In this document: piece by piece, positions 1-64,000 of the stretch | Numbering within the stretch: position 1 is the stretch's first letter | How the letters are laid out: the number at the start of each line of letters is the position of its first letter | Notes under the pieces: model-generated | Databases searched by the model: none | Told to the model about the DNA's origin: nothing | What the model saw: only the letters and a program-made list of their open reading frames with translations | NCBI GenBank assembly: GCA_017307855.1 | Contig: JAFKGD010000002.1 | Location: 700,984 to 764,983 of the forward strand | DNA from: Burkholderiales bacterium | GTDB lineage: Bacteria; Pseudomonadota; Gammaproteobacteria; Burkholderiales; Burkholderiaceae_C | DNA length: 64,000 nucleotides | Direction of reading: 5' to 3' | Made by a program: the position numbers and the translations under genes

Positions 1-487
1 GGCGCTTGTCCACGGGCCAGGGGTAGTGGCCAAGCACGGCACCCAGCACGTCGATGACGCTCATGTCGTGGAAGGCGTGGTTTCGCCACCCCAGGCTGGC
101 CTGCCAGACGCCGGGGCGCAGCACGATCTCGAGTTGCAGGTGGCGCGCGTCGGCGTCGAGGAAGCGGGTTTCGGCGACCACGCCGCTGATCTCGCGCACA
201 CCGGCGCCGATGCCGGCGCGGCCTGAGGCGCCCCGGGCACCGGCTTCGAAGGTGCCGGCGCCTTCAAGTTCGAGGTGCACGGTGAGCGGCTGGCCGATGA
301 GCCGCTGTTCGTCGATGTGCCAGGGGGGCAGGCCCGGTTCGCGCTCGGGGGTCTGTACCACCACGCGGTATTCGAAGAGGCTGTTGACGGCTTCTTCGCC
401 TTCGAGCGAGAGGACTTCGAGAGGCGGGATGTCGTCCTGGTCGAGGATGGCGCCGCTCAGTGACAGGGCGCGTGAAACTGGCAACAT
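1..487 (-). CDS. vgrG: VgrG (TssI) type VI secretion spike protein, N-terminal part only
   Basis: The gene is cut by the left window edge; 162 codons from the ATG are visible and the C-terminal part lies outside. The translation begins MLPVSRALSLSG and shows the beta-rich start typical of the gp27-like domain of VgrG, including FEYRVVVQ (about residues 38-45), a LIGQPLTV stretch (63-70) and VVAETRFLDAD (103-113). VgrG trimers form the sharpened tip of the T6SS tube, capped by a PAAR protein, and carry effectors. The context fits: PAAR, tssK, tssJ, hcp, tssC, tssB and clpV lie upstream on the same strand. Whether it carries a C-terminal effector extension cannot be seen. Confidence 0.85.
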   Translation of the reverse strand, partial: MLPVSRALSLSGAILDQDDIPPLEVLSLEGEEAVNSLFEYRVVVQTPEREPGLPPWHIDEQRLIGQPLTVHLELEGAGTFEAGARGASGRAGIGAGVREISGVVAETRFLDADARHLQLEIVLRPGVWQASLGWRNHAFHDMSVIDVLGAVLGHYPWPVDKR

Positions 488-496
488 GACAGCCCC

Positions 497-2032
497 TTAT
501 CGCAGCAGAGACCGTCGGACGAAGATTTCTTCGTCGTTACCGAATCCGGTCTGATCCGAGTTCGAGTAGCTGAACGTTTTTGCGTAGCCGATCCAGAACG
601 AGTCGATGCGCGGCACCTCCAGTTCCAGAACCACCGACTGCAGGTTTCTTGCATCGGGGATGCTCGCCTCGAGCGCGTGCCTGGCATTCGTCGTGAGGCG
701 GTAGAGCTGAGGCGACACTCCAGCTAGAACGACGGAAAACACCTTTGGTGTTCCATCGATTTCCCACTCCGTCGCCTCGTTCAAACGCACTTGCCGAGCA
801 GCTAACGGTTCACTTTCGCTGAATGCATAGACATCGATAGAGCCGCGCCTGTCTGATGCTGTGGATGTCACCGTGATGGATATCGGCCGCTGCTTCTCAG
901 ACGTCTCTGGATAATTTTTCGTACTGACAACTCGCAGCCGCGCAGAGGTGTCGTTTCCTGAGCGCAGGATCAACGTTCCCTTGCCGGCTCCGCTTTCTAC
1001 GACAGTCCATCGACCACTCGCCCGCAGTGAGCCCAGGCCGCTCGATCCCCGCCATTCGAATGTTCCGTCTCGCAAGAGCACCAAATCCTGAGGCTCTTCG
1101 GAGTAGCCGAATTTCCTTCGACCTTCGTACCGCCCGGCCAGCCACAGCGCATTGGCAGGTGGCATCGGAATTTTCATGTCGTCGAACAGCAGACGCTCAA
1201 GTCCGAGTGATTTGGCCAATGGCTTCAGCGCAGCGGGAAACGCCGAGTCCATCGACGGCTCTTCAGGCAGCAGATCACCTTCGTAATAGCGCTTGCCTGG
1301 TAGAAGACAGCTTTGCAGAGACTGTCGAAATGCCGGACTCTCCGGCTTGTAGTTCACCAAGTACTTCCTCATCTCGGCGACTCGCTTTGGCAGTAACGTT
1401 GCCCAAGCACCGGTGGCAGCGAGCGGGTCGCACATCAGGTACCGCGCGACAACCTCAGCCTGACTGCGTGTATCGCGAGCATCAGCGCCAGTCGCGCATT
1501 GGCGCGGTATCCGCATGACCCCGAAATCGAGCAAACTCGTCCACTCACTGTCCGAGAACCACTTCATTGCTTCGACGATGAGTGCACCGTAAGAGTCGGG
1601 CTCCACAACGTTGAAACACAGCGATTCGAAAGACTGTTTCGTGGCTTGCAACGAGAAGCGAATGACGTCCGGCTTCATTGAGTCCAGAGCCGTCCTGGCA
1701 ACACTTGGCTCAAACGGATAGCCCTTCTGCTGCACCAGACGCAAGGGCTCAAGTTGCCCCCGATAAGCCAGCTCTCGGACCAGGTCCACCTGCCAGGGCT
1801 TTGCGGTTTCAGTCGCTGTATGAGTAGGCAGGAGCGCATCGAGAGTCTTCATGTCCTTGGCCCAGATCGCATCCCAAAGAGCACGCTTGTCGGGCTCCGA
1901 TCCACTGGCACTCCCCGTATCGCTTGCCTGCGATGCAGGCTCAGCGGCAACCTGCAAGTGCAGACAGGCAAGTGTCGTAAAGACGAGAACTACCCCGCGC
2001 AAGTTGCTTCGAAAACAGTCATTCCAACTCAT
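497..2032 (-). CDS. Exported protein of unknown function between PAAR and vgrG
   Basis: 511 residues, start chosen at MSWNDCF because a hydrophobic signal segment (about 11-29, cleavage near residue 30) follows at once; an upstream extension would read through the PAAR gene in another frame. I do not recognise a family. The first half has short helical, ankyrin-like units (for example RELAYRGQLEPLRLVQQKG), the second half is beta-rich, with an LAGRYEG...LRDGTFEWRG...GRWTV pattern that resembles lipocalin-like copper-resistance or META-type folds. Codon use is less GC-extreme than its neighbours. Position between PAAR and vgrG suggests a T6SS-linked role: adaptor, periplasmic immunity protein or effector. 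With a signal peptide, a periplasmic immunity protein is the easiest reading, but this is inference. Confidence 0.8.
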   Translation of the reverse strand: MSWNDCFRSNLRGVVLVFTTLACLHLQVAAEPASQASDTGSASGSEPDKRALWDAIWAKDMKTLDALLPTHTATETAKPWQVDLVRELAYRGQLEPLRLVQQKGYPFEPSVARTALDSMKPDVIRFSLQATKQSFESLCFNVVEPDSYGALIVEAMKWFSDSEWTSLLDFGVMRIPRQCATGADARDTRSQAEVVARYLMCDPLAATGAWATLLPKRVAEMRKYLVNYKPESPAFRQSLQSCLLPGKRYYEGDLLPEEPSMDSAFPAALKPLAKSLGLERLLFDDMKIPMPPANALWLAGRYEGRRKFGYSEEPQDLVLLRDGTFEWRGSSGLGSLRASGRWTVVESGAGKGTLILRSGNDTSARLRVVSTKNYPETSEKQRPISITVTSTASDRRGSIDVYAFSESEPLAARQVRLNEATEWEIDGTPKVFSVVLAGVSPQLYRLTTNARHALEASIPDARNLQSVVLELEVPRIDSFWIGYAKTFSYSNSDQTGFGNDEEIFVRRSLLR

Positions 2033-2060
2033 GAGCTTTTCTCCCTGTTTACGAAATTGA

Positions 2061-2342
2061 TCAACCCACATACCGCTTGACCGAGCCGACGAGCACGCAT
2101 CCGCATTCGGTGCGGTGCCCTTCCAGCGCCACCGGCACGCCGTCGATGAGGTATTTGTCCGTGCCTTCGACGATGGGGTTGACGCCATGGGGTCTGCCAC
2201 CGGGGTAGCGCTGCGGGCAATCGACCGAATCGCCGTTGCGTGCCACGGCTCGGCCATCGACGCTGCTGCGCGGCGATCCGGATATCACCCGCGCCCCGGC
2301 ATGGCTGCCGCCGTCGCCCACCACGATGATTCGTCTGGTCAT
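2061..2342 (-). CDS. PAAR-domain T6SS spike-tip protein
   Basis: 93 residues beginning MTRRIIVVGDGGSHAG. PAAR proteins form the zinc-binding cone that caps the VgrG trimer and can tether effectors. The protein shows the glycine-rich repeats of the family (GARVISGSP, DGRAVARNGD, HGVNPIVEG, DGVPVALEGH) and metal-ligand candidates DCPQRY, HGVN, GHRTECGC. Length is that of a stand-alone PAAR without a fused toxin domain. It sits 28 bases ahead of the unknown exported protein, which precedes vgrG. The start is set by the family-like opening and a short gap after tssK; longer in-frame extensions would read through tssK. Confidence 0.9.
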   Translation of the reverse strand: MTRRIIVVGDGGSHAGARVISGSPRSSVDGRAVARNGDSVDCPQRYPGGRPHGVNPIVEGTDKYLIDGVPVALEGHRTECGCVLVGSVKRYVG

Positions 2343-2376
2343 GGCATGGCTCCGTTCGTGAGCTGATTGCGACCCC

Positions 2377-3747
2377 TCACTCCCGCACCCCCCACAGCTC
2401 CACCGCCAGCCCCGGTATCTCCCCCGCCACGTGCAGCGCCATCCCGCCGTGCGTGACGAGTTGCTGCCACAGCGCGCCCCGTGGCTCGATCTGGAAGTAC
2501 ACGGTGCCGGCCGAATACGGGATCTGCCGCGGCGGCACGGGCAGGCTGGCCAGGTGCAGGCCGGGCAGGTGCAGGCGCACGAGTTCGGGCAGGCGTTCGG
2601 CGGGGCCGAACTTGGCTTGCGCGGGGAACTGCGTGGCCAGTTGTTCGAGCGGCAGCTGCGCGCGCACGGTGAGCACCAGGGCCTGGAAGCCGGCCAGCGT
2701 GGCCGGGTCGACGCTGGCGGTGCGCAGGCCGTGCGGCTTGACGGCCAGCTCGATGCGCTGGGCGCTGCGCACCAGCACGGCGTTGAGCAGCTCGCGCACT
2801 TCCTCGACCAGCGGCTTGAAGCTGGCATAGGGGTTGGCGTGGTCGTAGCGCGGGGCGTCGGCGGGGCGGCGGGTGCCGGGTCGCGCGTAGGTAGACAGCT
2901 CGGCGCCGAGGGTGCGCAGCAGGCGGTGCAGTTGCTCGGGCGGCGCGTCCTTCACGGCCAGCAGCGCATCGAGTTCGGCCTCGTAGCGATTGAGCAGCTG
3001 GAGCATGAGGTAGTCGCCCACCTCGGCGGCCTGGGCGCCCTGCCCTTGCGCGCCCGTCAGCCGGTCGGCCAGCGACTGGGCGCGCAGCCGCGCCGTGCCG
3101 TGCAGCTGGCTGGCCCATTCGAGCAACATGGCGCTGGCGCCCAGCACGTTGACGGGGGGCAGCAGGTTGGGCTCGATCTCGATGCTGCCGTCGCCGCGGA
3201 TGGCGGTGACGCGCGCCAGCGGCAGGCCCATCCAGGCGCTGGTGAGTTCCTTGTGCGGCAAGAGGCGCAGGCGCAGCTGGCCGAGCTGCACGGGCCGCGG
3301 CCCCTGGCCGATGGAGTTGGCGTCGCGCAGTTCCACGTCGTGCACGCTGTTGCGGGCCAGCGAGCCGGTGGCCTCGCGCATCTGGCCGTCGGGGCCGGTT
3401 TCGCCGAAGGTGGTTTCCTCGCCGTTGGGCACGCGGCTGGGCAGGGCGAGGTAGATGACCTCCTGCAGGTGCTCTGGCCGCACGGCCAGCGGCGGGGGCG
3501 GCGGGCTTTCTGCGGGCACGCTGAAGGGCGTGCCGTCGCTGAAGAGGCCGGTGGCCGAAGACAGCACGAGCTTGCCCAGGCCCAGCGATTCGGGGTCGAT
3601 GCGGTAGTGCGAGAAGCCCCAGAAAAAAGGCGACAGCGGCACCGCGCGCCGGTGCGCGAAATGTTCGAGGTAGCGTTCCTGTTGCTGGAAGAGCTGCGGC
3701 AGCAGGAAGAGCCCTTCGCTCCAGACGACTTTGTGGTTCCAGCTCAT
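2377..3747 (-). CDS. tssK: TssK, T6SS baseplate protein
   Basis: 456 residues, starting MSWNHKVVWSEGLFLLPQ, the hallmark opening of TssK (ImpJ/VasE). TssK trimers link the T6SS baseplate to the TssJLM membrane complex. Family features visible: HFQQ-like segment near the N-terminus (FQQQERYLEH), the FFWGFSHYRID stretch, and a C-terminal LPELVRLHLPGLHL segment. About 445-455 residues is the normal family length. It follows tssJ after 46 bases, which is the usual gene pairing. Not obviously altered. Confidence 0.95.
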   Translation of the reverse strand: MSWNHKVVWSEGLFLLPQLFQQQERYLEHFAHRRAVPLSPFFWGFSHYRIDPESLGLGKLVLSSATGLFSDGTPFSVPAESPPPPPLAVRPEHLQEVIYLALPSRVPNGEETTFGETGPDGQMREATGSLARNSVHDVELRDANSIGQGPRPVQLGQLRLRLLPHKELTSAWMGLPLARVTAIRGDGSIEIEPNLLPPVNVLGASAMLLEWASQLHGTARLRAQSLADRLTGAQGQGAQAAEVGDYLMLQLLNRYEAELDALLAVKDAPPEQLHRLLRTLGAELSTYARPGTRRPADAPRYDHANPYASFKPLVEEVRELLNAVLVRSAQRIELAVKPHGLRTASVDPATLAGFQALVLTVRAQLPLEQLATQFPAQAKFGPAERLPELVRLHLPGLHLASLPVPPRQIPYSAGTVYFQIEPRGALWQQLVTHGGMALHVAGEIPGLAVELWGVRE

Positions 3748-3793
3748 GCGATGCGATGTTGGGTGGGGAAGTGGCGGAGCGTGGGGCGGTTGC

Positions 3794-4372
3794 TCAGTCG
3801 ACGAGCTCGATGCGCACGCCGGCTTCGTCGACCGTGACGGACAGGCGCGCCTTGCCGCGCGGCAGCACGGCACGCATCCACGACGCCTCGGGCGCTTCGG
3901 GCAGCGCCTGCACGGCGCGCCATTGGCGGGTGTCGATTTCGCGGTAGCCGGCCAGCACGCCGATGGCCGTGGCGTCGGCGTGGGCGCGGCGCTGCAGGCG
4001 ACGCGTCTCGCCGGGGCGCAGCAGGTAGTCCTGCCGCGAGAGCAGGTCGGCCTGCAGTACCGCCTTGTCGTTGCCGGCCAGACTGAAGTAGTCGGCCGCC
4101 TCGAAGGCGGCGGCCGTGCGCAGTTCGTAGATGCGCACCTGCACGGGCGCGGGCCGGCCCTGCGTGTCGAGGTTGACGCGCAGGGCCGCCGATACCTTCA
4201 CGTCCAGGTTCGGGGCTTCCTTGGCCGGTGCGTCGCCGCCGGAGCTGCTCGCGCAGCCGGCGAAGAGCAGCAGCAGGCAGAACAGCGCCACCAGCGGCAT
4301 CGCGCGGCCGACGACGGGCGCGCCGACGCGCAGGCCGGCCGCGGCAGCAATGGCATGGCGGCGGCCGGGCAT
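3794..4372 (-). CDS. tssJ: TssJ, T6SS outer-membrane lipoprotein
   Basis: 192 residues from an ATG that overlaps the hcp stop codon (TGATG), which suggests translational coupling. An internal Met at residue 25 (position 4300) would start exactly at a lipoprotein signal (hydrophobic stretch ending LFAGC, lipobox Cys40) and is an alternative start. TssJ (VasD/SciN) is anchored in the outer membrane and binds the periplasmic end of TssM. The mature part has the expected features: DVKVSAALRVNLDTQGRPAPVQVRIYEL-type strand order (read in pieces), a YFSLAGND segment and LRPGETR. It is followed by tssK, its usual neighbour. Confidence 0.92.
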   Translation of the reverse strand: MPGRRHAIAAAAGLRVGAPVVGRAMPLVALFCLLLLFAGCASSSGGDAPAKEAPNLDVKVSAALRVNLDTQGRPAPVQVRIYELRTAAAFEAADYFSLAGNDKAVLQADLLSRQDYLLRPGETRRLQRRAHADATAIGVLAGYREIDTRQWRAVQALPEAPEASWMRAVLPRGKARLSVTVDEAGVRIELVD

Positions 4373-4857
4373 CAGGCTTCCTTGTTGCCCTTGATGTCGT
4401 AGCCCGCGGTGACCGCGCCGCCCGAGCCGCCCTGCTGGTTCTGCACGGTGTATTCCTGCTTGACCTTGGCGAACGACAGGGCCACGGTCTCGCGCGAGCG
4501 GTTGTTGTCGGTGTTCGAGCCGGTGGGCGACACCAGCGTCACGATGACGTCGCTCATGGTGATCTTCAGGTACTCCAGCGGGTTGCCGCCGGCCTTGCGC
4601 ACCGTGAGCACGGCTTCGGGAATGTGCTTGCCGGTCAGGCAGAACTTCATGAGGTTGGGCGAAGCGCGGTCGACGTTGTGCACGAAGGTGAGGTCGTCCA
4701 CCTTGGCCTTGCCGGCACCGCCGCCGGAGCCGGCGTGCATGGTGGACTCCTGCGAGATGCGCCAGGTCCAGTCGAGCACCTCGATCTCGTTCTTGTGGGA
4801 CGCATCGGCGCTCTCGCCGTCGATGCCGTTGATCTTCAGAAAAATGTCTTGAGCCAT
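4372..4857 (-). CDS. hcp: Hcp (TssD), T6SS inner-tube protein
   Basis: 161 residues, opening MAQDIFLKINGIDGES, the standard Hcp1 start. Hcp hexamers stack into the T6SS inner tube and act as chaperone-carriers for small effectors. Seen in the sequence: IEVLDWTWRISQ, the FVHNVDRASP loop, KFCLTGKHI and LEYLKITMSDVIVT, all characteristic of the family. Usual family length, no extension. It lies 125 bases downstream of tssC, a gap large enough for a separate promoter or processing site, which often accounts for the higher expression of hcp; I see no convincing promoter there. Confidence 0.96.
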   Translation of the reverse strand: MAQDIFLKINGIDGESADASHKNEIEVLDWTWRISQESTMHAGSGGGAGKAKVDDLTFVHNVDRASPNLMKFCLTGKHIPEAVLTVRKAGGNPLEYLKITMSDVIVTLVSPTGSNTDNNRSRETVALSFAKVKQEYTVQNQQGGSGGAVTAGYDIKGNKEA

Positions 4858-4982
4858 GGGGGCCTCCTTGAGTTGACGTTGGGGTTGACGAAACGGAAAG
4901 AAGAAGCGCGCAGTTGCACCGCAGGCCGGGCAACTACCCGACCGGCCCGGCGATGGCGCCGGGCTGCGGTGGAGTCAGGGGA

Positions 4983-6479
4983 TCAGGCCGCTTCCTTGAT
5001 GGACGGCAGCTTGGCCACCAGCCGCAGGCTCACGGTGAGGCCTTCGAGCTGGAAGTGCGGGCGCAGGAAGAACTTGGCGTTGTAGTAGCCGGGGTTGCCC
5101 TCGATCTCTTCCACCACCACTTCGGCCGCGGCCAGCGGGCGGCGGGCCTTGGTCTCCTGGCTGGAGTTGGCGGGGTCGGCGTCGACGTAGTTCATGATCC
5201 ACTCGTTGAGCCAGCGCTGCATGTCTTCGCGCTCACGGAAGGTGCCGATCTTGTCGCGCACGATGCACTTGAGGTAGTGCGCGAAACGTGTGCTGGCGAA
5301 CAGGTAGGGCAGGCGGGCCGAGAGGTTGGCGTTGGCCGTGGCGTCGGCGTCCACGTATTCCTGGGGCTTTTGCAGCGACTGCGCGCCGATGAAGGTGGCG
5401 CTGTCCGAGCCCTTGCGGTGCACCAGCGGGATGAAGCCGGCGCGCGCCAGTTCGGCCTCGCGGCGATCGGACACGGCGATCTCGGTGGGGCACTTCATGT
5501 CGAAGCCGCCGTCGTCGGTGGGGAAGGTGTGGCAGGGCAGGCTTTCCACCGTGCCGCCCGACTCGACGCCGCGGATCATGGTGCACCAGCCGTAGAGCTT
5601 GAAGCTGCGGTTGATGTTGACCGCCATGGCGTAGGCGGCGTTGGCCCAGATGTAGCGGCGGTGGTCGGCGCCGTCGGTCTCCTCCTCGAAGTCGAACTCG
5701 TCCACGGGGTTGGTGCGCACGCCATACGGCAGGCGCGCGAGGAAGCGCGGCATGGCCAGACCCACGTAGCGCGCGTCCTCGGTGGCGCGCAGGCTGTTCC
5801 AGGCGGCGTGCTCGATGTTGCTGGTGATCTTGGCCAGGTCGCGCGGGTTGGCCAGTTCCTGCCAGGTTTCCATCTGCAGGTTGGCCGGAGAGGCGCCGGC
5901 GATGAAGGGCGCGTGCGCCGCCGCCGAGATCTTGGCGATGGCGCCCAGCAGTTCGACGTCGGGCGGCGTGTGGTCGAAGTAGTAGTCGGCCACGAGGCAG
6001 CCGTAGGGCTCGCCGCCGAGCTGGCCGTATTCCTCTTCGTAGAGGCGCTTGAAGAGGGGGCTCTGGTCCCAGGCGATGCCCTTGTAGCGGCGCATGGTGC
6101 GGCGCAGCTCGTCCTTGCCCAGGTCCATGAAGCGGATCTTGAGCTTCTCGTCGGTTTCGGTGTTGCTCACCAGGTGCGAGAGGCCGCGCCACGCCGACTC
6201 GACTTTCTGGAAGTCTTCGTGGTGCAGGATGAGGTTGATCTGCTCGGTGAGCTTGCGGTCGATCTCGGCGATGACGGCCTGGATGCTGCTGTAGGCGTCG
6301 TCGCTCATGGTCACGGTGTTGGCGAGCGCCTGTTCGGCCAGGGTGCGCACCGCCGCTTCGACGGCGCCGCGCTGCTCGTCGCCCTTGGGCTTGAACTCGC
6401 GGTCGAGCAGTTCATTGAAGGCGTCGGGGCTGTCGATGACGACATTGCGCTCGCGGGCGGCTTCGAGGATGGCATTCAT
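4983..6479 (-). CDS. tssC: TssC, T6SS contractile sheath large subunit
   Basis: 498 residues, starting MNAILEAARERNVVIDSP. TssC (VipB/ImpC) with TssB forms the contractile sheath around the Hcp tube; ClpV later disassembles it. Family hallmarks: WRGLSHLVSNTETDEKLKIRF, the EEYGQLGGEPYGCLVADYYF region, FLARLPYG and the C-terminal FFLRPHFQLEGLTVSLRLV segment. Length is normal. It follows tssB after 56 bases, the invariable gene pair in T6SS clusters. Confidence 0.97.
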   Translation of the reverse strand: MNAILEAARERNVVIDSPDAFNELLDREFKPKGDEQRGAVEAAVRTLAEQALANTVTMSDDAYSSIQAVIAEIDRKLTEQINLILHHEDFQKVESAWRGLSHLVSNTETDEKLKIRFMDLGKDELRRTMRRYKGIAWDQSPLFKRLYEEEYGQLGGEPYGCLVADYYFDHTPPDVELLGAIAKISAAAHAPFIAGASPANLQMETWQELANPRDLAKITSNIEHAAWNSLRATEDARYVGLAMPRFLARLPYGVRTNPVDEFDFEEETDGADHRRYIWANAAYAMAVNINRSFKLYGWCTMIRGVESGGTVESLPCHTFPTDDGGFDMKCPTEIAVSDRREAELARAGFIPLVHRKGSDSATFIGAQSLQKPQEYVDADATANANLSARLPYLFASTRFAHYLKCIVRDKIGTFREREDMQRWLNEWIMNYVDADPANSSQETKARRPLAAAEVVVEEIEGNPGYYNAKFFLRPHFQLEGLTVSLRLVAKLPSIKEAA

Positions 6480-6535
6480 GGGAGAAGTCCTTTGCGGGTG
6501 ATCGGGGGTGTCGGGTCAGGTCGGCGGGCGCACGC

Positions 6536-7048
6536 TCACTCGGCGGCGACGGCGGGCTTGGGCGCGCTGGCCAGCGCCTTCATCAGCGAGGGGTCCTGCA
6601 GCAGCTGGCGCACGAGGTCTTCGGCGCCGGCCTTGCCGTCCATGTAGGTCTGCAGGTTGGCCAGTTGCGTGCGGGCCTCCAGCAGCTGGCGCAGCGCATC
6701 GACGTTGCGGGCCACGGCAGCGGGGCTGAAGTCCTCCATGCTGCGAAACGAGATGTCGACCATCACCTGCCCTTCGCCCGAGAGCGTGTTGGGCACGCTG
6801 AAGGCCACGCGCGGCGAGATGGCCTTCATGCGCTCGTCGAAGTTGTCCACGTCGATGTCGAGGAACTGGCGTTCGGCCACGGGCGGCAGCGGCTGGACCG
6901 GCTTGCCCGACAGGTCGGCCATCACGCCCATCACGAAGGGCAGCTCGACTTTCTTCTCGCTTCCGTAGAGCTCGACGTCGTATTCGATCTGCACGCGGGG
7001 CGCGCGGTTGCGCGCGATGAATTTCTGGCTGCTGCTGTTGTCGCTCAT
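6536..7048 (-). CDS. tssB: TssB, T6SS contractile sheath small subunit
   Basis: 170 residues beginning MSDNSSSQKFIARNRAPRVQ. TssB (VipA/ImpB) pairs with TssC to build the sheath. Typical segments: RVQIEYDVELYGSEKKVELPF (read in pieces), FVMGVMADLSG, RQFLDIDVDNFDERM and the MEDFSPAAVA motif. The start ATG overlaps the clpV stop as ATGA, so it is probably translated by coupling to clpV, and fits the family start exactly. Confidence 0.97.
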   Translation of the reverse strand: MSDNSSSQKFIARNRAPRVQIEYDVELYGSEKKVELPFVMGVMADLSGKPVQPLPPVAERQFLDIDVDNFDERMKAISPRVAFSVPNTLSGEGQVMVDISFRSMEDFSPAAVARNVDALRQLLEARTQLANLQTYMDGKAGAEDLVRQLLQDPSLMKALASAPKPAVAAE

Positions 7049-9795
7049 GAGAGATCTCTCGCTTTCTGGTTGGAAGAAGGGTGGAAGACAAAAGGCGTGT
7101 GGCCGCCGGGGCCACAGGAGATGCGCACCGCCTGCGGCATCTGCCGCTCGTGCAGGTGGATGAGGCAGAGTTCGGCCAGCGGTGGCAGCAGGTGCTGCTC
7201 GATGTAGCTGCCCATGCGGCGCGCACCGGCATGCGCGGTGTCGCAGGCCTGCGCGATCTGCAGCGGCACGGTGTCGTCCCAGCTCAGGGCCACGCGGTGC
7301 TGCTGCGCCAGCCGGTCGGCCACGCGCTGCAGTTGCAGGCCGGCGATGCGCAGCTGGGCATCGGTGTCGAGCGGCCGGTAGGGCACCACCACCAGCCGGC
7401 CCAGGAAGGCGGCGGGGAAGACGCGCGACAGGTCGTCTTCCAGCGCCGCCAGCAGAGCCGGCGCCGGCGGCACGGCGCCCTGCGCATGCAGCCGTGCCAC
7501 GGTGTCGGAGCCGGTGTTGCTGGTCAGCAGGATCAGCGTGTTGCGGAAGTCGATGCGCCGGCCTTCGCCGTCTTCCATCCAGCCCTTGTCGAACACCTGG
7601 TAGAACAGCTCGTGCACGTCGGGGTGCGCCTTCTCGATCTCGTCGAGCAGCACGACGCTGTAGGGGCGGCGGCGCACCGCCTCGGTCAGCACCCCGCCTT
7701 CCCCATAGCCGACGTAGCCGGGTGGCGAGCCCTTGAGCGACGAGACGGTGTGCGCCTCCTGGTACTCGCTCATGTTGATGGTGACGATGCGCTGCTCGTC
7801 GCCATGCAGCGCCTGCGCCAGGGCCAGGGCGGTTTCGGTCTTGCCGACACCGGAAGAGCCGACGAGCAGGAACACACCCACCGGCTTTTCGGGCGCCGTG
7901 AGGCCCGCCTTGGCCGCGCGCACCCGCTGCGCGATGGTCGAGACTGCCGCCTGCTGGCCGATGACGCGGCGGGACAGCCGCTCTTCCAGCGCCAGCACGG
8001 CCTGCACCTCGTCGCTCACCATCTGCCCGACGGGGATGCCGGTCCACTCGGCCACCACGCGGGCGACCACGGCCGCGTCCACCTCGGCGTGCACCCAGGG
8101 GGCGTCGCCCTGCGCCCGCTTGAGCGCGAGGGTGGCTGCGTGAAGCGCCTGTGACGCGCTGCCGCGGCCATCCGCGCAATCCGCCGCGATGGCCTCGGCG
8201 CCGTTGCTCGCGTCGGCGCGCGCATCGGCACGAGTTCCTGCATTGACTTCGCCCGCGACCCGGCGAGCGCGCAGGCTCAGCACCTCCGCGGCCAGTCGTG
8301 CCTGCTCTGCCCAATGGGCCTCGGCTGCGGACAGCTCGGTGTCGATGTCCTGGCGGCGTTGCGCGGCGGCGGCACGGCGCTCGGCCAGATCGTCCGTCGC
8401 CGCCAGGCCAAGGCCGGCCTCGGTGTCCAGCAGCTCGAGCTCGATGGCGGCCGCCGCCTGCCGCTGTTGCAGATGCCGCACGCGCGCTGGCGGCGCGTGC
8501 TGCGACAGGCCGACGCGCGCGCAGGCCGTGTCGAGCAGGCTGATCGCCTTGTCGGGCAGCTGCCGCGCGGGAATGTAGCGGTGCGAGAGCGTCACGGCCG
8601 CGCGCACGGCTTCGTCGAGCACGTCGACCTGGTGATGCGCGGCGAACGCGCCCACCAGCCCGCGCACCATCTCCGTGGCCGCGGCTTCGTCGGGCTCGGC
8701 GATCTGCAGCAGCTGGAAGCGGCGCGTGAGCGCGGGGTCTTTCTCGATGTGGCGCTTGAACTCGGCCCAGGTGGTGGCGCCGATGCTGCGCAGCCCGCCT
8801 CGTGCCAAGGCGGGCTTGAGCAGGTTGGCCGCATCGCCCGTGCCGTTCTGTCCACCCGCCCCGACGAGCGTGTGCACTTCGTCGATGAACAGGATCACCT
8901 GCTGCGCCGAGGCCTCGATGTCGTGCAGCAGCCGCTTGAGCCGCGATTCGAACTCGCCACGCACGCCCGCGCCGGCCAGCATGGCGCCGACATCCAGCGA
9001 AAGCAGCCGCGCATCGCGCAGCGCAGGTGGCACGTCGCCAGCGGCAATGGCGATGGCCAGGCCTTCCACCACGGCGGTCTTGCCGACGCCGGCCTCGCCC
9101 GTCAGCAACGGGTTGTTCTGCCGCCGCCGCAGCAGGATGTCGATCAGCGTGCCGATTTCCTGCGTGCGGCCGAACACCGGGTCGAGCTGGCCGGCGCGGG
9201 CCCGGGCCGTCAGGTCCGTGCAGTAGCGCTCGAGCGCGCTGCCTGTATCCGCCGGCGCCGCAGGCATGGGGCCGGACTCCGGCGCCAGGGGCCCGGCAGC
9301 ATCGGCGGCGGAGGCGGCGGCTTCGGGCGATGCGCTCAGCAACTCGTCGAAGCGCGCGATCAAGGGCTCGACGTCGATACGCGCCAACGCCGGCGAGACG
9401 CTCTCCGTCGCACGGCGCAACTCGGGGGTCTGCACCAGCGCGCACAGCAGCGCCGAGCTGCGCACGCGCGGCGCCCCGAGACGCAGGCTGGCGATCAGCC
9501 ACGCCCGCTCGGTGGCAAGTTCGATGCGATGCGAGAAGTCGACGGATGACGACGCACCGGAGGGCAGGGCCGCAAGTGCGGCTGCGATGTCGCGGGTGAC
9601 GATGTCGATGTCCACGCCAGCGGCCTTGAGCAGGCGATGCAGGTCGCTGTCGGCCGGGGCCAAGAGGTGGTGCAACCAGTGGGCCAGCTCCACATACGGG
9701 GTCCCGGTCAGCTTGGCGTGCGACGTGGCGGATTCCAGTGCCCGCAAGACCTGCGGATGCAGGCAGCCGAACAGGGCGCGGCGTGAAAGGTTCAT
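7045..9795 (-). CDS. clpV: ClpV (TssH), T6SS sheath-recycling AAA+ ATPase
   Basis: 916 residues from MNLSRRALFGCLHPQ; an extra 23-codon upstream start is possible but lacks family similarity. ClpV removes contracted TssBC sheaths. Domain order: Clp N-terminal repeat domain (about 1-150), a short linker, AAA1 with Walker A GEAGVGKT (near residue 230) and Walker B FIDEVH, a coiled middle region, AAA2 with Walker A GSSGVGKT and the LLDEIEKAH Walker B, then the D2-small domain. Length is somewhat above the common 860-890. As first gene of the visible operon it fixes the promoter in the 9796-10427 gap. Confidence 0.96.
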   Translation of the reverse strand: MNLSRRALFGCLHPQVLRALESATSHAKLTGTPYVELAHWLHHLLAPADSDLHRLLKAAGVDIDIVTRDIAAALAALPSGASSSVDFSHRIELATERAWLIASLRLGAPRVRSSALLCALVQTPELRRATESVSPALARIDVEPLIARFDELLSASPEAAASAADAAGPLAPESGPMPAAPADTGSALERYCTDLTARARAGQLDPVFGRTQEIGTLIDILLRRRQNNPLLTGEAGVGKTAVVEGLAIAIAAGDVPPALRDARLLSLDVGAMLAGAGVRGEFESRLKRLLHDIEASAQQVILFIDEVHTLVGAGGQNGTGDAANLLKPALARGGLRSIGATTWAEFKRHIEKDPALTRRFQLLQIAEPDEAAATEMVRGLVGAFAAHHQVDVLDEAVRAAVTLSHRYIPARQLPDKAISLLDTACARVGLSQHAPPARVRHLQQRQAAAAIELELLDTEAGLGLAATDDLAERRAAAAQRRQDIDTELSAAEAHWAEQARLAAEVLSLRARRVAGEVNAGTRADARADASNGAEAIAADCADGRGSASQALHAATLALKRAQGDAPWVHAEVDAAVVARVVAEWTGIPVGQMVSDEVQAVLALEERLSRRVIGQQAAVSTIAQRVRAAKAGLTAPEKPVGVFLLVGSSGVGKTETALALAQALHGDEQRIVTINMSEYQEAHTVSSLKGSPPGYVGYGEGGVLTEAVRRRPYSVVLLDEIEKAHPDVHELFYQVFDKGWMEDGEGRRIDFRNTLILLTSNTGSDTVARLHAQGAVPPAPALLAALEDDLSRVFPAAFLGRLVVVPYRPLDTDAQLRIAGLQLQRVADRLAQQHRVALSWDDTVPLQIAQACDTAHAGARRMGSYIEQHLLPPLAELCLIHLHERQMPQAVRISCGPGGHTPFVFHPSSNQKARDLS

Positions 9796-10427
9796 GACCG
9801 CGGTGCCCCCGCGTGCTGCGCGGCGGCGCGCGCTGCACTCACACGGGCAGGCCAGGCACGACACACCCGAGTGCGCGCATTGGCGACATGTTCACTTCGC
9901 ATCGACTCCCTCTCCCTTCGCCTACAGGCCTTCGTTTTTTCGATGGCGTGCAAGCATGGAGAGATCCGTCGATGCAGTCACCCCTGTCAAATTTGGCAGG
10001 ATTGACAGTGGACAGAGTTGAAGATTCGCACGCCCAACCCGTTCAGGTTGCGGATGGGCCGCTTGAAAGATCGCTGGCGACGATTCAGGAAAAGCAACGG
10101 ACTTCGCGCGCTGACCGTCCCGCAATCCAACTTCTGAACACGTTGCGGATCTGCGACGCGAAGCAAAAAATAAATTCGCTTTAGCGAGGCAGCCGCCAGC
10201 CCGGCGGGGGTTTGCAGCCCCTCTGTGAGCCGTTGCCGCGCTTCGTGCGACAATGGCTCGTCCGCGACCGCCATTCAGTCGTGGAACCAGCGCCCTGCTG
10301 GGGGCCCAGGCAAACACCGCCGGCCCGTCTCTCACAGACCCATCTGCCTTCGATTGGCCCGCAGCCCAGACATAAGCCGCGGAACAGGCCGATACCCGGC
10401 GCCCCGGTGCGGGCGCTTCAAATCTCG
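9796..10427. other. Non-coding gap between clpV and rhlE
   Basis: 632 bases between divergent genes. I see no convincing gene: the reading frames present have no recognisable family features, no consistent codon bias and overlap each other. The left part should hold the T6SS promoter, the right part the helicase promoter and leader. One structured element stands out, the inverted repeat at 9984-10008 (listed separately). A small TCGCT-TT-AGCGA hairpin lies near 10174-10185, without a T-run, so not a terminator. No tRNA-like structure was seen. Confidence 0.6.
9984..10008. promoter_or_regulatory. Inverted repeat upstream of clpV, possible operator
   Basis: Perfect 7-base arms CTGTCAA (9984-9990) and TTGACAG (10002-10008) separated by 11 bases. 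The left arm also belongs to a second near-palindrome, TGTCAAATTTGGCA, with one mismatched pair. Each arm carries a TTGACA-like hexamer on opposite strands, so the element could be overlapping -35 regions of divergent promoters or a regulator site. It lies about 190 bases upstream of the clpV start. Function is inferred from symmetry and position only. Confidence 0.4.
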
Positions 10428-12194
10428 ATGACTTTTGATGAATTGAACCTGGCTCCGGCCATCCTCAAGGCCGTGCACGAGCAAGGCTACGAGACTCCTA
10501 CCCCCATTCAAGCGCAGGCCATCCCGGCGGTGCTCGAGGGCCATGACCTCCTCGCCGGCGCGCAGACCGGCACCGGCAAGACGGCCGCGTTCACGCTGCC
10601 GCTGCTGCACAAGCTCTCCAAGGGCTCGGGCAAGACCAACAAGTTCGGCAAGGACGGCATTGCCGCCCTGGTGCTGACGCCCACGCGTGAACTCGCCGCC
10701 CAGGTGGAAGAGTCGGTGCGCGAATACGGCAAGTACCTGCCGCTCAGCTCCACGGTGATCTTCGGCGGCGTGGGCATGAACCCGCAGATCGACCGCATCC
10801 GCCGTGGCGTCGACATCCTGGTGGCCACGCCGGGCCGCCTGCTCGACCTGCAGCAGCAGGGCCACCTCGACCTGTCCACGGTCGAGATCCTGGTGCTCGA
10901 CGAGGCCGACCGCATGCTGGACATGGGCTTCATCCACGACGTGAAGAAGATCCTGGCCCTTGTGCCCAAGGAAAAGCAGAGCCTGCTGTTCTCGGCCACC
11001 TTCAGCGACGAGATCCGCGAGCTGGCGGGCGGTCTGCTGAAGAATCCGCAGAGCATCCAGGTCACGCCGCGCAACACCACGGTGCAGCGCATCACGCAGG
11101 TGGTGCACCCCGTGGGCCGTGCGAAGAAGAAGGCCCTGCTGGCCCACATCATCAAGGAACACGACTGGAGCCAGGTGCTGGTGTTCACGCGCACCAAGTT
11201 TGGCGCCAACAACGTGGCCGAGTACCTCACCAAGAATGGCATCACGGCCATGGCGCTGCACGGCAACAAGAGCCAGGGCGCCCGCACGCAGGCGCTGGCC
11301 GGCTTCAAAAGCGGCGAGATCCGCGCCCTGGTGGCCACCGACATCGCCGCACGCGGCATCGACATCGACGACCTGCCGCACGTCGTGAACTACGAGATTC
11401 CCAACGTTTCGGAAGACTACGTGCACCGCATCGGCCGCACCGGCCGCGCGGGCAAGGAAGGCCAGGCCGTGAGCCTGGTATGCCTGGACGAGGAAGGCTT
11501 CATGCAGGAGATCGAGCGCTTCACCAAGCAGCAGATTCCCGTGCAGACCATCGAGGGATTCGGCCCCGACGAAGGTGAGCGTGCCGAGCCCATCGCGATG
11601 GGCCGCCAGACGCTGTGGGGCGGTGCCGGCAAGCCGCCCAGCCGCGAAGTGATGGCAGCGGCCGCCAAGGCTGCGCGCAGCGAGATGATGCAGCGCATCC
11701 GCGACAACAAGGCCGAAGGCGGTGGCCAGGGCCAGCGCCAGGGGCGCGGCGGTGCGACGACCGCCAATGGCGGCGGCAACGGTGGCGGCAATGCCGGCCG
11801 CAACGGCGGCGGACGGGGCGGCCGCGGGGGCCAGGCGGGCCGCGGCGGTCCGCAGCAGGCGCGCGCGCAGCAGCACGCCCCACGTGGCGGAGAGCAAGCT
11901 CGTGGCGGCGATCACGGCGGTTCGGGCCAGGGCCGTCAGCGCGTCAATATCGACGAGCAGCCGCCGCGCGCCAATGCGCACACGTCAAACAGCCCTTTCG
12001 TTCAGCGCGACGCGCCCATGCATCGCGGCAATGGCGACGGCCAGCCTGATCCCCTGCGCACCAGCGTCGACAGCATGGGCGGCCGTGGCCGCCGTGGTGG
12101 CGGCGGCGGTGGTGGTGGTGGGCGGGGTCGCAACGGCGGCGGAGGTGGCGGCTACGGCGGCCAGCGCGGCCAGTCGCGCTCGTTCGGCCGCTGA
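10428..12194 (+). CDS. rhlE: DEAD-box RNA helicase, RhlE type
   Basis: 588 residues from [10 protein letters not shown]; the upstream in-frame extension has no family similarity. Superfamily 2 RNA helicase of ribosome assembly and mRNA turnover. Motifs in order: Q motif (F3 to TPIQAQAIP), Walker A AQTGTGKT (45-52), PTRELA, DEAD in [17 protein letters not shown], then the second RecA domain ending [10 protein letters not shown]. The last 170 or so residues are a Gly/Arg/Asn-rich tail with RGG-like units and runs of glycine, typical of RhlE and cold-adapted helicases and likely RNA-binding and disordered. A strong terminator follows immediately. Confidence 0.95.
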
Positions 12195-12218
12195 ACGCAA
12201 CGTCGCTCAGGCAGCAGA

Positions 12219-12249
12219 AAAGGCCCGGTTCTCACCGGGCCTTTTTTTC
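12219..12249 (+). terminator. Rho-independent terminator after rhlE
   Basis: GGCCCGG (12223-12229), six-base loop TTCTCA, CCGGGCC (12236-12242), preceded by AAAA and followed by a seven-base T run. Perfect stem with both flanks, so it may also act in the reverse direction for the gene ending at 12295. It starts 25 bases after the helicase stop codon. Confidence 0.93.
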
Positions 12250-12294
12250 TGGGGCGGGCGACGCGTGAACGCGCGCAGAAGCGCACCAGGGCGG

Positions 12295-12828
12295 TCAGGG
12301 CGCGACGCTGACGCTCACGCGCTCCAGTTCATTCGAGCCGTCGACCCTTGCCGCATTGGGGCCGCCGCCCCAGTCGAACGGCACGCGCACCAGTTCACGG
12401 TTGCCCTGCTCGCGCGCGACCTCGACGGCGAGTTGATAGCGTCCGGCCGGCAGCCCGGCCAGCAGCGGATGACCGGCCGCGAAATGCAGCGTGTGCGTGC
12501 CGGCGGGCCGTGTCGCGCCGCTCACGCCGTCGATGGGCAGGGCAAGCCTGGCGCCATCCCCGCGCCACCATGTGCGCAGGTTGCGCAACCAGCCCCGGCC
12601 GAGGTTGTCGCGCAGCTTCATGTCGTACCAGACCGCGAGCGTGCCCACGCTGGCCCGGTCGGCGTCCTTCTCCACCCAGGCCGCGAGGTACGGGCGGTAG
12701 TAGGACGCCGTGTTCAGGGCCGGCAGCGTGACCTGCACCGTGAGCTCGGCCGCGGCCACGGGCGCGGCCAGGCACGACAGCGCCAGCACGGCCACGCCGT
12801 GGCGCAGCGTGGCTGCTTCAGTCGGCAT
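12295..12828 (-). CDS. DUF2271 periplasmic protein
   Basis: 177 residues beginning MPTEAATLRHG, with a signal peptide (hydrophobic 11-26, cleavage near AAA-EL at 27-28). The rest matches the DUF2271 pattern: repeated beta-strands with RPYLAAWVE, TLAVWYD, TWWRG, DGVSGATRPAG and YQLAVEVARE. Members are predicted beta-sandwich periplasmic proteins often found with flavin, PepSY or iron-uptake genes; no reaction is known. The start overlaps the end of the EF-hand lipoprotein gene by 11 bases, so the two are probably cotranscribed. Confidence 0.8.
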   Translation of the reverse strand: MPTEAATLRHGVAVLALSCLAAPVAAAELTVQVTLPALNTASYYRPYLAAWVEKDADRASVGTLAVWYDMKLRDNLGRGWLRNLRTWWRGDGARLALPIDGVSGATRPAGTHTLHFAAGHPLLAGLPAGRYQLAVEVAREQGNRELVRVPFDWGGGPNAARVDGSNELERVSVSVAP

Positions 12829-13327
12829 CGTTTCGCGCCTCGCGCGGGCGCGGCGGATCGTTGCTGTCGACCCGGCCGTCGCCATTGGTGTCGGCAGCCT
12901 TGAAGGTCTTGTCGGCGATGGCCTCGTCTTCGGCACGCGTGAACCTGCCGTCGCGCGCGCGGTTGACGATGGCGTAGCGCACCTTGGCCTGCTTGATGGA
13001 GTTCTCGTAGGCCGCATCGGGCTGGCGGCCCTGGTCGAAGTACTGGCGCTTGAGGCGGCCTTCGAACTCGGCGACGTACTCGGCTTCGCTCAACACGCCG
13101 TCCTTGTTGGTGTCGGCATCGCGGAAGCGCTGCAGGCGGATGGCGTCGTACTCGGCGCGCGTGACCACGCCGTCGCGGTTGGCGTCGTAGCTGCCCATGA
13201 AGGCGGTCTGCCCATGGCCGCCGGCAGGTGCCGCAGGGCCGGCCGCAGGCGCGCCGCCGCTGGCGCAGGCCGACAGCAGGGCTGCCATGGCGGCGGCCGC
13301 GAGGGCGCGGGTGGTGAATGGATTCAT
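12818..13327 (-). CDS. EF-hand calcium-binding lipoprotein
   Basis: 169 residues with a lipoprotein signal ending LLSAC (Cys21). Three good EF-hand loops: DANRDGVVTRAE (48-59), DTNKDGVLSEAE (72-83) and DTNGDGRVDSND (146-157), plus a degenerate one around 122-133 (ARDGRFTRAE). So it is a membrane-anchored, probably periplasmic, calcium-binding protein. It lies between a haem-type TonB receptor and a DUF2271 gene, all on the same strand, suggesting a shared envelope or metal-related role. The specific function is unknown. Confidence 0.85.
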   Translation of the reverse strand: MNPFTTRALAAAAMAALLSACASGGAPAAGPAAPAGGHGQTAFMGSYDANRDGVVTRAEYDAIRLQRFRDADTNKDGVLSEAEYVAEFEGRLKRQYFDQGRQPDAAYENSIKQAKVRYAIVNRARDGRFTRAEDEAIADKTFKAADTNGDGRVDSNDPPRPREARNDAD

Positions 13328-13364
13328 GCGAGTGGTTCTCCGGTGGTGGGGTGGATGGCCGGCC

Positions 13365-15749
13365 TCAGAAGTCCACGGTCATGTTGACCGCGAACGTGCG
13401 ACCGGGTGCGGTGGACAGCGCGATCTGGCGCTGGTCCTGTGCCGACGAGGGCTGCAGGCTGCGGGTGCTGCTGTAGGCCCAGTACTTCTTGTCTGCGAGG
13501 TTGTAGATGCCGGCCGACAGGCGCATGTGCTTGCTCACGCGCCAGTAGCCGGCGAGGTCGAAGCGCGCGTAGCCGGGTACGTCGAAGAGCTGGGTGTCCG
13601 AATCGGCGAGCACGTCGCCGGGGTTATTGCCGAATCCCTGGCGATTGGTGGCCACCGCCTGCTTGCCGCGCACGAAGGTGCCGGTGAAGTTGAGGCCCCA
13701 GGCCTTGGCCGGCGCGTCGTAGCCCACGCCGACAATGGCCTTGGCCGGTTGCACCGAGTCGAGGTCGACGTCCTTGTCGCCCGCGTAGTAGGACTTCGAC
13801 GTGCCCCGGCTGTAGCCGAAGGCCCAGGTGCTGTAGATGCCGCGCGCTGCCGGCGCCCAGACGCCGTGATCCAGGCGCGCGCTCAGCTCGGTGCCGTAGA
13901 TGGTGGCCTGGTCGCGGTTGTCGGCCCGATACAGGATGGTCAGGGCAGACGGCACGTCGACGAACAGCTCGGGGTTGTTGGCGCGCGTGAAGCGCGTGTA
14001 CGAGATGAAATCCTTGTAGCGCGTGTAGAAGACCGATCCGCTGAAGGTCACGCCCTCGGTGGGCGTTCCCTTGAGGCCGATGTCGAAGGCGTCGCTGGTC
14101 TCCTTCCTGAGGTTCTTGTTGCCCACCAGCGCGTAGGTGGGACCGCCGCCGTTCCAGTAGCCGAAGACCTCGCTGTTGGTGGGCGCGCGGCCGCCCCGCT
14201 TCCATTGGGCGTAGGCCGTCAATCGCGGCTGCACGTCGTAGAGCAGGCTGAGGCTCGGGCTCACGATGGTGCTGGCCGGGGCGTTGCCGTAGAGCTGCTC
14301 CAGTTGCGCTTGCGTCAGGCGGTTGTCGAAGCTGCCGGCGTTGCGGATGTCCGGGTCGATGCGGTCCACGCGCAGGCCCGGCACCACGGCGAAGCGCTTG
14401 CCGCCCAGCTGCCTCTCGATCGTGTCCTCGAAGAACACGCCGGCACGCCGCGTCAGCGTGTCGGGGAACGGCTGGCGCGTGGACGTATCCGTCGTGGACG
14501 AGAACGGATGCTCGTTGCGCGCCTCGGAATAGTTGACGCCGAACTTCAGCAGGTGGTGCGCCAGGCGCTTCTCGCCCACGCTGGAGAAGCCGACCTGCCG
14601 CGTGGTGTTGCGCGAGACTTCGCGCGACACCGCGCCCGTGGCGGTCGATGTGGTGTCGGTGCGATCGTCCATCTCGGTACCCTGGAAGTACAGGCGTGTG
14701 CCCAGGCTGTCGAACCAGGCAGCGGCACCCGGCGTCCAGGTGTGCGTCACCGAGAGCGTGTCGCGGCTGGTGGTGGCGTCCTGCGACGAGAGCCCCGTGA
14801 CGGCCGTCGCCGTGGTGTTCCAGGCCTCGAACACCGAATCGCTCTGCTTGCGGTACAGGTCGGCCGCCAGTTCGAACTTGTGCGCGCCGCTCAGGCGGTA
14901 CGTGCCCTTGAGCAGCAGCGCGTCGGAATGCCAGTCGTCCGGATAGCTTTCGATGGCGCTGTTGTTGCGCGTGGCCTCGCCGTCACGGCGCACGTACGAC
15001 AGCAGCAGGCCGAAGTCGCCCTGCAGGCCAGCCGCCGTGACGCCCTTGGTCCAGGCGCGGTTGCTGTCGCTGTAGCCCAGGCGGGCGCCGGCATAGAAGG
15101 GCTGGGTGGCGCTCACGAAGTCTTCGGGCGACTTGCTGCGGAAGCTCACTGCGCCGCCGATGCCGCCGGCCGTGCGCTGCGAGCTGGTGGTGCCCGACTG
15201 GATCTCGACCGACGAGTAGATGTCGGGATCGATGAAGTCCCGGCCCATGCCGAAGGTGCCGTCCTGCGCGCGGTTGGTCAGCGGCGCACGGCTGACGGCG
15301 TCGGGCATCTCGATGCCGTCGACGTCGAGCCCGATGCGGTTGCCTTCGATGCCGCGGATGTTGTAGCCCGTGGTGCCGCTGCGGTCGTAGCGGCTCGCGC
15401 CGCGCGTGGCGCCCTGCACGGTTCCGGGGGCTTCCACCAGCGGCTGGTAGCGCATCACCTCGCCCATGCTGGTGGCGCCGGTCTTCTCGATGTCTTCCTG
15501 CGTGAGTCTTGCCGTGGCGCCGGCTTCACGCTGCTTCTCGCCGACCACCCGGATCTCGGGCAGCGCAGTGGCAGATGGATCCTGTGTGGCAGCGTTGTCC
15601 GCGGACACCTGCGCCAGCACGGCAGAGGACGTCAGCAGTGCCTGCGCGGCCAGTGCAATCGCGCCAGCACGGCGCAGGGAAGGATCACGAGAGGGAAGCG
15701 CCGGCGCGCGCGAAGCACGCCCGGCCGGCCATGGGCCCAGCTGGTTCAT
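13365..15749 (-). CDS. TonB-dependent receptor, haemoglobin/haem type
   Basis: 794 residues. Signal peptide about 1-46 (cleavage after AVLA), TonB box near LPEIRVVGE (63-71), plug domain with YNIRGIEGNRIGLDVDGIEMP (read in pieces), then a 22-strand barrel ending in Phe (NMTVDF). The plug and barrel pattern (DIEKTGATSMGEVMRYQPLVEAPG, split) matches the haemoglobin/transferrin/lactoferrin receptor family, so haem or haem-protein iron uptake is the best guess. A Fur-like site sits about 100 bases upstream. The first 25 residues before the hydrophobic core are long for a signal; a later start is possible but no better Met is seen. Confidence 0.88.
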   Translation of the reverse strand: MNQLGPWPAGRASRAPALPSRDPSLRRAGAIALAAQALLTSSAVLAQVSADNAATQDPSATALPEIRVVGEKQREAGATARLTQEDIEKTGATSMGEVMRYQPLVEAPGTVQGATRGASRYDRSGTTGYNIRGIEGNRIGLDVDGIEMPDAVSRAPLTNRAQDGTFGMGRDFIDPDIYSSVEIQSGTTSSQRTAGGIGGAVSFRSKSPEDFVSATQPFYAGARLGYSDSNRAWTKGVTAAGLQGDFGLLLSYVRRDGEATRNNSAIESYPDDWHSDALLLKGTYRLSGAHKFELAADLYRKQSDSVFEAWNTTATAVTGLSSQDATTSRDTLSVTHTWTPGAAAWFDSLGTRLYFQGTEMDDRTDTTSTATGAVSREVSRNTTRQVGFSSVGEKRLAHHLLKFGVNYSEARNEHPFSSTTDTSTRQPFPDTLTRRAGVFFEDTIERQLGGKRFAVVPGLRVDRIDPDIRNAGSFDNRLTQAQLEQLYGNAPASTIVSPSLSLLYDVQPRLTAYAQWKRGGRAPTNSEVFGYWNGGGPTYALVGNKNLRKETSDAFDIGLKGTPTEGVTFSGSVFYTRYKDFISYTRFTRANNPELFVDVPSALTILYRADNRDQATIYGTELSARLDHGVWAPAARGIYSTWAFGYSRGTSKSYYAGDKDVDLDSVQPAKAIVGVGYDAPAKAWGLNFTGTFVRGKQAVATNRQGFGNNPGDVLADSDTQLFDVPGYARFDLAGYWRVSKHMRLSAGIYNLADKKYWAYSSTRSLQPSSAQDQRQIALSTAPGRTFAVNMTVDF

Positions 15750-15846
15750 TGAAGTTCACCCGAATGTTGGAGGCTGTCTGGCTGGACCAACCCCGACACG
15801 GGCGAACATCTAGCTACTCAGGAAACTTTACGGCAACCCATGCAAA

Positions 15847-15861
15847 TAGTAAAGATTCTCA
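15847..15861 (-). promoter_or_regulatory. Fur-box-like site upstream of the TonB receptor
   Basis: On the minus strand the sequence reads TGAGAATCTTTACTA, close to the 7-1-7 Fur core TGATAATnATTATCA, inside an AT-rich stretch otherwise rare in this window. It lies about 98 bases upstream of the receptor start, in a promoter-proximal position, which suits iron repression of haem uptake. The right half-site is the weaker one. Confidence 0.5.
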
Positions 15862-15878
15862 TTTAGATTTTTTTGCCA

Positions 15879-17123
15879 TCAGGCGGCAACGTTGCCTGCG
15901 GGCATCACGGCCGGCTGTTCCCGGATGGGCAGATGGATCAGCGCCGCACCCACAGCCAGCACGATGTCGACATACCAGATCCAGTCGTACGCGCCCGTGG
16001 CTTCGAACACGCGGCCCCCCAGCCACGCGCCGAGGAAGCCGCCCAGCTGGTGCCCCAGCATCACCACGCCGAACAGCATCGCCATGTTGGACGGGCCGAA
16101 GAACCTGGCCACCAATCCGGCTGTGGGCGGCACGGTGGAGAGGAAGGTGACGCCCATCACCGCCGCGAAAAGCAGCACCGTGACCTCGGTCTTGGGTGCC
16201 AGTACGAACGCCAGCACGGCGACAGCACGCACGGCATAGATGGACGACAGCAGCGACTTCATGCGCCAGCGGCCGATGGCCCACCCGATGCCGAAGCTGC
16301 CGACGATGTTGAACAGCCCGATCAGTGCCAGCGCCCAGGCGCCCAGTTGCACCGGCAATCCACACGATGCAATCACGCCCGGCAGGTGCGTGGCCAGGAA
16401 GGCGACGTGGAAGCCGCACACGAAGAATCCCGCCGACAGCAGCAGGAAGCTCGGCAGCCGCAGCGCCACACCCAACGCCTCGCGCGCCGGCAATGGCCGG
16501 GCGGGCGTCGTGCTGCCCACGGCCTGGAAAGCATTGCCGCGCAGCACCCAGATGGCCGGCAGCGCCAGCAGCACGAGCACCCCCAGCACCTGCATCGACG
16601 CTGCCCAGCCCACGCCGACAGTGAGCACACCCGCCAGCGGTGCCATCGCGAACTGGCCGAACGAGCCCCCCGCGTTGACGAGGCCCGTGGCCATGCCACG
16701 CCGCTCGGGCGCCACCAGGCGCGTGCTGGCCGCCATCAGCACCGACGGGCCGGCCATGCCCGCGCCGCCAGCAGCCAGCACGCCCACGGCAAACACGAGC
16801 CCGGCCGTGCTGGTCATGTAGGGTGTGATGAAAGTGCCCAGCGCCACCAGCACCACGCCCGCGGCGATCACACGTCCGGTGCCGATGCGGTCGGCGATCG
16901 CACCCGCGAAAGGCTGCGTGAGACCCCACCACAGCTGCCCGAAGGCGAATGCCAGGCTGATGTTGCCCAGCCCCAACCCGGTGGAAGTGTTGAGCGAAGG
17001 CAGATACAGACCCATGGTCTGGCGCACGCCCATCGTCAGCGCAAACGTACCGCCCGCCGCCAGCAGAACAAGCCAGAAGGCGTGCGGCACCGCTGTGGGC
17101 GGTCGCATCGAAGCATCACTCAT
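15879..17123 (-). CDS. MFS transporter
   Basis: 414 residues from MSDASMRPPTAVPHAF; 12 hydrophobic segments. Major facilitator motif A-like loop between TM2 and TM3 reads GAIADRIGTGR. The sequence resembles the oxalate/formate-antiporter-like and drug-resistance MFS carriers of beta-proteobacteria (FWLVLLAAGGTFALTMGVRQTMGLY, split). Substrate unknown. It overlaps the upstream marR gene by 8 bases, so the regulator and the pump form one operon, the usual MarR/MFS pairing for export of a small aromatic or toxic acid. Confidence 0.88.
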   Translation of the reverse strand: MSDASMRPPTAVPHAFWLVLLAAGGTFALTMGVRQTMGLYLPSLNTSTGLGLGNISLAFAFGQLWWGLTQPFAGAIADRIGTGRVIAAGVVLVALGTFITPYMTSTAGLVFAVGVLAAGGAGMAGPSVLMAASTRLVAPERRGMATGLVNAGGSFGQFAMAPLAGVLTVGVGWAASMQVLGVLVLLALPAIWVLRGNAFQAVGSTTPARPLPAREALGVALRLPSFLLLSAGFFVCGFHVAFLATHLPGVIASCGLPVQLGAWALALIGLFNIVGSFGIGWAIGRWRMKSLLSSIYAVRAVAVLAFVLAPKTEVTVLLFAAVMGVTFLSTVPPTAGLVARFFGPSNMAMLFGVVMLGHQLGGFLGAWLGGRVFEATGAYDWIWYVDIVLAVGAALIHLPIREQPAVMPAGNVAA

Positions 17124-17586
17124 CGCCCTCTCCTTCGGCGGCCGGCGCCAGCAGGTCGCCGCATTCGTCCAGCAGCGCATGCAGCGCCATGACACGCTGC
17201 GCGCCGAGTTGCCGGTTGAGGCTCTCCTGAGCCGTACGCCAGTGACGTTGAGCTTCGGCGCGCTTGGCGCGGCCGGCATCGGTGGCGCTGACCAGGCGAC
17301 TGCGCGCATCGGCTCCGGGCTCCATCACCACCCAGCCCTGATCGATCAGTGGCCGCAGGTTTCGTGTGAGCGTGGACGGCTCCATGCGCATCCAGCGCGC
17401 CAGGTCCACCGGCCGCAGCGGTCCGAGCTTGACCACGTGCGAGAGCAGCGAGTACTGCGTGATCCTGAGCCCTGCCCGGGCGAGTTCGGCATCGAAATGA
17501 CGCGAGACCTGGCGCGTGATCTGTCGAAGCTTGAGGTTGGTGCAACCCTGCACCTTGGCGACAGGAGCGGTATTGACAGGTGTCAT
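17116..17586 (-). CDS. MarR-family regulator
   Basis: 156 residues, start taken at MTPVNTAPVAKVQGCTN; a longer form from 17658 would cover the operator-like palindrome and the divergent start. Winged helix-turn-helix with QYSLLSHVVKLGPLRPVDLARWMRMEPSTLTRNLRPL (in pieces) and the wing DARSRLVSATDAGRA. A Cys near the N-terminus (GCTNLKLRQ) is common in redox- or electrophile-sensing MarR/OhrR types, but a matching second Cys is only in the C-terminal ECGD. Probably represses itself, the MFS gene and perhaps the divergent thioesterase. Confidence 0.9.
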   Translation of the reverse strand: MTPVNTAPVAKVQGCTNLKLRQITRQVSRHFDAELARAGLRITQYSLLSHVVKLGPLRPVDLARWMRMEPSTLTRNLRPLIDQGWVVMEPGADARSRLVSATDAGRAKRAEAQRHWRTAQESLNRQLGAQRVMALHALLDECGDLLAPAAEGEGDE

Positions 17587-17612
17587 GGTGGAAATTATTG
17601 TACCCACAACAT

Positions 17613-17624
17613 TTGCATATGCAA
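17613..17624. promoter_or_regulatory. Palindrome between marR and the thioesterase, probable MarR operator
   Basis: Perfect 12-base palindrome TTGCATATGCAA in the 59-base gap between the divergent genes. AT-rich symmetric sites of this type are typical MarR operators. It is 27 bases upstream of the marR start and 22 bases upstream of the thioesterase start, so binding would block both promoters. Confidence 0.6.
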
Positions 17625-17645
17625 TACAAGAGGAACTTCGGCACC

Positions 17646-18209
17646 ATGAGCCAGACATTCACCGCCACCCCCGAACAGACACTCGCGCTGTGGCTCGAGC
17701 AGGAAGCCGCCGTTTCTTCCCGCATGAACGCCGGCGCCGGCGCGGGCGTCTCGCGCCCGGACCAGGTGGCCGGCAAGACCGGGCTCGAACTGATGCACGC
17801 CATGCTGCGCGGCGAACTGCCCTACCCGCCGATCGCCCGCACGCTGGACTTCACGCTGGTCGAGGCGGGTGACGGCCACGCCATCTTCCAGGGCACGCCC
17901 GGCCCGTCGCATCTCAACCCCATGGGCACGGTGCACGGCGGCTGGTATGCCACGCTGCTCGATTCGGCGCTGGGCTGCGCCGTGCACACGAAGATGCCGG
18001 TCGGCCGCGGCTACACGACGGCCGAGCTCAGCGTGAACCTGGTCAAGGCCATCCCGCTCAAGCTGCAGCGCGTGCGCGCCGAAGGCCGCGTGCTGCACTG
18101 TGGCCGCCAGCTCGCCACGGCCGACGCGCGGCTCTACGGGCCCGACGGCACGCTGTACGCCCACGCCACCACCACCTGCCTGGTGTTCGAGCTGCCTGCG
18201 GCGCGCTGA
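17646..18209 (+). CDS. PaaI-family hotdog thioesterase
   Basis: 187 residues from MSQTFTATPEQ. Hotdog-fold acyl-CoA thioesterase: the HGGWYATLLDSALGCA stretch holds the conserved HGG and the catalytic acid of the PaaI group, and GYTTAELSVNLVKAI matches the second half of the fold. It probably hydrolyses a medium-chain or aromatic acyl-CoA in the cytoplasm. Divergent from marR and likely under its control. About 40 extra N-terminal residues compared with minimal PaaI proteins. Confidence 0.88.
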   Translation: MSQTFTATPEQTLALWLEQEAAVSSRMNAGAGAGVSRPDQVAGKTGLELMHAMLRGELPYPPIARTLDFTLVEAGDGHAIFQGTPGPSHLNPMGTVHGGWYATLLDSALGCAVHTKMPVGRGYTTAELSVNLVKAIPLKLQRVRAEGRVLHCGRQLATADARLYGPDGTLYAHATTTCLVFELPAAR

Positions 18210-18272
18210 GATGCAGCGCGCGAGCGCCGCAGCAGCACGCAGGGAAATCGCATCGCCGGCACAATCGGCCGC

Positions 18273-18686
18273 ATGCGATTCCTCCACACGATGCTGCGCG
18301 TTGGCAATCTCCAGCGCTCGATTGACTTCTACACCCAGGTGATCGGCATGCAGTTGCTGCGCACCTCCGAAAACCCCGAGTACAAATACTCGCTCGCCTT
18401 CCTCGGTTTCGAGGGCGGCAATCCCGGCCAGGCCGAGATCGAGCTCACCTACAACTGGGGCACCGAAAACTACGAGATGGGCACGGCCTACGGCCACATC
18501 GCGCTCGGTGTACCGGACGCCTACGCAGCCTGCGACAAGATCCGCGCGGCCGGCGGCAACGTGACGCGCGAGCCCGGCCCGGTCAAGGGCGGCACCACGG
18601 TCATCGCCTTCGTGACGGACCCCGACGGGTACAAGATCGAGTTGATTCAGCGGCAGGAAAACGAAGCCGGCCAGGGCCTGCGCTGA
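18273..18686 (+). CDS. gloA: Lactoylglutathione lyase (glyoxalase I)
   Basis: 137 residues, [20 protein letters not shown]. Converts the hemithioacetal of methylglyoxal and glutathione into S-lactoylglutathione. All four metal ligands of the Ni-type enzyme are present at the expected spacing: His5, Glu57, His75, Glu123, with the [12 protein letters not shown]-terminus. Length equals the E. coli enzyme. Stand-alone gene between the thioesterase and a small basic protein. Confidence 0.96.
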
Positions 18687-18737
18687 CGCTATCATCGCGC
18701 TCACCAGCCCGCCCTGTGGCTGACGGAAAGAACGACC

Positions 18738-18881
18738 ATGGCCAAAGGCGACCAACGCAGCAACAAGATGGTCAAGAAGCCGAAGAAGGACACCTCGCCG
18801 CCGAAAAGCGGGGGCACCTCCGATCGGCCCGTGGCGCCCGTGACACTGGTCGCGCCTCGCGGCAAGCTCAAGGACAAGTGA
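18738..18881 (+). CDS. Small basic protein of 47 residues
   Basis: Reads MAKGDQRSNKMVKKPKKDTS then a Pro/Ser-rich middle and ends RGKLKDK. 11 Lys and 4 Arg in 47 residues, no hydrophobic segment, so soluble and probably nucleic-acid or ribosome associated. The opening resembles a family of tiny conserved hypothetical proteins of proteobacteria; no function known to me. Spaced 51 bases after gloA and 56 before the H-NS-like gene. A GGAAAGA purine stretch ahead of the ATG can serve as ribosome site. Confidence 0.65.
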   Translation: MAKGDQRSNKMVKKPKKDTSPPKSGGTSDRPVAPVTLVAPRGKLKDK

Positions 18882-18937
18882 GCCTGCCGGCCAGGGGGCC
18901 CTCCCCACCCTCCGACTTCATTCTTCCAAGACCCGCC

Positions 18938-19387
18938 ATGGACACCCCCTTCCAACTCAACCTGTCCAAGCTGTCGCTCGACGGCCTGCGCGCCCAGCAG
19001 GAACAGCAGGCCCAGCTCGCCCGCGACATCGAAGCGGAGATCGCGCGCCGGCGTGGCGAGGCGCTCACGCAGCTGGTCGACGAGATGTGGTCCAAGGCGC
19101 GCGGGCTCGGCTTTTCCGACCGCGAAGTCATGGCCGCGCTCTCGCCCAAGGTGAAGAAGGCCTATGCGCGCGCTGCCGATGCCCCGCTGCCGGCCACGGC
19201 GCCCGCGCCGGCTTCTGCCGACGGCCCGCGCGACAAGCCGCAGGTAGGCGAAACCTACGCCAACCCCTCCAATCCAGAGCAGACCTGGACCAAGACCACG
19301 CGGCTGGGCGCCCCGGCGCGCTGGCTGCATGCGCTGGTGATGGCCAGCGACGACAAGACCTACGAGCAGTTCCGCGTCAAGGCATGA
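18938..19387 (+). CDS. H-NS-family nucleoid protein
   Basis: 149 residues from MDTPFQLNLSKLSLDGL. N-terminal coiled-coil oligomerisation part (about 5-45, QQEQQAQLARDIEAEIARRR in pieces), then a low-complexity Ala/Pro linker and a C-terminal H-NS-like DNA-binding motif (VGETYANPSNPEQTWTKTTRLGAPARWL, read in pieces: Y.NP....TW.....G..P.W). The classic core GRGRxPxW is changed to RLGAPARW, so DNA contact may be altered. H-NS proteins silence AT-rich foreign DNA. The 3' end overlaps the convergent DUF2127 gene by 11 bases. Confidence 0.8.
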   Translation: MDTPFQLNLSKLSLDGLRAQQEQQAQLARDIEAEIARRRGEALTQLVDEMWSKARGLGFSDREVMAALSPKVKKAYARAADAPLPATAPAPASADGPRDKPQVGETYANPSNPEQTWTKTTRLGAPARWLHALVMASDDKTYEQFRVKA

Positions 19388-19832
19388 GGGGCGTGCGGCG
19401 GCGCAGCCACAGCGCCCGCAGCAGCACCGCCACCACCGCCAGGTTGGCCGCCAGCAGCGCGGCCGGCCACGGGCCCGGGTGCATGATCAGTTCGCGCAGC
19501 TCGAACGGCACGTAGATCGCCCCGCTGGCCGCGCCCAGCGCTTCGGCCCAGCGCCGTTGCCACCACAGTCCCCACGCTTCCGCGAAGCGCACGCCGGCAT
19601 AGAGTGCAGCGCCCGCCAGCACCACGCCCACGTGCAGGCCTTCGAGCTGGCCCGCGCGTTGCTGCAGCATCTGCGCAAGGTGGTGCGCCGGATTCAGGTG
19701 CAGGTGCCCAGAGAGTGCCTGCGCCATCGCCGCCAGGTCGTGGTGCAGCAGCGAGGCGAAGCTCAGGGCCGCCACCAGCGCGAGCGCGCCCTTGGCCGCC
19801 TCGAACAACGCGATGGCGCGCAGGCCGTGCAT
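19377..19832 (-). CDS. DUF2127 membrane protein
   Basis: 151 residues beginning [15 protein letters not shown]. Four hydrophobic segments predicted, with the family-typical opening (R.IA.FEA.KG), LLHHDL, and the C-terminal VPFELREL segment. Integral inner-membrane protein of unknown function. Its start overlaps the eda stop codon as TGATG, so it is the third gene of the edd-eda operon. A role in the Entner-Doudoroff pathway is not implied by family. Confidence 0.8.
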   Translation of the reverse strand: MHGLRAIALFEAAKGALALVAALSFASLLHHDLAAMAQALSGHLHLNPAHHLAQMLQQRAGQLEGLHVGVVLAGAALYAGVRFAEAWGLWWQRRWAEALGAASGAIYVPFELRELIMHPGPWPAALLAANLAVVAVLLRALWLRRRTPLMP

Positions 19833-20488
19833 CAGGGGCGGGGCAAGGCCTTGGCCGCGCGCGCCAGCGCGGTGATGCGTGCCCAGTCGCCCTGAGCCAC
19901 TGCGTCCGCGGGCGTGAGCCACGAGCCACCCACGCAGGCCACGTTGGCCAGCGCCAGCAGCTCGGGCGCGTTGGCCTCGCTCACACCGCCGGTGGGACAG
20001 AAGCGCACATCACCGAACGGCCCCTGCCAGGCCTTGAGCATCGCCATGCCGCCAGCCTGCATGGCGGGGAAGAACTTGAGCTCGGTGTAGCCGTCTTCCT
20101 GTGCCGCCATGATCTCGCTGCCGGTGGCCACGCCGGGCAGCAGCGGCAGTCCCAGGTCGTGACAGGCGCGGCCCACGCCATGGGTGTAGCCCGGGCTCAC
20201 GGCGAAGCGCGCCCCGGCAAGCTGAGCGGCCTGCGCATCCGCCGCGCTGCGCACCGTGCCGGCGCCGACCACCGCCTCGGGCACGTCCCGGGCGATGGCC
20301 TCGATGCAAGCCAGCGCCACCGGCGTGCGCAACGTCACTTCGAGCATGCGGATGCCGCCTGCCAGCAGCGCGCGGGCCAGCGGAGCAGCGTGGGCCACCT
20401 CGTGCAGCACGATCACCGGAATCACCGGTGCGTCCTGCATCACATCGATCGGCGCCAGCGGCCCGGGCGGATTCACAGCCATGTACAT
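19832..20488 (-). CDS. eda: KDPG aldolase
   Basis: 218 residues. Cleaves 2-keto-3-deoxy-6-phosphogluconate to pyruvate and glyceraldehyde 3-phosphate, the last step of the Entner-Doudoroff route. The Schiff-base lysine is in ELKFFPA (Lys138) and the general acid in MLEVTLRT (Glu50); GAGTV and the phosphate site FCPTGGV are present. Starts at 20488 or, slightly shorter, at 20482; either overlaps the edd end by 10-16 bases. Likely translationally coupled to edd. Confidence 0.97.
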
Positions 20489-22299
20489 GCTCCTTCTTCA
20501 GCCGCCAGCGCATTGCGGCGCATGCCGGCAAACAGTTCACGCCCCATGCCACGGCCGTTGGAAGCGGCCTGCATGTCGGGCATCTGCGCGTTCTCGCGCG
20601 CCAGCCATTGTGCGGGGTCGACCTTGACCTGCAGCGTGCCGGCCGTCGCGTCGAGGCGGATCACATCGCCGTCGCGCACGCGCGCCAGCGGCCCGCCGGC
20701 CAGCGCCTCGGGCGAGACGTGGATGGCGGCCGGCACCTTGCCCGATGCGCCGCTCATGCGGCCATCGGTCACCAGCGCCACCTTGAAGCCCTTGCCCTGC
20801 AGCACCGCCAGCGGCGGCGTGAGCTTGTGCAGCTCGGGCATGCCATTGGCACGCGGGCCCTGCCAGCGCACCACGCAGACCACGTCGCGCTCGAGCTCAC
20901 CGGCGTCGAAGGCTTTCTGCAGCGCATCCTGCGAGTCGAACACGCGCGCGGGCGCCTCGACCACGTGGCGGTCTTCCGGCACGGCCGAGACCTTGATCAC
21001 GCTGCGGCCGAGGTTGCCCGTGAGAAGCTTGAGCCCGCCCGTGGCGCTGAACGGTGCCGACACCGGCCGTGCCACCGCATCGTCGCGGGTGGCGCCGATG
21101 TCGTGCCAGGCCAGGCCGCCACCCTCGCCCGCCGCCGGCTCGCGCGTGTACTCGCGGATGCCGCCAGGCCGCACGGACAGCACGTCCCCGTGCATCAGGC
21201 CGGCGTCGAGCAGCTCGCGGATCACGTAGCCCGGCCCACCGGCGGCCTGGAACTGGTTCACGTCGGCGCTGCCGTTCGGATAGACACGCGCCAGCAGCGG
21301 CACCACGTCCGACAGCGCCTCGAAATCGTCCCAGTCGATCACGATGCCGGCCGCACGCGCCACCGCCACCCAGTGGATGAGGTGATTGGTGGAGCCGCCC
21401 GTGGCCAGCAGCGCGGCCATGGCGTTGACGATGCAGCGCTCGTCCACCACATGGCCGATGGCCGGAACCCCGTCGGCGAGCACCGTGCGCACGGCCTCGC
21501 GCGTGAGGTCGTCGCGCAGCGCGTCGCCCGGATGCACGAACGCCGTGCCGGGCACGTGCAGGCCCATGGCTTCGAGCAGCATCTGATTGCTGTTGGCCGT
21601 GCCATAGAAGGTGCAGGTGCCGGCCGCATGGTAGGCCTGCGACTCGGCCTGCAGCAGTTCGTCGCGGCCCACCAGGCCCTGCGCGGCGCGCTCGCGCACC
21701 TTGGCCTTGGCGCTGTTGGACAGGCCCGAGGTCATGGGCCCGGCCGGCACGAACACCGTGGGCAGGTGGCCGAAGTGCAGCGCACCAATCAAGAGGCCCG
21801 GCACGATCTTGTCGCACACGCCCAGCATCAGCGCGCAGTCGAACACATCGTGCGACAGGGCGACGGCCGTGCCCATGGCGATGGCGTCGCGCGAGAACAG
21901 CGAAAGCTCCATGCCTGCCGTTCCCTGCGTGACGCCATCGCACATGGCCGGCACGCCACCGGCCACCTGCGCCGTGGCGCCCAGGCGGCGCGCCTCGTCC
22001 TTGATGAGGGCCGGATAGCTGGCGAACGGCGCGTGCGCCGACAGCATGTCGTTGTAGGCCGTGACGATGCCGACGTTGCGCGCGCGCTGCGCCACCACGG
22101 GGATGGGCATGGCGCGGGTCTTGTCTGATTCGGGCAGGCCGGCGAAGGCATGGGCCACGTTGGCGCAGCCCAGCCGCTCGGCGCCGGGGCGGCGCGAGGC
22201 CATGTCGGCCACCAGTTGCAGATAGTCGCGCCGCGTGGGCGCACTGCGGTCGCGGATGCGCTGCGTGACGGCCGCGAGGGTGGGATGGAGTGAGGTCAT
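20473..22299 (-). CDS. edd: 6-Phosphogluconate dehydratase
   Basis: 608 residues from [12 protein letters not shown]. Iron-sulfur dehydratase of the IlvD/Edd family that makes KDPG from 6-phosphogluconate. Signature [10 protein letters not shown] with cluster Cys, [11 protein letters not shown] with the second Cys and [13 protein letters not shown] near the C-terminus, all as in Edd rather than IlvD. Length matches E. coli Edd (603). First gene of edd-eda-DUF2127; an operator-like palindrome lies about 105 bases upstream. Confidence 0.97.
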
Positions 22300-22403
22300 C
22301 GCGGAAGGTCTCTCGTAAGGCGGCCGGCGCACAGGGAAGCTGGTGGCCGTCGCGGGTCCACCATCGTAGTGCCGAACCCGGGCAGGCGCCGGCCCGCCGG
22401 TTA

Positions 22404-22416
22404 CGAAACGGTTCCG
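22404..22416. promoter_or_regulatory. Operator-like palindrome between edd and the ChaC-like gene
   Basis: CGAAACGGTTCCG is symmetric around a central G with one mismatched pair. The GAAAC..GTTTC-like shape with a central CG step is that of LacI/GntR-family operators that often govern edd-eda. It lies 105 bases upstream of edd and 40 bases upstream of the divergent gene; a TTGACG-N16-TAGAGT promoter-like pair for the divergent gene begins at 22420. No such regulator gene is in the window. Confidence 0.4.
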
Positions 22417-22455
22417 GTTTTGACGTGCCGCGCGCGGACGCTAGAGTGGCGGGCG

Positions 22456-23046
22456 ATGCGCCCACACACCCCGACACCCGTCCGCGACGCTGCCGCCATG
22501 CTCGATCGCACGCTGGCCGAATGGGGCGGACAGGAGGACCTCTGGCTGTTCGGCTATGCCTCGCTGATCTGGCGCCCCGAGTTCGACTACGCCGAGCGGC
22601 GTGCCGCCCATGTGCTGGGCTGGCACCGCGCGCTCAAGATGTGGAGCCGCGTGAACCGCGGCACGCCGGAGAATCCCGGCCTGGTGTTCGGCCTGCTGCC
22701 GGGCGGCAGTTGCCGCGGCGTGGTGTTCCGTATCACCCGGGCCGACGTACCTGCCACGCTGGCGCGCCTGTGGCTGCGCGAGATGCCCAACGCCGTGTAC
22801 GACCCCCGTTGGCTGCCGTGCCGCACCGCGCAGGGGCCGGTGCGTACGCTGGCGTTCACCCTGGCCCGGACCAGCCCCAACCATACGGGCGTGCTGCCCG
22901 ACGACGAGTACCGCCGCATCTTCGCGCAGGCCCGCGGCCGCTATGGCACCACGCTCGACTACGCGCAGGCCACGCTGGACGAGTTGCGCCGCCACGGCAT
23001 CGAGGACCGCGCGCTGGCGCGGCTGCTGCGTCTGGTGGCGCACTGA
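22456..23046 (+). CDS. ChaC-like gamma-glutamylcyclotransferase
   Basis: 196 residues from MRPHTPTPVRDAA. ChaC proteins split glutathione to 5-oxoproline and Cys-Gly. The substrate-binding YGSLIW motif appears as YASLIW (34-39), followed by ERRAAHVLGWHRALKMWS and the LREMPNAVY segment that carries the catalytic Glu of the family. Length is in range. Monocistronic, opposite to edd. A putative -10 (TAGAGT, 22442-22447) lies so close to the ATG that the transcript could be nearly leaderless; this is weak. Confidence 0.88.
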   Translation: MRPHTPTPVRDAAAMLDRTLAEWGGQEDLWLFGYASLIWRPEFDYAERRAAHVLGWHRALKMWSRVNRGTPENPGLVFGLLPGGSCRGVVFRITRADVPATLARLWLREMPNAVYDPRWLPCRTAQGPVRTLAFTLARTSPNHTGVLPDDEYRRIFAQARGRYGTTLDYAQATLDELRRHGIEDRALARLLRLVAH

Positions 23047-23128
23047 GGAGGCGCGCCGGAGCCGGGGCCGTCCGATGCATTTGTCAGGATTGGTCACACA
23101 TCCGGCGTGATCCGGTGCGCGCGGCGAC

Positions 23129-23692
23129 CTAGCCGGGCGGGCCCGCCAGATGACGCTCCGCCGCCCACAGGTCGGCCACGGTGTCGACGTCGATGCGCAC
23201 GCCGGCATCGCTCACCGCCAGCATCACGCAGCGGCCGTCCTTCATCGCCTGCTGCAGGACGCTTGCCGCGCCGGTCGGGCCCGCGAGCGCCAGCAGCGCG
23301 TCGCGCGCGCGCGCCGAAAACGCCACCGGATGGCCCCGCTCGCCATCGAAGGTGGGCACCACGGCATCGGCGGCCGGATGCGAGATCAGGGCCGTGGCCA
23401 CGTCGCGCAGCGTTCCGGGCTGTACCAGCGGCAGATCGCCCGGCAGGATGAGCCAGCCGTGGGCGTGCTGCGTGGCACGCACGGCGGCCGCGATCGAATC
23501 GCCCATACCCGGATGTCCTGCGTCTTCCACGTGCCAGGGCAGGCCGCTGGCACGCGCGGCGGCCAGCGTGCGCTCCAGCACCGGCACGCCGGCGAGGGGC
23601 GCAGCCAGCTTGGAGCCCTGGCCGCCGGAGGCGGCGAAGCGCTCGCCCCGGCCCGAGGCCAGCACGATGAGGGTGGGCAACAGCAAGGACAT
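23129..23692 (-). CDS. MobA/MocA-like nucleotidyltransferase
   Basis: 187 residues from [17 protein letters not shown]-transferase fold with the nucleotide signature LASGRGERF and a following GSKL lysine, then [10 protein letters not shown] with the metal-binding Asp, and [12 protein letters not shown]. This is the MobA/MocA/IspD-like group that makes molybdenum cofactor dinucleotides; MocA-type CTP or GTP transfer is likely, though no molybdoenzyme is near. The upstream extension has no family features. Confidence 0.82.
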
Positions 23693-23811
23693 GCGGGCCA
23701 GTATGCAACGCCCGGCCGCGCGCTGCAGCCGCGCCTCGCATCCGCCGGGGTGCCGCCCCGATTCGACCTGCGTCAGCAGGCCGGATGCCGGACAGGGCGA
23801 CAATCGGCGCC

Positions 23812-24468
23812 ATGAGCACCACCGACCACGACATCGCCAGCCTGCGCAAGAGCTACGAGCGCGCCGAACTCGACGAATCGGCGTCGCAGGCCGACCCTCT
23901 CGCGCAGTTCGACCAGTGGCTGCAGGAAGCCATCGCCGCGCGCGTGCCAGAGCCCAACGCCATGACGCTGGCCACGGTGGGCGGCGACCTCCGGCCCAGC
24001 ACGCGCATCGTGCTGGTCAAGGGCTACGACGAGCGCGGCATCGTCTGGTACACCAACTACGACAGCCGCAAGGGCCGCGAGCTCGCGGGCAACCCGTTCG
24101 CGGCGCTGCAGTTCCACTGGGTGGAGCTCGAACGCGTGGTGCGCATCGAGGGCACGGTGGAGAAGGTGTCGGCGGCCGAAAGCGACGCCTACTTCGCCAG
24201 CCGCCCGCTCGATTCGCGCATCGGCGCCTGGGCCAGCCCGCAAAGCGAGGTGATCTCCAGCCGCGCGGTGCTGGTGGCCAACGCGGCGAAGTACGGCGCG
24301 CAGTTCCTGCTCGACCCGCCGCGCCCGCCGCACTGGGGTGGCTACCGGCTGGTGCCGGCCGAATGGCAGTTCTGGCAGGGCCGCAAGAGCCGCCTGCACG
24401 ACCGGCTGCGGTACCGCCGAGACGAAGCCGCCGCCGGCAACTGGCTGCGCGAGCGGCTGGCGCCCTGA
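23812..24468 (+). CDS. pdxH: Pyridoxamine 5'-phosphate oxidase
   Basis: 218 residues from [18 protein letters not shown] enzyme that oxidises PNP or PMP to pyridoxal phosphate. Family features: [36 protein letters not shown] (in pieces), the FMN-binding [23 protein letters not shown], and the C-terminal [24 protein letters not shown] (split), where the RL.P end is diagnostic. Gene ends 13 bases before the convergent lysR. Confidence 0.97.
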
Positions 24469-24481
24469 AGACGGGCGCCCG

Positions 24482-25375
24482 CTACAGCAAAGCCGGGTGC
24501 GCGCCCGGCAACGCTCGCGCATTGGCGACGACGCATTCGCGCAGCACGCCCGCCAGTCCCGCACGCTCGGGCGAGCGATGGAAGACCATGCCGACCTCGC
24601 GGTGGAAGGTGGCATCGCCCAGCGGCACGATGCGCACATTGGCTGGCGCGAAGTCGGGCCGCGTCACGGGCACCAGTGCCGCGCCCAGACCGCTGGACAC
24701 CATCTTCACCATCGCGTCCACGTCCTCCATGTCGATGGAGGTGTTGATCTCCAGCCCCTGGCGCTTGAGGAACTGCTCGACCACGCGTCCGCCGAACGAC
24801 GCACGGTCATAGCCGATCACCGGCAGGCGCGTCATCAATTCGCGCCAGTCGTCCCCGGCCTCGTGCGCGGGCACGGCCAGCACGAAGGGCTCGAGCATCA
24901 GCGGCTGCCAGACCAGCTCGCTCGGTAGCGAGAAGGGCGACAGCACCATCAGCGCGGCATCCAGGTCGCCGCTGTCCACCTGCCCCATGAGAAACAGCGA
25001 GGAGCCCTGCGCCAGCCGCAGCGCGATCTGAGGATGCCGCTCGCGCAGCAGGCGCAGTGCGCCCGGCAGCACGCCCAGCTGCGCCGTCTGCACCGACCCG
25101 ACGCGCAGCACGCCGCGCAACTCCCGGCTGGTCACGCGCTCGCCCATCTCGCCGAACAACTCCACGATCTGACGCGCCAGACCGACCGCGTCCTGTCCTG
25201 CTTCGTTGAGCAGGGCCGAGCGACCGGTGCGGTTGAACAGGGGGGCGCCCAGCGCTTCTTCCAGCCGCGCGATCTGCGCGCTCACGGCCGACTGCGTGAG
25301 TCCGATACGCGCCCCGGCTGCCGCGAACGTGCCGTAGCGCACCACCGCAAGGAAGGTGCGTATTTCCCTGATCAA
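24482..25375 (-). CDS. LysR-family regulator of the adjacent catabolic operon
   Basis: 297 residues if started at the TTG of LIREIRTFLAVV, which gives the standard LysR opening and normal length; a GGGGG stretch precedes it. An ATG at 25474 would add 33 residues and would place the inverted repeat 25447-25463 inside the gene, so TTG is preferred. N-terminal helix-turn-helix with GTFAAAGARIGLTQSAVSAQI (split) and LGAPLFNRTGR, then the effector domain. It faces the Bug-creatininase operon and most likely activates it with a pathway compound. Confidence 0.88.
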   Translation of the reverse strand: MIREIRTFLAVVRYGTFAAAGARIGLTQSAVSAQIARLEEALGAPLFNRTGRSALLNEAGQDAVGLARQIVELFGEMGERVTSRELRGVLRVGSVQTAQLGVLPGALRLLRERHPQIALRLAQGSSLFLMGQVDSGDLDAALMVLSPFSLPSELVWQPLMLEPFVLAVPAHEAGDDWRELMTRLPVIGYDRASFGGRVVEQFLKRQGLEINTSIDMEDVDAMVKMVSSGLGAALVPVTRPDFAPANVRIVPLGDATFHREVGMVFHRSPERAGLAGVLRECVVANARALPGAHPALL

Positions 25376-25685
25376 CGCGTGCCCCCGCTTCGTGCGCTGG
25401 CGCACCGCTTGCGCCCATCCGATTGATCGATTTTGTTTGACCTCATAACGCAAATATAGCGTTTTCAATTCCATTTGTTTGTTATTAGCATTCTTTCCAC
25501 GGTGGGACAGAGAATCTTCCCATCGATATCACGCATCTTCTTCTTTGAAATTGCGTTCATTTTGTCGTGTTCAATCGATAAATAACGTTAATTTTCAATA
25601 TCGCCATGGCACAGGTCTTGCAATCACTGAACGGACCGCACTGAAAGCGGCACCTGCTTTCCCGTTCAACCCCCGAGATCTGTCC
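25376..25685. other. AT-rich divergent promoter region between lysR and the first Bug gene
   Basis: 310 bases, clearly richer in A/T than the rest of the window. It holds the LysR-box candidate at 25447-25463 and a second AACGTT core in ATAACGTTAAT near 25582-25592. No gene features; a reading frame extends across it upstream of the Bug start but lacks a signal peptide or family similarity. Confidence 0.6.
25447..25463. promoter_or_regulatory. Inverted repeat, probable LysR box
   Basis: AACGC-N7-GCGTT, perfect 5-base arms with an AT-only spacer (AAATATA), 72 bases upstream of the preferred lysR start and about 220 bases upstream of the Bug gene. Size and AT centre suit the recognition site of a LysR-type regulator that binds near its own promoter. 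Confidence 0.5.
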
Positions 25686-26669
25686 ATGACCCCTGACCAC
25701 CCCTCCTCCGCCCTGCGCCGCGTAGGCCTCTGGCGCATCGCCGCAGGCCTGCTCGCGGCCATCGCCCTGCAGGCCCATGCCGCCTTTCCCGAGCGGCCGA
25801 TCACCATCGTGGTGCCCTTCTCCGCCGGCGGCGGCACCGACCTGACCGCCCGCCTGCTGGCCCGCTCCATGGAAAAGCATGGCGGCCAGAGCGTGGTGGT
25901 GGTCAACCGCACCGGCGCGGGCGGCGAGATCGGCATGGCCTCGGTGGCCGCAGCGCCGGCCGACGGCTACACGCTGTCGATCATCAACACGCCCAACACG
26001 CTCACGATTCCGATCGAGCGCGCCGCCAAGTTCAGGCTGGAGAGCTTCGACCTGCTGGCGAATGTCGTGGACGATCCGGCCACGCTGTCGGTCAACAGCA
26101 CCAGCGGTATCCGCACGGTGCAGGACCTCGTCGCCGCCGCGAAGAAGTCGCCCGACACGCTGACCTACGGCACCGCCGGCATCGGCTCGGCAGGTCACAT
26201 CTCCATGCTGCTGCTGGAGAAGGCCGCCGGCATCAAGCTGCGCCACGTGCCGTTCAAGGGAACGTCCGACGTCGCCACCGCGCTGCTGGGCAACCACATC
26301 GACGTGGCCACGGCGAATCTGGGCGAGGCGCTGGCGTTCTCCAAGGGCAAGGACTGGCGCATCCTGGGCCAGATGGCACCGCGCCGCTCGCCCATGGCGC
26401 GTGACCTGCCGACCTTCGCCGAAGCCGGCTATGCACTGGAGAGCGGCTCGCTGCGCGGCATCGGCGCACCGCGCGGCCTGCCGCCGGCCACGGCCAGCGC
26501 CCTGCAGGCGCTGATCGACAAGGCCGTGAACGACCCCGAATTCCAGTCGGCCGCGCTCAAGGCCGAACAGGATGTGCGCTACCTGCGCGCGCCCGAATAC
26601 ACCGCCCTCATGACGGAGATGAAGAAGCGGTTCGAGTCCCTGTGGACCACCTCGCCATGGAGCCCATGA
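25686..26669 (+). CDS. Bug-family (TctC) periplasmic solute receptor
   Basis: 327 residues from MTPDHPSSALRRVG. Signal peptide to about residue 33 (QAHA-AFPERP). Family marks: FPERPITIVVPFSAGGGTDLTAR (split), VVVNRTGAGGEIG, AAPADGYTL, and the ligand loop GTAGIGSAGHISMLL. Bug proteins bind small carboxylates or amides and feed tripartite tricarboxylate transporters, but no TctA/TctB genes are near, so it is an orphan receptor. First gene of the operon to 32912, 62 bases ahead of a paralogue. Confidence 0.95.
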   Translation: MTPDHPSSALRRVGLWRIAAGLLAAIALQAHAAFPERPITIVVPFSAGGGTDLTARLLARSMEKHGGQSVVVVNRTGAGGEIGMASVAAAPADGYTLSIINTPNTLTIPIERAAKFRLESFDLLANVVDDPATLSVNSTSGIRTVQDLVAAAKKSPDTLTYGTAGIGSAGHISMLLLEKAAGIKLRHVPFKGTSDVATALLGNHIDVATANLGEALAFSKGKDWRILGQMAPRRSPMARDLPTFAEAGYALESGSLRGIGAPRGLPPATASALQALIDKAVNDPEFQSAALKAEQDVRYLRAPEYTALMTEMKKRFESLWTTSPWSP

Positions 26670-26731
26670 CGAGCGACCCCACCCGGCCGACCGAACGCTT
26701 GCGCCATCCCCCAACGAATTCATTTCCGATC

Positions 26732-27715
26732 ATGAAGAACTTCATCCGCTCCAACGTTTCCTTCTCCCGCCTGCCGCTGGCCATCGCCGCCGGCGCCCTG
26801 CTGGCTTCCACCGGCGCCCTGGCCGCCTGGCCCGACAAGCCGATCACCATGATCGTGCCCTTCAGCGCCGGCGCCGGCACCGACCTCACCGCGCGCACCG
26901 TGGCCACCTGCATGGAATCGCAGATCCCCGGCGCCGTGTTCGTGGTGCAGAACAAGCCCGGCGCCTCGGGCGACATCGGCCTGACGGCCATCGCCACGGC
27001 GCCGGCCGACGGCTACACCATCGGCATCGTCAACACGCCGGGCGTGGTGAGCATCCCGATCGAGCGCGCCACCAAGTGGAACCTCAAGAGCTTCGACTTC
27101 CTGGGCAACGTGGCCGAGGCGCCGGGCACCATCAGCGTGCACGCCGACTCGCCCGTGCAGACCATCCAGGACCTGGTGAAGGCCGCCCGCGCCAAGCCCG
27201 GCACCATCAGCGTGGGCACTCAGGGCGTGGGCTCGGCCGGCCACATCTCGATGCTGCTGCTGGAGCATTCGGCCGGCGTGCAGTTCTCGGCCATCCCGTT
27301 CCAGGGCGCCGCGCCTGCGCGCACCGCGCTGCTGGGCAAGGTGATCGACACCACCATGGCCAACGTGGATGAAGCCGTGGTATTCCGCACCGGCTCGCCC
27401 TGGCGCATCCTGGGCGTGATGAGCGATGCGCGCTCGCCCGTGGCGCCCGAGCTGCCCACCTTCAAGGAAGTGGGCTACGACATCCAGGCCGGCTCGATGC
27501 GCGGCTTCGCCGGCCCCAAGGGCATGCCGCCCGAAGCGACCGCGAAATTCTCCGCCGCCATCAAGGCCTGCACCGAAGACGCGACGTTCAAGGACCGCGC
27601 CGCCAAGAGCTTCCTGCCGATCCGCTACCTCGCGCCCACGGAGTACGTGCAGAGCCTGCAGAAGCTCGACGCCAGCCTGCGTGACCTGTGGAAGGTCAAG
27701 CCCTGGAACCAGTGA
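26732..27715 (+). CDS. Second Bug-family periplasmic solute receptor
   Basis: 327 residues from MKNFIRSNVSFS, exactly as long as the preceding receptor and similar throughout (PFSAGAGTDLTAR, QNKPGASGDIG, TQGVGSAGHISMLLLE), so a tandem duplication is likely. Signal peptide cleaved near LAA-WPDKP. The ligand loop differs (QFSAIPFQGAAPA against LRHVPFKGTSDV), pointing to a related but changed ligand. An upstream in-frame start at 26642 overlaps the first gene and is not used here. Confidence 0.95.
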   Translation: MKNFIRSNVSFSRLPLAIAAGALLASTGALAAWPDKPITMIVPFSAGAGTDLTARTVATCMESQIPGAVFVVQNKPGASGDIGLTAIATAPADGYTIGIVNTPGVVSIPIERATKWNLKSFDFLGNVAEAPGTISVHADSPVQTIQDLVKAARAKPGTISVGTQGVGSAGHISMLLLEHSAGVQFSAIPFQGAAPARTALLGKVIDTTMANVDEAVVFRTGSPWRILGVMSDARSPVAPELPTFKEVGYDIQAGSMRGFAGPKGMPPEATAKFSAAIKACTEDATFKDRAAKSFLPIRYLAPTEYVQSLQKLDASLRDLWKVKPWNQ

Positions 27716-27772
27716 TTTCCGTTTCCCGCAACCCGAGGACGCCTCGACTTTTCAAGAAGACATGACGAAGAC

Positions 27773-28555
27773 ATGAGAACCGACCATTCCACCTATTCCG
27801 ACCTGAAGGCCTACCTGGCGGCCGGCAACGACACCGTCCTCATCCCCGTCGGCGCCACCGAGCAGTACGGCGCCCACCTGGCCACCGGTGCCGAGCTGCG
27901 AATCTGCGAAATGATCGCCACCGAAGTCGCCGAGAAGGCGGGCGTGGCCTGCACGCCCATCGTGCCGGTGAACTACTCGGCGATGTTCCTCGACTACCCC
28001 GGCACGCTGTCGGTGTCGATGCCCACGCTGGAGGCCTACATCTTCGAGATGTGCGATGCGCTGGCCGGCCAGGGCTTCAGGCACTTCTTCTTCATCAACA
28101 TCCACGGCGGCTCCCTCGGCCCGCTGGAGAGCGTGTGCCGTTCGCTGCGCAGGAAGCACGGCGCCGTCGGCGGCCTGATCGACGTCTTCACCGTGATGCG
28201 CGACGTCAGCGGCGTGCAGTTCAGCACCAAGAACGCGCCCTCGGGCCATGCGTCCGAGATGGTGACCTCGGTGGCCCTGGCCAAGTGCCCCGAACTGGTG
28301 TTCATGGACCGCGCGCAGGCCACGCCGCAGCTGCGCGCCTTCACCGAGGGCGTGAAGACCGTCTCCAGCGGCAAGGTTAGCCTGGGCAAGTCGAGCTTCC
28401 AGGTGTTCTCCGACATCAGCGACTACGCGCCCATCGGCACGCAGGGCGACCCCACGGCCGCCACGGCCGAGCAGGGCCACCAGGTCTGGGACGCCACCGT
28501 GGCCTATATGACGGAAGCCACGCAGAAATTCAGCCAGATGTCGTTCACGGCCTGA
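27773..28555 (+). CDS. Creatininase-family protein with altered metal site
   Basis: 260 residues. Fold and motifs of the creatininase family (cyclic amide hydrolases, also MftE and FAPy deformylases): LIPVGATEQYGAHL (23-36), LDYPGTLSVS, FFFINIHGGSLGPLES and SGHASEMVTSVAL. Compared with creatininase itself, metal ligand His36 of the EQH motif is Tyr32 here, the Asp45 position is Glu41, and the usual NGHGGN reads NIHGGS. Glu30, His35 and the HASE glutamate remain. It probably opens a ring amide or formyl-type bond of the pathway substrate; actual activity is uncertain because of these changes. Confidence 0.85.
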   Translation: MRTDHSTYSDLKAYLAAGNDTVLIPVGATEQYGAHLATGAELRICEMIATEVAEKAGVACTPIVPVNYSAMFLDYPGTLSVSMPTLEAYIFEMCDALAGQGFRHFFFINIHGGSLGPLESVCRSLRRKHGAVGGLIDVFTVMRDVSGVQFSTKNAPSGHASEMVTSVALAKCPELVFMDRAQATPQLRAFTEGVKTVSSGKVSLGKSSFQVFSDISDYAPIGTQGDPTAATAEQGHQVWDATVAYMTEATQKFSQMSFTA

Positions 28556-28568
28556 AGGGTTTGCACGA

Positions 28569-29351
28569 ATGAAAAAGAACCCTCTCAAGGCCCTGTGGGC
28601 CGAGCGCAAGCCGGCCATCGGCACCTGGGCCACGATGGTGCACCACCCGCGCTTCATGAAGCTCATGGCCACCACGGGCATGGACTTCGTGATCCTCGAG
28701 ATGGAGCACAGCGACTTCACCATCGGCGAGATCGGCACCATGTGCCTGGTGGCGCGCGAGGCGGGCATCGTGCCCATCGTGCGCCCCGCCGGCCTGCAAC
28801 CGCACGACTACACGCGCCCGCTCGACGCCGGCGCCATGGGCCTGCTGCTGCCCAACATCGACACGGCCGAGCAGCTCGAAGCCATCCTCAAGGCCACCAA
28901 GTTCCATCCGCGTGGCAACCGCATCCTCAACTTCCGCGGCCCGCACACCGACTACCTGCGCCTCACGAAACCCGTGGAGCAGATCGCCGAGATGAACGAG
29001 CACACGCTGACCATCGCGATGATGGAAACGCAGAAGGGCCTCGACAACCTCGACGCGATCTGCCAGGTGCAGGGCCTGGACGCCATCATGATCGGCCCGG
29101 ACGACCTGTCGCAGGACCTGGGCATTCCGGGCGAGATGCAGCACCCGCGCATGAAGGAAGCCACCGAGCACGTCATCGCCACCTGCGACAGGCACGACAT
29201 CCCGTGGGGCTTCAGCGCGCAGAACACGGCCGATGGCGCCAAGTGGATCGAGCGCGGCATCCGCTGGATGCCCTTCTCCAACGACGTCAACGCCCTCTTC
29301 AACACCTTCAGCACCGCCGCCAGCGAACTCAAGAAGTCCGCCGGCCGCTGA
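28569..29351 (+). CDS. HpcH/HpaI-family class II aldolase
   Basis: 260 residues from MKKNPLKALWAERKP. Metal-dependent aldolase (4-hydroxy-2-oxo-heptanedioate / 2-keto-3-deoxy-glucarate type) releasing pyruvate. Visible residues: catalytic His in LEMEHSDF, Arg in VRPAG, metal-ligand Glu in MMETQKG and Asp in IGPDDLSQDLG. Sits in the middle of the catabolic operon, so it likely cleaves the carbon chain left after amide opening. Spacing to neighbours is 13 and 31 bases. Confidence 0.93.
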   Translation: MKKNPLKALWAERKPAIGTWATMVHHPRFMKLMATTGMDFVILEMEHSDFTIGEIGTMCLVAREAGIVPIVRPAGLQPHDYTRPLDAGAMGLLLPNIDTAEQLEAILKATKFHPRGNRILNFRGPHTDYLRLTKPVEQIAEMNEHTLTIAMMETQKGLDNLDAICQVQGLDAIMIGPDDLSQDLGIPGEMQHPRMKEATEHVIATCDRHDIPWGFSAQNTADGAKWIERGIRWMPFSNDVNALFNTFSTAASELKKSAGR

Positions 29352-29382
29352 ACCCGTCCCCGCTTCCCAAGGAGATACCGCC

Positions 29383-30186
29383 ATGAAAACCACCGCGATG
29401 TACAGCCCCTACGGCTGGAAGGCCAAGATCGGCCTGATCGTTCCTTCCACCAACACCGTCAACGAGCCCGAGTTCTGGCGCCTCGCGCCCGAGGGCGTGA
29501 CCATCCACAGCGGCCGCGCGCTGCTCCTGGGCAAGGCGACGGAAGAGTCGTACTTCAAGATGGCCGAGGCCGTGAACGGCGCGGCCGAGGAACTGGCCAC
29601 CGCCGAGGTCGACGTGGTGGCCTACGGCTGCACGTCGGGCTCGATCATCGTGCCGCTGCCCGAGCTCATCAAGAACATGGCCGAGCGCACCGGCTGCCCG
29701 GCCATCGCCACCGCAGGCGCCGTGGTCGCCGCCCTGCGCGCACTGAACGTGAAGAAGGTGGCCGTGGGCACGCCCTACGTCGACTTCGTCAACGAGAGCG
29801 AGAAGAAATTCCTCGAGGACTACGGCTTCGAAGTCACCTCGATGCAGGGCCTGGACCTGGGCCACACGCAGGAAGAGCGCCGGGGCATCGGCCGCGTGCC
29901 GCCCGAAGTGGTGTTCCGCCTGGCGCGTGCGATCGACCGGCCCGATGCCGATGCCATCTTCATCTCGTGCACCAACCTGGCCACGCTCGACGTCATCGCC
30001 GACATCGAGGCCGAGCTGGGCAAGCCGGTGGTCACCAGCAACCAGTCCTGCTTCTGGGCCTGCCTGCGCCTGCTGAAGATCCGCACCGCCATCCCGGGCT
30101 ACGGCCGCCTGCTCGAGGAGTGCCTGGATCCGATCGACGAGAGCAGCTACGCGATGAAGCCGCCCAAGCTCGTCAAAGCCGCATGA
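29383..30186 (+). CDS. Maleate isomerase / arylmalonate decarboxylase-like protein (Asp/Glu racemase superfamily)
   Basis: 267 residues from MKTTAMYSPYGWKAKIG, preceded by AAGGAG. Features: IVPSTNTVNEPEFW near the N-terminus (substrate-binding Asn), YGCTSGS with the first active-site Cys and FISCTNLAT with the second, as in maleate cis-trans isomerases and arylmalonate decarboxylases. It would isomerise a C4 cis-diacid or a malonate-like intermediate. The stop overlaps the next start as ATGA. Confidence 0.9.
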   Translation: MKTTAMYSPYGWKAKIGLIVPSTNTVNEPEFWRLAPEGVTIHSGRALLLGKATEESYFKMAEAVNGAAEELATAEVDVVAYGCTSGSIIVPLPELIKNMAERTGCPAIATAGAVVAALRALNVKKVAVGTPYVDFVNESEKKFLEDYGFEVTSMQGLDLGHTQEERRGIGRVPPEVVFRLARAIDRPDADAIFISCTNLATLDVIADIEAELGKPVVTSNQSCFWACLRLLKIRTAIPGYGRLLEECLDPIDESSYAMKPPKLVKAA

Positions 30187-31472
30187 GCGGCACCGGCGGC
30201 GGCCTGCGCGTGAACAGCCCGGCGCCCGACCTCGCGCTGGCCGCGCGGCTGTTCGATCAGTTGCGCCAGGACAGCTTCGATGGCACGGGCGTCACGCGCG
30301 ATGCCTATGGCCCCGGCGAGCAGCGCGCGCACGACTTGATGGCGCGCGTCGCGCGCGAACTGGGACTGGAGATTGCTCACGACGGTGCGCGCAATCTCTA
30401 CCTCACCTGCCCGGGCCGCGACCGCACGCTGCCGGCGGCCCTCACCGGCTCGCACCTGGACTCGGTGCCCGCGGGCGGCAACTACGACGGCGCGGCCGGC
30501 GTGGTGGCCGGCCTGGCGGCCATCGCGGGCTGGCGCGCGGCGGGCTTCGTGCCGCCGGCCGACGTGACCGTGATGGCCGTGCGGGCCGAAGAAAGCACCT
30601 GGTTCCCGTATTCCTACCTGGGCAGCAAGGCCGCCTTCGGCAAGGTTTCGCGCGAAGTGCTCGACCTGCCGCGCGCCGACACCGGCCGTACGCTGGCACA
30701 GCACCTCGCCGACTGCGGCGGCGACCCTGCCGCCTTCGGGCCGGCATACGTCGATGCGCGCCGCATCTCGCGCTTCGTCGAGCTGCACATCGAGCAGGGC
30801 CCGGTGCTGGTCGACGCCGGCATCCCGGTCGGCGTGGTCACCGGCATCCGCGGCAGCCTGCGCTACCGCGATGCGAAGGTGCTGGGCACCTATGCGCATT
30901 CAGGCGCCGCGCCGCGCGCCAACCGCCACGACGCGGTGCGCGCCGCCGCGCTGCTGGTGGCCGCCATCGACGGCGACTGGGAGCGCATGGAGGCCGAAGG
31001 CGAAGACCTCGTCGTCACCTTCGGCAAGTTCTTCACCGACCCGGCGCAGCATGCGTTCAGCAAGGTGGCCGGGGAAGTCGGGCTCTGCCTGGATGCGCGC
31101 AGCCTCTCCACCGCCACGCTGGAGCGCTTCGACGCGCTGTTCGCGCAACGCGCGGCCGAGACAGGCGAGCGCGCGCGCGTGCGGTTCGAACTGGGCGCGC
31201 GCACCGGCTCCGAGCCGGCCGTCATGGACGCCGGCCTGCAGCAACTGCTGTGCGACGCCGCACGCGCACGCGGCATCGCGCACCGGGTGATGGCCAGTGG
31301 CGCCGGCCACGACGCCGCCGTGTTCGCCCAGATGGGCGTGCCCACCGCGATGGTGTTCGTGCGCAACGACCTCGGATCGCACAACCCGGACGAGAAGATG
31401 GACCTCGCCGACTTCGCCCCCGCCTGCCAGTTGCTGGCCGATGCGCTCGCCGCGCCACCGGCGCTGGCCTGA
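30183..31472 (+). CDS. M20-family amidohydrolase (N-carbamoyl amino acid / allantoate hydrolase type)
   Basis: 429 residues starting MSGTGGGLRVNSPAP, coupled by ATGA to the previous gene. Binuclear metal hydrolase of the HyuC/AllC group: metal ligands His91 (GSHLDS), Asp102 (NYDGAAG), Glu136/137 (RAEES), His202 (VELHIEQGP) and the C-terminal SGAGHDAA His. Likely splits an N-carbamoyl or ureido group into ammonia, CO2 and an amino acid. A conserved Glu-Gly in the usual EEGSRF reads EESTWF, hinting at a different substrate. Confidence 0.93.
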   Translation: MSGTGGGLRVNSPAPDLALAARLFDQLRQDSFDGTGVTRDAYGPGEQRAHDLMARVARELGLEIAHDGARNLYLTCPGRDRTLPAALTGSHLDSVPAGGNYDGAAGVVAGLAAIAGWRAAGFVPPADVTVMAVRAEESTWFPYSYLGSKAAFGKVSREVLDLPRADTGRTLAQHLADCGGDPAAFGPAYVDARRISRFVELHIEQGPVLVDAGIPVGVVTGIRGSLRYRDAKVLGTYAHSGAAPRANRHDAVRAAALLVAAIDGDWERMEAEGEDLVVTFGKFFTDPAQHAFSKVAGEVGLCLDARSLSTATLERFDALFAQRAAETGERARVRFELGARTGSEPAVMDAGLQQLLCDAARARGIAHRVMASGAGHDAAVFAQMGVPTAMVFVRNDLGSHNPDEKMDLADFAPACQLLADALAAPPALA

Positions 31473-31502
31473 CACCCTCTCACCCTTCTTTCTTCTGCCT
31501 TC

Positions 31503-32477
31503 ATGCCTACCTGTCTCGTCGTCCAGCCCATCCACTCCATCGGCATCGACATGCTCGAAGCCGCCGGCATCGCCGTGCGCCGCTCCAGCAGCGCCGACAT
31601 GGCCGTCGTCGCCCGCGAGATCGCTGGCTGCGAGGCGGTGATCACGCGCAACGCCGGCCTCTCCACCACCGCGGTCGAGGCCGCAACGCATCTCAGGCTG
31701 ATCGCCAACCACGGCATCGGCACCAACAAGATCGACGTGGCGCGCGCCCATGCGCTCGGCATCCCGATCAGCTTCACGCCCTCGGCCAACGCCCGCTCGG
31801 TGGCCGAGCACGCCATCATGCTCATGCTGGCCGTCGGCAAGCGCCTGGTGGCCAGCGACAACGCCGTGCGCACGGGCGACTGGGATTACCGCTACCAGCC
31901 CGGCCTGCAGCAACTCGCGGGCAAGACGCTGGCCATCTCGGGCTGGGGCACCATCGGGCGACTGACGGCGGCGATGGCCGCCAACGGCTTCGGCATGAAA
32001 GTGGTGGTGCACTCGCCTTCGGCGGACCCGGCCTCGATCGCTGCCGCGGGCGCCGAACAGGTCGCGACGTTCGACGCGCTGCTGGCCCGCGCCGACGTGC
32101 TGTCGCTGCACCGCCCGTCGCGCCCCGATACGCGGCACATGCTCAATGCCGGGACCCTCGCCAGGCTCAAGCCGACCGCCATCGTGGTCAACACGGCCCG
32201 CGCCGACCTGATCGACACCGACGCCCTGATGGCCGCGCTGGGCGCCGGCGCATTGGCCGGCGCCGGCCTCGACGTGTTCGACCAGGAGCCCGTGCCCGCC
32301 GGTCATCCGCTGCGCGAACTCACCAACGTGGTGCTCACGCCGCACACGGCCGGCAGCACCGACGAGGCGCTGGCCGAGACCGCCAGCCAGTGCGCGCGGC
32401 ACATCATCGACGCCCTCGCCGGTCGCGCGCCCGAACACCTGGTCGACCGCGCCGTGTGGGCACGGCGCCGTGCATGA
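31503..32477 (+). CDS. D-isomer-specific 2-hydroxyacid dehydrogenase
   Basis: 324 residues. NAD-dependent reduction of a 2-keto acid. NAD loop GWGTIG (147-152), catalytic Arg233 (NTARADL), Glu262 (FDQEP) and His281 (TPHTAGS) are all present. N-terminal NHGIGTNKIDV carries the substrate loop. Position after the amidohydrolase suggests it acts on the 2-keto acid formed downstream of the aldolase. Confidence 0.93.
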   Translation: MPTCLVVQPIHSIGIDMLEAAGIAVRRSSSADMAVVAREIAGCEAVITRNAGLSTTAVEAATHLRLIANHGIGTNKIDVARAHALGIPISFTPSANARSVAEHAIMLMLAVGKRLVASDNAVRTGDWDYRYQPGLQQLAGKTLAISGWGTIGRLTAAMAANGFGMKVVVHSPSADPASIAAAGAEQVATFDALLARADVLSLHRPSRPDTRHMLNAGTLARLKPTAIVVNTARADLIDTDALMAALGAGALAGAGLDVFDQEPVPAGHPLRELTNVVLTPHTAGSTDEALAETASQCARHIIDALAGRAPEHLVDRAVWARRRA

Positions 32478-32498
32478 GAGCCCCGACCGGAGAGACGC

Positions 32499-32912
32499 AT
32501 GAGACCGCTGTTCCACTTCGCCTTCAATGTCACCGACCTCGACGAGGCGCGCCGCTTCTACGGCGGCGTGCTGGGCTGCGCCGAAGGCCGCAGCACCGAC
32601 ACCTGGGTCGACTTCGATTTCTTCACGCACCAGATCTCGCTGCACCTGGGCCCGCTGCTCAAGACCGAGCGCACCGGCCGCGTGGGCGACAAGCTCGTGC
32701 CGATGCCCCACTTCGGCCTGGTGCTGGGGCTCGATGACTGGCAGGCGATGGCCGGGCGCCTGAAGGCCGCGAAGACCGACTTCGTGCTGGAGCCGCAGGT
32801 GCGCTTCGAGGGCCAGCCGGGCGAGCAATGGACGATGTTCTTCCTCGACCCCTTCGGCAACCCGATCGAGATCAAGGGCTTCCGTTCGGAAGCGGCGATC
32901 TACGCGACCTGA
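32499..32912 (+). CDS. VOC-superfamily protein
   Basis: 137 residues: MRPLFHFAFNVTDLDEARRFY. Two beta-alpha-beta-beta-beta units of the vicinal-oxygen-chelate fold; metal-ligand candidates His6, His45-region (HQISLHL), His71 (MPHFG) and the terminal Glu (NPIEIKGF). Could be a glyoxalase-like isomerase or an extradiol-type step. The IEIKGF end is common in uncharacterised VOC proteins. Last gene of the operon. Confidence 0.85.
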   Translation: MRPLFHFAFNVTDLDEARRFYGGVLGCAEGRSTDTWVDFDFFTHQISLHLGPLLKTERTGRVGDKLVPMPHFGLVLGLDDWQAMAGRLKAAKTDFVLEPQVRFEGQPGEQWTMFFLDPFGNPIEIKGFRSEAAIYAT

Positions 32913-32985
32913 CGCCGGGCCAGGCGGGCGGCACGCAGCGACGAGTCCGGCGTGAAGCGCGGCGGCGTGGTGAACCCGCCGAGGC

Positions 32986-33951
32986 TCAGGGCTTGAACCA
33001 GCCCAGCAGCGCCAAGGTCAGCGTCACGGTCAGCAGTGCCACGGCCGTGGAGACGCCCACCGCCGCGATCACCAGCGGTTCGGCCACACGGTAGCGCTGG
33101 GAGAAAAGGAACACGTTGGCGCCCATGGGCATGGCCGCCGCCAGCGTCATCACCGCCAGCGGCAGGCCGCGCAGGCCCAGCAGCCAGCCCGCGCCGAACA
33201 TGAGCACCGGATGCACCAGCAGCTTGAGCAAGGCCAGGCGGGTGGCCGCCAGTGCCTGTTCGCCCACCCGCGTGTGCGCCAGCGTCACGCCCACCATCAC
33301 CAGCGCCACGGGCGGGAAGGCCGCGCCCATGAGCTCGAGCGAGCGATCCACCGGCGCCGGGATGGTCCAGCCGGTCTGCGCATAGAGCAGGCCCAGGATG
33401 ATCGGCATCGGAATCGGGTGGATGAGCGCATTGCGCACGGCCATGAGTACCGTTCGCGGCACACCTCGCCCGGCCGCAGGCGATGGGCCGCCGTCGGCGG
33501 GCTTCTCGCGCAGCACCGCGAGTTCAAGCGCGATGGTGACCACAGTCAGCAATACCAGCGAATGCAGGGACACCAGCGTGACCATCAGCACCAGGCCGGC
33601 CTCGCCATAGACCAGGCGGGCGATCGGCAGGCCCAGCATGGCCGAGTTGCTGAAGATGGCCGCCAGCCCCAGCACCGCGCCCTCGCGCGTCCAGCCGCGC
33701 ACCGCGATCACGCCGAAGAACAGCACGAAGCAGACGCCGAAATAGATGGCGATCGGCCGCAGTTCGAGCTCGCCCAGGTGCACGCGGCTCATCGCGCGGA
33801 ACAGCATGGCCGGCATCAGCACCAGGAACACGAGGTTGGTCAGATCGCGCGTGGAGCCGGCGCCGATGAGACGCAGGCGCGCCGCGAGCCAGCCGGCGGA
33901 AACCATGAGGATCACCGGCGCGAGGGCATTGAAGACGGGATGTTCGGGCAC
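32986..33951 (-). CDS. AEC-family auxin/malate carrier
   Basis: 321 residues with ten predicted membrane spans, opening MPEHPVFNALAPVILMVSAGWLAARL (split). The AEC family exports or imports carboxylates such as malate and malonate. Conserved helix breaks NLVFLVLMPAMLFRA and FSNSAMLGLP are present. It is convergent with the catabolic operon ending at 32912, so it may or may not serve it. Confidence 0.93.
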   Translation of the reverse strand: MPEHPVFNALAPVILMVSAGWLAARLRLIGAGSTRDLTNLVFLVLMPAMLFRAMSRVHLGELELRPIAIYFGVCFVLFFGVIAVRGWTREGAVLGLAAIFSNSAMLGLPIARLVYGEAGLVLMVTLVSLHSLVLLTVVTIALELAVLREKPADGGPSPAAGRGVPRTVLMAVRNALIHPIPMPIILGLLYAQTGWTIPAPVDRSLELMGAAFPPVALVMVGVTLAHTRVGEQALAATRLALLKLLVHPVLMFGAGWLLGLRGLPLAVMTLAAAMPMGANVFLFSQRYRVAEPLVIAAVGVSTAVALLTVTLTLALLGWFKP

Positions 33952-34077
33952 GAGGCGGCGCGGCGGGCGCGTGGAAACAAAGCGGCGCGCCAGTGTAAGA
34001 CCAGCCGTCGTGCGGCCGCCGGACGGGCGGCTGACGCCCGCCGCTCACGCAGCGGGCGTGCGCAGAAGCGCCCCGGA

Positions 34078-36180
34078 TCAGAAGTCCACGCGCGCGCCGA
34101 CCTTGAGCGACCGCCCTGCCAGCGGCGCGCGACCCGGCGCGGTGCTGGTCAGGATGGACGTGGCGCTGTAGGCGAGCCGGTCGGTGATGTTGTCCAGGCG
34201 CGCGTACCAGAGCACGCTGGCCCCACCGGTCGAACTGCCGACGCGCTGGCGCCAGCCGATGGCCGCGTTCCACAGCGTGTAGGCCGCCGTGGGCGTGTCA
34301 CCCGCGGCCACGCGGTCCTGCGCCGCCGCATGGTCGAATCCCAGGCGGCCTGTCCACAGGCCCTGCGTCCACGTGAGCGTCGCGCCCACGCGCACCGGGG
34401 CGATGCGCGGCAGCGGCGCGCCGGTGTCGCTGTTGACCGCGCGCACGAGGTCGCCGCGCAGGCCGAGGTCGAGCTTCGATGCGCCGTCCAGCAGGCGCAC
34501 GTTGCCGCTCGCTTCCAGGCCGGTGAAGCGCGCCCGCACGCCGCGATACGCCTGCTCGCGGAAGATGTCCTCGCCGCTGCCGTCGGCCACGCCGTCGCCG
34601 TCGGCATCCACGGGGTTGAACTCGCCGTCGGCGCCGTAGCTGTTGCCGGTGTTCATGAGGCCGATGTAGTTGGAGAAGCGGCTGACGAAGCCGTTCAGGG
34701 CGAAGCGGTTGGCGCCGCGCGCCCATTCGGTGCCCAGGTCCAGGCTGTTGGAACGCTCCTTGGACAGCGTGGCATCGCCGGTTTCCCAGGCGGCGGTGGC
34801 CACGTGCGGGCCGTTGGCGAACAGCTCGTAGTCCTTGGGCGCGCGCTCGGTGTGCGCCAGGTTGGCGGTGAGCTTCCACTCGGGATTCAGGTCCACGCGT
34901 GCGCCGCCCGCGTAGCTGAACGGGTTGAAGCTGCGCGAGCCCGGCACGAAGCGCGGCACGTCGGGGTTGCCAAACGACTCGACGCGGACCGACTCGGTGC
35001 GCGCGCCGAACGACAGGCGGCCCCACGGTTGCGTGAGTTCTTCATGCACGAACAGCGCGCGCGTGCGGCTGGCGCTGTAGGGCGCGAAGGCTTCGTCGCC
35101 GTTGGCGCCGAAGCGGGACGATTCGGCCTGCAGGCCGATCACGCCGTCGAGCGTGCCCCAGGCGCCGGTCACCGGGGCATGGCGCGCTTCCAGCCGCAGG
35201 TCGTTGCCGTTATGGGTGAAGGTGGTGCCGGGATCGGGGCCTTCGAACTCGGTATGGGTGTAGTCGGTGTGGCCGAACTGCGCCTTCAGGCTGCGCAGGA
35301 CGGGGCCGTCGAAACGCCAGAAGCCTTCGAGTGCCTGGCGGTTCTGCCGCATGCCGATGGTCACGTCGTCCTCGGCCACGGTGCCGTAGTCGCTGCGCCA
35401 GGTGCTGGCCGAGGCGCCGATGTAGCCTCGGTCAAAGAACAGCGTGCCGCCCACGGCGCCGCCGCGCGTCTCGCTGGCCGAATTGCAGATGCGGTGGGCC
35501 AGCACCGGCACGCCGGTTTTCTCGCACTCGATCGCCGTGGGCACGCGCACGTCGTCGGTGCGGCGGTCGAACACGTCCAGGTGCAGGCCGATGCGGCCGT
35601 TGCCGCCTTCGACCACGGCCGCACCGCCGCGCCCGCCGTTGCCGGTGGATGCGTTCGCCTCGGCACGGCCACTCACGCCCTGCAGCGGCTCGGTGGGAAT
35701 GCGGTTGTCGATCACGTTGACCACGCCGCCGACGGCGCTGCCGCCGTAGAGCAGCGCGCCGGGGCCGCGCAGCACCTCGAGGCGCTCGGCCACCAGCGGC
35801 TCGGCCGGCACCGCGTGGTCGTAGCTCAGCGCCGAGGCGTCCAGCGGCGCGCCACTGTTGCCCAGCACGCGGATGCGGTCCCCGTCGAGCCCACGGATGA
35901 TGGGCCGGCCCGCGTTGGGGCCGAAGTAGGTGGACGCCACGCCCGGCGTGCCGTCCAGCGTTTCGCCCAGCGTGGTGCCGGAGCGCAGCGTGAGCGCATC
36001 GCCCGAGAGCACGGTGGTGGGTGCCACGGCGTCGGCCACGCCGAGCGGGTTGCCGGTGACGGTGATGGTGGGCAGCGCGTCGCTGGCGGGGGCTGCGGGC
36101 GAGGTCTGCGCCAGCACGGGTACGCCGAGCGCCAGGAGGACGGCCGCGCTCACGGCGCGGCGATGGAATCGGGAGGTCAT
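34078..36180 (-). CDS. ZnuD-like TonB-dependent receptor
   Basis: 700 residues from MTSRFHRRAVSAAVLL; signal peptide to about 24, TonB box near LPTITVTGN. Plug with RPIIRGLDGDRIRVL and LRGPGALLYGGSAVGGVVNV; barrel ends in Phe. The DVTIGMRQNRQALEG and TDYTHTEFEG segments are typical of the ZnuD zinc receptor group. A Cys pair (ECEKTG..RICNS) sits in an extracellular loop. The preceding His-rich membrane protein supports a metal, probably zinc, role. Confidence 0.85.
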   Translation of the reverse strand: MTSRFHRRAVSAAVLLALGVPVLAQTSPAAPASDALPTITVTGNPLGVADAVAPTTVLSGDALTLRSGTTLGETLDGTPGVASTYFGPNAGRPIIRGLDGDRIRVLGNSGAPLDASALSYDHAVPAEPLVAERLEVLRGPGALLYGGSAVGGVVNVIDNRIPTEPLQGVSGRAEANASTGNGGRGGAAVVEGGNGRIGLHLDVFDRRTDDVRVPTAIECEKTGVPVLAHRICNSASETRGGAVGGTLFFDRGYIGASASTWRSDYGTVAEDDVTIGMRQNRQALEGFWRFDGPVLRSLKAQFGHTDYTHTEFEGPDPGTTFTHNGNDLRLEARHAPVTGAWGTLDGVIGLQAESSRFGANGDEAFAPYSASRTRALFVHEELTQPWGRLSFGARTESVRVESFGNPDVPRFVPGSRSFNPFSYAGGARVDLNPEWKLTANLAHTERAPKDYELFANGPHVATAAWETGDATLSKERSNSLDLGTEWARGANRFALNGFVSRFSNYIGLMNTGNSYGADGEFNPVDADGDGVADGSGEDIFREQAYRGVRARFTGLEASGNVRLLDGASKLDLGLRGDLVRAVNSDTGAPLPRIAPVRVGATLTWTQGLWTGRLGFDHAAAQDRVAAGDTPTAAYTLWNAAIGWRQRVGSSTGGASVLWYARLDNITDRLAYSATSILTSTAPGRAPLAGRSLKVGARVDF

Positions 36181-36270
36181 GGAGAAAAGCTTTCCGCTGA
36201 AGGAATCGGACAGCGCGAACACACGGCGCCGCCCGGCCAGGCAGCGCGCGTCCATCGCGACGAAGAGAGA

Positions 36271-36711
36271 TCAGCGGAACGCGGGAGGCGCGCGCGCGTC
36301 GAACAGCGCGGCTCGGCGGGCCAGCGCCTCGCCTTCGCGCCAGGCCAGCACGAGGGCGGTGGGTACCAGCACCGGCAAGGCGAGCGCAGGCACGCCGCAG
36401 GCCAGGTCGGGTTGGCCGAGCTGGTCGTACAGGCGGCAGTCGCCACCTGTGAGGTGGTCGCCGAACAGGCCGGCCAGCCCGCCATGGGCATGGTCGTGGT
36501 GGTCCAGCGCACCGGCCGTACCCGGCAACGCGTGCGAAGCCGCGAAGGCAGGTGTCGCAACCGCCACGCCGCCTGCGGGCGCCGCATGCAGCACGCGGTG
36601 CAACTGCCCCAGCCACGGAGCCACCACCAGCGCGCACAGCAGCACCGCCAGCTGCAGCATCTGCAGCGGCGAGGCGCGGTGGGAAGAGTGGGAAAGCGGG
36701 CGGAGCAGCAT
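36271..36711 (-). CDS. His-rich single-span membrane protein linked to the ZnuD-like receptor
   Basis: 146 residues. N-terminal hydrophobic span (about 17-35) then a periplasmic part with a dense His cluster DHHDHAH (70-76), FGDH (83-86), CRLYDQL with Cys92 and a second Cys105, then a second hydrophobic stretch (107-122). The layout matches DUF2946-type small metal-associated proteins that precede zinc or copper TonB receptors. 90 bases ahead of the receptor gene and probably cotranscribed. Confidence 0.75.
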   Translation of the reverse strand: MLLRPLSHSSHRASPLQMLQLAVLLCALVVAPWLGQLHRVLHAAPAGGVAVATPAFAASHALPGTAGALDHHDHAHGGLAGLFGDHLTGGDCRLYDQLGQPDLACGVPALALPVLVPTALVLAWREGEALARRAALFDARAPPAFR

Positions 36712-36772
36712 GACCAGGGGCGAAATTATTGCAGGTCGGCCGCCGGCCCGCCCGCCGCGGGCGATGCGGCGG

Positions 36773-37318
36773 TCAGCCGCGCACGCGCGCGGCGAAGGTC
36801 TTGCGGAACTTCTCCACCTTCGGGGCGACCACGAAAGCGCAGTAGCCCTGGTCGGGATGGTTGGCGAAGTAGTCCTGGTGGTAATCCTCGGCCCGCCAGT
36901 AGTGGGCGACCGGCGCCACCTCCGTCACGATGGGCGCGGCATAGGCCCGCGCCTGCGTCAGTTCGGCGATCACCGCCTCGGCCACCTCGCGCTGCGCGGG
37001 CTCGTGCCAGTAGATGCCGCTGCGGTACTGGGTGCCGACGTCGTTGCCCTGGCGATTGAGCGTGGTCGGGTCATGCACCACGAAGAAAATCTGCAGGATC
37101 TCGGCCAGGCTGATGCGGGCCGGATCGAACGTGACGCGGATCACCTCGGCATAGCCGGTGCGGCCCGTGCACACCTGCTCGTAGGTGGGACGGCCGGTGT
37201 CGCCGTTGCTGTAGCCGGATTCGACGTCGGTCACGCCCTGCACGCGGTCGAACACGGCCTCGGTGCACCAGAAGCAGCCGCCGCCCAGGGTGATGGTTTC
37301 GGTGGTGGGAGATGTCAT
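36773..37318 (-). CDS. msrA: Peptide methionine sulfoxide reductase A
   Basis: 181 residues from MTSPTTETITLGGGCFWC. Repairs (S)-methionine sulfoxide with thioredoxin. Catalytic Cys15 in GGCFWCTE; GYSNGDTGRPTYEQVCTG, RVTFDP and AEDYHQDY are characteristic. Resolving Cys near the C-terminus is in DQGYCAF. Normal length. Confidence 0.97.
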   Translation of the reverse strand: MTSPTTETITLGGGCFWCTEAVFDRVQGVTDVESGYSNGDTGRPTYEQVCTGRTGYAEVIRVTFDPARISLAEILQIFFVVHDPTTLNRQGNDVGTQYRSGIYWHEPAQREVAEAVIAELTQARAYAAPIVTEVAPVAHYWRAEDYHQDYFANHPDQGYCAFVVAPKVEKFRKTFAARVRG

Positions 37319-37350
37319 GGCGGCCAATCTAGCAAAAGAGCAGACACCCT

Positions 37351-37980
37351 TCAGCGCACGATGCCGATGGCCAGGGCCAGCCCGGCCACGGCGGCCAGCG
37401 CTCCGCCGATCATCAGCGCGCCGTCGCGCACGGTGAGCGCGACGCCGAAGAGGGCGATGGCCACCATCGGCACGGACGAGGCGAAAGGAAAAATCTCCAG
37501 CGCCGGCACCGTGAGCGCCAGGCCGATGCTCAGCACGGCCGCGACGCGCGCGAACGCGGAACGCGTGAGAACGCTCAATCGCCGGTGGAACACGGCGTCG
37601 ATGCGCCGGGCCCAGGGGCGCAGCTTCTCCACCGAGGCCTCCAGCTTCTCCGAGGCCGGCCCGCGCTCGCGCACGAAGCGGGGCAGCCACATCTGCTGGC
37701 GGCCGAGGGCGATCTGCGCGGCGAACAGGATGATGAGCGCAGCCAGCGCCGTCGGCACGCCGGGCACGGCGCCCAGCGGCGTGAGTTCCAGCAGCGCCGG
37801 CACGACGAGGAAGGGCCCGTAGCTGCGGTGACCGAAGGCTTCCATCATCTCGCCCACTCGCACGCGCCGGCCTTCGCCGGCCAGCTGCTCCAGCCGGTCG
37901 AGGATGTCGGCGAGGCTGGCGGGCGCGTCGTTGCTGGCACCGGCCGAGCGCGCGCGTGAGGCCTGCGCAACGGTATTCAT
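37351..37980 (-). CDS. ExoD-family membrane protein
   Basis: 209 residues from MNTVAQASRARSA; an ATG nine bases upstream is also possible. Cytoplasmic N-terminal part then four to five membrane spans, with LADILDRLEQLAGEG, FGHRSYGPFLVVPALLELTPLGAVPG (split) and the LPRFVRERG loop, diagnostic of ExoD-like proteins named from rhizobial exopolysaccharide genes. Biochemical role unknown. Confidence 0.88.
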   Translation of the reverse strand: MNTVAQASRARSAGASNDAPASLADILDRLEQLAGEGRRVRVGEMMEAFGHRSYGPFLVVPALLELTPLGAVPGVPTALAALIILFAAQIALGRQQMWLPRFVRERGPASEKLEASVEKLRPWARRIDAVFHRRLSVLTRSAFARVAAVLSIGLALTVPALEIFPFASSVPMVAIALFGVALTVRDGALMIGGALAAVAGLALAIGIVR

Positions 37981-38091
37981 GCGGACCATGATCGCCCGTC
38001 GCCAGCCGCGCGCCGTGTAGGAAGACCGCGCGACCGCATCGCCGCTACAGTGCGGGCTCCGCTCCACGTACCGAACAGAAGGAACACCGTC

Positions 38092-38322
38092 ATGCCGCAC
38101 GTCGTCGTCAAACACTGGCCCGGGCCCACCGAAGAACAGAAGGCCGAGCTGGCCGCGCGCCTGGTGCAGGCCGTGCGCGACGTGTTCGGCTCCAGCGAGG
38201 CCTCGCTGTCGGTGGCCCTGGAGGAAGTGGCGCCGGCGGGGTGGACAGAAACCGTCTGGCGCCCCGAGATCGAGCCCAAGCTCGATGTGCTCTACAAGAA
38301 GCCCGGCTACACGCCTTCCTGA
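38092..38322 (+). CDS. 4-oxalocrotonate tautomerase-family protein
   Basis: 76 residues, MPHVVVKHWPGPTEEQ. After Met removal Pro1 is the catalytic base of the family. WPGPTEEQKAELAARLVQAV matches the PptA-like group, with a longer C-terminus (WTETVWRPEI) than the 62-residue classic enzyme. Upstream in-frame codons lack conservation, so the internal ATG is used; a GAAGGA site precedes it. Confidence 0.88.
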   Translation: MPHVVVKHWPGPTEEQKAELAARLVQAVRDVFGSSEASLSVALEEVAPAGWTETVWRPEIEPKLDVLYKKPGYTPS

Positions 38323-38331
38323 CCGCGCACC

Positions 38332-39096
38332 GTGATCGCCGGAGAACTCAAGCCCGTCCTGTCGGCGCTGGTACTGCCACCGGCGGGTCCGTTGCTGCTG
38401 ATGGCTCTGGCCGGCCTGCTGGCGTGGCTTCGCTGGCGGCGCCTGGCCTGGCTGGCGGGCGGCACGGGCGCCGCATCGCTGTGGTTGCTGTCGTGCCAGG
38501 CCGTGGCCGTGGCGCTGGCCGCGCACCTGCTGCCGCAGGTCTCGCCGACACGGCCCGAGGTGTTGCGCGCGCTGGATGTCCAGGCCATTGTGGTGTTGGG
38601 CGGCGGCATCGACGACCCGTCGCCCGAGTACGGCCATCCCCAACCCTCGCCCAGCACCCTGGTGCGCCTGCGCTACGGCGCACACCTGGCGCAGGCCACA
38701 GGCCTGCCATTGGGCTTCGCGGGCGGCGTGGGCTGGGCCAACGCCGGCACCGGCGTGGCATCCGAAGCGCAGGCTGCCGAGTCCGCGCTGGCCGCCTGGC
38801 GGCTGCCGCTGCGCTGGCGCGACGACCAGTCGCGCGACACGGGCGAGAACGCCATGCGCATGAAAGAACTGCTGGCGCGCGAGGACATCACGCGTATCGC
38901 CGTCGTCACGCATGCCTGGCACATGCCGCGTGCACTGCATCACTTCCGCGCACAGGGCTTCGAGACCGTCGTGGCCGCGCCCACGGCGTTCATCCTGCCG
39001 CAGTCGCGGCTGCTGATGCAGTGGCTGCCGGGCGACAGCGGCCTGTCCGACAGCCGCGCCGTGCTGCGCGAATGGCTGGCGCTGCGGCTGCTCTAG
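38332..39096 (+). CDS. YdcF/ElyC-like DUF218 protein
   Basis: 254 residues with a GTG start. Two N-terminal membrane spans (about 10-35 and 44-66), then a cytoplasmic- or periplasmic-side DUF218 domain with IVVLGGGI, RLRYGAHLA, SRDTGENAMRMKELL and VVTHAWHMPRA, the signature of ElyC-type envelope-biogenesis proteins. The stop codon is shared with the convergent SDR gene through a CTAG. Confidence 0.88.
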   Translation: MIAGELKPVLSALVLPPAGPLLLMALAGLLAWLRWRRLAWLAGGTGAASLWLLSCQAVAVALAAHLLPQVSPTRPEVLRALDVQAIVVLGGGIDDPSPEYGHPQPSPSTLVRLRYGAHLAQATGLPLGFAGGVGWANAGTGVASEAQAAESALAAWRLPLRWRDDQSRDTGENAMRMKELLAREDITRIAVVTHAWHMPRALHHFRAQGFETVVAAPTAFILPQSRLLMQWLPGDSGLSDSRAVLREWLALRLL

Positions 39097-39911
39097 TACG
39101 CGGTACGCCCGCCGTTGGCTTCCAGGCATGAGCCGGTGATCATGCGCGACTCGTCGCCGGCCAGAAACAGCGCGATGCGGGCGATGTCTTCCGGTTCGCC
39201 GACCCAGTAGGGATAGGTGCGTGCGATCTCCTCGGCGCGGAAGTGGTCGCTGCCCTGCCCCGGTTGGCCGCCCGGCATGCCATAGGCCTGGCGTACGCGC
39301 TCGGTGTTGATGCGCCCGGCGCAGATGGCGTTCACACGCACGCCGGAGCGCGCATACGCACCGGCCAGCGCCCGCGTGAGCGAGTTGACCGCGCCCTTGG
39401 CCGACGCGTAGGCATGGGCCCGGCCGGTGCCCAGCAGGGCGGCGCCGGACGACATGTTCACCACCGTGCCACCTCCACTGTCGATGATGGCGGGGATGGC
39501 GTGGCGGGCGGTGAGCAGCGTGCCGCGCAGGTCCAGCGTCAGCGTGCGCTCCCAGACCGCGAGATCGAGCTCGGTGGCCAATCCGTCGTCGGGTGCCGAG
39601 CCGCCCACGGAGTTGAACAGTGTGTGCAGTTCGCCAAAGCGCTGGCGCGCGCCGGCCACCAGCTGACGCACGCTGTCTTCGTCCGTCACGTCCACCGCGA
39701 AGGCCTCAGCCTGGCAGCCCGCGTCGCCCAGGGCCCGGGCCAGCGAACGCACCGCGTCCAGGCGGATGTCGGCCAGCGCGACGCGAGCGCCCTCCTGGGC
39801 GAACAGCGTGGCCGTGGCGCGGCCGATGCCGGTGCCCGCGCCCACGACGAGGGCGACGCGGCCCTGCAGCCGCCCGGCCGCCGTGGCGGTGGCAGCGGTG
39901 GTCGCGCTCAT
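39093..39911 (-). CDS. Short-chain dehydrogenase/reductase
   Basis: 272 residues. Rossmann motif VGAGTGIG near residue 23, NNAG-equivalent FNSVGGS, catalytic Ser in NMSSGAALLGTG and YASAK with Tyr/Lys. The TGSCLEANGG end is typical of classical SDRs that oxidise a secondary alcohol. Last gene of the amidase operon, coupled to the Bug gene by ATGA. Confidence 0.93.
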   Translation of the reverse strand: MSATTAATATAAGRLQGRVALVVGAGTGIGRATATLFAQEGARVALADIRLDAVRSLARALGDAGCQAEAFAVDVTDEDSVRQLVAGARQRFGELHTLFNSVGGSAPDDGLATELDLAVWERTLTLDLRGTLLTARHAIPAIIDSGGGTVVNMSSGAALLGTGRAHAYASAKGAVNSLTRALAGAYARSGVRVNAICAGRINTERVRQAYGMPGGQPGQGSDHFRAEEIARTYPYWVGEPEDIARIALFLAGDESRMITGSCLEANGGRTAY

Positions 39912-40873
39912 TCGACCTTGATACCGGTCTTGCGGATGAAGTCGCTCCAGTACTGGACCATGTCCGTGAACTGCTTCTGCTGTTCCTGCGGCGAGTTCGG
40001 GATCAGCTCCAGCCCCAGCTCGCGCGTACGCGCCACCACGGCCGGGTCGGCCATCGCGCGGCGGAAGATGTCGTTGAGCGCCTTCACGCGGGCATCGTCG
40101 GTGCCGGCCGGTGCGTACAGGCCCCAGTAGGTGTCGGCGTTCATGCCCTGCACGCCAGACTCCTTGAAAGTGGGCACGTTGGGGAGCAGCGGGCTGCGGG
40201 TGTCACTGGTGACGGCCAGGGCCTTGAGCTTGCCCGAGGCCAGGTGGGCCTGAGCCGTGGTGGTGCCGCCGAAATAGATCTCGACCTGGCCGCCCAGCAG
40301 CGCATTCATCGCCGGCGCCACGCCCTGGAAGGGCACGTGCACGATGTCCAGGCCCGTGGCGAGCTTGAACATCTCGCCGGCCATGTGCGTGGATGCGCCG
40401 TTGCCGCCCGAGGCGAAGTTGAGCGAACCGGGCCGGGCCTTGGCCATCGCCATCAGCTCCTGCAGCGTGTTGGCGGGCACGTTGGCATTCACCAGCAGCA
40501 CCAGCGGTGCCTTGGCCAGGCCGATCACGCCACGGAAATCCTTCGTGGTGTTGTAGGGCATGTCCTTGAGCAGGCTCGGATTGACCACGATGGCCAGGTC
40601 GGCGACCAGCAGCGTGTGGCCGTCGGCGGGCGCGCGCGCCACGGCCGACGATCCGATCGTGGAGGCGCCGCCCGGGCGGTTCTCGATGACGAATTGCTGG
40701 CCGGCGGCGGCGGAGGCGGGCGTCTGCAGCAGGCGGGCCAGGATGTCGCTGGTGCCGCCGGCCGGGAACGGGACGATCAGCCGCACCGGCCGGTCGGGGA
40801 AGGTCGCAGCGGCCACGCTGGTGGCGAGCACGCACAGGGCCAGCAGGCCGGATATCTTTCGCATGAGTTTCAT
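39908..40873 (-). CDS. Bug-family periplasmic solute receptor in the amidase operon
   Basis: 321 residues from MKLMRKISGLLALC; signal peptide to about residue 23 (VAA-ATFPDRP). FPDRPVRLIVPFPAGGTSDILAR (split), VIENRPGGASTIG, PADGHTLL and the ligand loop GGNGASTHMAGE. Overlaps the DapA-like gene and the SDR gene by four bases on either side, so it is firmly inside the operon. Again no TctAB partner. Confidence 0.95.
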   Translation of the reverse strand: MKLMRKISGLLALCVLATSVAAATFPDRPVRLIVPFPAGGTSDILARLLQTPASAAAGQQFVIENRPGGASTIGSSAVARAPADGHTLLVADLAIVVNPSLLKDMPYNTTKDFRGVIGLAKAPLVLLVNANVPANTLQELMAMAKARPGSLNFASGGNGASTHMAGEMFKLATGLDIVHVPFQGVAPAMNALLGGQVEIYFGGTTTAQAHLASGKLKALAVTSDTRSPLLPNVPTFKESGVQGMNADTYWGLYAPAGTDDARVKALNDIFRRAMADPAVVARTRELGLELIPNSPQEQQKQFTDMVQYWSDFIRKTGIKVE

Positions 40874-41886
40874 GGGGGGTCCTCGAGAAGGGTGGAGGGA
40901 ACAGGTGATCGGTCGGACAGCAGGCCGGCCTCGGCGAGGATGGCCACGCATTCCTGCAGCTCGGCCGGCGCGGGCGGCGACAGCGGCGGACGCACGCCGC
41001 CGCCTTTCAGGCCGAACAATGTCGTGAGCTCCTTGGCCAGGCCGACGTTGTGGAAGCCCTGGGCGAAGTAGCGGCTCTGCAGCTTGTCGGCGATGGCCAC
41101 GATGCGCCGCACGGCGGTGGCCGCGGCGGCGAAGTCGCCCGCGTCCAGCGCCGCCAGGAAGTCGGCGCAATGCGGCTGCGCCTGCGATTGCACGAACAGG
41201 GGCCTGGAAGAGCCGAACATGAAGTCGGGCGCGCGGTCGGGAAACGCCAGGCGGCCGAAGAGGTGGTATTCCTCCAGCGAGGTCGTCACGCTCACGCGAT
41301 CGCCCACGCGTTCCATCATGGCCGCGTAGCTGGACATGTTGAGGGTGGTGCTCATCACCGCGGCCAGATGCTCGATGTGCAGCAGCCGCGCGGCCATCTC
41401 CGGCGTGAGGTAGAAGCCCAGTTCGGCGAGCGTGGTGCTGTAGCAGAACATGCCGATGTCGATGCGCTCGGCCACCTGCTCGTAGAAGGTGCGCACGCCG
41501 TCCGCGGTGCGCACGCCGTAATAGGGCGGCCACACCATCACGGCGTCGGCCCCGGCGTGTTGCGCGTGGCGCGCGAAGTCGACCACGTTGGCCACCGCCG
41601 GATCCGAGCAGCCCACCACCACGGGCTTGCGGCCGGCGACGGTGTCCAGCACCACGTCAGCCACGCGCTTGCGCTCGGCCACGGTCATGGTCCAGAACTC
41701 CTGGTGCAGCGAGTTGACGGCCAGTCCGCCCACGCCGGGATGGCGCAGGGTCAGCTCGGTGTTGTGGCGCAGGCCGTCTTCGTCGATCCGGCCGTCGGGC
41801 AGGAACGGCGTGTAGAGCACGGTGATGTAGCCGTGAAGGTTCTGGCGGATCCAGGTGCGCGCGTCGGCGCGGGCGTAGCGTGGCAT
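40870..41886 (-). CDS. DapA-family protein lacking the Schiff-base lysine
   Basis: 338 residues. TIM-barrel opening LHGYITVLYTPFLPDGRIDEDGL (split) and GVGGLAVNSLHQEFWTMT match dihydrodipicolinate synthase-family aldolases and lyases; Tyr149 (FCYSTT) is at the place of the catalytic Tyr. The canonical GIKE segment that follows about 28 residues later reads AVMST, with Met178 where the Schiff-base Lys should be, so classical pyruvate chemistry is doubtful. Longer C-terminus than DapA. Coupled to the Bug gene by ATGA; 34 bases follow the amidase stop. Confidence 0.85.
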   Translation of the reverse strand: MPRYARADARTWIRQNLHGYITVLYTPFLPDGRIDEDGLRHNTELTLRHPGVGGLAVNSLHQEFWTMTVAERKRVADVVLDTVAGRKPVVVGCSDPAVANVVDFARHAQHAGADAVMVWPPYYGVRTADGVRTFYEQVAERIDIGMFCYSTTLAELGFYLTPEMAARLLHIEHLAAVMSTTLNMSSYAAMMERVGDRVSVTTSLEEYHLFGRLAFPDRAPDFMFGSSRPLFVQSQAQPHCADFLAALDAGDFAAAATAVRRIVAIADKLQSRYFAQGFHNVGLAKELTTLFGLKGGGVRPPLSPPAPAELQECVAILAEAGLLSDRSPVPSTLLEDPP

Positions 41887-41919
41887 GGCAGGTGTCCGTT
41901 TCTTTCAGGGCCGCACACC

Positions 41920-43368
41920 TTACGCCGTCGCGGCGCCGGACACCGGCGGACGGCGATGCGCCCAGGGCGCCGCCTGCTCCAGCTGCGCCGACAGCTGCAG
42001 CAGCCGGTCTTCGCGGCCGAACGGCGCCAGCAGCTGGCAGGCGACGGGCAGGCCACTGGCACTCCAGTGCACCGGCAGGCAGGCCGCGGGCAGGCCGGCG
42101 GCGTTGATCACGGCGAGGAAGGGCGTGTAGCGCGCCACCTGGCGCCGGAACTGCGTGAAGCTGGCCACCTGCATCGAGAGTTCGCCCAGCGGCACCGGCA
42201 GCCGCGCCAGCGCGGGCGTGAGCACCATGTCCACGCCGGCCATGGCATGCGCGAATGCGCGGCCGATGGCATGGAAGCGCTGGATCGCGCCCAGGTAGGT
42301 GGTGGCCGTCATGCGCGCGCCGTGCTCGTAGCCTTCCCGCATCGCAGGTTCGAGATCGTCCGGCCGCAGCGCGCGGCCGAGCGCCGCCAGGCGGGCATCG
42401 GTCGACGCCTTGATGTTGGCAGCCATGACGTCGATGAGTGCCTGGATGAAGGCTGCATAGTCGAGGGCCGGGGTGGCCGCATCGATCACCTCGTGGCCGA
42501 GCTGGCGGCACAGGCCTGCGCCGCGTTCGAGCGCCGCGAGCGGCTCGGCCTCGACCTCGATGCCGTCCCAGGCCTCGCGCCAGACCGCGATGCGCAGCCG
42601 CGCGGGCCGCTGCTCCAGCAAGGCCCGGTAGGAGTTGGGGCGTGCGGGCGCCGCATACGGCGCGCCCGGCTCGTCGCCGGCAATCGCGTCCAGCGCGGCA
42701 GCGGTGTCGCGCACCGAGCGGCTGAGCACGCCGTCGCAAGCGAGGCCGCCCCAGCCTTCGCCACGCGACGGGCCCATGGGCACGAGACCTCGCGAGGGCT
42801 TGAGGCCGTAGATGCCACAGCAGGCGGCGGGAATGCGGATCGAGCCGCCGCCGTCGCTGCCGTGCGCCAGCGGCACGATGCCGGCCGCCACCGCGGCGGC
42901 GGCGCCACCGCTGGAGCCGCCGGCCGAGCGCGACAGATCCCACGGGTTGCGCGTGGGGCCGCCGTTGGCCGCGGCCTCGGTGGTCGGCGCCATGCACAAC
43001 TCGGGCACTGTGGTGCGCGCGAACGGGATCAGGCCGGCGGCCTCGAAGCGCTCAACCAGCGTGGCGTCCTGGGCATAGCGCATGTCGGCGAACAACCGGG
43101 AGCCCAGGCCCGAGGCCAGCCGCGTGGAGGCCAGCCCCGAGTCCTTGAGCAGGAACGGCAGGCCCCGGAACACGCCGCGCGGCTGCCAGTCGCGCGCCCA
43201 CAGGCGGGCGGCGTCGAAGTCGGCGTGGCACAGCGCATTGAGCGCCGGGCCGCGCTCGCGCGCCAGCGCGATGGCGCAGTCCATCAGCTCCGCCGGCGTG
43301 ACGTCGCCGGCGGCCAGCCGGGCGGCCAGGCCGAGCGCGTCGTGGGCCTGGTACTCCTCAGGCGTCAT
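41920..43368 (-). CDS. Amidase signature-family hydrolase
   Basis: 482 residues. The Ser-cisSer-Lys triad is complete: Lys75 (PFLLKDSG), cis-Ser in [11 protein letters not shown] (152-153) and nucleophile Ser176 (GGGSIRIPA). Hydrolyses a carboxamide to acid and ammonia. ALNALCHAD and the [10 protein letters not shown] segment are normal family parts. Its start overlaps the preceding alpha/beta hydrolase gene by 11 bases. Confidence 0.95.
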
Positions 43369-44176
43369 GCGCCAGCGCGCGGTGGCGCTCGAGGAAGCTC
43401 AGCAGGTCGGCCACGCAGCGGTCGGGCAGGTACTCGCAGATGCTGTGGCGCTCGCCTTCGTACACCAGCACTTCCGCGCGCGGCACGCATTCGCGCATCG
43501 GGCGGTAGACGTCGGCGGCGCCGATGCGGCCGGCGCCGGGCACCACGACCAGCGTGGGGCAGTGGATGCGGTGCAGCTGGTCGGCCCATTCCTGCTGCGA
43601 CATGTAGCCGACGAAGCGGCCGATGAAGGGCACGTCGTTGTCCGACAGCGCGTCGAGGAAGTGCTCCACCTGCGGCGTGCCGGCCAGATGCGGCGGAAAA
43701 CGGTCGTCGATGGTGTCGGCCAGGAAGTTGCGAAGGCCCCGCTGCGCCACGTGCGCCAGCCAGCTGGAGGCCTGGCTGTTCTTCAGGCCCGGGGCCGAGC
43801 CGAACAGCGCCAGCGTCTCGATGCGCTCGGGATGCTCCATGGCCAGGTGCTGGCCCACGTAGCCGCCGGCGGAGTTGCCCACGAAGTGGACGCGCGCGCA
43901 GCCGAGATGGTCCATCAGCGCCAGCGTGTCGCGCATCAGGACCTGCATCGACAGCTCCGACGCCGGCGCCGGCACGCTGCTGTGGCCGTGTCCGCGCATG
44001 TCCATGCGCACCACGCGATAGCGTCGTGCCAGCCCCGGCACCCAGGGCGCGAAGCGCTGGGCGTTGGCCATGGCGCCGTGCAGCAGCAGCAGCGTGGGCG
44101 CGTCCGTCCAGGGGTCGGTGAAATCGTCGACGTAGTAGTTCAGGCGAAGGCCGTCGTGTTCGAAGAAGTCTTGCAC
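43358..44176 (-). CDS. Alpha/beta hydrolase
   Basis: 272 residues. Oxyanion loop LLLHGAMAN, nucleophile Ser102 in GNSAGG, and catalytic His in EGERHSICEYLPDRC; HCPTLVVVPGAG precedes the acid. Resembles carboxylic-ester and C-C bond hydrolases of heterocycle pathways. Coupled to the amidase downstream. Confidence 0.93.
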   Translation of the reverse strand: MQDFFEHDGLRLNYYVDDFTDPWTDAPTLLLLHGAMANAQRFAPWVPGLARRYRVVRMDMRGHGHSSVPAPASELSMQVLMRDTLALMDHLGCARVHFVGNSAGGYVGQHLAMEHPERIETLALFGSAPGLKNSQASSWLAHVAQRGLRNFLADTIDDRFPPHLAGTPQVEHFLDALSDNDVPFIGRFVGYMSQQEWADQLHRIHCPTLVVVPGAGRIGAADVYRPMRECVPRAEVLVYEGERHSICEYLPDRCVADLLSFLERHRALAHDA

Positions 44177-44210
44177 TGCGGAAAGTCCAGGGGAATGAAA
44201 GGAGATCGGG

Positions 44211-45047
44211 TCAGGCCGCGTCGCGACGCAGGTGCTCGGTGGCCACGTCGCCCAGCCGTTCGAAGCTCGCGCCTTCGTCGGACAGCCGCGCGATCAGGCG
44301 TTCGAGCATGCGCATGCGGTGGCCGCGCCCGATCACTTCGGGGTGGAAGGTGTAGGTGCAGGCACCCCACTCGAGGTGCTCGCGCATGTAGAGGAAATCC
44401 TCGATCCAGTTATCCAGCACCGCGTTGGCGTTCATCAGGCCGGGGATGGCAGTGGAGGTGCCGATGCGCGTGTATTCGAAGTGGGGAAAGTCGTCGAGGC
44501 TCCAGCTCACCGGCATTTCCAGCAGCGGTGTGGGCGCGCCGAAGACCACGGGTCCATCCGGCGGGATCACATCGCCCTGGCGCACGCGGTAGGGCGTGTA
44601 GTCGTCGGCCATCATGCTGCTGTCGTAGGTGAAGCCATGGGCCAGCAGCAGTTCGACCGAGTGCGCGCTCAGGTCCCAGGCGGGCGAGCGGTAACCGGCG
44701 GCGGGCGCGCCTGTCAGGGTGCGGATGGCTTCGTTGCCGCGCACCAGGCCCTCTTCCTCCTGCTCGCGCGTGAGGTTGCCGGGCGCGACGTGCGACCAGC
44801 CATGGTGGCCTATCTCGTGGCCGGCCTCGAACACTTCGCGGCACAGCGCGGGGTAGGTCTGGATCGTGTGGCCGGGGATGAACCAGGTCGAGCGCACGCC
44901 GTGCCGCGCCAGCAGGGCCAGCACGCGCCGTGCGCCGACCACGGCGAACTCGCCGCGCGAGATCGGCGTGGGCGTGGTGATGCCGCGCGCCAGCCACAGC
45001 GAGAGCGCATCGAGGTCGAAGGTCAGGCAGACGATGGCACGGGACAT
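44211..45047 (-). CDS. NodB-type deacetylase, allantoinase (PuuE)-like
   Basis: 278 residues. TFDLDA with Asp11/Asp13 (usual TFDDD), metal site HHGWSH (81-86), and the SPAWDLS / FTYDSSMM segments seen in PuuE-type allantoinases and cytoplasmic deacetylases rather than peptidoglycan enzymes; no signal peptide. It would hydrolyse a cyclic ureide or N-acyl bond. First gene of the minus-strand operon and immediately downstream of the shared promoter motif. Confidence 0.85.
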   Translation of the reverse strand: MSRAIVCLTFDLDALSLWLARGITTPTPISRGEFAVVGARRVLALLARHGVRSTWFIPGHTIQTYPALCREVFEAGHEIGHHGWSHVAPGNLTREQEEEGLVRGNEAIRTLTGAPAAGYRSPAWDLSAHSVELLLAHGFTYDSSMMADDYTPYRVRQGDVIPPDGPVVFGAPTPLLEMPVSWSLDDFPHFEYTRIGTSTAIPGLMNANAVLDNWIEDFLYMREHLEWGACTYTFHPEVIGRGHRMRMLERLIARLSDEGASFERLGDVATEHLRRDAA

Positions 45048-45086
45048 GGCGTTCTTCGGCGGTCGGCAAGGGGTGACGGACCGGCC

Positions 45087-45134
45087 ACTGTAGGCAGCCG
45101 CCCGCGCGCTGTGATCCGCAAAACGCCATAGCTG
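45087..45134 (-). promoter_or_regulatory. Promoter module of the deacetylase operon with LysR-type motif
   Basis: Minus-strand order: CAGCTATGGCGTTT (45134 to 45121), 28 bases, then the -10-like TACAGT (45092 to 45087), 39 bases before the operon start. The same 14 bases with the same 28-base gap and a -10-like TATATT occur in front of the Bug gene at 46408. An AAAAC-N10-GTTTT repeat (45120-45139) covers the motif. Identity and spacing make it a strong operator candidate for the adjacent LysR. Confidence 0.72.
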
Positions 45135-45268
45135 GTTTTCAGTCCCTGCAACAGGGGTTGTCGCCGATGACGCCTGCGCGCGCGGCAGCTAGCATGCTTA
45201 TTGCGTCCGCCCTCTGTTTCACGTCCTCCTGCGCGCCGTTGCGTCCGGCCGCGCGCGCCTCCTCCCGA

Positions 45269-46216
45269 ATGACCAAAGCCAGTACCCTCCAGCTCGACAT
45301 CACCGCCAACCTCCAGCGCTGGAAGATGTTCGTGGCCGTGGCCGAGGAAGGCACGCTCACCCGCGCGGCGCTGCACCTGGACAGCAACCAGACCGCGCTC
45401 AGCCGCCACCTGACGGCGCTGGAGCTGCAATGCGGCGCGCGCCTGTTCGAGCGCACCGGCCGCGGCGTGAAGCTCTCCGAGACCGGCGCGCGCATCCTGC
45501 CCCAGGTGCGCGACCTGCTCGCGCAGGCCGAGCAGCTCGAGCTCGACATCCGCGGCAAGACACGCCCGCTGTCGGGTCTGGTGACGATGGCGCTGATGCC
45601 CTCGGTGGCGCAGAACATCGTGGGGCCACTGTTCTCGTTCCTGCGCACGCACCATCCCGGCGCGCGCCTGCGCGTGCTCGAGGGCGCGAGCGGCAAGGTG
45701 GAGGAATGGCTGGCCGACGGCCGCGCCGACATCGGCCTGCTCTACCGCTATCACACGCCGCTGCCGGCGAACGAAACCGCGCTGCTGGCCACCGATGCCT
45801 ATCTGGTGGGTGGCCGCGGCGACCGCGCCACCGCGCGCGCCACCGTGCCTTTCCACCTGCTCGCCGACCTGCCGCTGGTGCTGCCGAGCGCGCCCAATGG
45901 CCTGCGCCATGCCATCGAGGTGCGGGCGCGTGCGGCCCGCGTCACGCTCTCGCCCATCATCGAATCGGATTCACTGGCCCTGCTCAAGTCGCTGGCGATG
46001 AACGAGAAGGTCAACGTCATCCTCTCGCACCATGCGCTGGGCGAAGACCTCGCCAGCGGCCGGCTGCAGGCGGCCCGCATCGTCGATCCGTCCATCACCG
46101 CCACGGTGTCGATCGCCCGCAGCAAGGCCAAGGCACCCAGCAGCACCGTCGAACTGGTCTCGCGCAAGGTGACCGAGCTGGTGCAGGCGGCCAGCCTCGA
46201 CGGCGCCCTGGCCTAG
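45269..46216 (+). CDS. LysR-family regulator of the amidase locus
   Basis: 315 residues from MTKASTLQLDITANLQRWK; the longer in-frame start at 45158 is unlikely because it would begin inside the promoter region. HTH with GTLTRAALHLDSNQTALSRHLTALE (split) and CGARLFERTGRG, then the effector domain (ALMPSVAQNIVGPLF, PNGLRHAIEVRARAA). Divergent from the deacetylase operon and followed on the same strand by the Bug and TPP genes; both flanks carry the same motif. Confidence 0.92.
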   Translation: MTKASTLQLDITANLQRWKMFVAVAEEGTLTRAALHLDSNQTALSRHLTALELQCGARLFERTGRGVKLSETGARILPQVRDLLAQAEQLELDIRGKTRPLSGLVTMALMPSVAQNIVGPLFSFLRTHHPGARLRVLEGASGKVEEWLADGRADIGLLYRYHTPLPANETALLATDAYLVGGRGDRATARATVPFHLLADLPLVLPSAPNGLRHAIEVRARAARVTLSPIIESDSLALLKSLAMNEKVNVILSHHALGEDLASGRLQAARIVDPSITATVSIARSKAKAPSSTVELVSRKVTELVQAASLDGALA

Positions 46217-46267
46217 CACGCTTGCGCGCGCGTGCATGGCGCCGGGCGGATTGCGGCGGATGCAATG

Positions 46268-46315
46268 CAGCTATGGCGTTTGCCGAAACACCCTGCAGCG
46301 CGCCTTTCCTATATT
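46268..46315 (+). promoter_or_regulatory. Second copy of the LysR-type motif with promoter
   Basis: CAGCTATGGCGTTT (46268-46281), 28 bases, TATATT (46310-46315), with 92 bases to the Bug start. Base-for-base match of the 14-mer and the same spacing and orientation as in front of the deacetylase operon. Sequence outside the motif is mostly different, so this is not a simple recent duplication of the whole region. Confidence 0.72.
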
Positions 46316-46407
46316 GATCCGGCCGGTGTGCGCCGAGCGCAGCGAGCAGACGACCGCGCGGCAGGCCGCGCGGTGCCCGCCCCCAACCCCTTGCCCTGAT
46401 CGACACC

Positions 46408-47376
46408 ATGCCATCCATCCGCATCCTGACTTTCGCCCTGGCGGCCGCGTTCGCCATGCCCGCGCTGGCACAGCAGGCCACGTTCCCCAGCCGGCCGATC
46501 AAGCTGGTGGTGCCCTTCCCTGCCGGCGGCGGAGGCGACCTGCACGGCCGCCTGCTGGGCCAGAAGATGTCGGAGACGCTCAAGCAGCCGGTGGTGATCG
46601 AGAACCGCGCCGGCGCCAACGGCAACATCGGCTACGGCTCGGTGGCCAAGGCCGCGCCCGACGGCTACACGGTGCTGCTGGGCGGCGCCAACCTGACGAT
46701 GGCGCCCTTCATCTACCAGAGCCTGCAGTACAACGTGCGCACCGAGCTCGCCCCGGTCTCGCTGGTGGCGCGCATCCAGAACGTGTTCACCGTGCGCACC
46801 GAACACCCGGCACGCACGCTGCAGGACCTGCTGGCCCAGGCGCGCGCCAATCCGGGCAAGGTCAACTACGCCTCTTCCGGCGCCGGTGGCAGCCCCCACC
46901 TGAGCATGGAGATGCTGCGCAACCTCGCCAAGGCCGACATGACGCACGTGCCCTACCAGGGCGACCAGGCTGCCTTCCTGGGCCTGATCGGTGGCTACGT
47001 CGACATCTACTCGGCCCCCATGGCTGGTGCCATGCCGCTGATCGAAGGCGGCAAGTTGCGCCCGCTGGCCGTCACCGCGCGCAGCCGCTCGCCGCTGCTG
47101 CCCAACGTGCCGACGGCGGCCGAGGCGGGCGTGCCCGGCTTCGAGCTCGAATCGTGGTGGGGCCTGTTCGTGCCCGCGGGCACGCCCGCGCCCATCGTCG
47201 AAGCGCTCAACGCCGCCGCCGTGCAGGCCCTGCGCGATCCCGAGGTCCGCCAGAAGCTGCTGGTGGCGGGCTCCGAGGCCTCGCCCAGCACGGCGGCCGA
47301 GCTCGGCCAGATCGTGCAACGCGACCTGGCGAAGTACGAGCAACTCATCAAGGCGGCCAACATCCAGCCCCAGTGA
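46408..47376 (+). CDS. Bug-family periplasmic solute receptor
   Basis: 322 residues from MPSIRILTFALAAAF; signal cleaved near ALA-QQAT. FPSRPIKLVVPFPAGGGGDLHGR (split), VVIENRAGANGNIG, AAPDGYTVL and the loop GAGGSPHLSMEML. Fourth Bug receptor of the window. Lies between lysR and the TPP enzyme, preceded by the shared promoter motif, so coinduced with the amidase operon by inference. Confidence 0.95.
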   Translation: MPSIRILTFALAAAFAMPALAQQATFPSRPIKLVVPFPAGGGGDLHGRLLGQKMSETLKQPVVIENRAGANGNIGYGSVAKAAPDGYTVLLGGANLTMAPFIYQSLQYNVRTELAPVSLVARIQNVFTVRTEHPARTLQDLLAQARANPGKVNYASSGAGGSPHLSMEMLRNLAKADMTHVPYQGDQAAFLGLIGGYVDIYSAPMAGAMPLIEGGKLRPLAVTARSRSPLLPNVPTAAEAGVPGFELESWWGLFVPAGTPAPIVEALNAAAVQALRDPEVRQKLLVAGSEASPSTAAELGQIVQRDLAKYEQLIKAANIQPQ

Positions 47377-47470
47377 CCCTCGCGGCCGCGCCGACCGGTG
47401 GCGTGGCCCGCACAGCCTGCACCAGCGGCCCGGCGGGCCGCTTCGTCTTTTCGTTCCCATCCCGCACAAC

Positions 47471-49159
47471 ATGTCTCCCGCATCACTGCCGCGTACTGGC
47501 GGCCAGTTGCTTGTCGAGCAACTCATCGCCTTCGGCACCGAACGCGTTTTCCTTGTGCCCGGCGAGAGTTTCCTGCCGTGCCTGGACGCCTTGCACGACC
47601 ACGCGGCGCAGATCGCCACCGTCGCCTGCCGCCACGAAGGCGGCGCGGCCTTCATGGCCGAGGCCCACGGCAAGCTCACCGGCCGGCCCGGCATCTGCTT
47701 CGTTTCGCGCGGGCCGGGCGCCACCAACGCCGCCATCGGCGTGCACACGGCGCGCCAGGACTCCACGCCGATGATCCTGTTCGTCGGCCAGGTGGGCGGC
47801 GACACGGTGGACCGCGAGTGCTTCCAGGAAGTCGATTACCGCCAGCTGTTCGCGCCGCTGGCCAAGTGGGCCGCGCAGATCGAGCGCGCTGACCGCATTC
47901 CCGAGTACGTGGCGCGCGCCTGGGCCGTGGCCACCAGTGGCCGCCCCGGCCCCGTGGTGCTGGCGCTGCCCGAAGACATGCTGGCCACGCTCGCCGGCGT
48001 GCCGCTGGCACCGTTGCCCGCCGCCGCACGGGCCGAGCCCGCCGTGGCCGACCTGCAGCAGCTGCAGGCCGCGATCGAGTCGGCGCGCGCGCCGCTCCTA
48101 TTGCTGGGTGGCAGCGGCTGGGACGCGCAGGCGCGCGCCGACTTGCAGGCCTTCGCGGAGCGCTTCGCGCTGCCGGTGGCCGTGGCCTGGCGGCGGCTGG
48201 AACTGTTCGACAACCGGCATCCGAACTTCGTCGGCCAGGTCAGCCCGAGCATGCCGCAGGCGCACCGCGCGCTGCTGGAGGCCGCCGATCTCGTACTGGC
48301 GGTGGGCACGCGGCTGTGCGAGCCGACCACGCTGGGCTACGGCTGGCTGCAGTCGCCGCGGCCTTCGCGCCGGCTGATCCACGTGCACCCTGACAGCGGC
48401 GAGATCGGCCGGCTGTGCGTGCCCGAGCTCGGACTGGTGGCCAGCCACGCCGGCTTCGCGCGGGCCGCGGCGCGGCTGGTGCCCACGCGGCCGCGCGCCC
48501 GTCCCGACATACCAGCCGCGCCGCCGCTGCCGCCGATGCCGGGCCCGCTGGACCTCAACGAGGTCGGCCGGACGGTGGCGCGCATGCTGCAGCAGCGGCC
48601 CGCCTGCGTGACGGCGGGCGCGGGCAACTACGCGCTCTATGCCCACCGCCACATCGCCTTCGACGGGCTGGGTTCGCAGCTCTCGCCGGCCACGGGCGCC
48701 ATGGGTTACGGGTTGCCTGCGGCCATCGCGGCGGCGCTGCACGACCCGGACCGCACGGTGGTGTGTTTCGCGGGCGACGGCTGCTTCCAGATGACGATGC
48801 AGGAGATGGGCACGGCTGCGCAACACGGGCTGGGTCTGGTCGTGCTGCTGTTCAACAACGCCTCGTTCGGCACCATCCGCCTGCACCAGGAGCGCGCCTA
48901 TCCGGGCCGCGCGCAAGCCACCGACCTCGTGAACCCGGACTTCGCCGCGCTCGCTCGCAGCTACGGCGGCCTGGGCCGCGTGGTGACGCGCACGGAGGAG
49001 TTCGCGCCCGCGTTCGAGGAAGCGCTGGCGCACGCCGCCGCGCACCGGCGTCCTGCGCTGCTGGAGCTGCGCTACGACGCCGAACTGATCCTGCCCGACC
49101 GCACGCTGTCGCAGGTGCGTGAAGCGGCGCGGGCGGCGGCGACTCGGGCCGCCGGCTGA
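47471..49159 (+). CDS. Thiamine-diphosphate enzyme of the acetolactate synthase family
   Basis: 562 residues. Three-domain TPP enzyme: Glu56 in CRHEGGAAF activates the cofactor, FVSRGPGATNA and the C-terminal TPP/Mg motif GDGCFQM..NN (with FNNASFGTI). Members include acetolactate synthase, glyoxylate carboligase, oxalyl-CoA decarboxylase and sulfoacetaldehyde acetyltransferase; no regulatory-subunit gene is near, so a catabolic lyase or decarboxylase role is likelier than biosynthesis. Starts 94 bases after the Bug gene. Confidence 0.92.
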   Translation: MSPASLPRTGGQLLVEQLIAFGTERVFLVPGESFLPCLDALHDHAAQIATVACRHEGGAAFMAEAHGKLTGRPGICFVSRGPGATNAAIGVHTARQDSTPMILFVGQVGGDTVDRECFQEVDYRQLFAPLAKWAAQIERADRIPEYVARAWAVATSGRPGPVVLALPEDMLATLAGVPLAPLPAAARAEPAVADLQQLQAAIESARAPLLLLGGSGWDAQARADLQAFAERFALPVAVAWRRLELFDNRHPNFVGQVSPSMPQAHRALLEAADLVLAVGTRLCEPTTLGYGWLQSPRPSRRLIHVHPDSGEIGRLCVPELGLVASHAGFARAAARLVPTRPRARPDIPAAPPLPPMPGPLDLNEVGRTVARMLQQRPACVTAGAGNYALYAHRHIAFDGLGSQLSPATGAMGYGLPAAIAAALHDPDRTVVCFAGDGCFQMTMQEMGTAAQHGLGLVVLLFNNASFGTIRLHQERAYPGRAQATDLVNPDFAALARSYGGLGRVVTRTEEFAPAFEEALAHAAAHRRPALLELRYDAELILPDRTLSQVREAARAAATRAAG

Positions 49160-49205
49160 ACATCGGCAGGGCGAGGCGGCCGGGGCCGCCGCCCGGTCAT
49201 GAGGT

Positions 49206-50489
49206 TCACGAGGCGCGGATCGCGGCCTCCAGCGCGTCCAGTCCTTCGTCCAGCAGCGCGTCGCCGATGGTCAGCGCGGGCAGGAAGCGGATCACGTTGG
49301 CATGCACGCCGCAGGTGAGCAGCAGCAGCCCGCGTTCGAGCGCGCCCTGCTGGATGCGGGCCACCCGCGCGGCGTCGGGTGCGCCGGTGGCCGCGTCGTG
49401 GAACTCCACCGCCACCATGGCGCCCAGCGCACGCACCTCGGCGATCGAAGGCACGTCGGCGCGCAGCGATTCGAGCCGCGTCACCAGCCGCTCTCCGAGC
49501 TTGGCCGCGCGTGCCACCAGGCCCTCGTCTTCGATCACGCGCAGCACTTCCAGCGCGGCCGCCACCGACAGCGGGTTGCCGGCATAGGTGCCGCCCAGGC
49601 CGCCGGGCTGCGCCGCGTCCATCAGTTCGGCGCGGCCGGTCAGGGCCGACAGCGGGAAGCCGCCCGCCAGGCTCTTGGCCGTGGTCACCAGGTCGGCGGC
49701 CACGCCGTGGTGTTCCATCGCGAACAGGCGCCCGGTTCGCCCGAAGCCGGTCTGCACTTCGTCGGCCACCAGCAGGATGCCGTGCGCATCGCACAGGGCT
49801 CGCAGATGGCGCAGCAGCGCCGTGGGCGCGATGTAGAAACCGCCTTCACCCTGCACCGGCTCGATGAAGATCGCGGCCACGCGGCGCGGATCGACGTCGG
49901 CCTTGAACAGCTTCTCCAGCGCGGCGATGCTGTCGTCCACGCTCACGCCCAGCGTCGGCGCAGGAAACGGCACGTGCCAGACGTCGGCCGGCATGGCGCC
50001 GAAGCCCAGCTTGTAGGGTGCGACCTTGCCGGTCAGCGCCATGCCCATCAGCGTGCGGCCGTGGAAGGCGCCCGAGAACGAGATCACCGCATTGCGGCCG
50101 GTGGCCGCGCGCGCCACTTTCACGGCGTTCTCCACCGCTTCGGCCCCGGTGGTGAAGAGCGCGGTCTTCTTGGCGAAGTCGCCGGGCAACAGGGCGTTGA
50201 GCTGTTCGCACAGCGCCACGTAGCTTTCGTAGGGCGTGACCTGGAAGCAGGTGTGGTGGAACGCATCGAGCTGCCGCTGCACGGCGGCGACGACGCGCGG
50301 ATGGCGATGGCCCGTGGCCAGCACCGCGATGCCGCTGCCGAAGTCGATCAGGCGGCGGCCTTCCACGTCCCAGACCTCCGAGCCGCTGGCGCTGGCGGTG
50401 AAATGCCGCGTCTGCACACCGACGCCGCGCGGACAGGCGGCCTGGCGGCGGGCTTCGAGATCGAGGTTCTGGGTGAGGCGTTGGTTCAT
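49206..50489 (-). CDS. gabT: 4-aminobutyrate transaminase
   Basis: 427 residues from MNQRLTQNLDLEARRQ, matching E. coli GabT length (426); an ATG at 50516 would add nine residues. Fold type I aminotransferase: TTGAEAVENAVKVAR, GAFHGRT, IFIEPVQGEGG, LVADEVQTGFGRTG and PLP Lys272 in TTAKSLAGG. Converts GABA and 2-oxoglutarate to succinate semialdehyde and glutamate. The divergent XRE-cupin gene is its probable regulator. Confidence 0.93.
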   Translation of the reverse strand: MNQRLTQNLDLEARRQAACPRGVGVQTRHFTASASGSEVWDVEGRRLIDFGSGIAVLATGHRHPRVVAAVQRQLDAFHHTCFQVTPYESYVALCEQLNALLPGDFAKKTALFTTGAEAVENAVKVARAATGRNAVISFSGAFHGRTLMGMALTGKVAPYKLGFGAMPADVWHVPFPAPTLGVSVDDSIAALEKLFKADVDPRRVAAIFIEPVQGEGGFYIAPTALLRHLRALCDAHGILLVADEVQTGFGRTGRLFAMEHHGVAADLVTTAKSLAGGFPLSALTGRAELMDAAQPGGLGGTYAGNPLSVAAALEVLRVIEDEGLVARAAKLGERLVTRLESLRADVPSIAEVRALGAMVAVEFHDAATGAPDAARVARIQQGALERGLLLLTCGVHANVIRFLPALTIGDALLDEGLDALEAAIRAS

Positions 50490-50552
50490 GGCAGGGGCCG
50501 CGCTGGGCGGTTTCATGGAAGAGAAGGAGGTGTCATCGACTGTAGCCACGGC

Positions 50553-50578
50553 GTGAAAATTTGAGATGCAATTTTCAC
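50553..50578. promoter_or_regulatory. Perfect palindrome between gabT and the XRE-cupin regulator
   Basis: GTGAAAATT (50553-50561), eight bases, AATTTTCAC (50570-50578), no mismatch in the nine-base arms. AT-rich in a GC-rich context, 64 bases upstream of gabT and about 80 bases before the regulator start. Very likely the binding site of the XRE-cupin regulator on both divergent promoters. Confidence 0.65.
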
Positions 50579-50656
50579 AAAGCTGATGTGCGTCGGTTGT
50601 TCGATCACACGAAGCGGCATACTGCGGGCCCCCGCGTTCCGCAGAAGACCCCGCCC

Positions 50657-51265
50657 GTGCAACGTTCCCCCACCCTTCCCCCGTCTCCCCACCCCGCCGC
50701 GGCCGATCCAGCGGCGTGGATCGGCGCCGAAGTCCGCAGCCTGCGCCGTGCCAAGGGCCTGTCGCTGCATCAACTGGCCACGCGCTGCGGCAAATCGGTC
50801 GGATTCCTCAGCCAGCTCGAGCGTGGGCTGAGCCGGCCCACGGTGAGCGTGCTGCACGATCTGGCCACGGCGCTGGGTGTACAGATCCACTGGTTCTTTC
50901 CTGCATCGGGCATTCCGGCGGCGTCCGACGCCGGCATCGTGGTGCGGCAGGCCCAGCGGCGGCGACTGTCCTTCGCCTCCGGCATCTCGGACTACCTGCT
51001 CTCGCCCAATCTCGACGGCCCGCTGGAGCTGCTGTGGTCGGTCATGGAGCCGCTGGCCGAGAGTGGCGAGACCAGCTACCAGCACCCGGGGGATGAGGCG
51101 GGCGTGGTCATCCGCGGCACGCTGGAGCTGTGGGTCGACGGAAAGTTCTTCCAGTTGCAGGCCGGCGACAGCTTTTCGTTCCAGAGCTCGAGGCCGCACC
51201 GCTACCGCAATCCAGGTCCCGATATCACGGAGATCACCTGGGTGGTCACGCCGCCCTCGTACTGA
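50657..51265 (+). CDS. XRE-family regulator with C-terminal cupin domain
   Basis: 202 residues from a GTG; an in-frame TTG at 50561 lies inside the palindrome and would give 234 residues, less likely. HTH LHQLATRCGKSVGFLSQLERG (split; about 35-60), then a cupin domain with HPGDEAGVVIRGTLELWVDG and DSFSFQSSRPHRYRN metal-type residues. The family (PuuR-like) governs polyamine and GABA genes, consistent with divergent gabT. Confidence 0.9.
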   Translation: MQRSPTLPPSPHPAAADPAAWIGAEVRSLRRAKGLSLHQLATRCGKSVGFLSQLERGLSRPTVSVLHDLATALGVQIHWFFPASGIPAASDAGIVVRQAQRRRLSFASGISDYLLSPNLDGPLELLWSVMEPLAESGETSYQHPGDEAGVVIRGTLELWVDGKFFQLQAGDSFSFQSSRPHRYRNPGPDITEITWVVTPPSY

Positions 51266-51312
51266 CATCGGAGCGGTGCAGGTTGACGCTGGAAACCTGT
51301 GCTTGCTACATT

Positions 51313-51326
51313 ACTAACCAGTCAGT
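51313..51326. promoter_or_regulatory. TetR-type operator in front of the RND pump operon
   Basis: ACTAACCAGTCAGT has 10 of 14 positions symmetric and fits the common ACTnACnnGTnAGT operator of AcrR/TtgR-like repressors. It directly follows a -10-like TACATT (51307-51312) that has a TTGACG at 51283-51288 with an 18-base spacer, so a bound repressor would cover the transcription start. The tetR ATG is 23 bases downstream. Confidence 0.65.
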
Positions 51327-51348
51327 CATTAAATACTCCGTTTCTTCC

Positions 51349-52026
51349 ATGCCCCTCAAGCGGCTGTTCGATACCCAGGTGAAAGCCACGCGCGCCAAGC
51401 GGGAGCGGCGCAAGGAAGCGCGTCCGGGCGAACTGCTGCAGGCGGCGCTGGATCTGTTCGTCGAGAAGGGCTTCGCCGCCACGCGGTCGGAGGAAGTGGC
51501 CGCACGAGCCGGCGTCTCCAAAGGCACGCTGTTCCTCTACTTCCCCAGCAAGGAAGAGCTGTTCAAGGCCGTGGTGCGCGAGAACATCTCGGGCCGCTTC
51601 TCCCAGTGGAACGATGAGTTCGTCCAGTTCAGCGGCAGCACCGCCGACATGCTGCACACCTGCATGGACATCTGGTGGAGCCGCGTGGGAGACACCCAGG
51701 CCTCGGGCATTTCCAAACTGATGCTGGGTGAGGCATGCAATTTTCCTGAGCTTGCGGCCTTCTACCGGCAGGAAGTGGTGCAGCCTGGCCACGCGCTGCT
51801 CGCGCGCATCGTCCAGCGCGGCATCGACAGCGGCGAGTTCCGCGCCGTGGATGCTTCGCAGACCGCCTTCAGCGTAGTCGCGTCGATGGTGTTCGTGATG
51901 ATGCAGCGCCACACCGGGGGCGTGTGCGTGCCCGCCGATACCTCGTTCGATCCGGTTGCATTCCTGCACCACCAGGTCGATCTGATGGTGCGGGGCCTGC
52001 AGGCTCCCCCGACGGAGGCTTCATGA
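51349..52026 (+). CDS. TetR-family repressor of the RND pump
   Basis: 225 residues from MPLKRLFDTQVKATR. HTH in ARPGELLQAALDLFVEKGFAATRSEEVAARAGVSKGTLFLYF (in pieces) with the standard spacing; C-terminal ligand domain with the KLMLGEACNFPELAAFY segment. A lysine/arginine-rich start (RAKRERRKEAR) precedes the HTH. Coupled by ATGA to the membrane-fusion gene, so it controls its own operon. Confidence 0.92.
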   Translation: MPLKRLFDTQVKATRAKRERRKEARPGELLQAALDLFVEKGFAATRSEEVAARAGVSKGTLFLYFPSKEELFKAVVRENISGRFSQWNDEFVQFSGSTADMLHTCMDIWWSRVGDTQASGISKLMLGEACNFPELAAFYRQEVVQPGHALLARIVQRGIDSGEFRAVDASQTAFSVVASMVFVMMQRHTGGVCVPADTSFDPVAFLHHQVDLMVRGLQAPPTEAS

Positions 52027-53180
52027 AGCGTCGCTGGATCTGGCTGGTCGCCGCGGTGCTGGTGGCCCTGTTGGCGGCCGGGTTGCTGCGCTCCGTCGCC
52101 GAGCGGCGTGCGCAGCGGCAGGCGGCCGCCGTTCCCACCGAAAGCGTGATCGAGCTCGCGCCCACCGACGTGGTGACCGCCCGCACGCGAACCCTGGCCT
52201 CCGGGCTGCCAGTGTCAGGATCGATCCGCGCGGTGACCAGTGCCGTCATCAAGGCCCGCGTGGCCGGCGAACTGCAGGGCCTGACGGTGCGCGAGGGCGA
52301 CGCGGTGCGAGCGGGCCAGGTGGTTGCGCGCATCGACGCCACCGAATACCAGGCCCGCCTGGCACAGGCGCAGCAGCAAGCCGACTCGGCCCGCGCGCAG
52401 GTGGACATCGCGCGGCGCCAGTACGACAACAACAAGGCGCTGGTGGACCAGGGCTTCATCTCGCGCACCGCCCTCGATACCTCTCAAGCCAGCCTGGCCT
52501 CGGCCGAGGCCACCTACCGCGCCGCGCAAGCCTTCACCGACGTGGCGCGCAAGTCGCTGGATGACACGGTGATCAGGAGCCCCATCGACGGCCAGGTGTC
52601 ACAGCGCCTGGCGCAGCCCGGCGAGCGCGTGGCGGTGGAGGCGCGCGTGGTCGAGGTGGTGGATCTCTCCCGGCTCGAACTCGAGGCCAGCCTGCCTCCC
52701 GCGGACTCGGTGAACCTGCGGGTCGGCCAGGCCGCGCAACTGCGCATCGAGGGCCTGCCCCAGCCCGTGGCCGCGCGTGTGGCGCGCATCAACCCGGTGG
52801 CGCAGTCCGGCAGCCGCAGCGTGCTGGCCTACCTGGCCATCCAGGATGCCGCCGGCCTGCGCCAGGGCCTGTTCGCGCAAGGCCGCATCGAGACCGGCCG
52901 CCTCGAGACGCTGGCGATACCGTTGTCGGCGGTTCGCACCGACAAGCCCGAGCCCTACGTGCAGTTGCTCGAAGGTGGCCGGGTTGTGCACCGGCCCGTG
53001 AAACTGGACGCCCGGGGCGTTGATGACGGCGAACCCGTCGTGGCGGTGACCGGCGTGCCGGATGGCGCCGAACTGCTGGCCGCCAGCGTCGGCCCGCTGC
53101 GCGAGGGCTCGGCCGTGCGCCGCGCCGGCGCTGCCCCGATGGCGCCCACGCCGGCCGCAGGGGCTTCGGCCGCCCGCTGA
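52023..53180 (+). CDS. Membrane-fusion protein of an RND efflux system
   Basis: 385 residues from MKRRWIWLVAAVLVALLAAG; one N-terminal span, no lipobox. HlyD-like: VSGSIRAVTSAVIKARVAGEL, the biotinyl-lipoyl hairpin LAQAQQQADSARAQVDIARRQYDNNKAL (split), and the beta-barrel VIRSPIDGQVSQRL. Bridges the RND pump and an outer-membrane channel, plausibly the TolC at 57608. Overlaps tetR by four bases. Confidence 0.93.
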   Translation: MKRRWIWLVAAVLVALLAAGLLRSVAERRAQRQAAAVPTESVIELAPTDVVTARTRTLASGLPVSGSIRAVTSAVIKARVAGELQGLTVREGDAVRAGQVVARIDATEYQARLAQAQQQADSARAQVDIARRQYDNNKALVDQGFISRTALDTSQASLASAEATYRAAQAFTDVARKSLDDTVIRSPIDGQVSQRLAQPGERVAVEARVVEVVDLSRLELEASLPPADSVNLRVGQAAQLRIEGLPQPVAARVARINPVAQSGSRSVLAYLAIQDAAGLRQGLFAQGRIETGRLETLAIPLSAVRTDKPEPYVQLLEGGRVVHRPVKLDARGVDDGEPVVAVTGVPDGAELLAASVGPLREGSAVRRAGAAPMAPTPAAGASAAR

Positions 53181-53205
53181 CACGCGACACCGAGGCTGCC
53201 CCGCC

Positions 53206-56200
53206 ATGTGGTTCACCCAGGTCAGCCTGCGCAACCCCGTGTTCGCCACGATGGTGATGCTCGCCTTCGTCGTGCTGGGCCTGTTCTCGTATCAGCGGCT
53301 GCAGGTCGACCAGTTCCCCAACATCGAATTCCCGGTCGTCGTCGTCACCACCGAGTACCCGGGCGCATCGCCCGAAATCGTCGAGAGCGAAGTCACGCGC
53401 AAGATGGAGGAAGGTGTCAACGCCATCGCCGGCATCAACGCGCTCACCTCGCGCAGCTACGAGGGCATGTCGGTGGTGATCATCGAGTTCCAGCTCTCCG
53501 TGGACGGCCGCAAGGCGGCCGAGGACGTGCGCGAGAAGGTGGCTCAGCTGCGGCCCAGCCTGCGCGACGAGGTCAAGGAGCCACGCGTGCTGCGCTTCGA
53601 CCCGGCCAGCCGTGCCGTGTGGTCGCTGGCCGTCCTGCCCGACGGGGCCCATGCGCCGGGCCCGGCCGGGCCGCCCCAAGGGACCAGCGCCCCCTCGGGG
53701 GGTGTGGGGGCACCCATGTCCGCGATCGCGCTCACCAACTGGGCCGACCAGGTGCTGCGCAAGCGGCTGGAGAACGTGCGCGGCGTGGGTTCCGTCACGC
53801 TCGTGGGCGCCACGAAGCGCGAGATCAATCTCTACCTCGATCCGCAGGCCATGGAGGCGCTGGGCGTCACCGCCGACCAGGTGGCGGCCGCCGCGCGCGG
53901 CGAGAGCCAGGCGCTGCCGGTCGGCTCGATCCGCTCCAGCACGCAGGAGCGCGTGGTGCAGATCGACGCGCGCATGCAGCGGCCCGAGGATTTCGGCGAG
54001 ATCATCGTCGCGCGCAGGAACGGCGTACCGGTGCGGCTCAAGCAGGTGGCCCGCGTGGCCGACGGCGCGCAGGAGCTGGAAACGCTGGCGCTCTACAACG
54101 GCAGCCGCACCCTGCTACTCACGGTGCAGAAGGCGCAGGACGAGAACACCATCGCCGTCATCGACGGCCTCACGCGCGCCGTGGCCGAGCTCACGCCGCA
54201 GCTGCCGGCCGGCGTGAAACTGGTGCCCATCGCCGACACCTCGCGGCCGATCCGCGTGGCGGTGGACAACGTGCGCCAGACCCTGATCGAAGGCGCGCTG
54301 CTCACCGTGCTGATCGTGTTCCTGTTCCTCAACTCGTGGCGCTCGACGGTCATCACGGGGCTCACGCTGCCCATCGCGCTGATCGGCACCTTCCTGTTCA
54401 TGTACCTCTTCGGCTTCACCATCAACATGGTGACGCTGATGGCGCTGTCGCTGTGCGTGGGCCTGCTGATCGACGACGCGATCGTCGTGCGCGAGAACAT
54501 CGTGCGCCATGTGCAGATGGGCAAGGGCGCCTTCGCCGCCGCCATGGACGGCACGCAGGAGATCGGGCTGGCTGTGCTGGCCACCACCTTCTCCATCGTC
54601 GCGGTGTTCCTGCCGATCGGCTTCATGGGCGGCATCATCGGCAAGTTCTTCCACGAGTTCGGCGTGACCATCGTGGCCGCGGTGCTGATCTCGATGTTCG
54701 TGAGCTTCACGCTCGATCCGATGCTCTCGTCGGTGTGGGAAGACCCCTCCATCCACGCGCATGGCAAGCGGGGCGAACGCCGCACCTTCTACGACCGCAC
54801 CATCGGCCGCGTGACCGGCTGGTTCGACGAGGCGACGGAGCGAATGGCCGGCGGCTACCAGTCCATCCTGCGCTGGTCGCTGGCGCACCGGCTGACCACC
54901 GTGCTCGGTGCCGTCGCCATCTTCGTGCTGAGCCTGGTGATGGTGCCCCTGCTGGGCACAGAGTTCGTGCCCAAGGCCGACTTCTCCGAGACCACGCTCA
55001 ATTTCTACACACCTGTCGGCTCGTCGATCGAGGCCACCGAGGCCAAGGCGAAACAGGTGGAGGCCATCGTGCGCGAGATGCCCGAGGTGCGCTACACGCT
55101 GGCCACCATCAATACCGGCAACGCGGCCGGCAAGATGTACGCGTCGATCTACGTGCGCCTGGTGGACCGCAAGGCCCGCGCGCGCAGCGTCGACGAGATC
55201 TCGGCCGCACTGCGGCAGAGGCTGCGCCAGGTGCCCGGGATCACCGTCACGCACGTGGGCCTGATGGACGCGGTGGGCGGCAACAAGCAGATCGAGTTCT
55301 CGCTTCAGGGGCCGGACCTGAAGGAGCTCGAACGCCTCTCGCGCCTGGTCAGCGCGAAGATCGCCGACATCCCCGGCCTGGTCGATCTCGATTCCAGCGT
55401 GAAGGCCGACAAGCCCACCATCGCGGTGGACGTGCGCCGCGACGCCGCGTCGGACCTGGGTCTGTCGGTCACGCAGCTGGCCGGGCCGCTGCGCACCCTG
55501 GTGGCCGGAACCAACATCGGCAACTGGCGGGCACCCGACGACCAGACCTACGACGTCAACGTACGCCTGGCGCCGGAGGCGCGCACCTCGCCACAGGATC
55601 TGGCGCGGCTGCCCTTTTCGCTCACGGCCGCCGACGGCACGCCGCGCGTCGTGCGCCTCTCGCAGGTGGCCGACGTACGCGAGTCCACCGGTCCCAACCA
55701 GATCAACCGGCGCGACCTCAACCGCGAGGTGGCGCTGAACGCCAACGTCTACGGCCGGTCGGCTGGCGAAGTGTCGGCCGCCATCCGTGCGCGACTGGAC
55801 ACCATCGAGCTGCCGCCCGGCTACCGCTACAGCTTCAGCGGCTCCACCAAGAACATGCAGGAATCCTTCGGCTACGCGGTCTCGGCACTGGCCATGGCCG
55901 TCATCTTCATCTACATGATCCTGGCCAGCCAGTTCAAGAGCTTCCTGCAGCCGCTGGCGCTGATGACCGCCCTGCCGCTCACCCTCATCGGCGTGGTGCT
56001 GGCGCTGATGATGTTCGGCTCGACCGTGTCGATGTTCTCCGTCATCGGCGTGGTGATGCTGATGGGCCTGGTCACCAAGAACGCCATCCTGCTGGTGGAC
56101 TTCGCCATCCGTGCGCGCGAGCCACATGCCGACGAGGCGGGCAACACCGTGCCCGGCCTGCCGCGCAGCGAAGCACTGCTGCTGGCGGCCCGCGTGCGGC

Positions 56201-56442
56201 TGCGCCCCATCCTCATGACCACGCTGGCCATGATCTTCGGCATGGTGCCACTGGCCTTCGCGATTTCCGAGGGCTCGGAGCAGCGTGCTCCGATGGGGCA
56301 GGCCGTGATCGGCGGCGTGATCACCTCCTCCCTGCTCACCCTGGTGGTGGTGCCGGTGGTGTACTGCTACCTCGACGATCTGGCCACCTGGCTGCGCCGA
56401 CGCCTGCGCGGGCAGGCGCCTAAAATCGAAGGTTTGTCCTGA
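53206..56442 (+). CDS. RND-family efflux pump with an internal repeat-encoded insertion
   Basis: 1078 residues from MWFTQVSLRNPVF. Twelve membrane spans, two large periplasmic loops; the proton-relay Asp pair is in GLLIDDAIV, and the second half has LMGLVTKNAILLVDFA. HAE1-type drug or solvent exporter. Between residues about 147 and 169 lies a Gly/Pro/Ala-rich, low-complexity insert (PDGAHAPGPAG...GGVGAP) in the first periplasmic domain that the family does not have; its DNA is extremely GC-rich and palindromic. Reading frame stays open. Confidence 0.94.
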   Translation: MWFTQVSLRNPVFATMVMLAFVVLGLFSYQRLQVDQFPNIEFPVVVVTTEYPGASPEIVESEVTRKMEEGVNAIAGINALTSRSYEGMSVVIIEFQLSVDGRKAAEDVREKVAQLRPSLRDEVKEPRVLRFDPASRAVWSLAVLPDGAHAPGPAGPPQGTSAPSGGVGAPMSAIALTNWADQVLRKRLENVRGVGSVTLVGATKREINLYLDPQAMEALGVTADQVAAAARGESQALPVGSIRSSTQERVVQIDARMQRPEDFGEIIVARRNGVPVRLKQVARVADGAQELETLALYNGSRTLLLTVQKAQDENTIAVIDGLTRAVAELTPQLPAGVKLVPIADTSRPIRVAVDNVRQTLIEGALLTVLIVFLFLNSWRSTVITGLTLPIALIGTFLFMYLFGFTINMVTLMALSLCVGLLIDDAIVVRENIVRHVQMGKGAFAAAMDGTQEIGLAVLATTFSIVAVFLPIGFMGGIIGKFFHEFGVTIVAAVLISMFVSFTLDPMLSSVWEDPSIHAHGKRGERRTFYDRTIGRVTGWFDEATERMAGGYQSILRWSLAHRLTTVLGAVAIFVLSLVMVPLLGTEFVPKADFSETTLNFYTPVGSSIEATEAKAKQVEAIVREMPEVRYTLATINTGNAAGKMYASIYVRLVDRKARARSVDEISAALRQRLRQVPGITVTHVGLMDAVGGNKQIEFSLQGPDLKELERLSRLVSAKIADIPGLVDLDSSVKADKPTIAVDVRRDAASDLGLSVTQLAGPLRTLVAGTNIGNWRAPDDQTYDVNVRLAPEARTSPQDLARLPFSLTAADGTPRVVRLSQVADVRESTGPNQINRRDLNREVALNANVYGRSAGEVSAAIRARLDTIELPPGYRYSFSGSTKNMQESFGYAVSALAMAVIFIYMILASQFKSFLQPLALMTALPLTLIGVVLALMMFGSTVSMFSVIGVVMLMGLVTKNAILLVDFAIRAREPHADEAGNTVPGLPRSEALLLAARVRLRPILMTTLAMIFGMVPLAFAISEGSEQRAPMGQAVIGGVITSSLLTLVVVPVVYCYLDDLATWLRRRLRGQAPKIEGLS
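53644..53715. repeat. GC-rich palindromic element inserted in frame in the RND gene
   Basis: About 72 bases containing the 14-base perfect palindrome GGCCCGGCCGGGCC (53659-53672) and the hairpin CCCCC-TC-GGGGGG (53690-53702). It encodes a Gly/Pro/Ala stretch not shared by related pumps. This looks like a copy of a short dispersed GC repeat of the kind common between genes in Comamonadaceae; no second copy is evident in this window, so the repeat family is an inference. Confidence 0.5.
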
Positions 56443-56462
56443 CCCCTACTCCCGAGCACCCC

Positions 56463-57191
56463 ATGAGCACCACCCCGATCACCGACGCCGGCACGCACGG
56501 CAGTGCAGCCACCATGAGCGTCGAGCAGGCCCGCTTCAACATGATCGAGCAGCAGATCCGCCCCTGGAATGTGCTCGAGGCCGACGTGCTGGAGCTGCTT
56601 TCCACGCTGCGCCGCGAGGATTTCGTGCCTCCCGCGCACCGCGCGCTGGCCTTCACCGACATGGAATTGCCCCTGCTGGCCGACACCGAAGAAGCCGTGC
56701 GTACAGGCCAGGTGATGCTGGCGCCCCGCGTCGAGGCGCGCCTGCTGCAGGACTTGCAGGTCAAGCCGCACGAGAAGGTGCTGGAGATCGGCACCGGCTC
56801 GGGCTACATGGCCGCCCTGCTCTCGCGCCGCGCGCAACGCGTGCTGACGCTGGAGCTGTCGGCAGAGCTTGCCCAGACGGCCCGCGACAACCTGCAGCGC
56901 GCCGGCATCAGCAACGTCGAAGTGCGTCAGGCCGACGGCTCGCGCGACGTCTCGGTGGATGGCCCGTTCGACGTCATCGTGCTCAGCGGTTCGGTGGCCC
57001 AGGTGCCGCAAACCCTGCTCGCCCAGCTCAAGGTAGGGGGCCGCCTGGCCGCCATCGTGGGCCACCAGCCCATGATGCACGCCACCTTCGTCACGCGCAC
57101 GGGCGATGCCGCGTATGCCACCACCACCCCCTGGGACGTGGTAGTGCCGCGCCTGCAGAACTTCGCCGAGCCCTCGCGCTTCTCCTTCTGA
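56463..57191 (+). CDS. pcm: Protein-L-isoaspartate O-methyltransferase-like protein
   Basis: 242 residues. SAM methyltransferase with VLEIGTGSGYMAALLS (motif I) and the family opening MIEQQIRPWNVLEADVLELL. The PCMT signature DxGxGxG-like EIGTGSGY and GGRLAAIVG are present. It repairs isoaspartyl residues or, in this chromosomal setting, modifies an envelope-related substrate. 20 bases after the RND stop; followed by rhodanese and tolC. Confidence 0.9.
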   Translation: MSTTPITDAGTHGSAATMSVEQARFNMIEQQIRPWNVLEADVLELLSTLRREDFVPPAHRALAFTDMELPLLADTEEAVRTGQVMLAPRVEARLLQDLQVKPHEKVLEIGTGSGYMAALLSRRAQRVLTLELSAELAQTARDNLQRAGISNVEVRQADGSRDVSVDGPFDVIVLSGSVAQVPQTLLAQLKVGGRLAAIVGHQPMMHATFVTRTGDAAYATTTPWDVVVPRLQNFAEPSRFSF

Positions 57192-57210
57192 CCCGTCTGC
57201 CTTCAGTTTC

Positions 57211-57552
57211 ATGATCACGCAAGTCCGCCCCAACGACCTCTCCGGCTGGCTGGCCGCCACCGGCGCCACCGCTCCGCTGCTCGTGCTGGACGTGCGTGAA
57301 CCCTGGGAAATCGCCACCGCCAGCGTGGCGGCCGACGGCTTCGAGCTGGTGGCGATCCCCATGGGCGAGATTCCGGCCCGCCTGGCCGAGCTCGATCCGG
57401 GCCGTCCCGTGGCCTGCCTGTGCCACCACGGCGCGCGCAGCCAGCGGGTGGCGAATTTCCTGGCCCACAACGGTTTCGACACCGTGGCCAACCTCGCTGG
57501 CGGTATCGATGCCTGGTCGCTGGAACGCGACACGGCCGTGCCGCGCTATTGA
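57211..57552 (+). CDS. Single-domain rhodanese-like protein
   Basis: 113 residues. Active-site loop CHHGARS with Cys71, LLVLDVREPWE (DVREPxE motif) and the GGIDAWS end. Sulfur transferase or persulfide carrier in the cytoplasm. The pcm-rhodanese-tolC order is a familiar beta-proteobacterial arrangement. Its start follows pcm by 19 bases. Confidence 0.93.
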   Translation: MITQVRPNDLSGWLAATGATAPLLVLDVREPWEIATASVAADGFELVAIPMGEIPARLAELDPGRPVACLCHHGARSQRVANFLAHNGFDTVANLAGGIDAWSLERDTAVPRY

Positions 57553-57607
57553 CGCCTGGCAACCCGCCAAGCTCCTGACTCCCAAGTGCCTCGCCCCAAG
57601 GACGCTC

Positions 57608-58933
57608 ATGAAACTGTCACGGCTTCTCCCCATCGCCGCAGCGCTCGGCGTCCTCCTGGCCCCGGCCGCGCATGCGCAGAGCCTGGTCGAGCTGTACGAG
57701 TCGGCCCGCGCCTATGACGCGACTTACCAGTCGGCCCGCCTGCAGTACGACGCCACGCTGGCCCGCGCCGACCAGGCGCGCGCCGGGCTGCTGCCCACGG
57801 CCGGGTTGTCGGCGGGCTACACGCGCTCCAATTTCGACAACACCAACCCCCTGATTCCCGACCGCAGCTATCCCACGGGCAATGCCACCCTGAGCGCCTC
57901 GCAGCCGCTCTACCGGCCGGCCAACCGCGCCACCTACGAGCAGGGCCTGCGGCAGATCGACCTGGCGCAGGCGCAGCTCGACGGTGCGGAACAGGAACTG
58001 ATCGTGCGCGTGGCCCAGGCCTACTTCGACGTGCTGGCCGCGCAGGACACCCTGGCCTTCGTGCGCGCGCAGAAGAGCGCGGTCGGCGAGCAACTGGCGT
58101 CGGCACGCCGCAACTTCGAGGTGGGTACGGCCACCGTCACCGATTCGCGCGAAGCGCAGGCACGCTTCGATCTCGTCACCGCCCAGGAGATCGCGGCCGA
58201 CAACGACCTGCGCGTCAAGAAGCTCGCCCTCGACCAGCTGGTGGGCAAGAGCGGCGCCGATCCACGGCCGCTGGCACTGCCCGTGCAGTTGCCCGCGCCC
58301 GACGGCCAGAGCGTCGAAGCCTGGGTGCAGACCGCCCAGGACCGCCACCCCGGCGTGCGCCAGAACCTGGTGGCCGTGGACATCGCCCGCCTCGAAACCG
58401 AGAAGGCGCGCGCCGGCCACAAGCCCACCGTGGATGCCGTGGCCAGCTATGCCGTCACGCGCAGCCCCGAAGGCACGGCCTCGTCGGCACTGAACAACCG
58501 CGCCAACCTGGGCACCATCGGCGTGCAGATGAACCTGCCGCTGTTCGCCGGCTTTGCCGTGCAGAACCGCATCCGCGAAACGCTGGCGCTGGAAGACAAG
58601 GCCTCGTCCGACCTCGAAGCCACGCGCCGCACCGTGGCGCAGGGCACGCGCACCGCCTACTTCGGCGTCATCTCGGGGCAGGGGCAGGTCAAGGCACTGG
58701 AAGCCGCCGAGGCATCGAGCCAGCTGGCGCTCGACGCCAACAAGCTGGGCTACCAGGTGGGTGTGCGCATCAACATCGACGTGCTCAACTCGCAGAGCCA
58801 GCTCTTCCAGACCAAGCGCGACCTGGCCCAGGCCCGCTACAACGTACTGCTCGGCAATCTGCGGCTGCGCCAGGCCAGCGGCACGCTGGCGCCGCAAGAC
58901 CTGCAGTCGGTGAACGCGCTGCTCGCGCGCTGA
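57608..58933 (+). CDS. tolC: TolC-family outer-membrane channel
   Basis: 441 residues from MKLSRLLPIAAALG; signal peptide to residue 23 (AHA-QSL). Two repeats of the OEP domain with long coiled coils; typical QARAGLLPTAGLSAGYTRS and QMNLPLFAGFAVQNRIRETLALE (split). Forms the trans-periplasmic tunnel for efflux and type I secretion; may serve the RND pump just upstream. A long upstream in-frame extension passes through the rhodanese gene and is not real. Confidence 0.95.
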   Translation: MKLSRLLPIAAALGVLLAPAAHAQSLVELYESARAYDATYQSARLQYDATLARADQARAGLLPTAGLSAGYTRSNFDNTNPLIPDRSYPTGNATLSASQPLYRPANRATYEQGLRQIDLAQAQLDGAEQELIVRVAQAYFDVLAAQDTLAFVRAQKSAVGEQLASARRNFEVGTATVTDSREAQARFDLVTAQEIAADNDLRVKKLALDQLVGKSGADPRPLALPVQLPAPDGQSVEAWVQTAQDRHPGVRQNLVAVDIARLETEKARAGHKPTVDAVASYAVTRSPEGTASSALNNRANLGTIGVQMNLPLFAGFAVQNRIRETLALEDKASSDLEATRRTVAQGTRTAYFGVISGQGQVKALEAAEASSQLALDANKLGYQVGVRINIDVLNSQSQLFQTKRDLAQARYNVLLGNLRLRQASGTLAPQDLQSVNALLAR

Positions 58934-58950
58934 ACACGCGCTCAGCGCGC
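58925..58950. terminator. Stem-loop over the convergent tolC and kdtA stop codons
   Basis: GCGCGCTGA (58925-58933) and TCAGCGCGC (58942-58950), perfect nine-base arms around an eight-base loop. The left arm contains the tolC TGA, the right arm the complement of the kdtA TGA. No T run on either side, so a Rho-independent terminator is uncertain; it may protect both transcript ends. Confidence 0.5.
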
Positions 58951-60231
58951 CGACGCGGCGATCAATCCGCCGACCGCCCCTGCCGTGCGGGCCGCCGCAC
59001 CGCGGTGCGCCGCCGCGAAGGCCTGCGCTGCCGCGGCGCGGTGCCGATGCCGCGAACCGTCAGCCGTCATCGCCAGTGCCGCCGCGATGGCCGCTGGCAT
59101 GTCCTGCACGCGTTGCGCCGCACCGGCGGCTTCGGCGAGTTCGGCCGCCTCGGCGAAATTGAAGGTGTGCGGTCCCATGACCACGGGACAGCCGCAGGCC
59201 GCGGCCTCGATCAGGTTCTGCCCACCCAGCGGCGCGAAGCTGCCACCGAGCAGCGCCACGTCGGACAGGCCGTAGTAGAGCGCCATCTCCCCCAGCGAAT
59301 CGCCGATCCACACATCGGCTGCAGGCGGCGCCACACCGTCATGACTCGTTGCCCAGTCGCTGCGCCGCGACACCGACAGGCCGCGCGCCGTGACCAGCGC
59401 GGCCACGTCGTCGAAGCGCTGCGGATGGCGCGGCACCAGCAGCCACTGCACGGCGCGCGCAGCGGAGCCGGCGGCCTGGAGTGCGTCGAGCCAGAGCGTC
59501 TCTTCGCCCTCGCGTGAGCTGGCGAACATCGCCACGGGACGACCCGCCGCCGCGCGCCAGCCACGGCCACGCGCCAGTTGCGCGGCATCGGGGGTGGCAT
59601 CGAACTTGAGATTGCCGAACACGCCCTGCACGGTGGCACCGGCCTGGCGCAATCGGTCCGCGTCGGCATCGGTCTGCGCCCACACGGCCGCCAGGCTCGC
59701 ATAGGCGGGCCGCGAGAGCCCCGACAGGCGCCGGGCCTGCGCCAGCGATTTGGCGCTCAGGCGCGCGTTGGCCAGCGCCAGCGGTACGCCGCGCGCGCGG
59801 CAGGCGGCGGCCAGGTTGGGCCAGACCTCGGTTTCCAGGAGCACGCCCACGCGGGGGCGGAAGTGATCGAGGAAGCGGGCCACGGCACCGGGTGTGTCCC
59901 ACGGCTGCCAGACCTGCACGTCGCCCTCGCGCAACAGCCTGGCGCCTTCCACGCGGCCCGTGGCCGTGCCGTGCGTGAGCAGCAGGCGCAGCGCGGGATC
60001 GGCCTGCCGCAGGTGCGCGAGCAGGATGGCGGCGGCGCGCGTCTCGCCCAGCGACACGGCATGCAACCAGACGAAGCCCTGGCCGCGCGGCTGGGTGTAA
60101 TGGCCGAAGCGCTCGTCCATCGCTTCCAGGTAACCCGGCTCCTGTTGCCCGCGCCGCGCGAGCTTGCGCAGCAGCAGCGGCCGGGCCAGCCAGAGCACGA
60201 GGGAATAAAGGGCGCGCAACACGCGGCGCAC
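58942..60231 (-). CDS. waaA: 3-deoxy-D-manno-octulosonic acid transferase
   Basis: 429 residues. Glycosyltransferase of lipid A core assembly at the inner membrane. N-terminal anchor (about 4-22), HAVSLGETRAA, LLLTHGTATGR, TEVWPNL with the catalytic Glu, and the C-terminal nucleotide domain with GGSFAPLGGQNLIEAAACG (in pieces). Normal length. Also known as kdtA. Confidence 0.96.
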   Translation of the reverse strand: MRRVLRALYSLVLWLARPLLLRKLARRGQQEPGYLEAMDERFGHYTQPRGQGFVWLHAVSLGETRAAAILLAHLRQADPALRLLLTHGTATGRVEGARLLREGDVQVWQPWDTPGAVARFLDHFRPRVGVLLETEVWPNLAAACRARGVPLALANARLSAKSLAQARRLSGLSRPAYASLAAVWAQTDADADRLRQAGATVQGVFGNLKFDATPDAAQLARGRGWRAAAGRPVAMFASSREGEETLWLDALQAAGSAARAVQWLLVPRHPQRFDDVAALVTARGLSVSRRSDWATSHDGVAPPAADVWIGDSLGEMALYYGLSDVALLGGSFAPLGGQNLIEAAACGCPVVMGPHTFNFAEAAELAEAAGAAQRVQDMPAAIAAALAMTADGSRHRHRAAAAQAFAAAHRGAAARTAGAVGGLIAASAR

Positions 60232-60350
60232 TTTAACAGCGGCGCCCCGAGCGCCGGATCCCGCGCTGATGCATCTGCACTATCGCTTGCCGCCGGGCCG
60301 GTGCCTAGACTGGCCGGTGCGGCGACGTGCCGTGATGACCATTGATCCCC

Positions 60351-60962
60351 ATGAAGCTGACACACAGCCTTTTCACCGCCGCCGCCCTGGCCGCCTGCCT
60401 GACCACGCCGGCCTTCGCGCAATCCCCCGTCTCCGGTCCGTACCTGGGCGCGGCCATCGGCTACGCCGATTCCCACCCCAGCAGCAATGTGGCTGGCATC
60501 GACACCTCCACCGAAAGCCATGGCGGCTGGAAGCTGCTGGGCGGCTACCAGATCGATTCGACCTGGGGCGTCGAGGCCCAGTACCTGAGCCTGGGCAAGG
60601 GCAAGTACGACGCGCCCGGCCTGGGCAACATCACCTTCAAGACGCGCAGCTTCGCCGTGGCAGCCACGGGCAGGTTGCCGCTGGCCGACGGTTTCTCGCT
60701 GCTGGGCAAGCTGGGTGTGGCGCACCACCGCTTCAGCCAGGATTGGGTGGACCTGGTCACGCCCGACAGCGGCACCGACAAGAGCTCGAAGACGACGGCG
60801 CTGATCGGCATCGGCGCCGAATACGCCATCAACACCAATCTGTCGCTGCGCGCCGAGTACGAGTACTTCGGCAAGGCCACGGTGTATGAGGACCCGTCGG
60901 TTGGCGAGACCGGCAAGGCCCGCCTCTCCCTGCTGTCGGTGGGCCTGCGCTACCGCTTCTGA
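60351..60962 (+). CDS. Outer-membrane beta-barrel protein, OmpA-N/OmpW-like
   Basis: 203 residues from MKLTHSLFTAAALA; a start nine bases upstream is possible. Signal peptide to about 23 (AFA-QSP). Eight alternating strands, closing with the GLRYRF aromatic end of porin-like barrels; GYQIDSTWGVEAQYLSLGKG (split) and the NLSLRAEYEYFGKA strand are characteristic of OmpA-like transmembrane domains. No peptidoglycan-binding domain. Role unknown. Confidence 0.88.
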   Translation: MKLTHSLFTAAALAACLTTPAFAQSPVSGPYLGAAIGYADSHPSSNVAGIDTSTESHGGWKLLGGYQIDSTWGVEAQYLSLGKGKYDAPGLGNITFKTRSFAVAATGRLPLADGFSLLGKLGVAHHRFSQDWVDLVTPDSGTDKSSKTTALIGIGAEYAINTNLSLRAEYEYFGKATVYEDPSVGETGKARLSLLSVGLRYRF

Positions 60963-60981
60963 GCCCAGGAGGGCGCCGGGC

Positions 60982-61941
60982 TCAGGTCCGGCGCATGAAA
61001 TCCAGGATCTCGCGGCCCAGGCGCTCCTCGCCCGTGCCGAAGTGCGCCACGATCGAGAGGTGGTTGTGGCGCAGCATCTGCACGAAGCGGTGGGGCCGCC
61101 GCACGGGCGCATCCAGCAGGCCGGCCATCATCTGCGCGCCATAGGCGTCGAGGTAGGGGTTTTCGTACTCCGCCACGGCCACCATCGCGGTGGTGCGGAA
61201 AGCCGCGGCATGCGTCACAGGCGAATGCGCCTCGTGCACATGCGCATCGGGCCCGAAGTAGCTGCGCACGGCAGCGGCGTTGGGATTGCCGGGGCGCACG
61301 TCGGCACGCAGGCGGGCGCTCACCAGGATGGCGCCGGCCACCGGGGCGCGGGCGTAGGCGCGCGCCAGCAGCGGATCGCCGCAGTAGCCGGCCACGTGGG
61401 TGCCGCCCGCGGAATGGCCCATGAGAAAGAGGCGACTCGGATCGGCCCCCAGCGCCGCTGCAACTCCCGAGAGGTATCGCGTCGCCGCGCCGACATCCTC
61501 GGCGCCGCCCGGAAAGGGCGCGTCGCCCGCCAGCCGGTACTCCACGTTCACGGCCACCACGCCCTGGCGTGCGAACCATCGGCAGACGTTGGCGTAGAGC
61601 ACGTCGTTGACGGCCTTGTCGCCGCGCACGAAGGCGCCGCCGTGGACGAACACGAGCATGTCGGCGCCCCGTGCATGCGCCTGCCGGTAGACGTCGAGCC
61701 GGTGCCGTGCGTGCGGGCCATAGGCCAGTTCACGCTCGACGACGAGGTCGTCGTCGCCGGCAGCACCGGCGCGCAGCAGCGCGGTGTAGGCATCGATCAC
61801 GCGCTCGATGTGCGCGGGTACATCGTCGGCCCAGCGGCGGCCGACGTCGTCGAGCATGGCCTGCTGCGCCGGCGGCACGTTGAAGAAGGGGGCCAGGCAG
61901 GCGGCTGCGGAAGCGGTGGCCGCCGGCGGGAGCGTGGTCAT
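60982..61941 (-). CDS. Alpha/beta hydrolase, HSL/arylformamidase-like
   Basis: 319 residues. Oxyanion motif HGGAF (100-104), nucleophile Ser177 in GHSAGG, and catalytic His near the end in LRHNHLS. The HGG loop and N-terminal cap place it with hormone-sensitive-lipase and kynurenine-formamidase-like enzymes. Lies five bases before the ABC permease end, so the ABC genes and the hydrolase are probably one transcription unit. Confidence 0.9.
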   Translation of the reverse strand: MTTLPPAATASAAACLAPFFNVPPAQQAMLDDVGRRWADDVPAHIERVIDAYTALLRAGAAGDDDLVVERELAYGPHARHRLDVYRQAHARGADMLVFVHGGAFVRGDKAVNDVLYANVCRWFARQGVVAVNVEYRLAGDAPFPGGAEDVGAATRYLSGVAAALGADPSRLFLMGHSAGGTHVAGYCGDPLLARAYARAPVAGAILVSARLRADVRPGNPNAAAVRSYFGPDAHVHEAHSPVTHAAAFRTTAMVAVAEYENPYLDAYGAQMMAGLLDAPVRRPHRFVQMLRHNHLSIVAHFGTGEERLGREILDFMRRT

Positions 61942-61945
61942 GGCG

Positions 61946-62728
61946 TCACACTCCCAGGTCGCTGGCGGGCGCGGCCCAGAACACCAGCCGGCGCGCCAGC
62001 AGCTTCATTGCCGCATGCAGCACCACGCCCATCGCGCACAGCACGATCAGGATGGCGAACACGCCCGGGATGTCGAGCGATGCATTGCGCTGCATGATGA
62101 GGTAACCCAACCCTGCCTGCGCACCCACGAACTCGCCTACCAGCGCGCCGATCACGGCCAGCACGATGCCGATGTCCAGCCCGGCGGCCACGTAAGGGAG
62201 CGCCTGCGGGAAGCGGACCATGCGGAACACCTGCCAGCGCGAAGCCATGAAGGCGCGCATCAGGTCCAGCTGATCCTGCGGAGCCGAGCGCAGCCCGGCC
62301 ATGGTGTTGACCATCACCGGGAAGAACACGATCGTCGCCGTCACGACGATCTTCGACGACACGCCAAAGCCGAACCAGACGGCGAACAGCGGCGCGAGCG
62401 CCACCTTGGGCAGGGTCTGGAAGGCCACCACGTAGGGCGACAGCAGTTCGTCGAGGAAGCGCACCTGCGCCAGCAATGCACCCAGCGCGATGCCGCAGGC
62501 CGACCCGCACAGGAAGCCGACGATGACTTCCAGCAAGGTGACGCCCAGATGCGGGAACATCTCGCCGCCGGCCAGGCCCACCCAGAGCGCCCGCACGACA
62601 TCGAGCGGCCCGGGGAAGATCAGCGCCGGCACGTCCAGCGTCATGACCACCAGGTGCCATGACGCCATGAGCAGGACGAAGAAGGCGGTGGCCCGGATGC
62701 GCCGGCGCCAGGAGATGGCAGTTCCCAT
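61946..62728 (-). CDS. ABC transporter permease, SsuC/TauC type
   Basis: 260 residues, six predicted spans. The cytoplasmic EAA loop reads ASRWQVFRMVRFPQALPYVAAGL (split) followed by a GLGYLI segment, typical of nitrate/sulfonate/taurine permeases. Membrane part of an importer whose binding protein is not in the window. Two bases separate it from the ATPase. Confidence 0.93.
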   Translation of the reverse strand: MGTAISWRRRIRATAFFVLLMASWHLVVMTLDVPALIFPGPLDVVRALWVGLAGGEMFPHLGVTLLEVIVGFLCGSACGIALGALLAQVRFLDELLSPYVVAFQTLPKVALAPLFAVWFGFGVSSKIVVTATIVFFPVMVNTMAGLRSAPQDQLDLMRAFMASRWQVFRMVRFPQALPYVAAGLDIGIVLAVIGALVGEFVGAQAGLGYLIMQRNASLDIPGVFAILIVLCAMGVVLHAAMKLLARRLVFWAAPASDLGV

Positions 62729-62730
62729 GG

Positions 62731-63519
62731 TCAATCCAGCCCTCCGCTGGCCTGCAGGTCCGCGCGGATCGCGGCGACGTAGTCGCCGAAGCGCGGTGTG
62801 TTGATGACGGACAGATCGCGTGGCGCATCGAGCGCAACGTCGTAGACGCGGGTGATGCGGCCAGGGCGCGGCGTCATCACCACCACCCGCCGGCCCAGGA
62901 ACACCGCTTCGGGAATGCTGTGGGTGACCAGCATCACCGTCGTGCCCAGCCGGGCCTGGAGGGCCAGCAACTGCAGGTTCATGTGCTCCCGCGTCATGGC
63001 ATCGAGCGCGCCGAAAGGTTCGTCCATCAGCAGCAGGCTCGGGCTGTTGATCAGTGCGCGCGCGATGCCCACGCGCTGCTGCATCCCGCCCGAGAGTTCG
63101 GCCGGATAGCGCGTGGCGAAGTCCGCCAGGCCCACCATGTCCAGCAGCTCGAGCGCCCGCTGGCGGGCCCGGGCGCGCGGCGTGCGCCGGATGTCGGCCG
63201 GTACCAGCACGTTGTCGAGCACGTTGCGCCAGGGCAGCAGCACGGGCGCCTGGAACACCACGCCGATGGACGGGTGCGGTCCGGCACTGCGCGCGCCTTC
63301 CACCCACACCTCGCCTTCGCCCAGGCGCTCGATGCCGGCCAGGATGCGCAGCAGCGTGCTCTTGCCGCAGCCGCTGGGCCCGACCACCGTGACGAACTCG
63401 CCGGGGGCGACGTCGAGGTGGATGTCCTGCAATGCGACGGTTCCGCCGCCGTCATGGCTGGCGTAACGCTTGTGGACGCCGCGAAACGAAACGACCGCTG
63501 CGGCGGTGGGATGGGTCAT
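62731..63519 (-). CDS. ABC transporter ATPase, SsuB/TauB type
   Basis: 262 residues. Walker A GPSGCGKST (47-55), Q-loop QAPVLLPW, signature LSGGMQQR (142-149), Walker B LLLMDEP (162-168) and His200 switch. Drives the adjacent permease. Its start overlaps the LysR-fragment stop by four bases (ATGA). Confidence 0.95.
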   Translation of the reverse strand: MTHPTAAAVVSFRGVHKRYASHDGGGTVALQDIHLDVAPGEFVTVVGPSGCGKSTLLRILAGIERLGEGEVWVEGARSAGPHPSIGVVFQAPVLLPWRNVLDNVLVPADIRRTPRARARQRALELLDMVGLADFATRYPAELSGGMQQRVGIARALINSPSLLLMDEPFGALDAMTREHMNLQLLALQARLGTTVMLVTHSIPEAVFLGRRVVVMTPRPGRITRVYDVALDAPRDLSVINTPRFGDYVAAIRADLQASGGLD

Positions 63520-63851
63520 GCCTGTTCCAGGGAAAGAATGCGCTGCCGCAGCGTCTCGACGAACGTCTGCACGGCCACGGGGAGCGTCCGGTGCTCGCGC
63601 ACGGCGATCACCACGCGCGTGGGCCGCACGCGCGCGTCGCGCACCGGGATGAACCTGTGCCCGGGCGCTGCGCCATCGGGCGAGGGGAGGAGTTGCCCAT
63701 TGCCCAGGCAGATGGCCATGCCGGCCATCGCGGCCGCCTGGATGAGCTCGTAGGAGTTCGAGCGCAGCACCGCGCGCGGCTTGATCTTGGCGGTGGCAAA
63801 CATCTCGTCGGTGATGGCCTTGGCCGTGAGGCTGCCGCCGGGCAGCGCCAT
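63516..63851 (-). CDS. Stand-alone C-terminal fragment of a LysR effector domain
   Basis: 111 residues matching the second lobe of LysR substrate-binding domains: LPGGSLTAKAITDEMF, PRAVLRSNSYELIQAAAMAGMAICLGNG (split) and a terminal TLRQRI helix. The first lobe and HTH are absent, and an in-frame stop lies upstream at about 63896-63898. A good ribosome site (AGGAG) stands eight bases before the ATG, and the gene is coupled to the ABC ATPase, so it may be translated rather than a dead remnant. Could also be a deletion scar kept for translation of the ABC genes. Confidence 0.6.
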   Translation of the reverse strand: MALPGGSLTAKAITDEMFATAKIKPRAVLRSNSYELIQAAAMAGMAICLGNGQLLPSPDGAAPGHRFIPVRDARVRPTRVVIAVREHRTLPVAVQTFVETLRQRILSLEQA

Positions 63852-64000
63852 GCGGGGTCTCCTCGTTTTCAGTGCAATAAGTGACGGTACGCAAAGCTAG
63901 CACTGGCGCGGGGGTGGTCTGGGTAGACCGTTGATTTCATTGACTTTCCTGTTCGCTTTGTAAACGGGTATGGTGGCCTCCCACTTTTGAGGTTCACGAT

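Follow-up and report, generated by a model that had tools for sequence, protein, structure and literature searches.

Two predicted operators of a LysR-type regulator flank its gene and face two arms of a Burkholderiales locus

In a 64,000-nucleotide stretch of DNA from a Burkholderiales bacterium (hereafter, the window), a lysR gene lies between two sets of genes, and an identical 14-base sequence, CAGCTATGGCGTTT, stands in front of each set. This arrangement raises the question of whether the two copies mark operators through which the LysR protein encoded between them controls both arms. The lysR gene (45269..46216, plus strand) encodes a protein of 315 amino acids with an N-terminal HTH_1 and a C-terminal LysR_substrate domain, both above their Pfam gathering scores; we used the ATG at 45269 as its start, which fits the alignment with relatives, and the list of open reading frames also allows a TTG at 45158. 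Divergent from lysR, the predicted target operon runs on the minus strand from position 45047 and comprises genes for a polysaccharide-deacetylase family protein (44211..45047; PF01522), an alpha/beta hydrolase (43358..44176; PF00561), an amidase (41920..43368; PF01425), a DHDPS-family enzyme (40870..41886; PF00701), a Bug/TctC solute receptor (Bug1, 39908..40885, start approximate; PF03401) and, as the last gene of this arm, a short-chain dehydrogenase (SDR, 39093..39911; PF13561). The forward arm, on the plus strand, begins with a second Bug/TctC solute receptor (Bug2, 46408..47376; PF03401), which is followed by a gene for a thiamine-pyrophosphate (TPP) enzyme (47471..49159; NCBIfam NF006052, over its cut-off). 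A terminator-like hairpin with a T-rich tail, found between these two genes by sequence pattern search (47424..47442, plus strand), could limit read-through from Bug2 into the TPP gene; two such hairpins were found in the region, against 3.0 expected by chance.

A scan of genome contigs for close orthologues of the whole locus returned a single match, at 27%, and the DHDPS-family protein had no match at E<=1e-60 in 398 other genomes of the family. Gene-order conservation was therefore unusable as evidence, and the divergent operon may be rare among the genomes searched. The solved structures nearest in sequence to the regulator were other LysR-family chains (E of about 5e-14 and weaker), too distant for a ligand to be assigned from them. 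No sigma-70 consensus promoter was found in 38900-49400, where 0.4 would be expected by chance; weak -35 regions are at least consistent with dependence on an activator.

The 14-base repeat was located at 45134-45121 on the minus strand and at 46268-46281 on the plus strand, and direct counting gave a gap of exactly 28 nt from each copy to a TACAGT or TATATT hexamer, so that the places, strands and spacing given in the preliminary description all held. We then searched the bacterium's own genome (4,991,047 bases in 17 contigs) for further copies. Both known copies are exact and a third was absent even at one mismatch, which argues against a widespread repeat; a reversed control of the sequence had no exact match and, when up to one mismatch was allowed, matched once on each strand. 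Some 14-mer was common to the two intergenic regions (221 and 191 bp) in 56 of 20,000 dinucleotide shuffles, a test that counts any shared 14-mer in either orientation. Exact 14-mer pairs are frequent in this GC-rich window, which contains 300 direct and 255 inverted ones compared with about 90 and 97 in ten shuffles. The pair by itself is thus moderately unlikely to be due to chance, and the earlier wording, that such a match was very unlikely to arise by chance, was fair, although the 14-mer alone does not make the case overwhelming. Outside the repeat, the two promoters agree at 12 of 29 bases leftward and at 12 of 28 bases in the spacer. With flanks so little alike, the two promoter segments do not form a duplicated block. 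Allowing one mismatch, 11 bases of CAGCTATGGCGTTT matched only three times outside the own genome among loci L001-L033 (in L009, L031 and L032), and none of these matches had a -10 box at the window's spacing within the bases inspected.

Relatives of the regulator offered an independent route to its recognition site. In a family search of 399 genomes, its own included, close relatives were present in 16 other genomes at 50-54% identity, with the next matches at no more than 39%; an order-wide sample, also of 399 genomes, added two more, at 51 and 47%. These 18 proteins average 71% identity among themselves and are less like the window protein, at 47-53% when measured on one common alignment and 47-54% over all comparisons. 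The identity is unevenly distributed. The DNA-binding domain of the window protein is 61-73% identical to those of the relatives (42-53% for 13 distant LysR proteins) and its recognition region 64-82% (27-55% for the same distant proteins), compared with 44-51% for the sensor domain. Judged by these identities, the DNA-reading helices appear closer to those of the relatives than the sensor domain is.

What the relatives have in common is a dyad, not CAGCTATGGCGTTT. In the DNA 3' of lysR, many of them carry GCATAGCWGNNWTGC or a near match, with a -10-like box about 34 nt further on. The dyad was first spotted by eye in the 18 relatives, and a symmetric 15-bp matrix was trained on these same 18 loci, with the own genome excluded and without using the -10 box to choose sites; it settled on GCATAGC-W-GCTATGC with 83 sites. 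When 82 of these sites were read in both directions, TANNNT occurred 55 times at 0-79 nt from the dyad centre, and 38 of the 55 fell at 41-43 nt (41 nt, n=4; 42 nt, n=24; 43 nt, n=10); CCTACAGTG is present at 42-43 nt in L035, L045 and L048. Relatives with the -10 box at 42 or 43 nt have a conserved T 23 nt before it, at what would be the first base of a -35 box spaced by 17 bp. By inspection, this T is missing from both window sites and from four relatives with the 41-nt distance. Operators of LysR-type regulators typically, but not obligatorily, contain T-N11-A; inspection of the 15-base consensus GCATAGCWGCTATGC revealed none inside it.

We combined the dyad and the -10 box into a composite model of 40 relative sites. 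Of 48 sites first listed, eight scored low for the dyad and were excluded from the training set, and the 40 retained include a dubious one (L046:2511-2576), whose -10 lies beside a likely ribosome site. In a held-out test, for which the sites of each locus (and, for two groups, those of its genus) were removed from the matrices while the distance weights still came from the full set, all 18 relative loci had a match above 13 bits, and in 16 of the 18 a match of 22.9-32.8 bits adjoined lysR. Among the loci of the 13 distant LysR proteins (about 3.9 kb each), best scores ranged from 6.8 to 18.9 bits, and three exceeded 13 bits (14.2, 17.0 and 18.9).

Applied to the window, these relatives-only matrices recovered both repeat regions. 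Operator 1 (45126..45140, minus strand; dyad GAAAACC-A-GCTATGG, left half degenerate) faces the deacetylase operon and is centred at 45133, 41 nt from the -10 box TACAGT (45087..45092, minus strand). Operator 2 (46262..46276, plus strand; dyad GCAATGC-A-GCTATGG) faces Bug2 and the TPP gene and is centred at 46269, again 41 nt from its -10 box, TATATT (46310..46315, plus strand); both distances follow from direct count and from the composite model. By the 15-bp matrix alone, operator 2 ranked second in the window and operator 1, which has one good half-site only, tenth. With the composite model, over about 128,000 oriented positions, operator 2 came first (21.7 bits) and operator 1 second (21.3 bits), followed by a third match at 12.4 bits, and 60 shuffled windows combined gave one match at the scores of the two operators. 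Both operators score below all 16 of the held-out lysR-adjacent relative sites (at least 22.9 bits) and use the rarest of the three distances, 41 nt, found in 4 of the 40 relative sites. The recognition element itself had to be redrawn: the preliminary description took it to be the 14-mer, and it appears instead to be the 15-bp palindrome, which covers no more of CAGCTATGGCGTTT than its first 9 bases and leaves the trailing CGTTT outside the relatives' consensus.

A sequence profile of the whole promoter (66 nt, 39 sites) was also built. With this profile, operator 1 was the second-best match of the window and, at E 0.13, the fifth of the genome; operator 2 was not among the profile's 63 matches in the whole genome and scored 4.4 bits in the window, probably as a result of a spacer richer in A and T than those of the relatives, penalised by a profile in which GC-rich spacers dominate. 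We preferred the model of dyad and -10 box to this profile. The window's best match by dyad alone (ACAAAGCTGATGTGC, 50577-50591) falls at the beginning of an open frame resembling, by eye, an XRE-type regulator, and is outside the 14 best composite matches in the window.

How specific the dyad is to this regulator was gauged from its occurrence elsewhere. Of the 399 family genomes, 65 contained a strict core, GCATAGCWGVBWTGC; they comprised 12 of the 16 with a close LysR relative and 53 of the 382 others. When places were compared by hand, lysR had a copy no more than 10 kb away in 9 of those 12 genomes. An exact match to the strict core is absent from the own genome, and CWGCTATGSC is not enriched there (48 matches, 56 for the reversed control). 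Over 146,825 own-genome bases around CWGCTATGSC and other places, only the two window operators reached 15 bits. A degenerate dyad consensus occurred at 91 own-genome places, compared with 33 for the control. Fifty of the 91 were scored (15 in loci, 32 fetched, 2 in earlier loci and 1 in the window), and these included the dyads of argD and of an open frame plus several at 15-17 bits; further regulon members may lie among the other 41. The open-frame dyad, in L120, scored 22.1 bits. At the scores of the window operators, roughly one match per genome would be expected by chance, as estimated from the 60 shuffled windows, so that the argument rests on two matches flanking one lysR gene and not on score alone.

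The argD dyad sets a limit on what geometry can tell. In the own genome, a gene named argD by its appearance (acetylornithine-aminotransferase-like), not by a family scan, is preceded by a perfect dyad, GCATCGC-A-GCGATGC (GCATCGCAGCGATGC; L121:1501-1515, that is, C6:73810-73824), 42 nt before TAGAAT, with a score of 28.5 bits. All 20 other genomes checked contain argD (21 matches), and in L167, L168, L169, L171, L174 and L180 the corresponding dyad is GCATNNCWGTGATGC, about 42 nt before a CCTARAAT-like box. The argD dyad exceeded 20 bits in 5 of 16 genomes with this LysR (L167, L168, L169, L171 and L174, three of them from one genus) and in one of four without it (L180), two others of the four scoring 14.7 and 17.5. 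We considered the argD dyad as a site of this LysR and rejected it, because such dyads also occur in genomes without this protein and most of them have GTGATGC as their right half; it probably belongs to a different regulator whose sites share this geometry. Since argD dyads share the outer GCA..TGC and the spacing, these two features cannot alone identify this LysR, and the earlier use of motif plus spacing as the mark of one regulon stands only with that restriction.

We consider it likely, with a probability of about 0.85, that the two 14-mers mark two operators of a typical LysR activator, encoded between them and controlling the two arms. The earlier reading of one LysR protein with two sites is thus supported, as both the dyad and its distance to the -10 box recur beside the relatives and the DNA-binding region is conserved. 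Three other explanations were weighed. Shared 14-mers are common in so GC-rich a window, and the link between the two regions in 56 of 20,000 shuffles would leave room for a chance or repeat-derived match with no function. We regard this as very improbable, given that the flanks lack the likeness expected of a duplicated block, that CAGCTATGGCGTTT has no third copy in the genome and that the two sites came first and second by a model that had never seen them. It is distinctly unlikely, too, that the operators are real members of the dyad class and are bound by another LysR-type protein, the adjacent lysR being incidental. Such a protein would explain why argD dyads keep the same -10 distance in some genomes with and some without this LysR, and why the strict core turns up in 53 of 382 genomes lacking a close relative of it. 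It would leave unexplained, however, that sites adjoin this very lysR in 16 of 18 relative loci, that both window sites flank the gene, that the DNA-reading region of its product matches those of the relatives and that the inner AGCTATG is unlike GTGATGC, which most argD dyads have as their right half.

The remaining alternative concerns the division of labour between the two sites. LysR proteins often repress their own gene. The dyad of operator 1 is the weaker of the two, with 12.6 bits compared with 15.7 for operator 2, and its centre lies 136 bp upstream of the lysR start in an intergenic region that both directions share; operator 1 might serve mainly for autoregulation by repression, which would leave operator 2 as the sole activating site. 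Its -10 box, however, is on the deacetylase side at the relatives' distance, and read in the opposite direction operator 1 scores only 7.5, so that we think this division unlikely. If the reading of two activating operators is right, a dimer or tetramer of LysR would sit on each dyad, about 53 nt before the putative transcription start. The promoters have a poor -35, and the inducer-bound protein would contact RNA polymerase, acting as an activator, not a repressor. The inducer would perhaps be a small carboxylate or amide imported with the Bug receptors. Both arms would then be switched on, that is, the putative deacetylase-hydrolase-amidase-DHDPS-Bug-SDR operon together with the forward Bug gene and perhaps the TPP gene. 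The response of all eight structural genes to this LysR, as proposed in the preliminary description, remains a prediction.

The genes that the relatives appear to control differ from those of the window. By reading, the gene after lysR starts like the CMD-family protein of L034 in 13 of the 18 relatives, only the L034 protein among these having been scanned with Pfam. The gene in that place in the window is the Bug gene, and a relative's CMD-family protein finds nothing closer in the own genome than a match of 35% identity. For each of the 40 relative sites, a downstream gene was proposed by a simple rule, which yielded several clearly false frames. Ten real-looking genes gave Pfam assignments to a carboxymuconolactone-decarboxylase-family protein, a family III CoA-transferase, two Bug/TctC receptors, an enoyl-CoA hydratase, a flavin reductase, a porin, a ketopantoate-reductase-family protein, an alpha/beta hydrolase and a tannase-family esterase, and so represent mostly catabolic and uptake functions. 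The two arms of the window are of the same general kind, with other enzymes. As the genes controlled in the window differ from those of the relatives, target conservation could not be used as evidence. Several copies of the operator occur in each of the neighbourhoods of L034-L037. Some are arranged back to back between two divergent genes, which are those for CoA-transferase and Bug in L035 and L036 and those for Bug and a porin in L037.

Together, these comparisons suggest a tentative scenario, somewhat short of even odds in our estimation, in which the DNA-binding surface of the LysR protein, its operator and the spacing of operator and -10 box stayed the same while the sensor domain diverged and the gene set was exchanged. 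If this were true, the LysR operators would in effect have been co-opted by a new catabolic cluster with two arms. Bug receptors form a large class, most of them with unknown substrates, and this LysR group is often found near their genes. The dyad and its distance to the -10 box provide a testable operator and promoter geometry for the group; knowing the operator helps to predict the genes of each regulator and hence what is taken up. An exact repeat noted on first reading has in this way become a well-supported regulon prediction once relatives were used.

In open-access papers, we found no literature description of GCATAGC with LysR-type regulators and recognised none of this dyad in the topic-level literature. 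The regulation proposed is of the ordinary LysR kind; what we did not find described is its recognition site. One report (PMC6449761) describes CatR, CatM, BenM and ClcR as LysR-type activators of catechol and benzoate genes, with the motif AkACC-N5-GGTAT and T-N11-A. It also describes, for aromatic metabolism in Betaproteobacteria, a LysR gene divergent from its target operon and COG3181 (TctC/Bug-type) genes as predicted targets. The window resembles these systems in its 15-bp inverted repeat, its divergent lysR and the TctC/Bug-type genes among the predicted targets, and differs from them in the letters of the dyad and in having no T-N11-A within the 15-mer and no catechol genes (PMC6449761). 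The argD promoter dyads (L121, L167, L168, L169, L171, L174 and L180) share with the window sites the outer GCA..TGC and nearly the same -10 distance; they differ in the right half, GTGATGC in the relatives, and in being found without this LysR too, and presumably belong to another regulator. The 18 lysR loci of the relatives (L034-L049, L053 and L054) share with the window the LysR group, the dyad and the -10 distance, and differ in that 13 of the 18 have a CMD-family-like gene after lysR where the window has a Bug gene.
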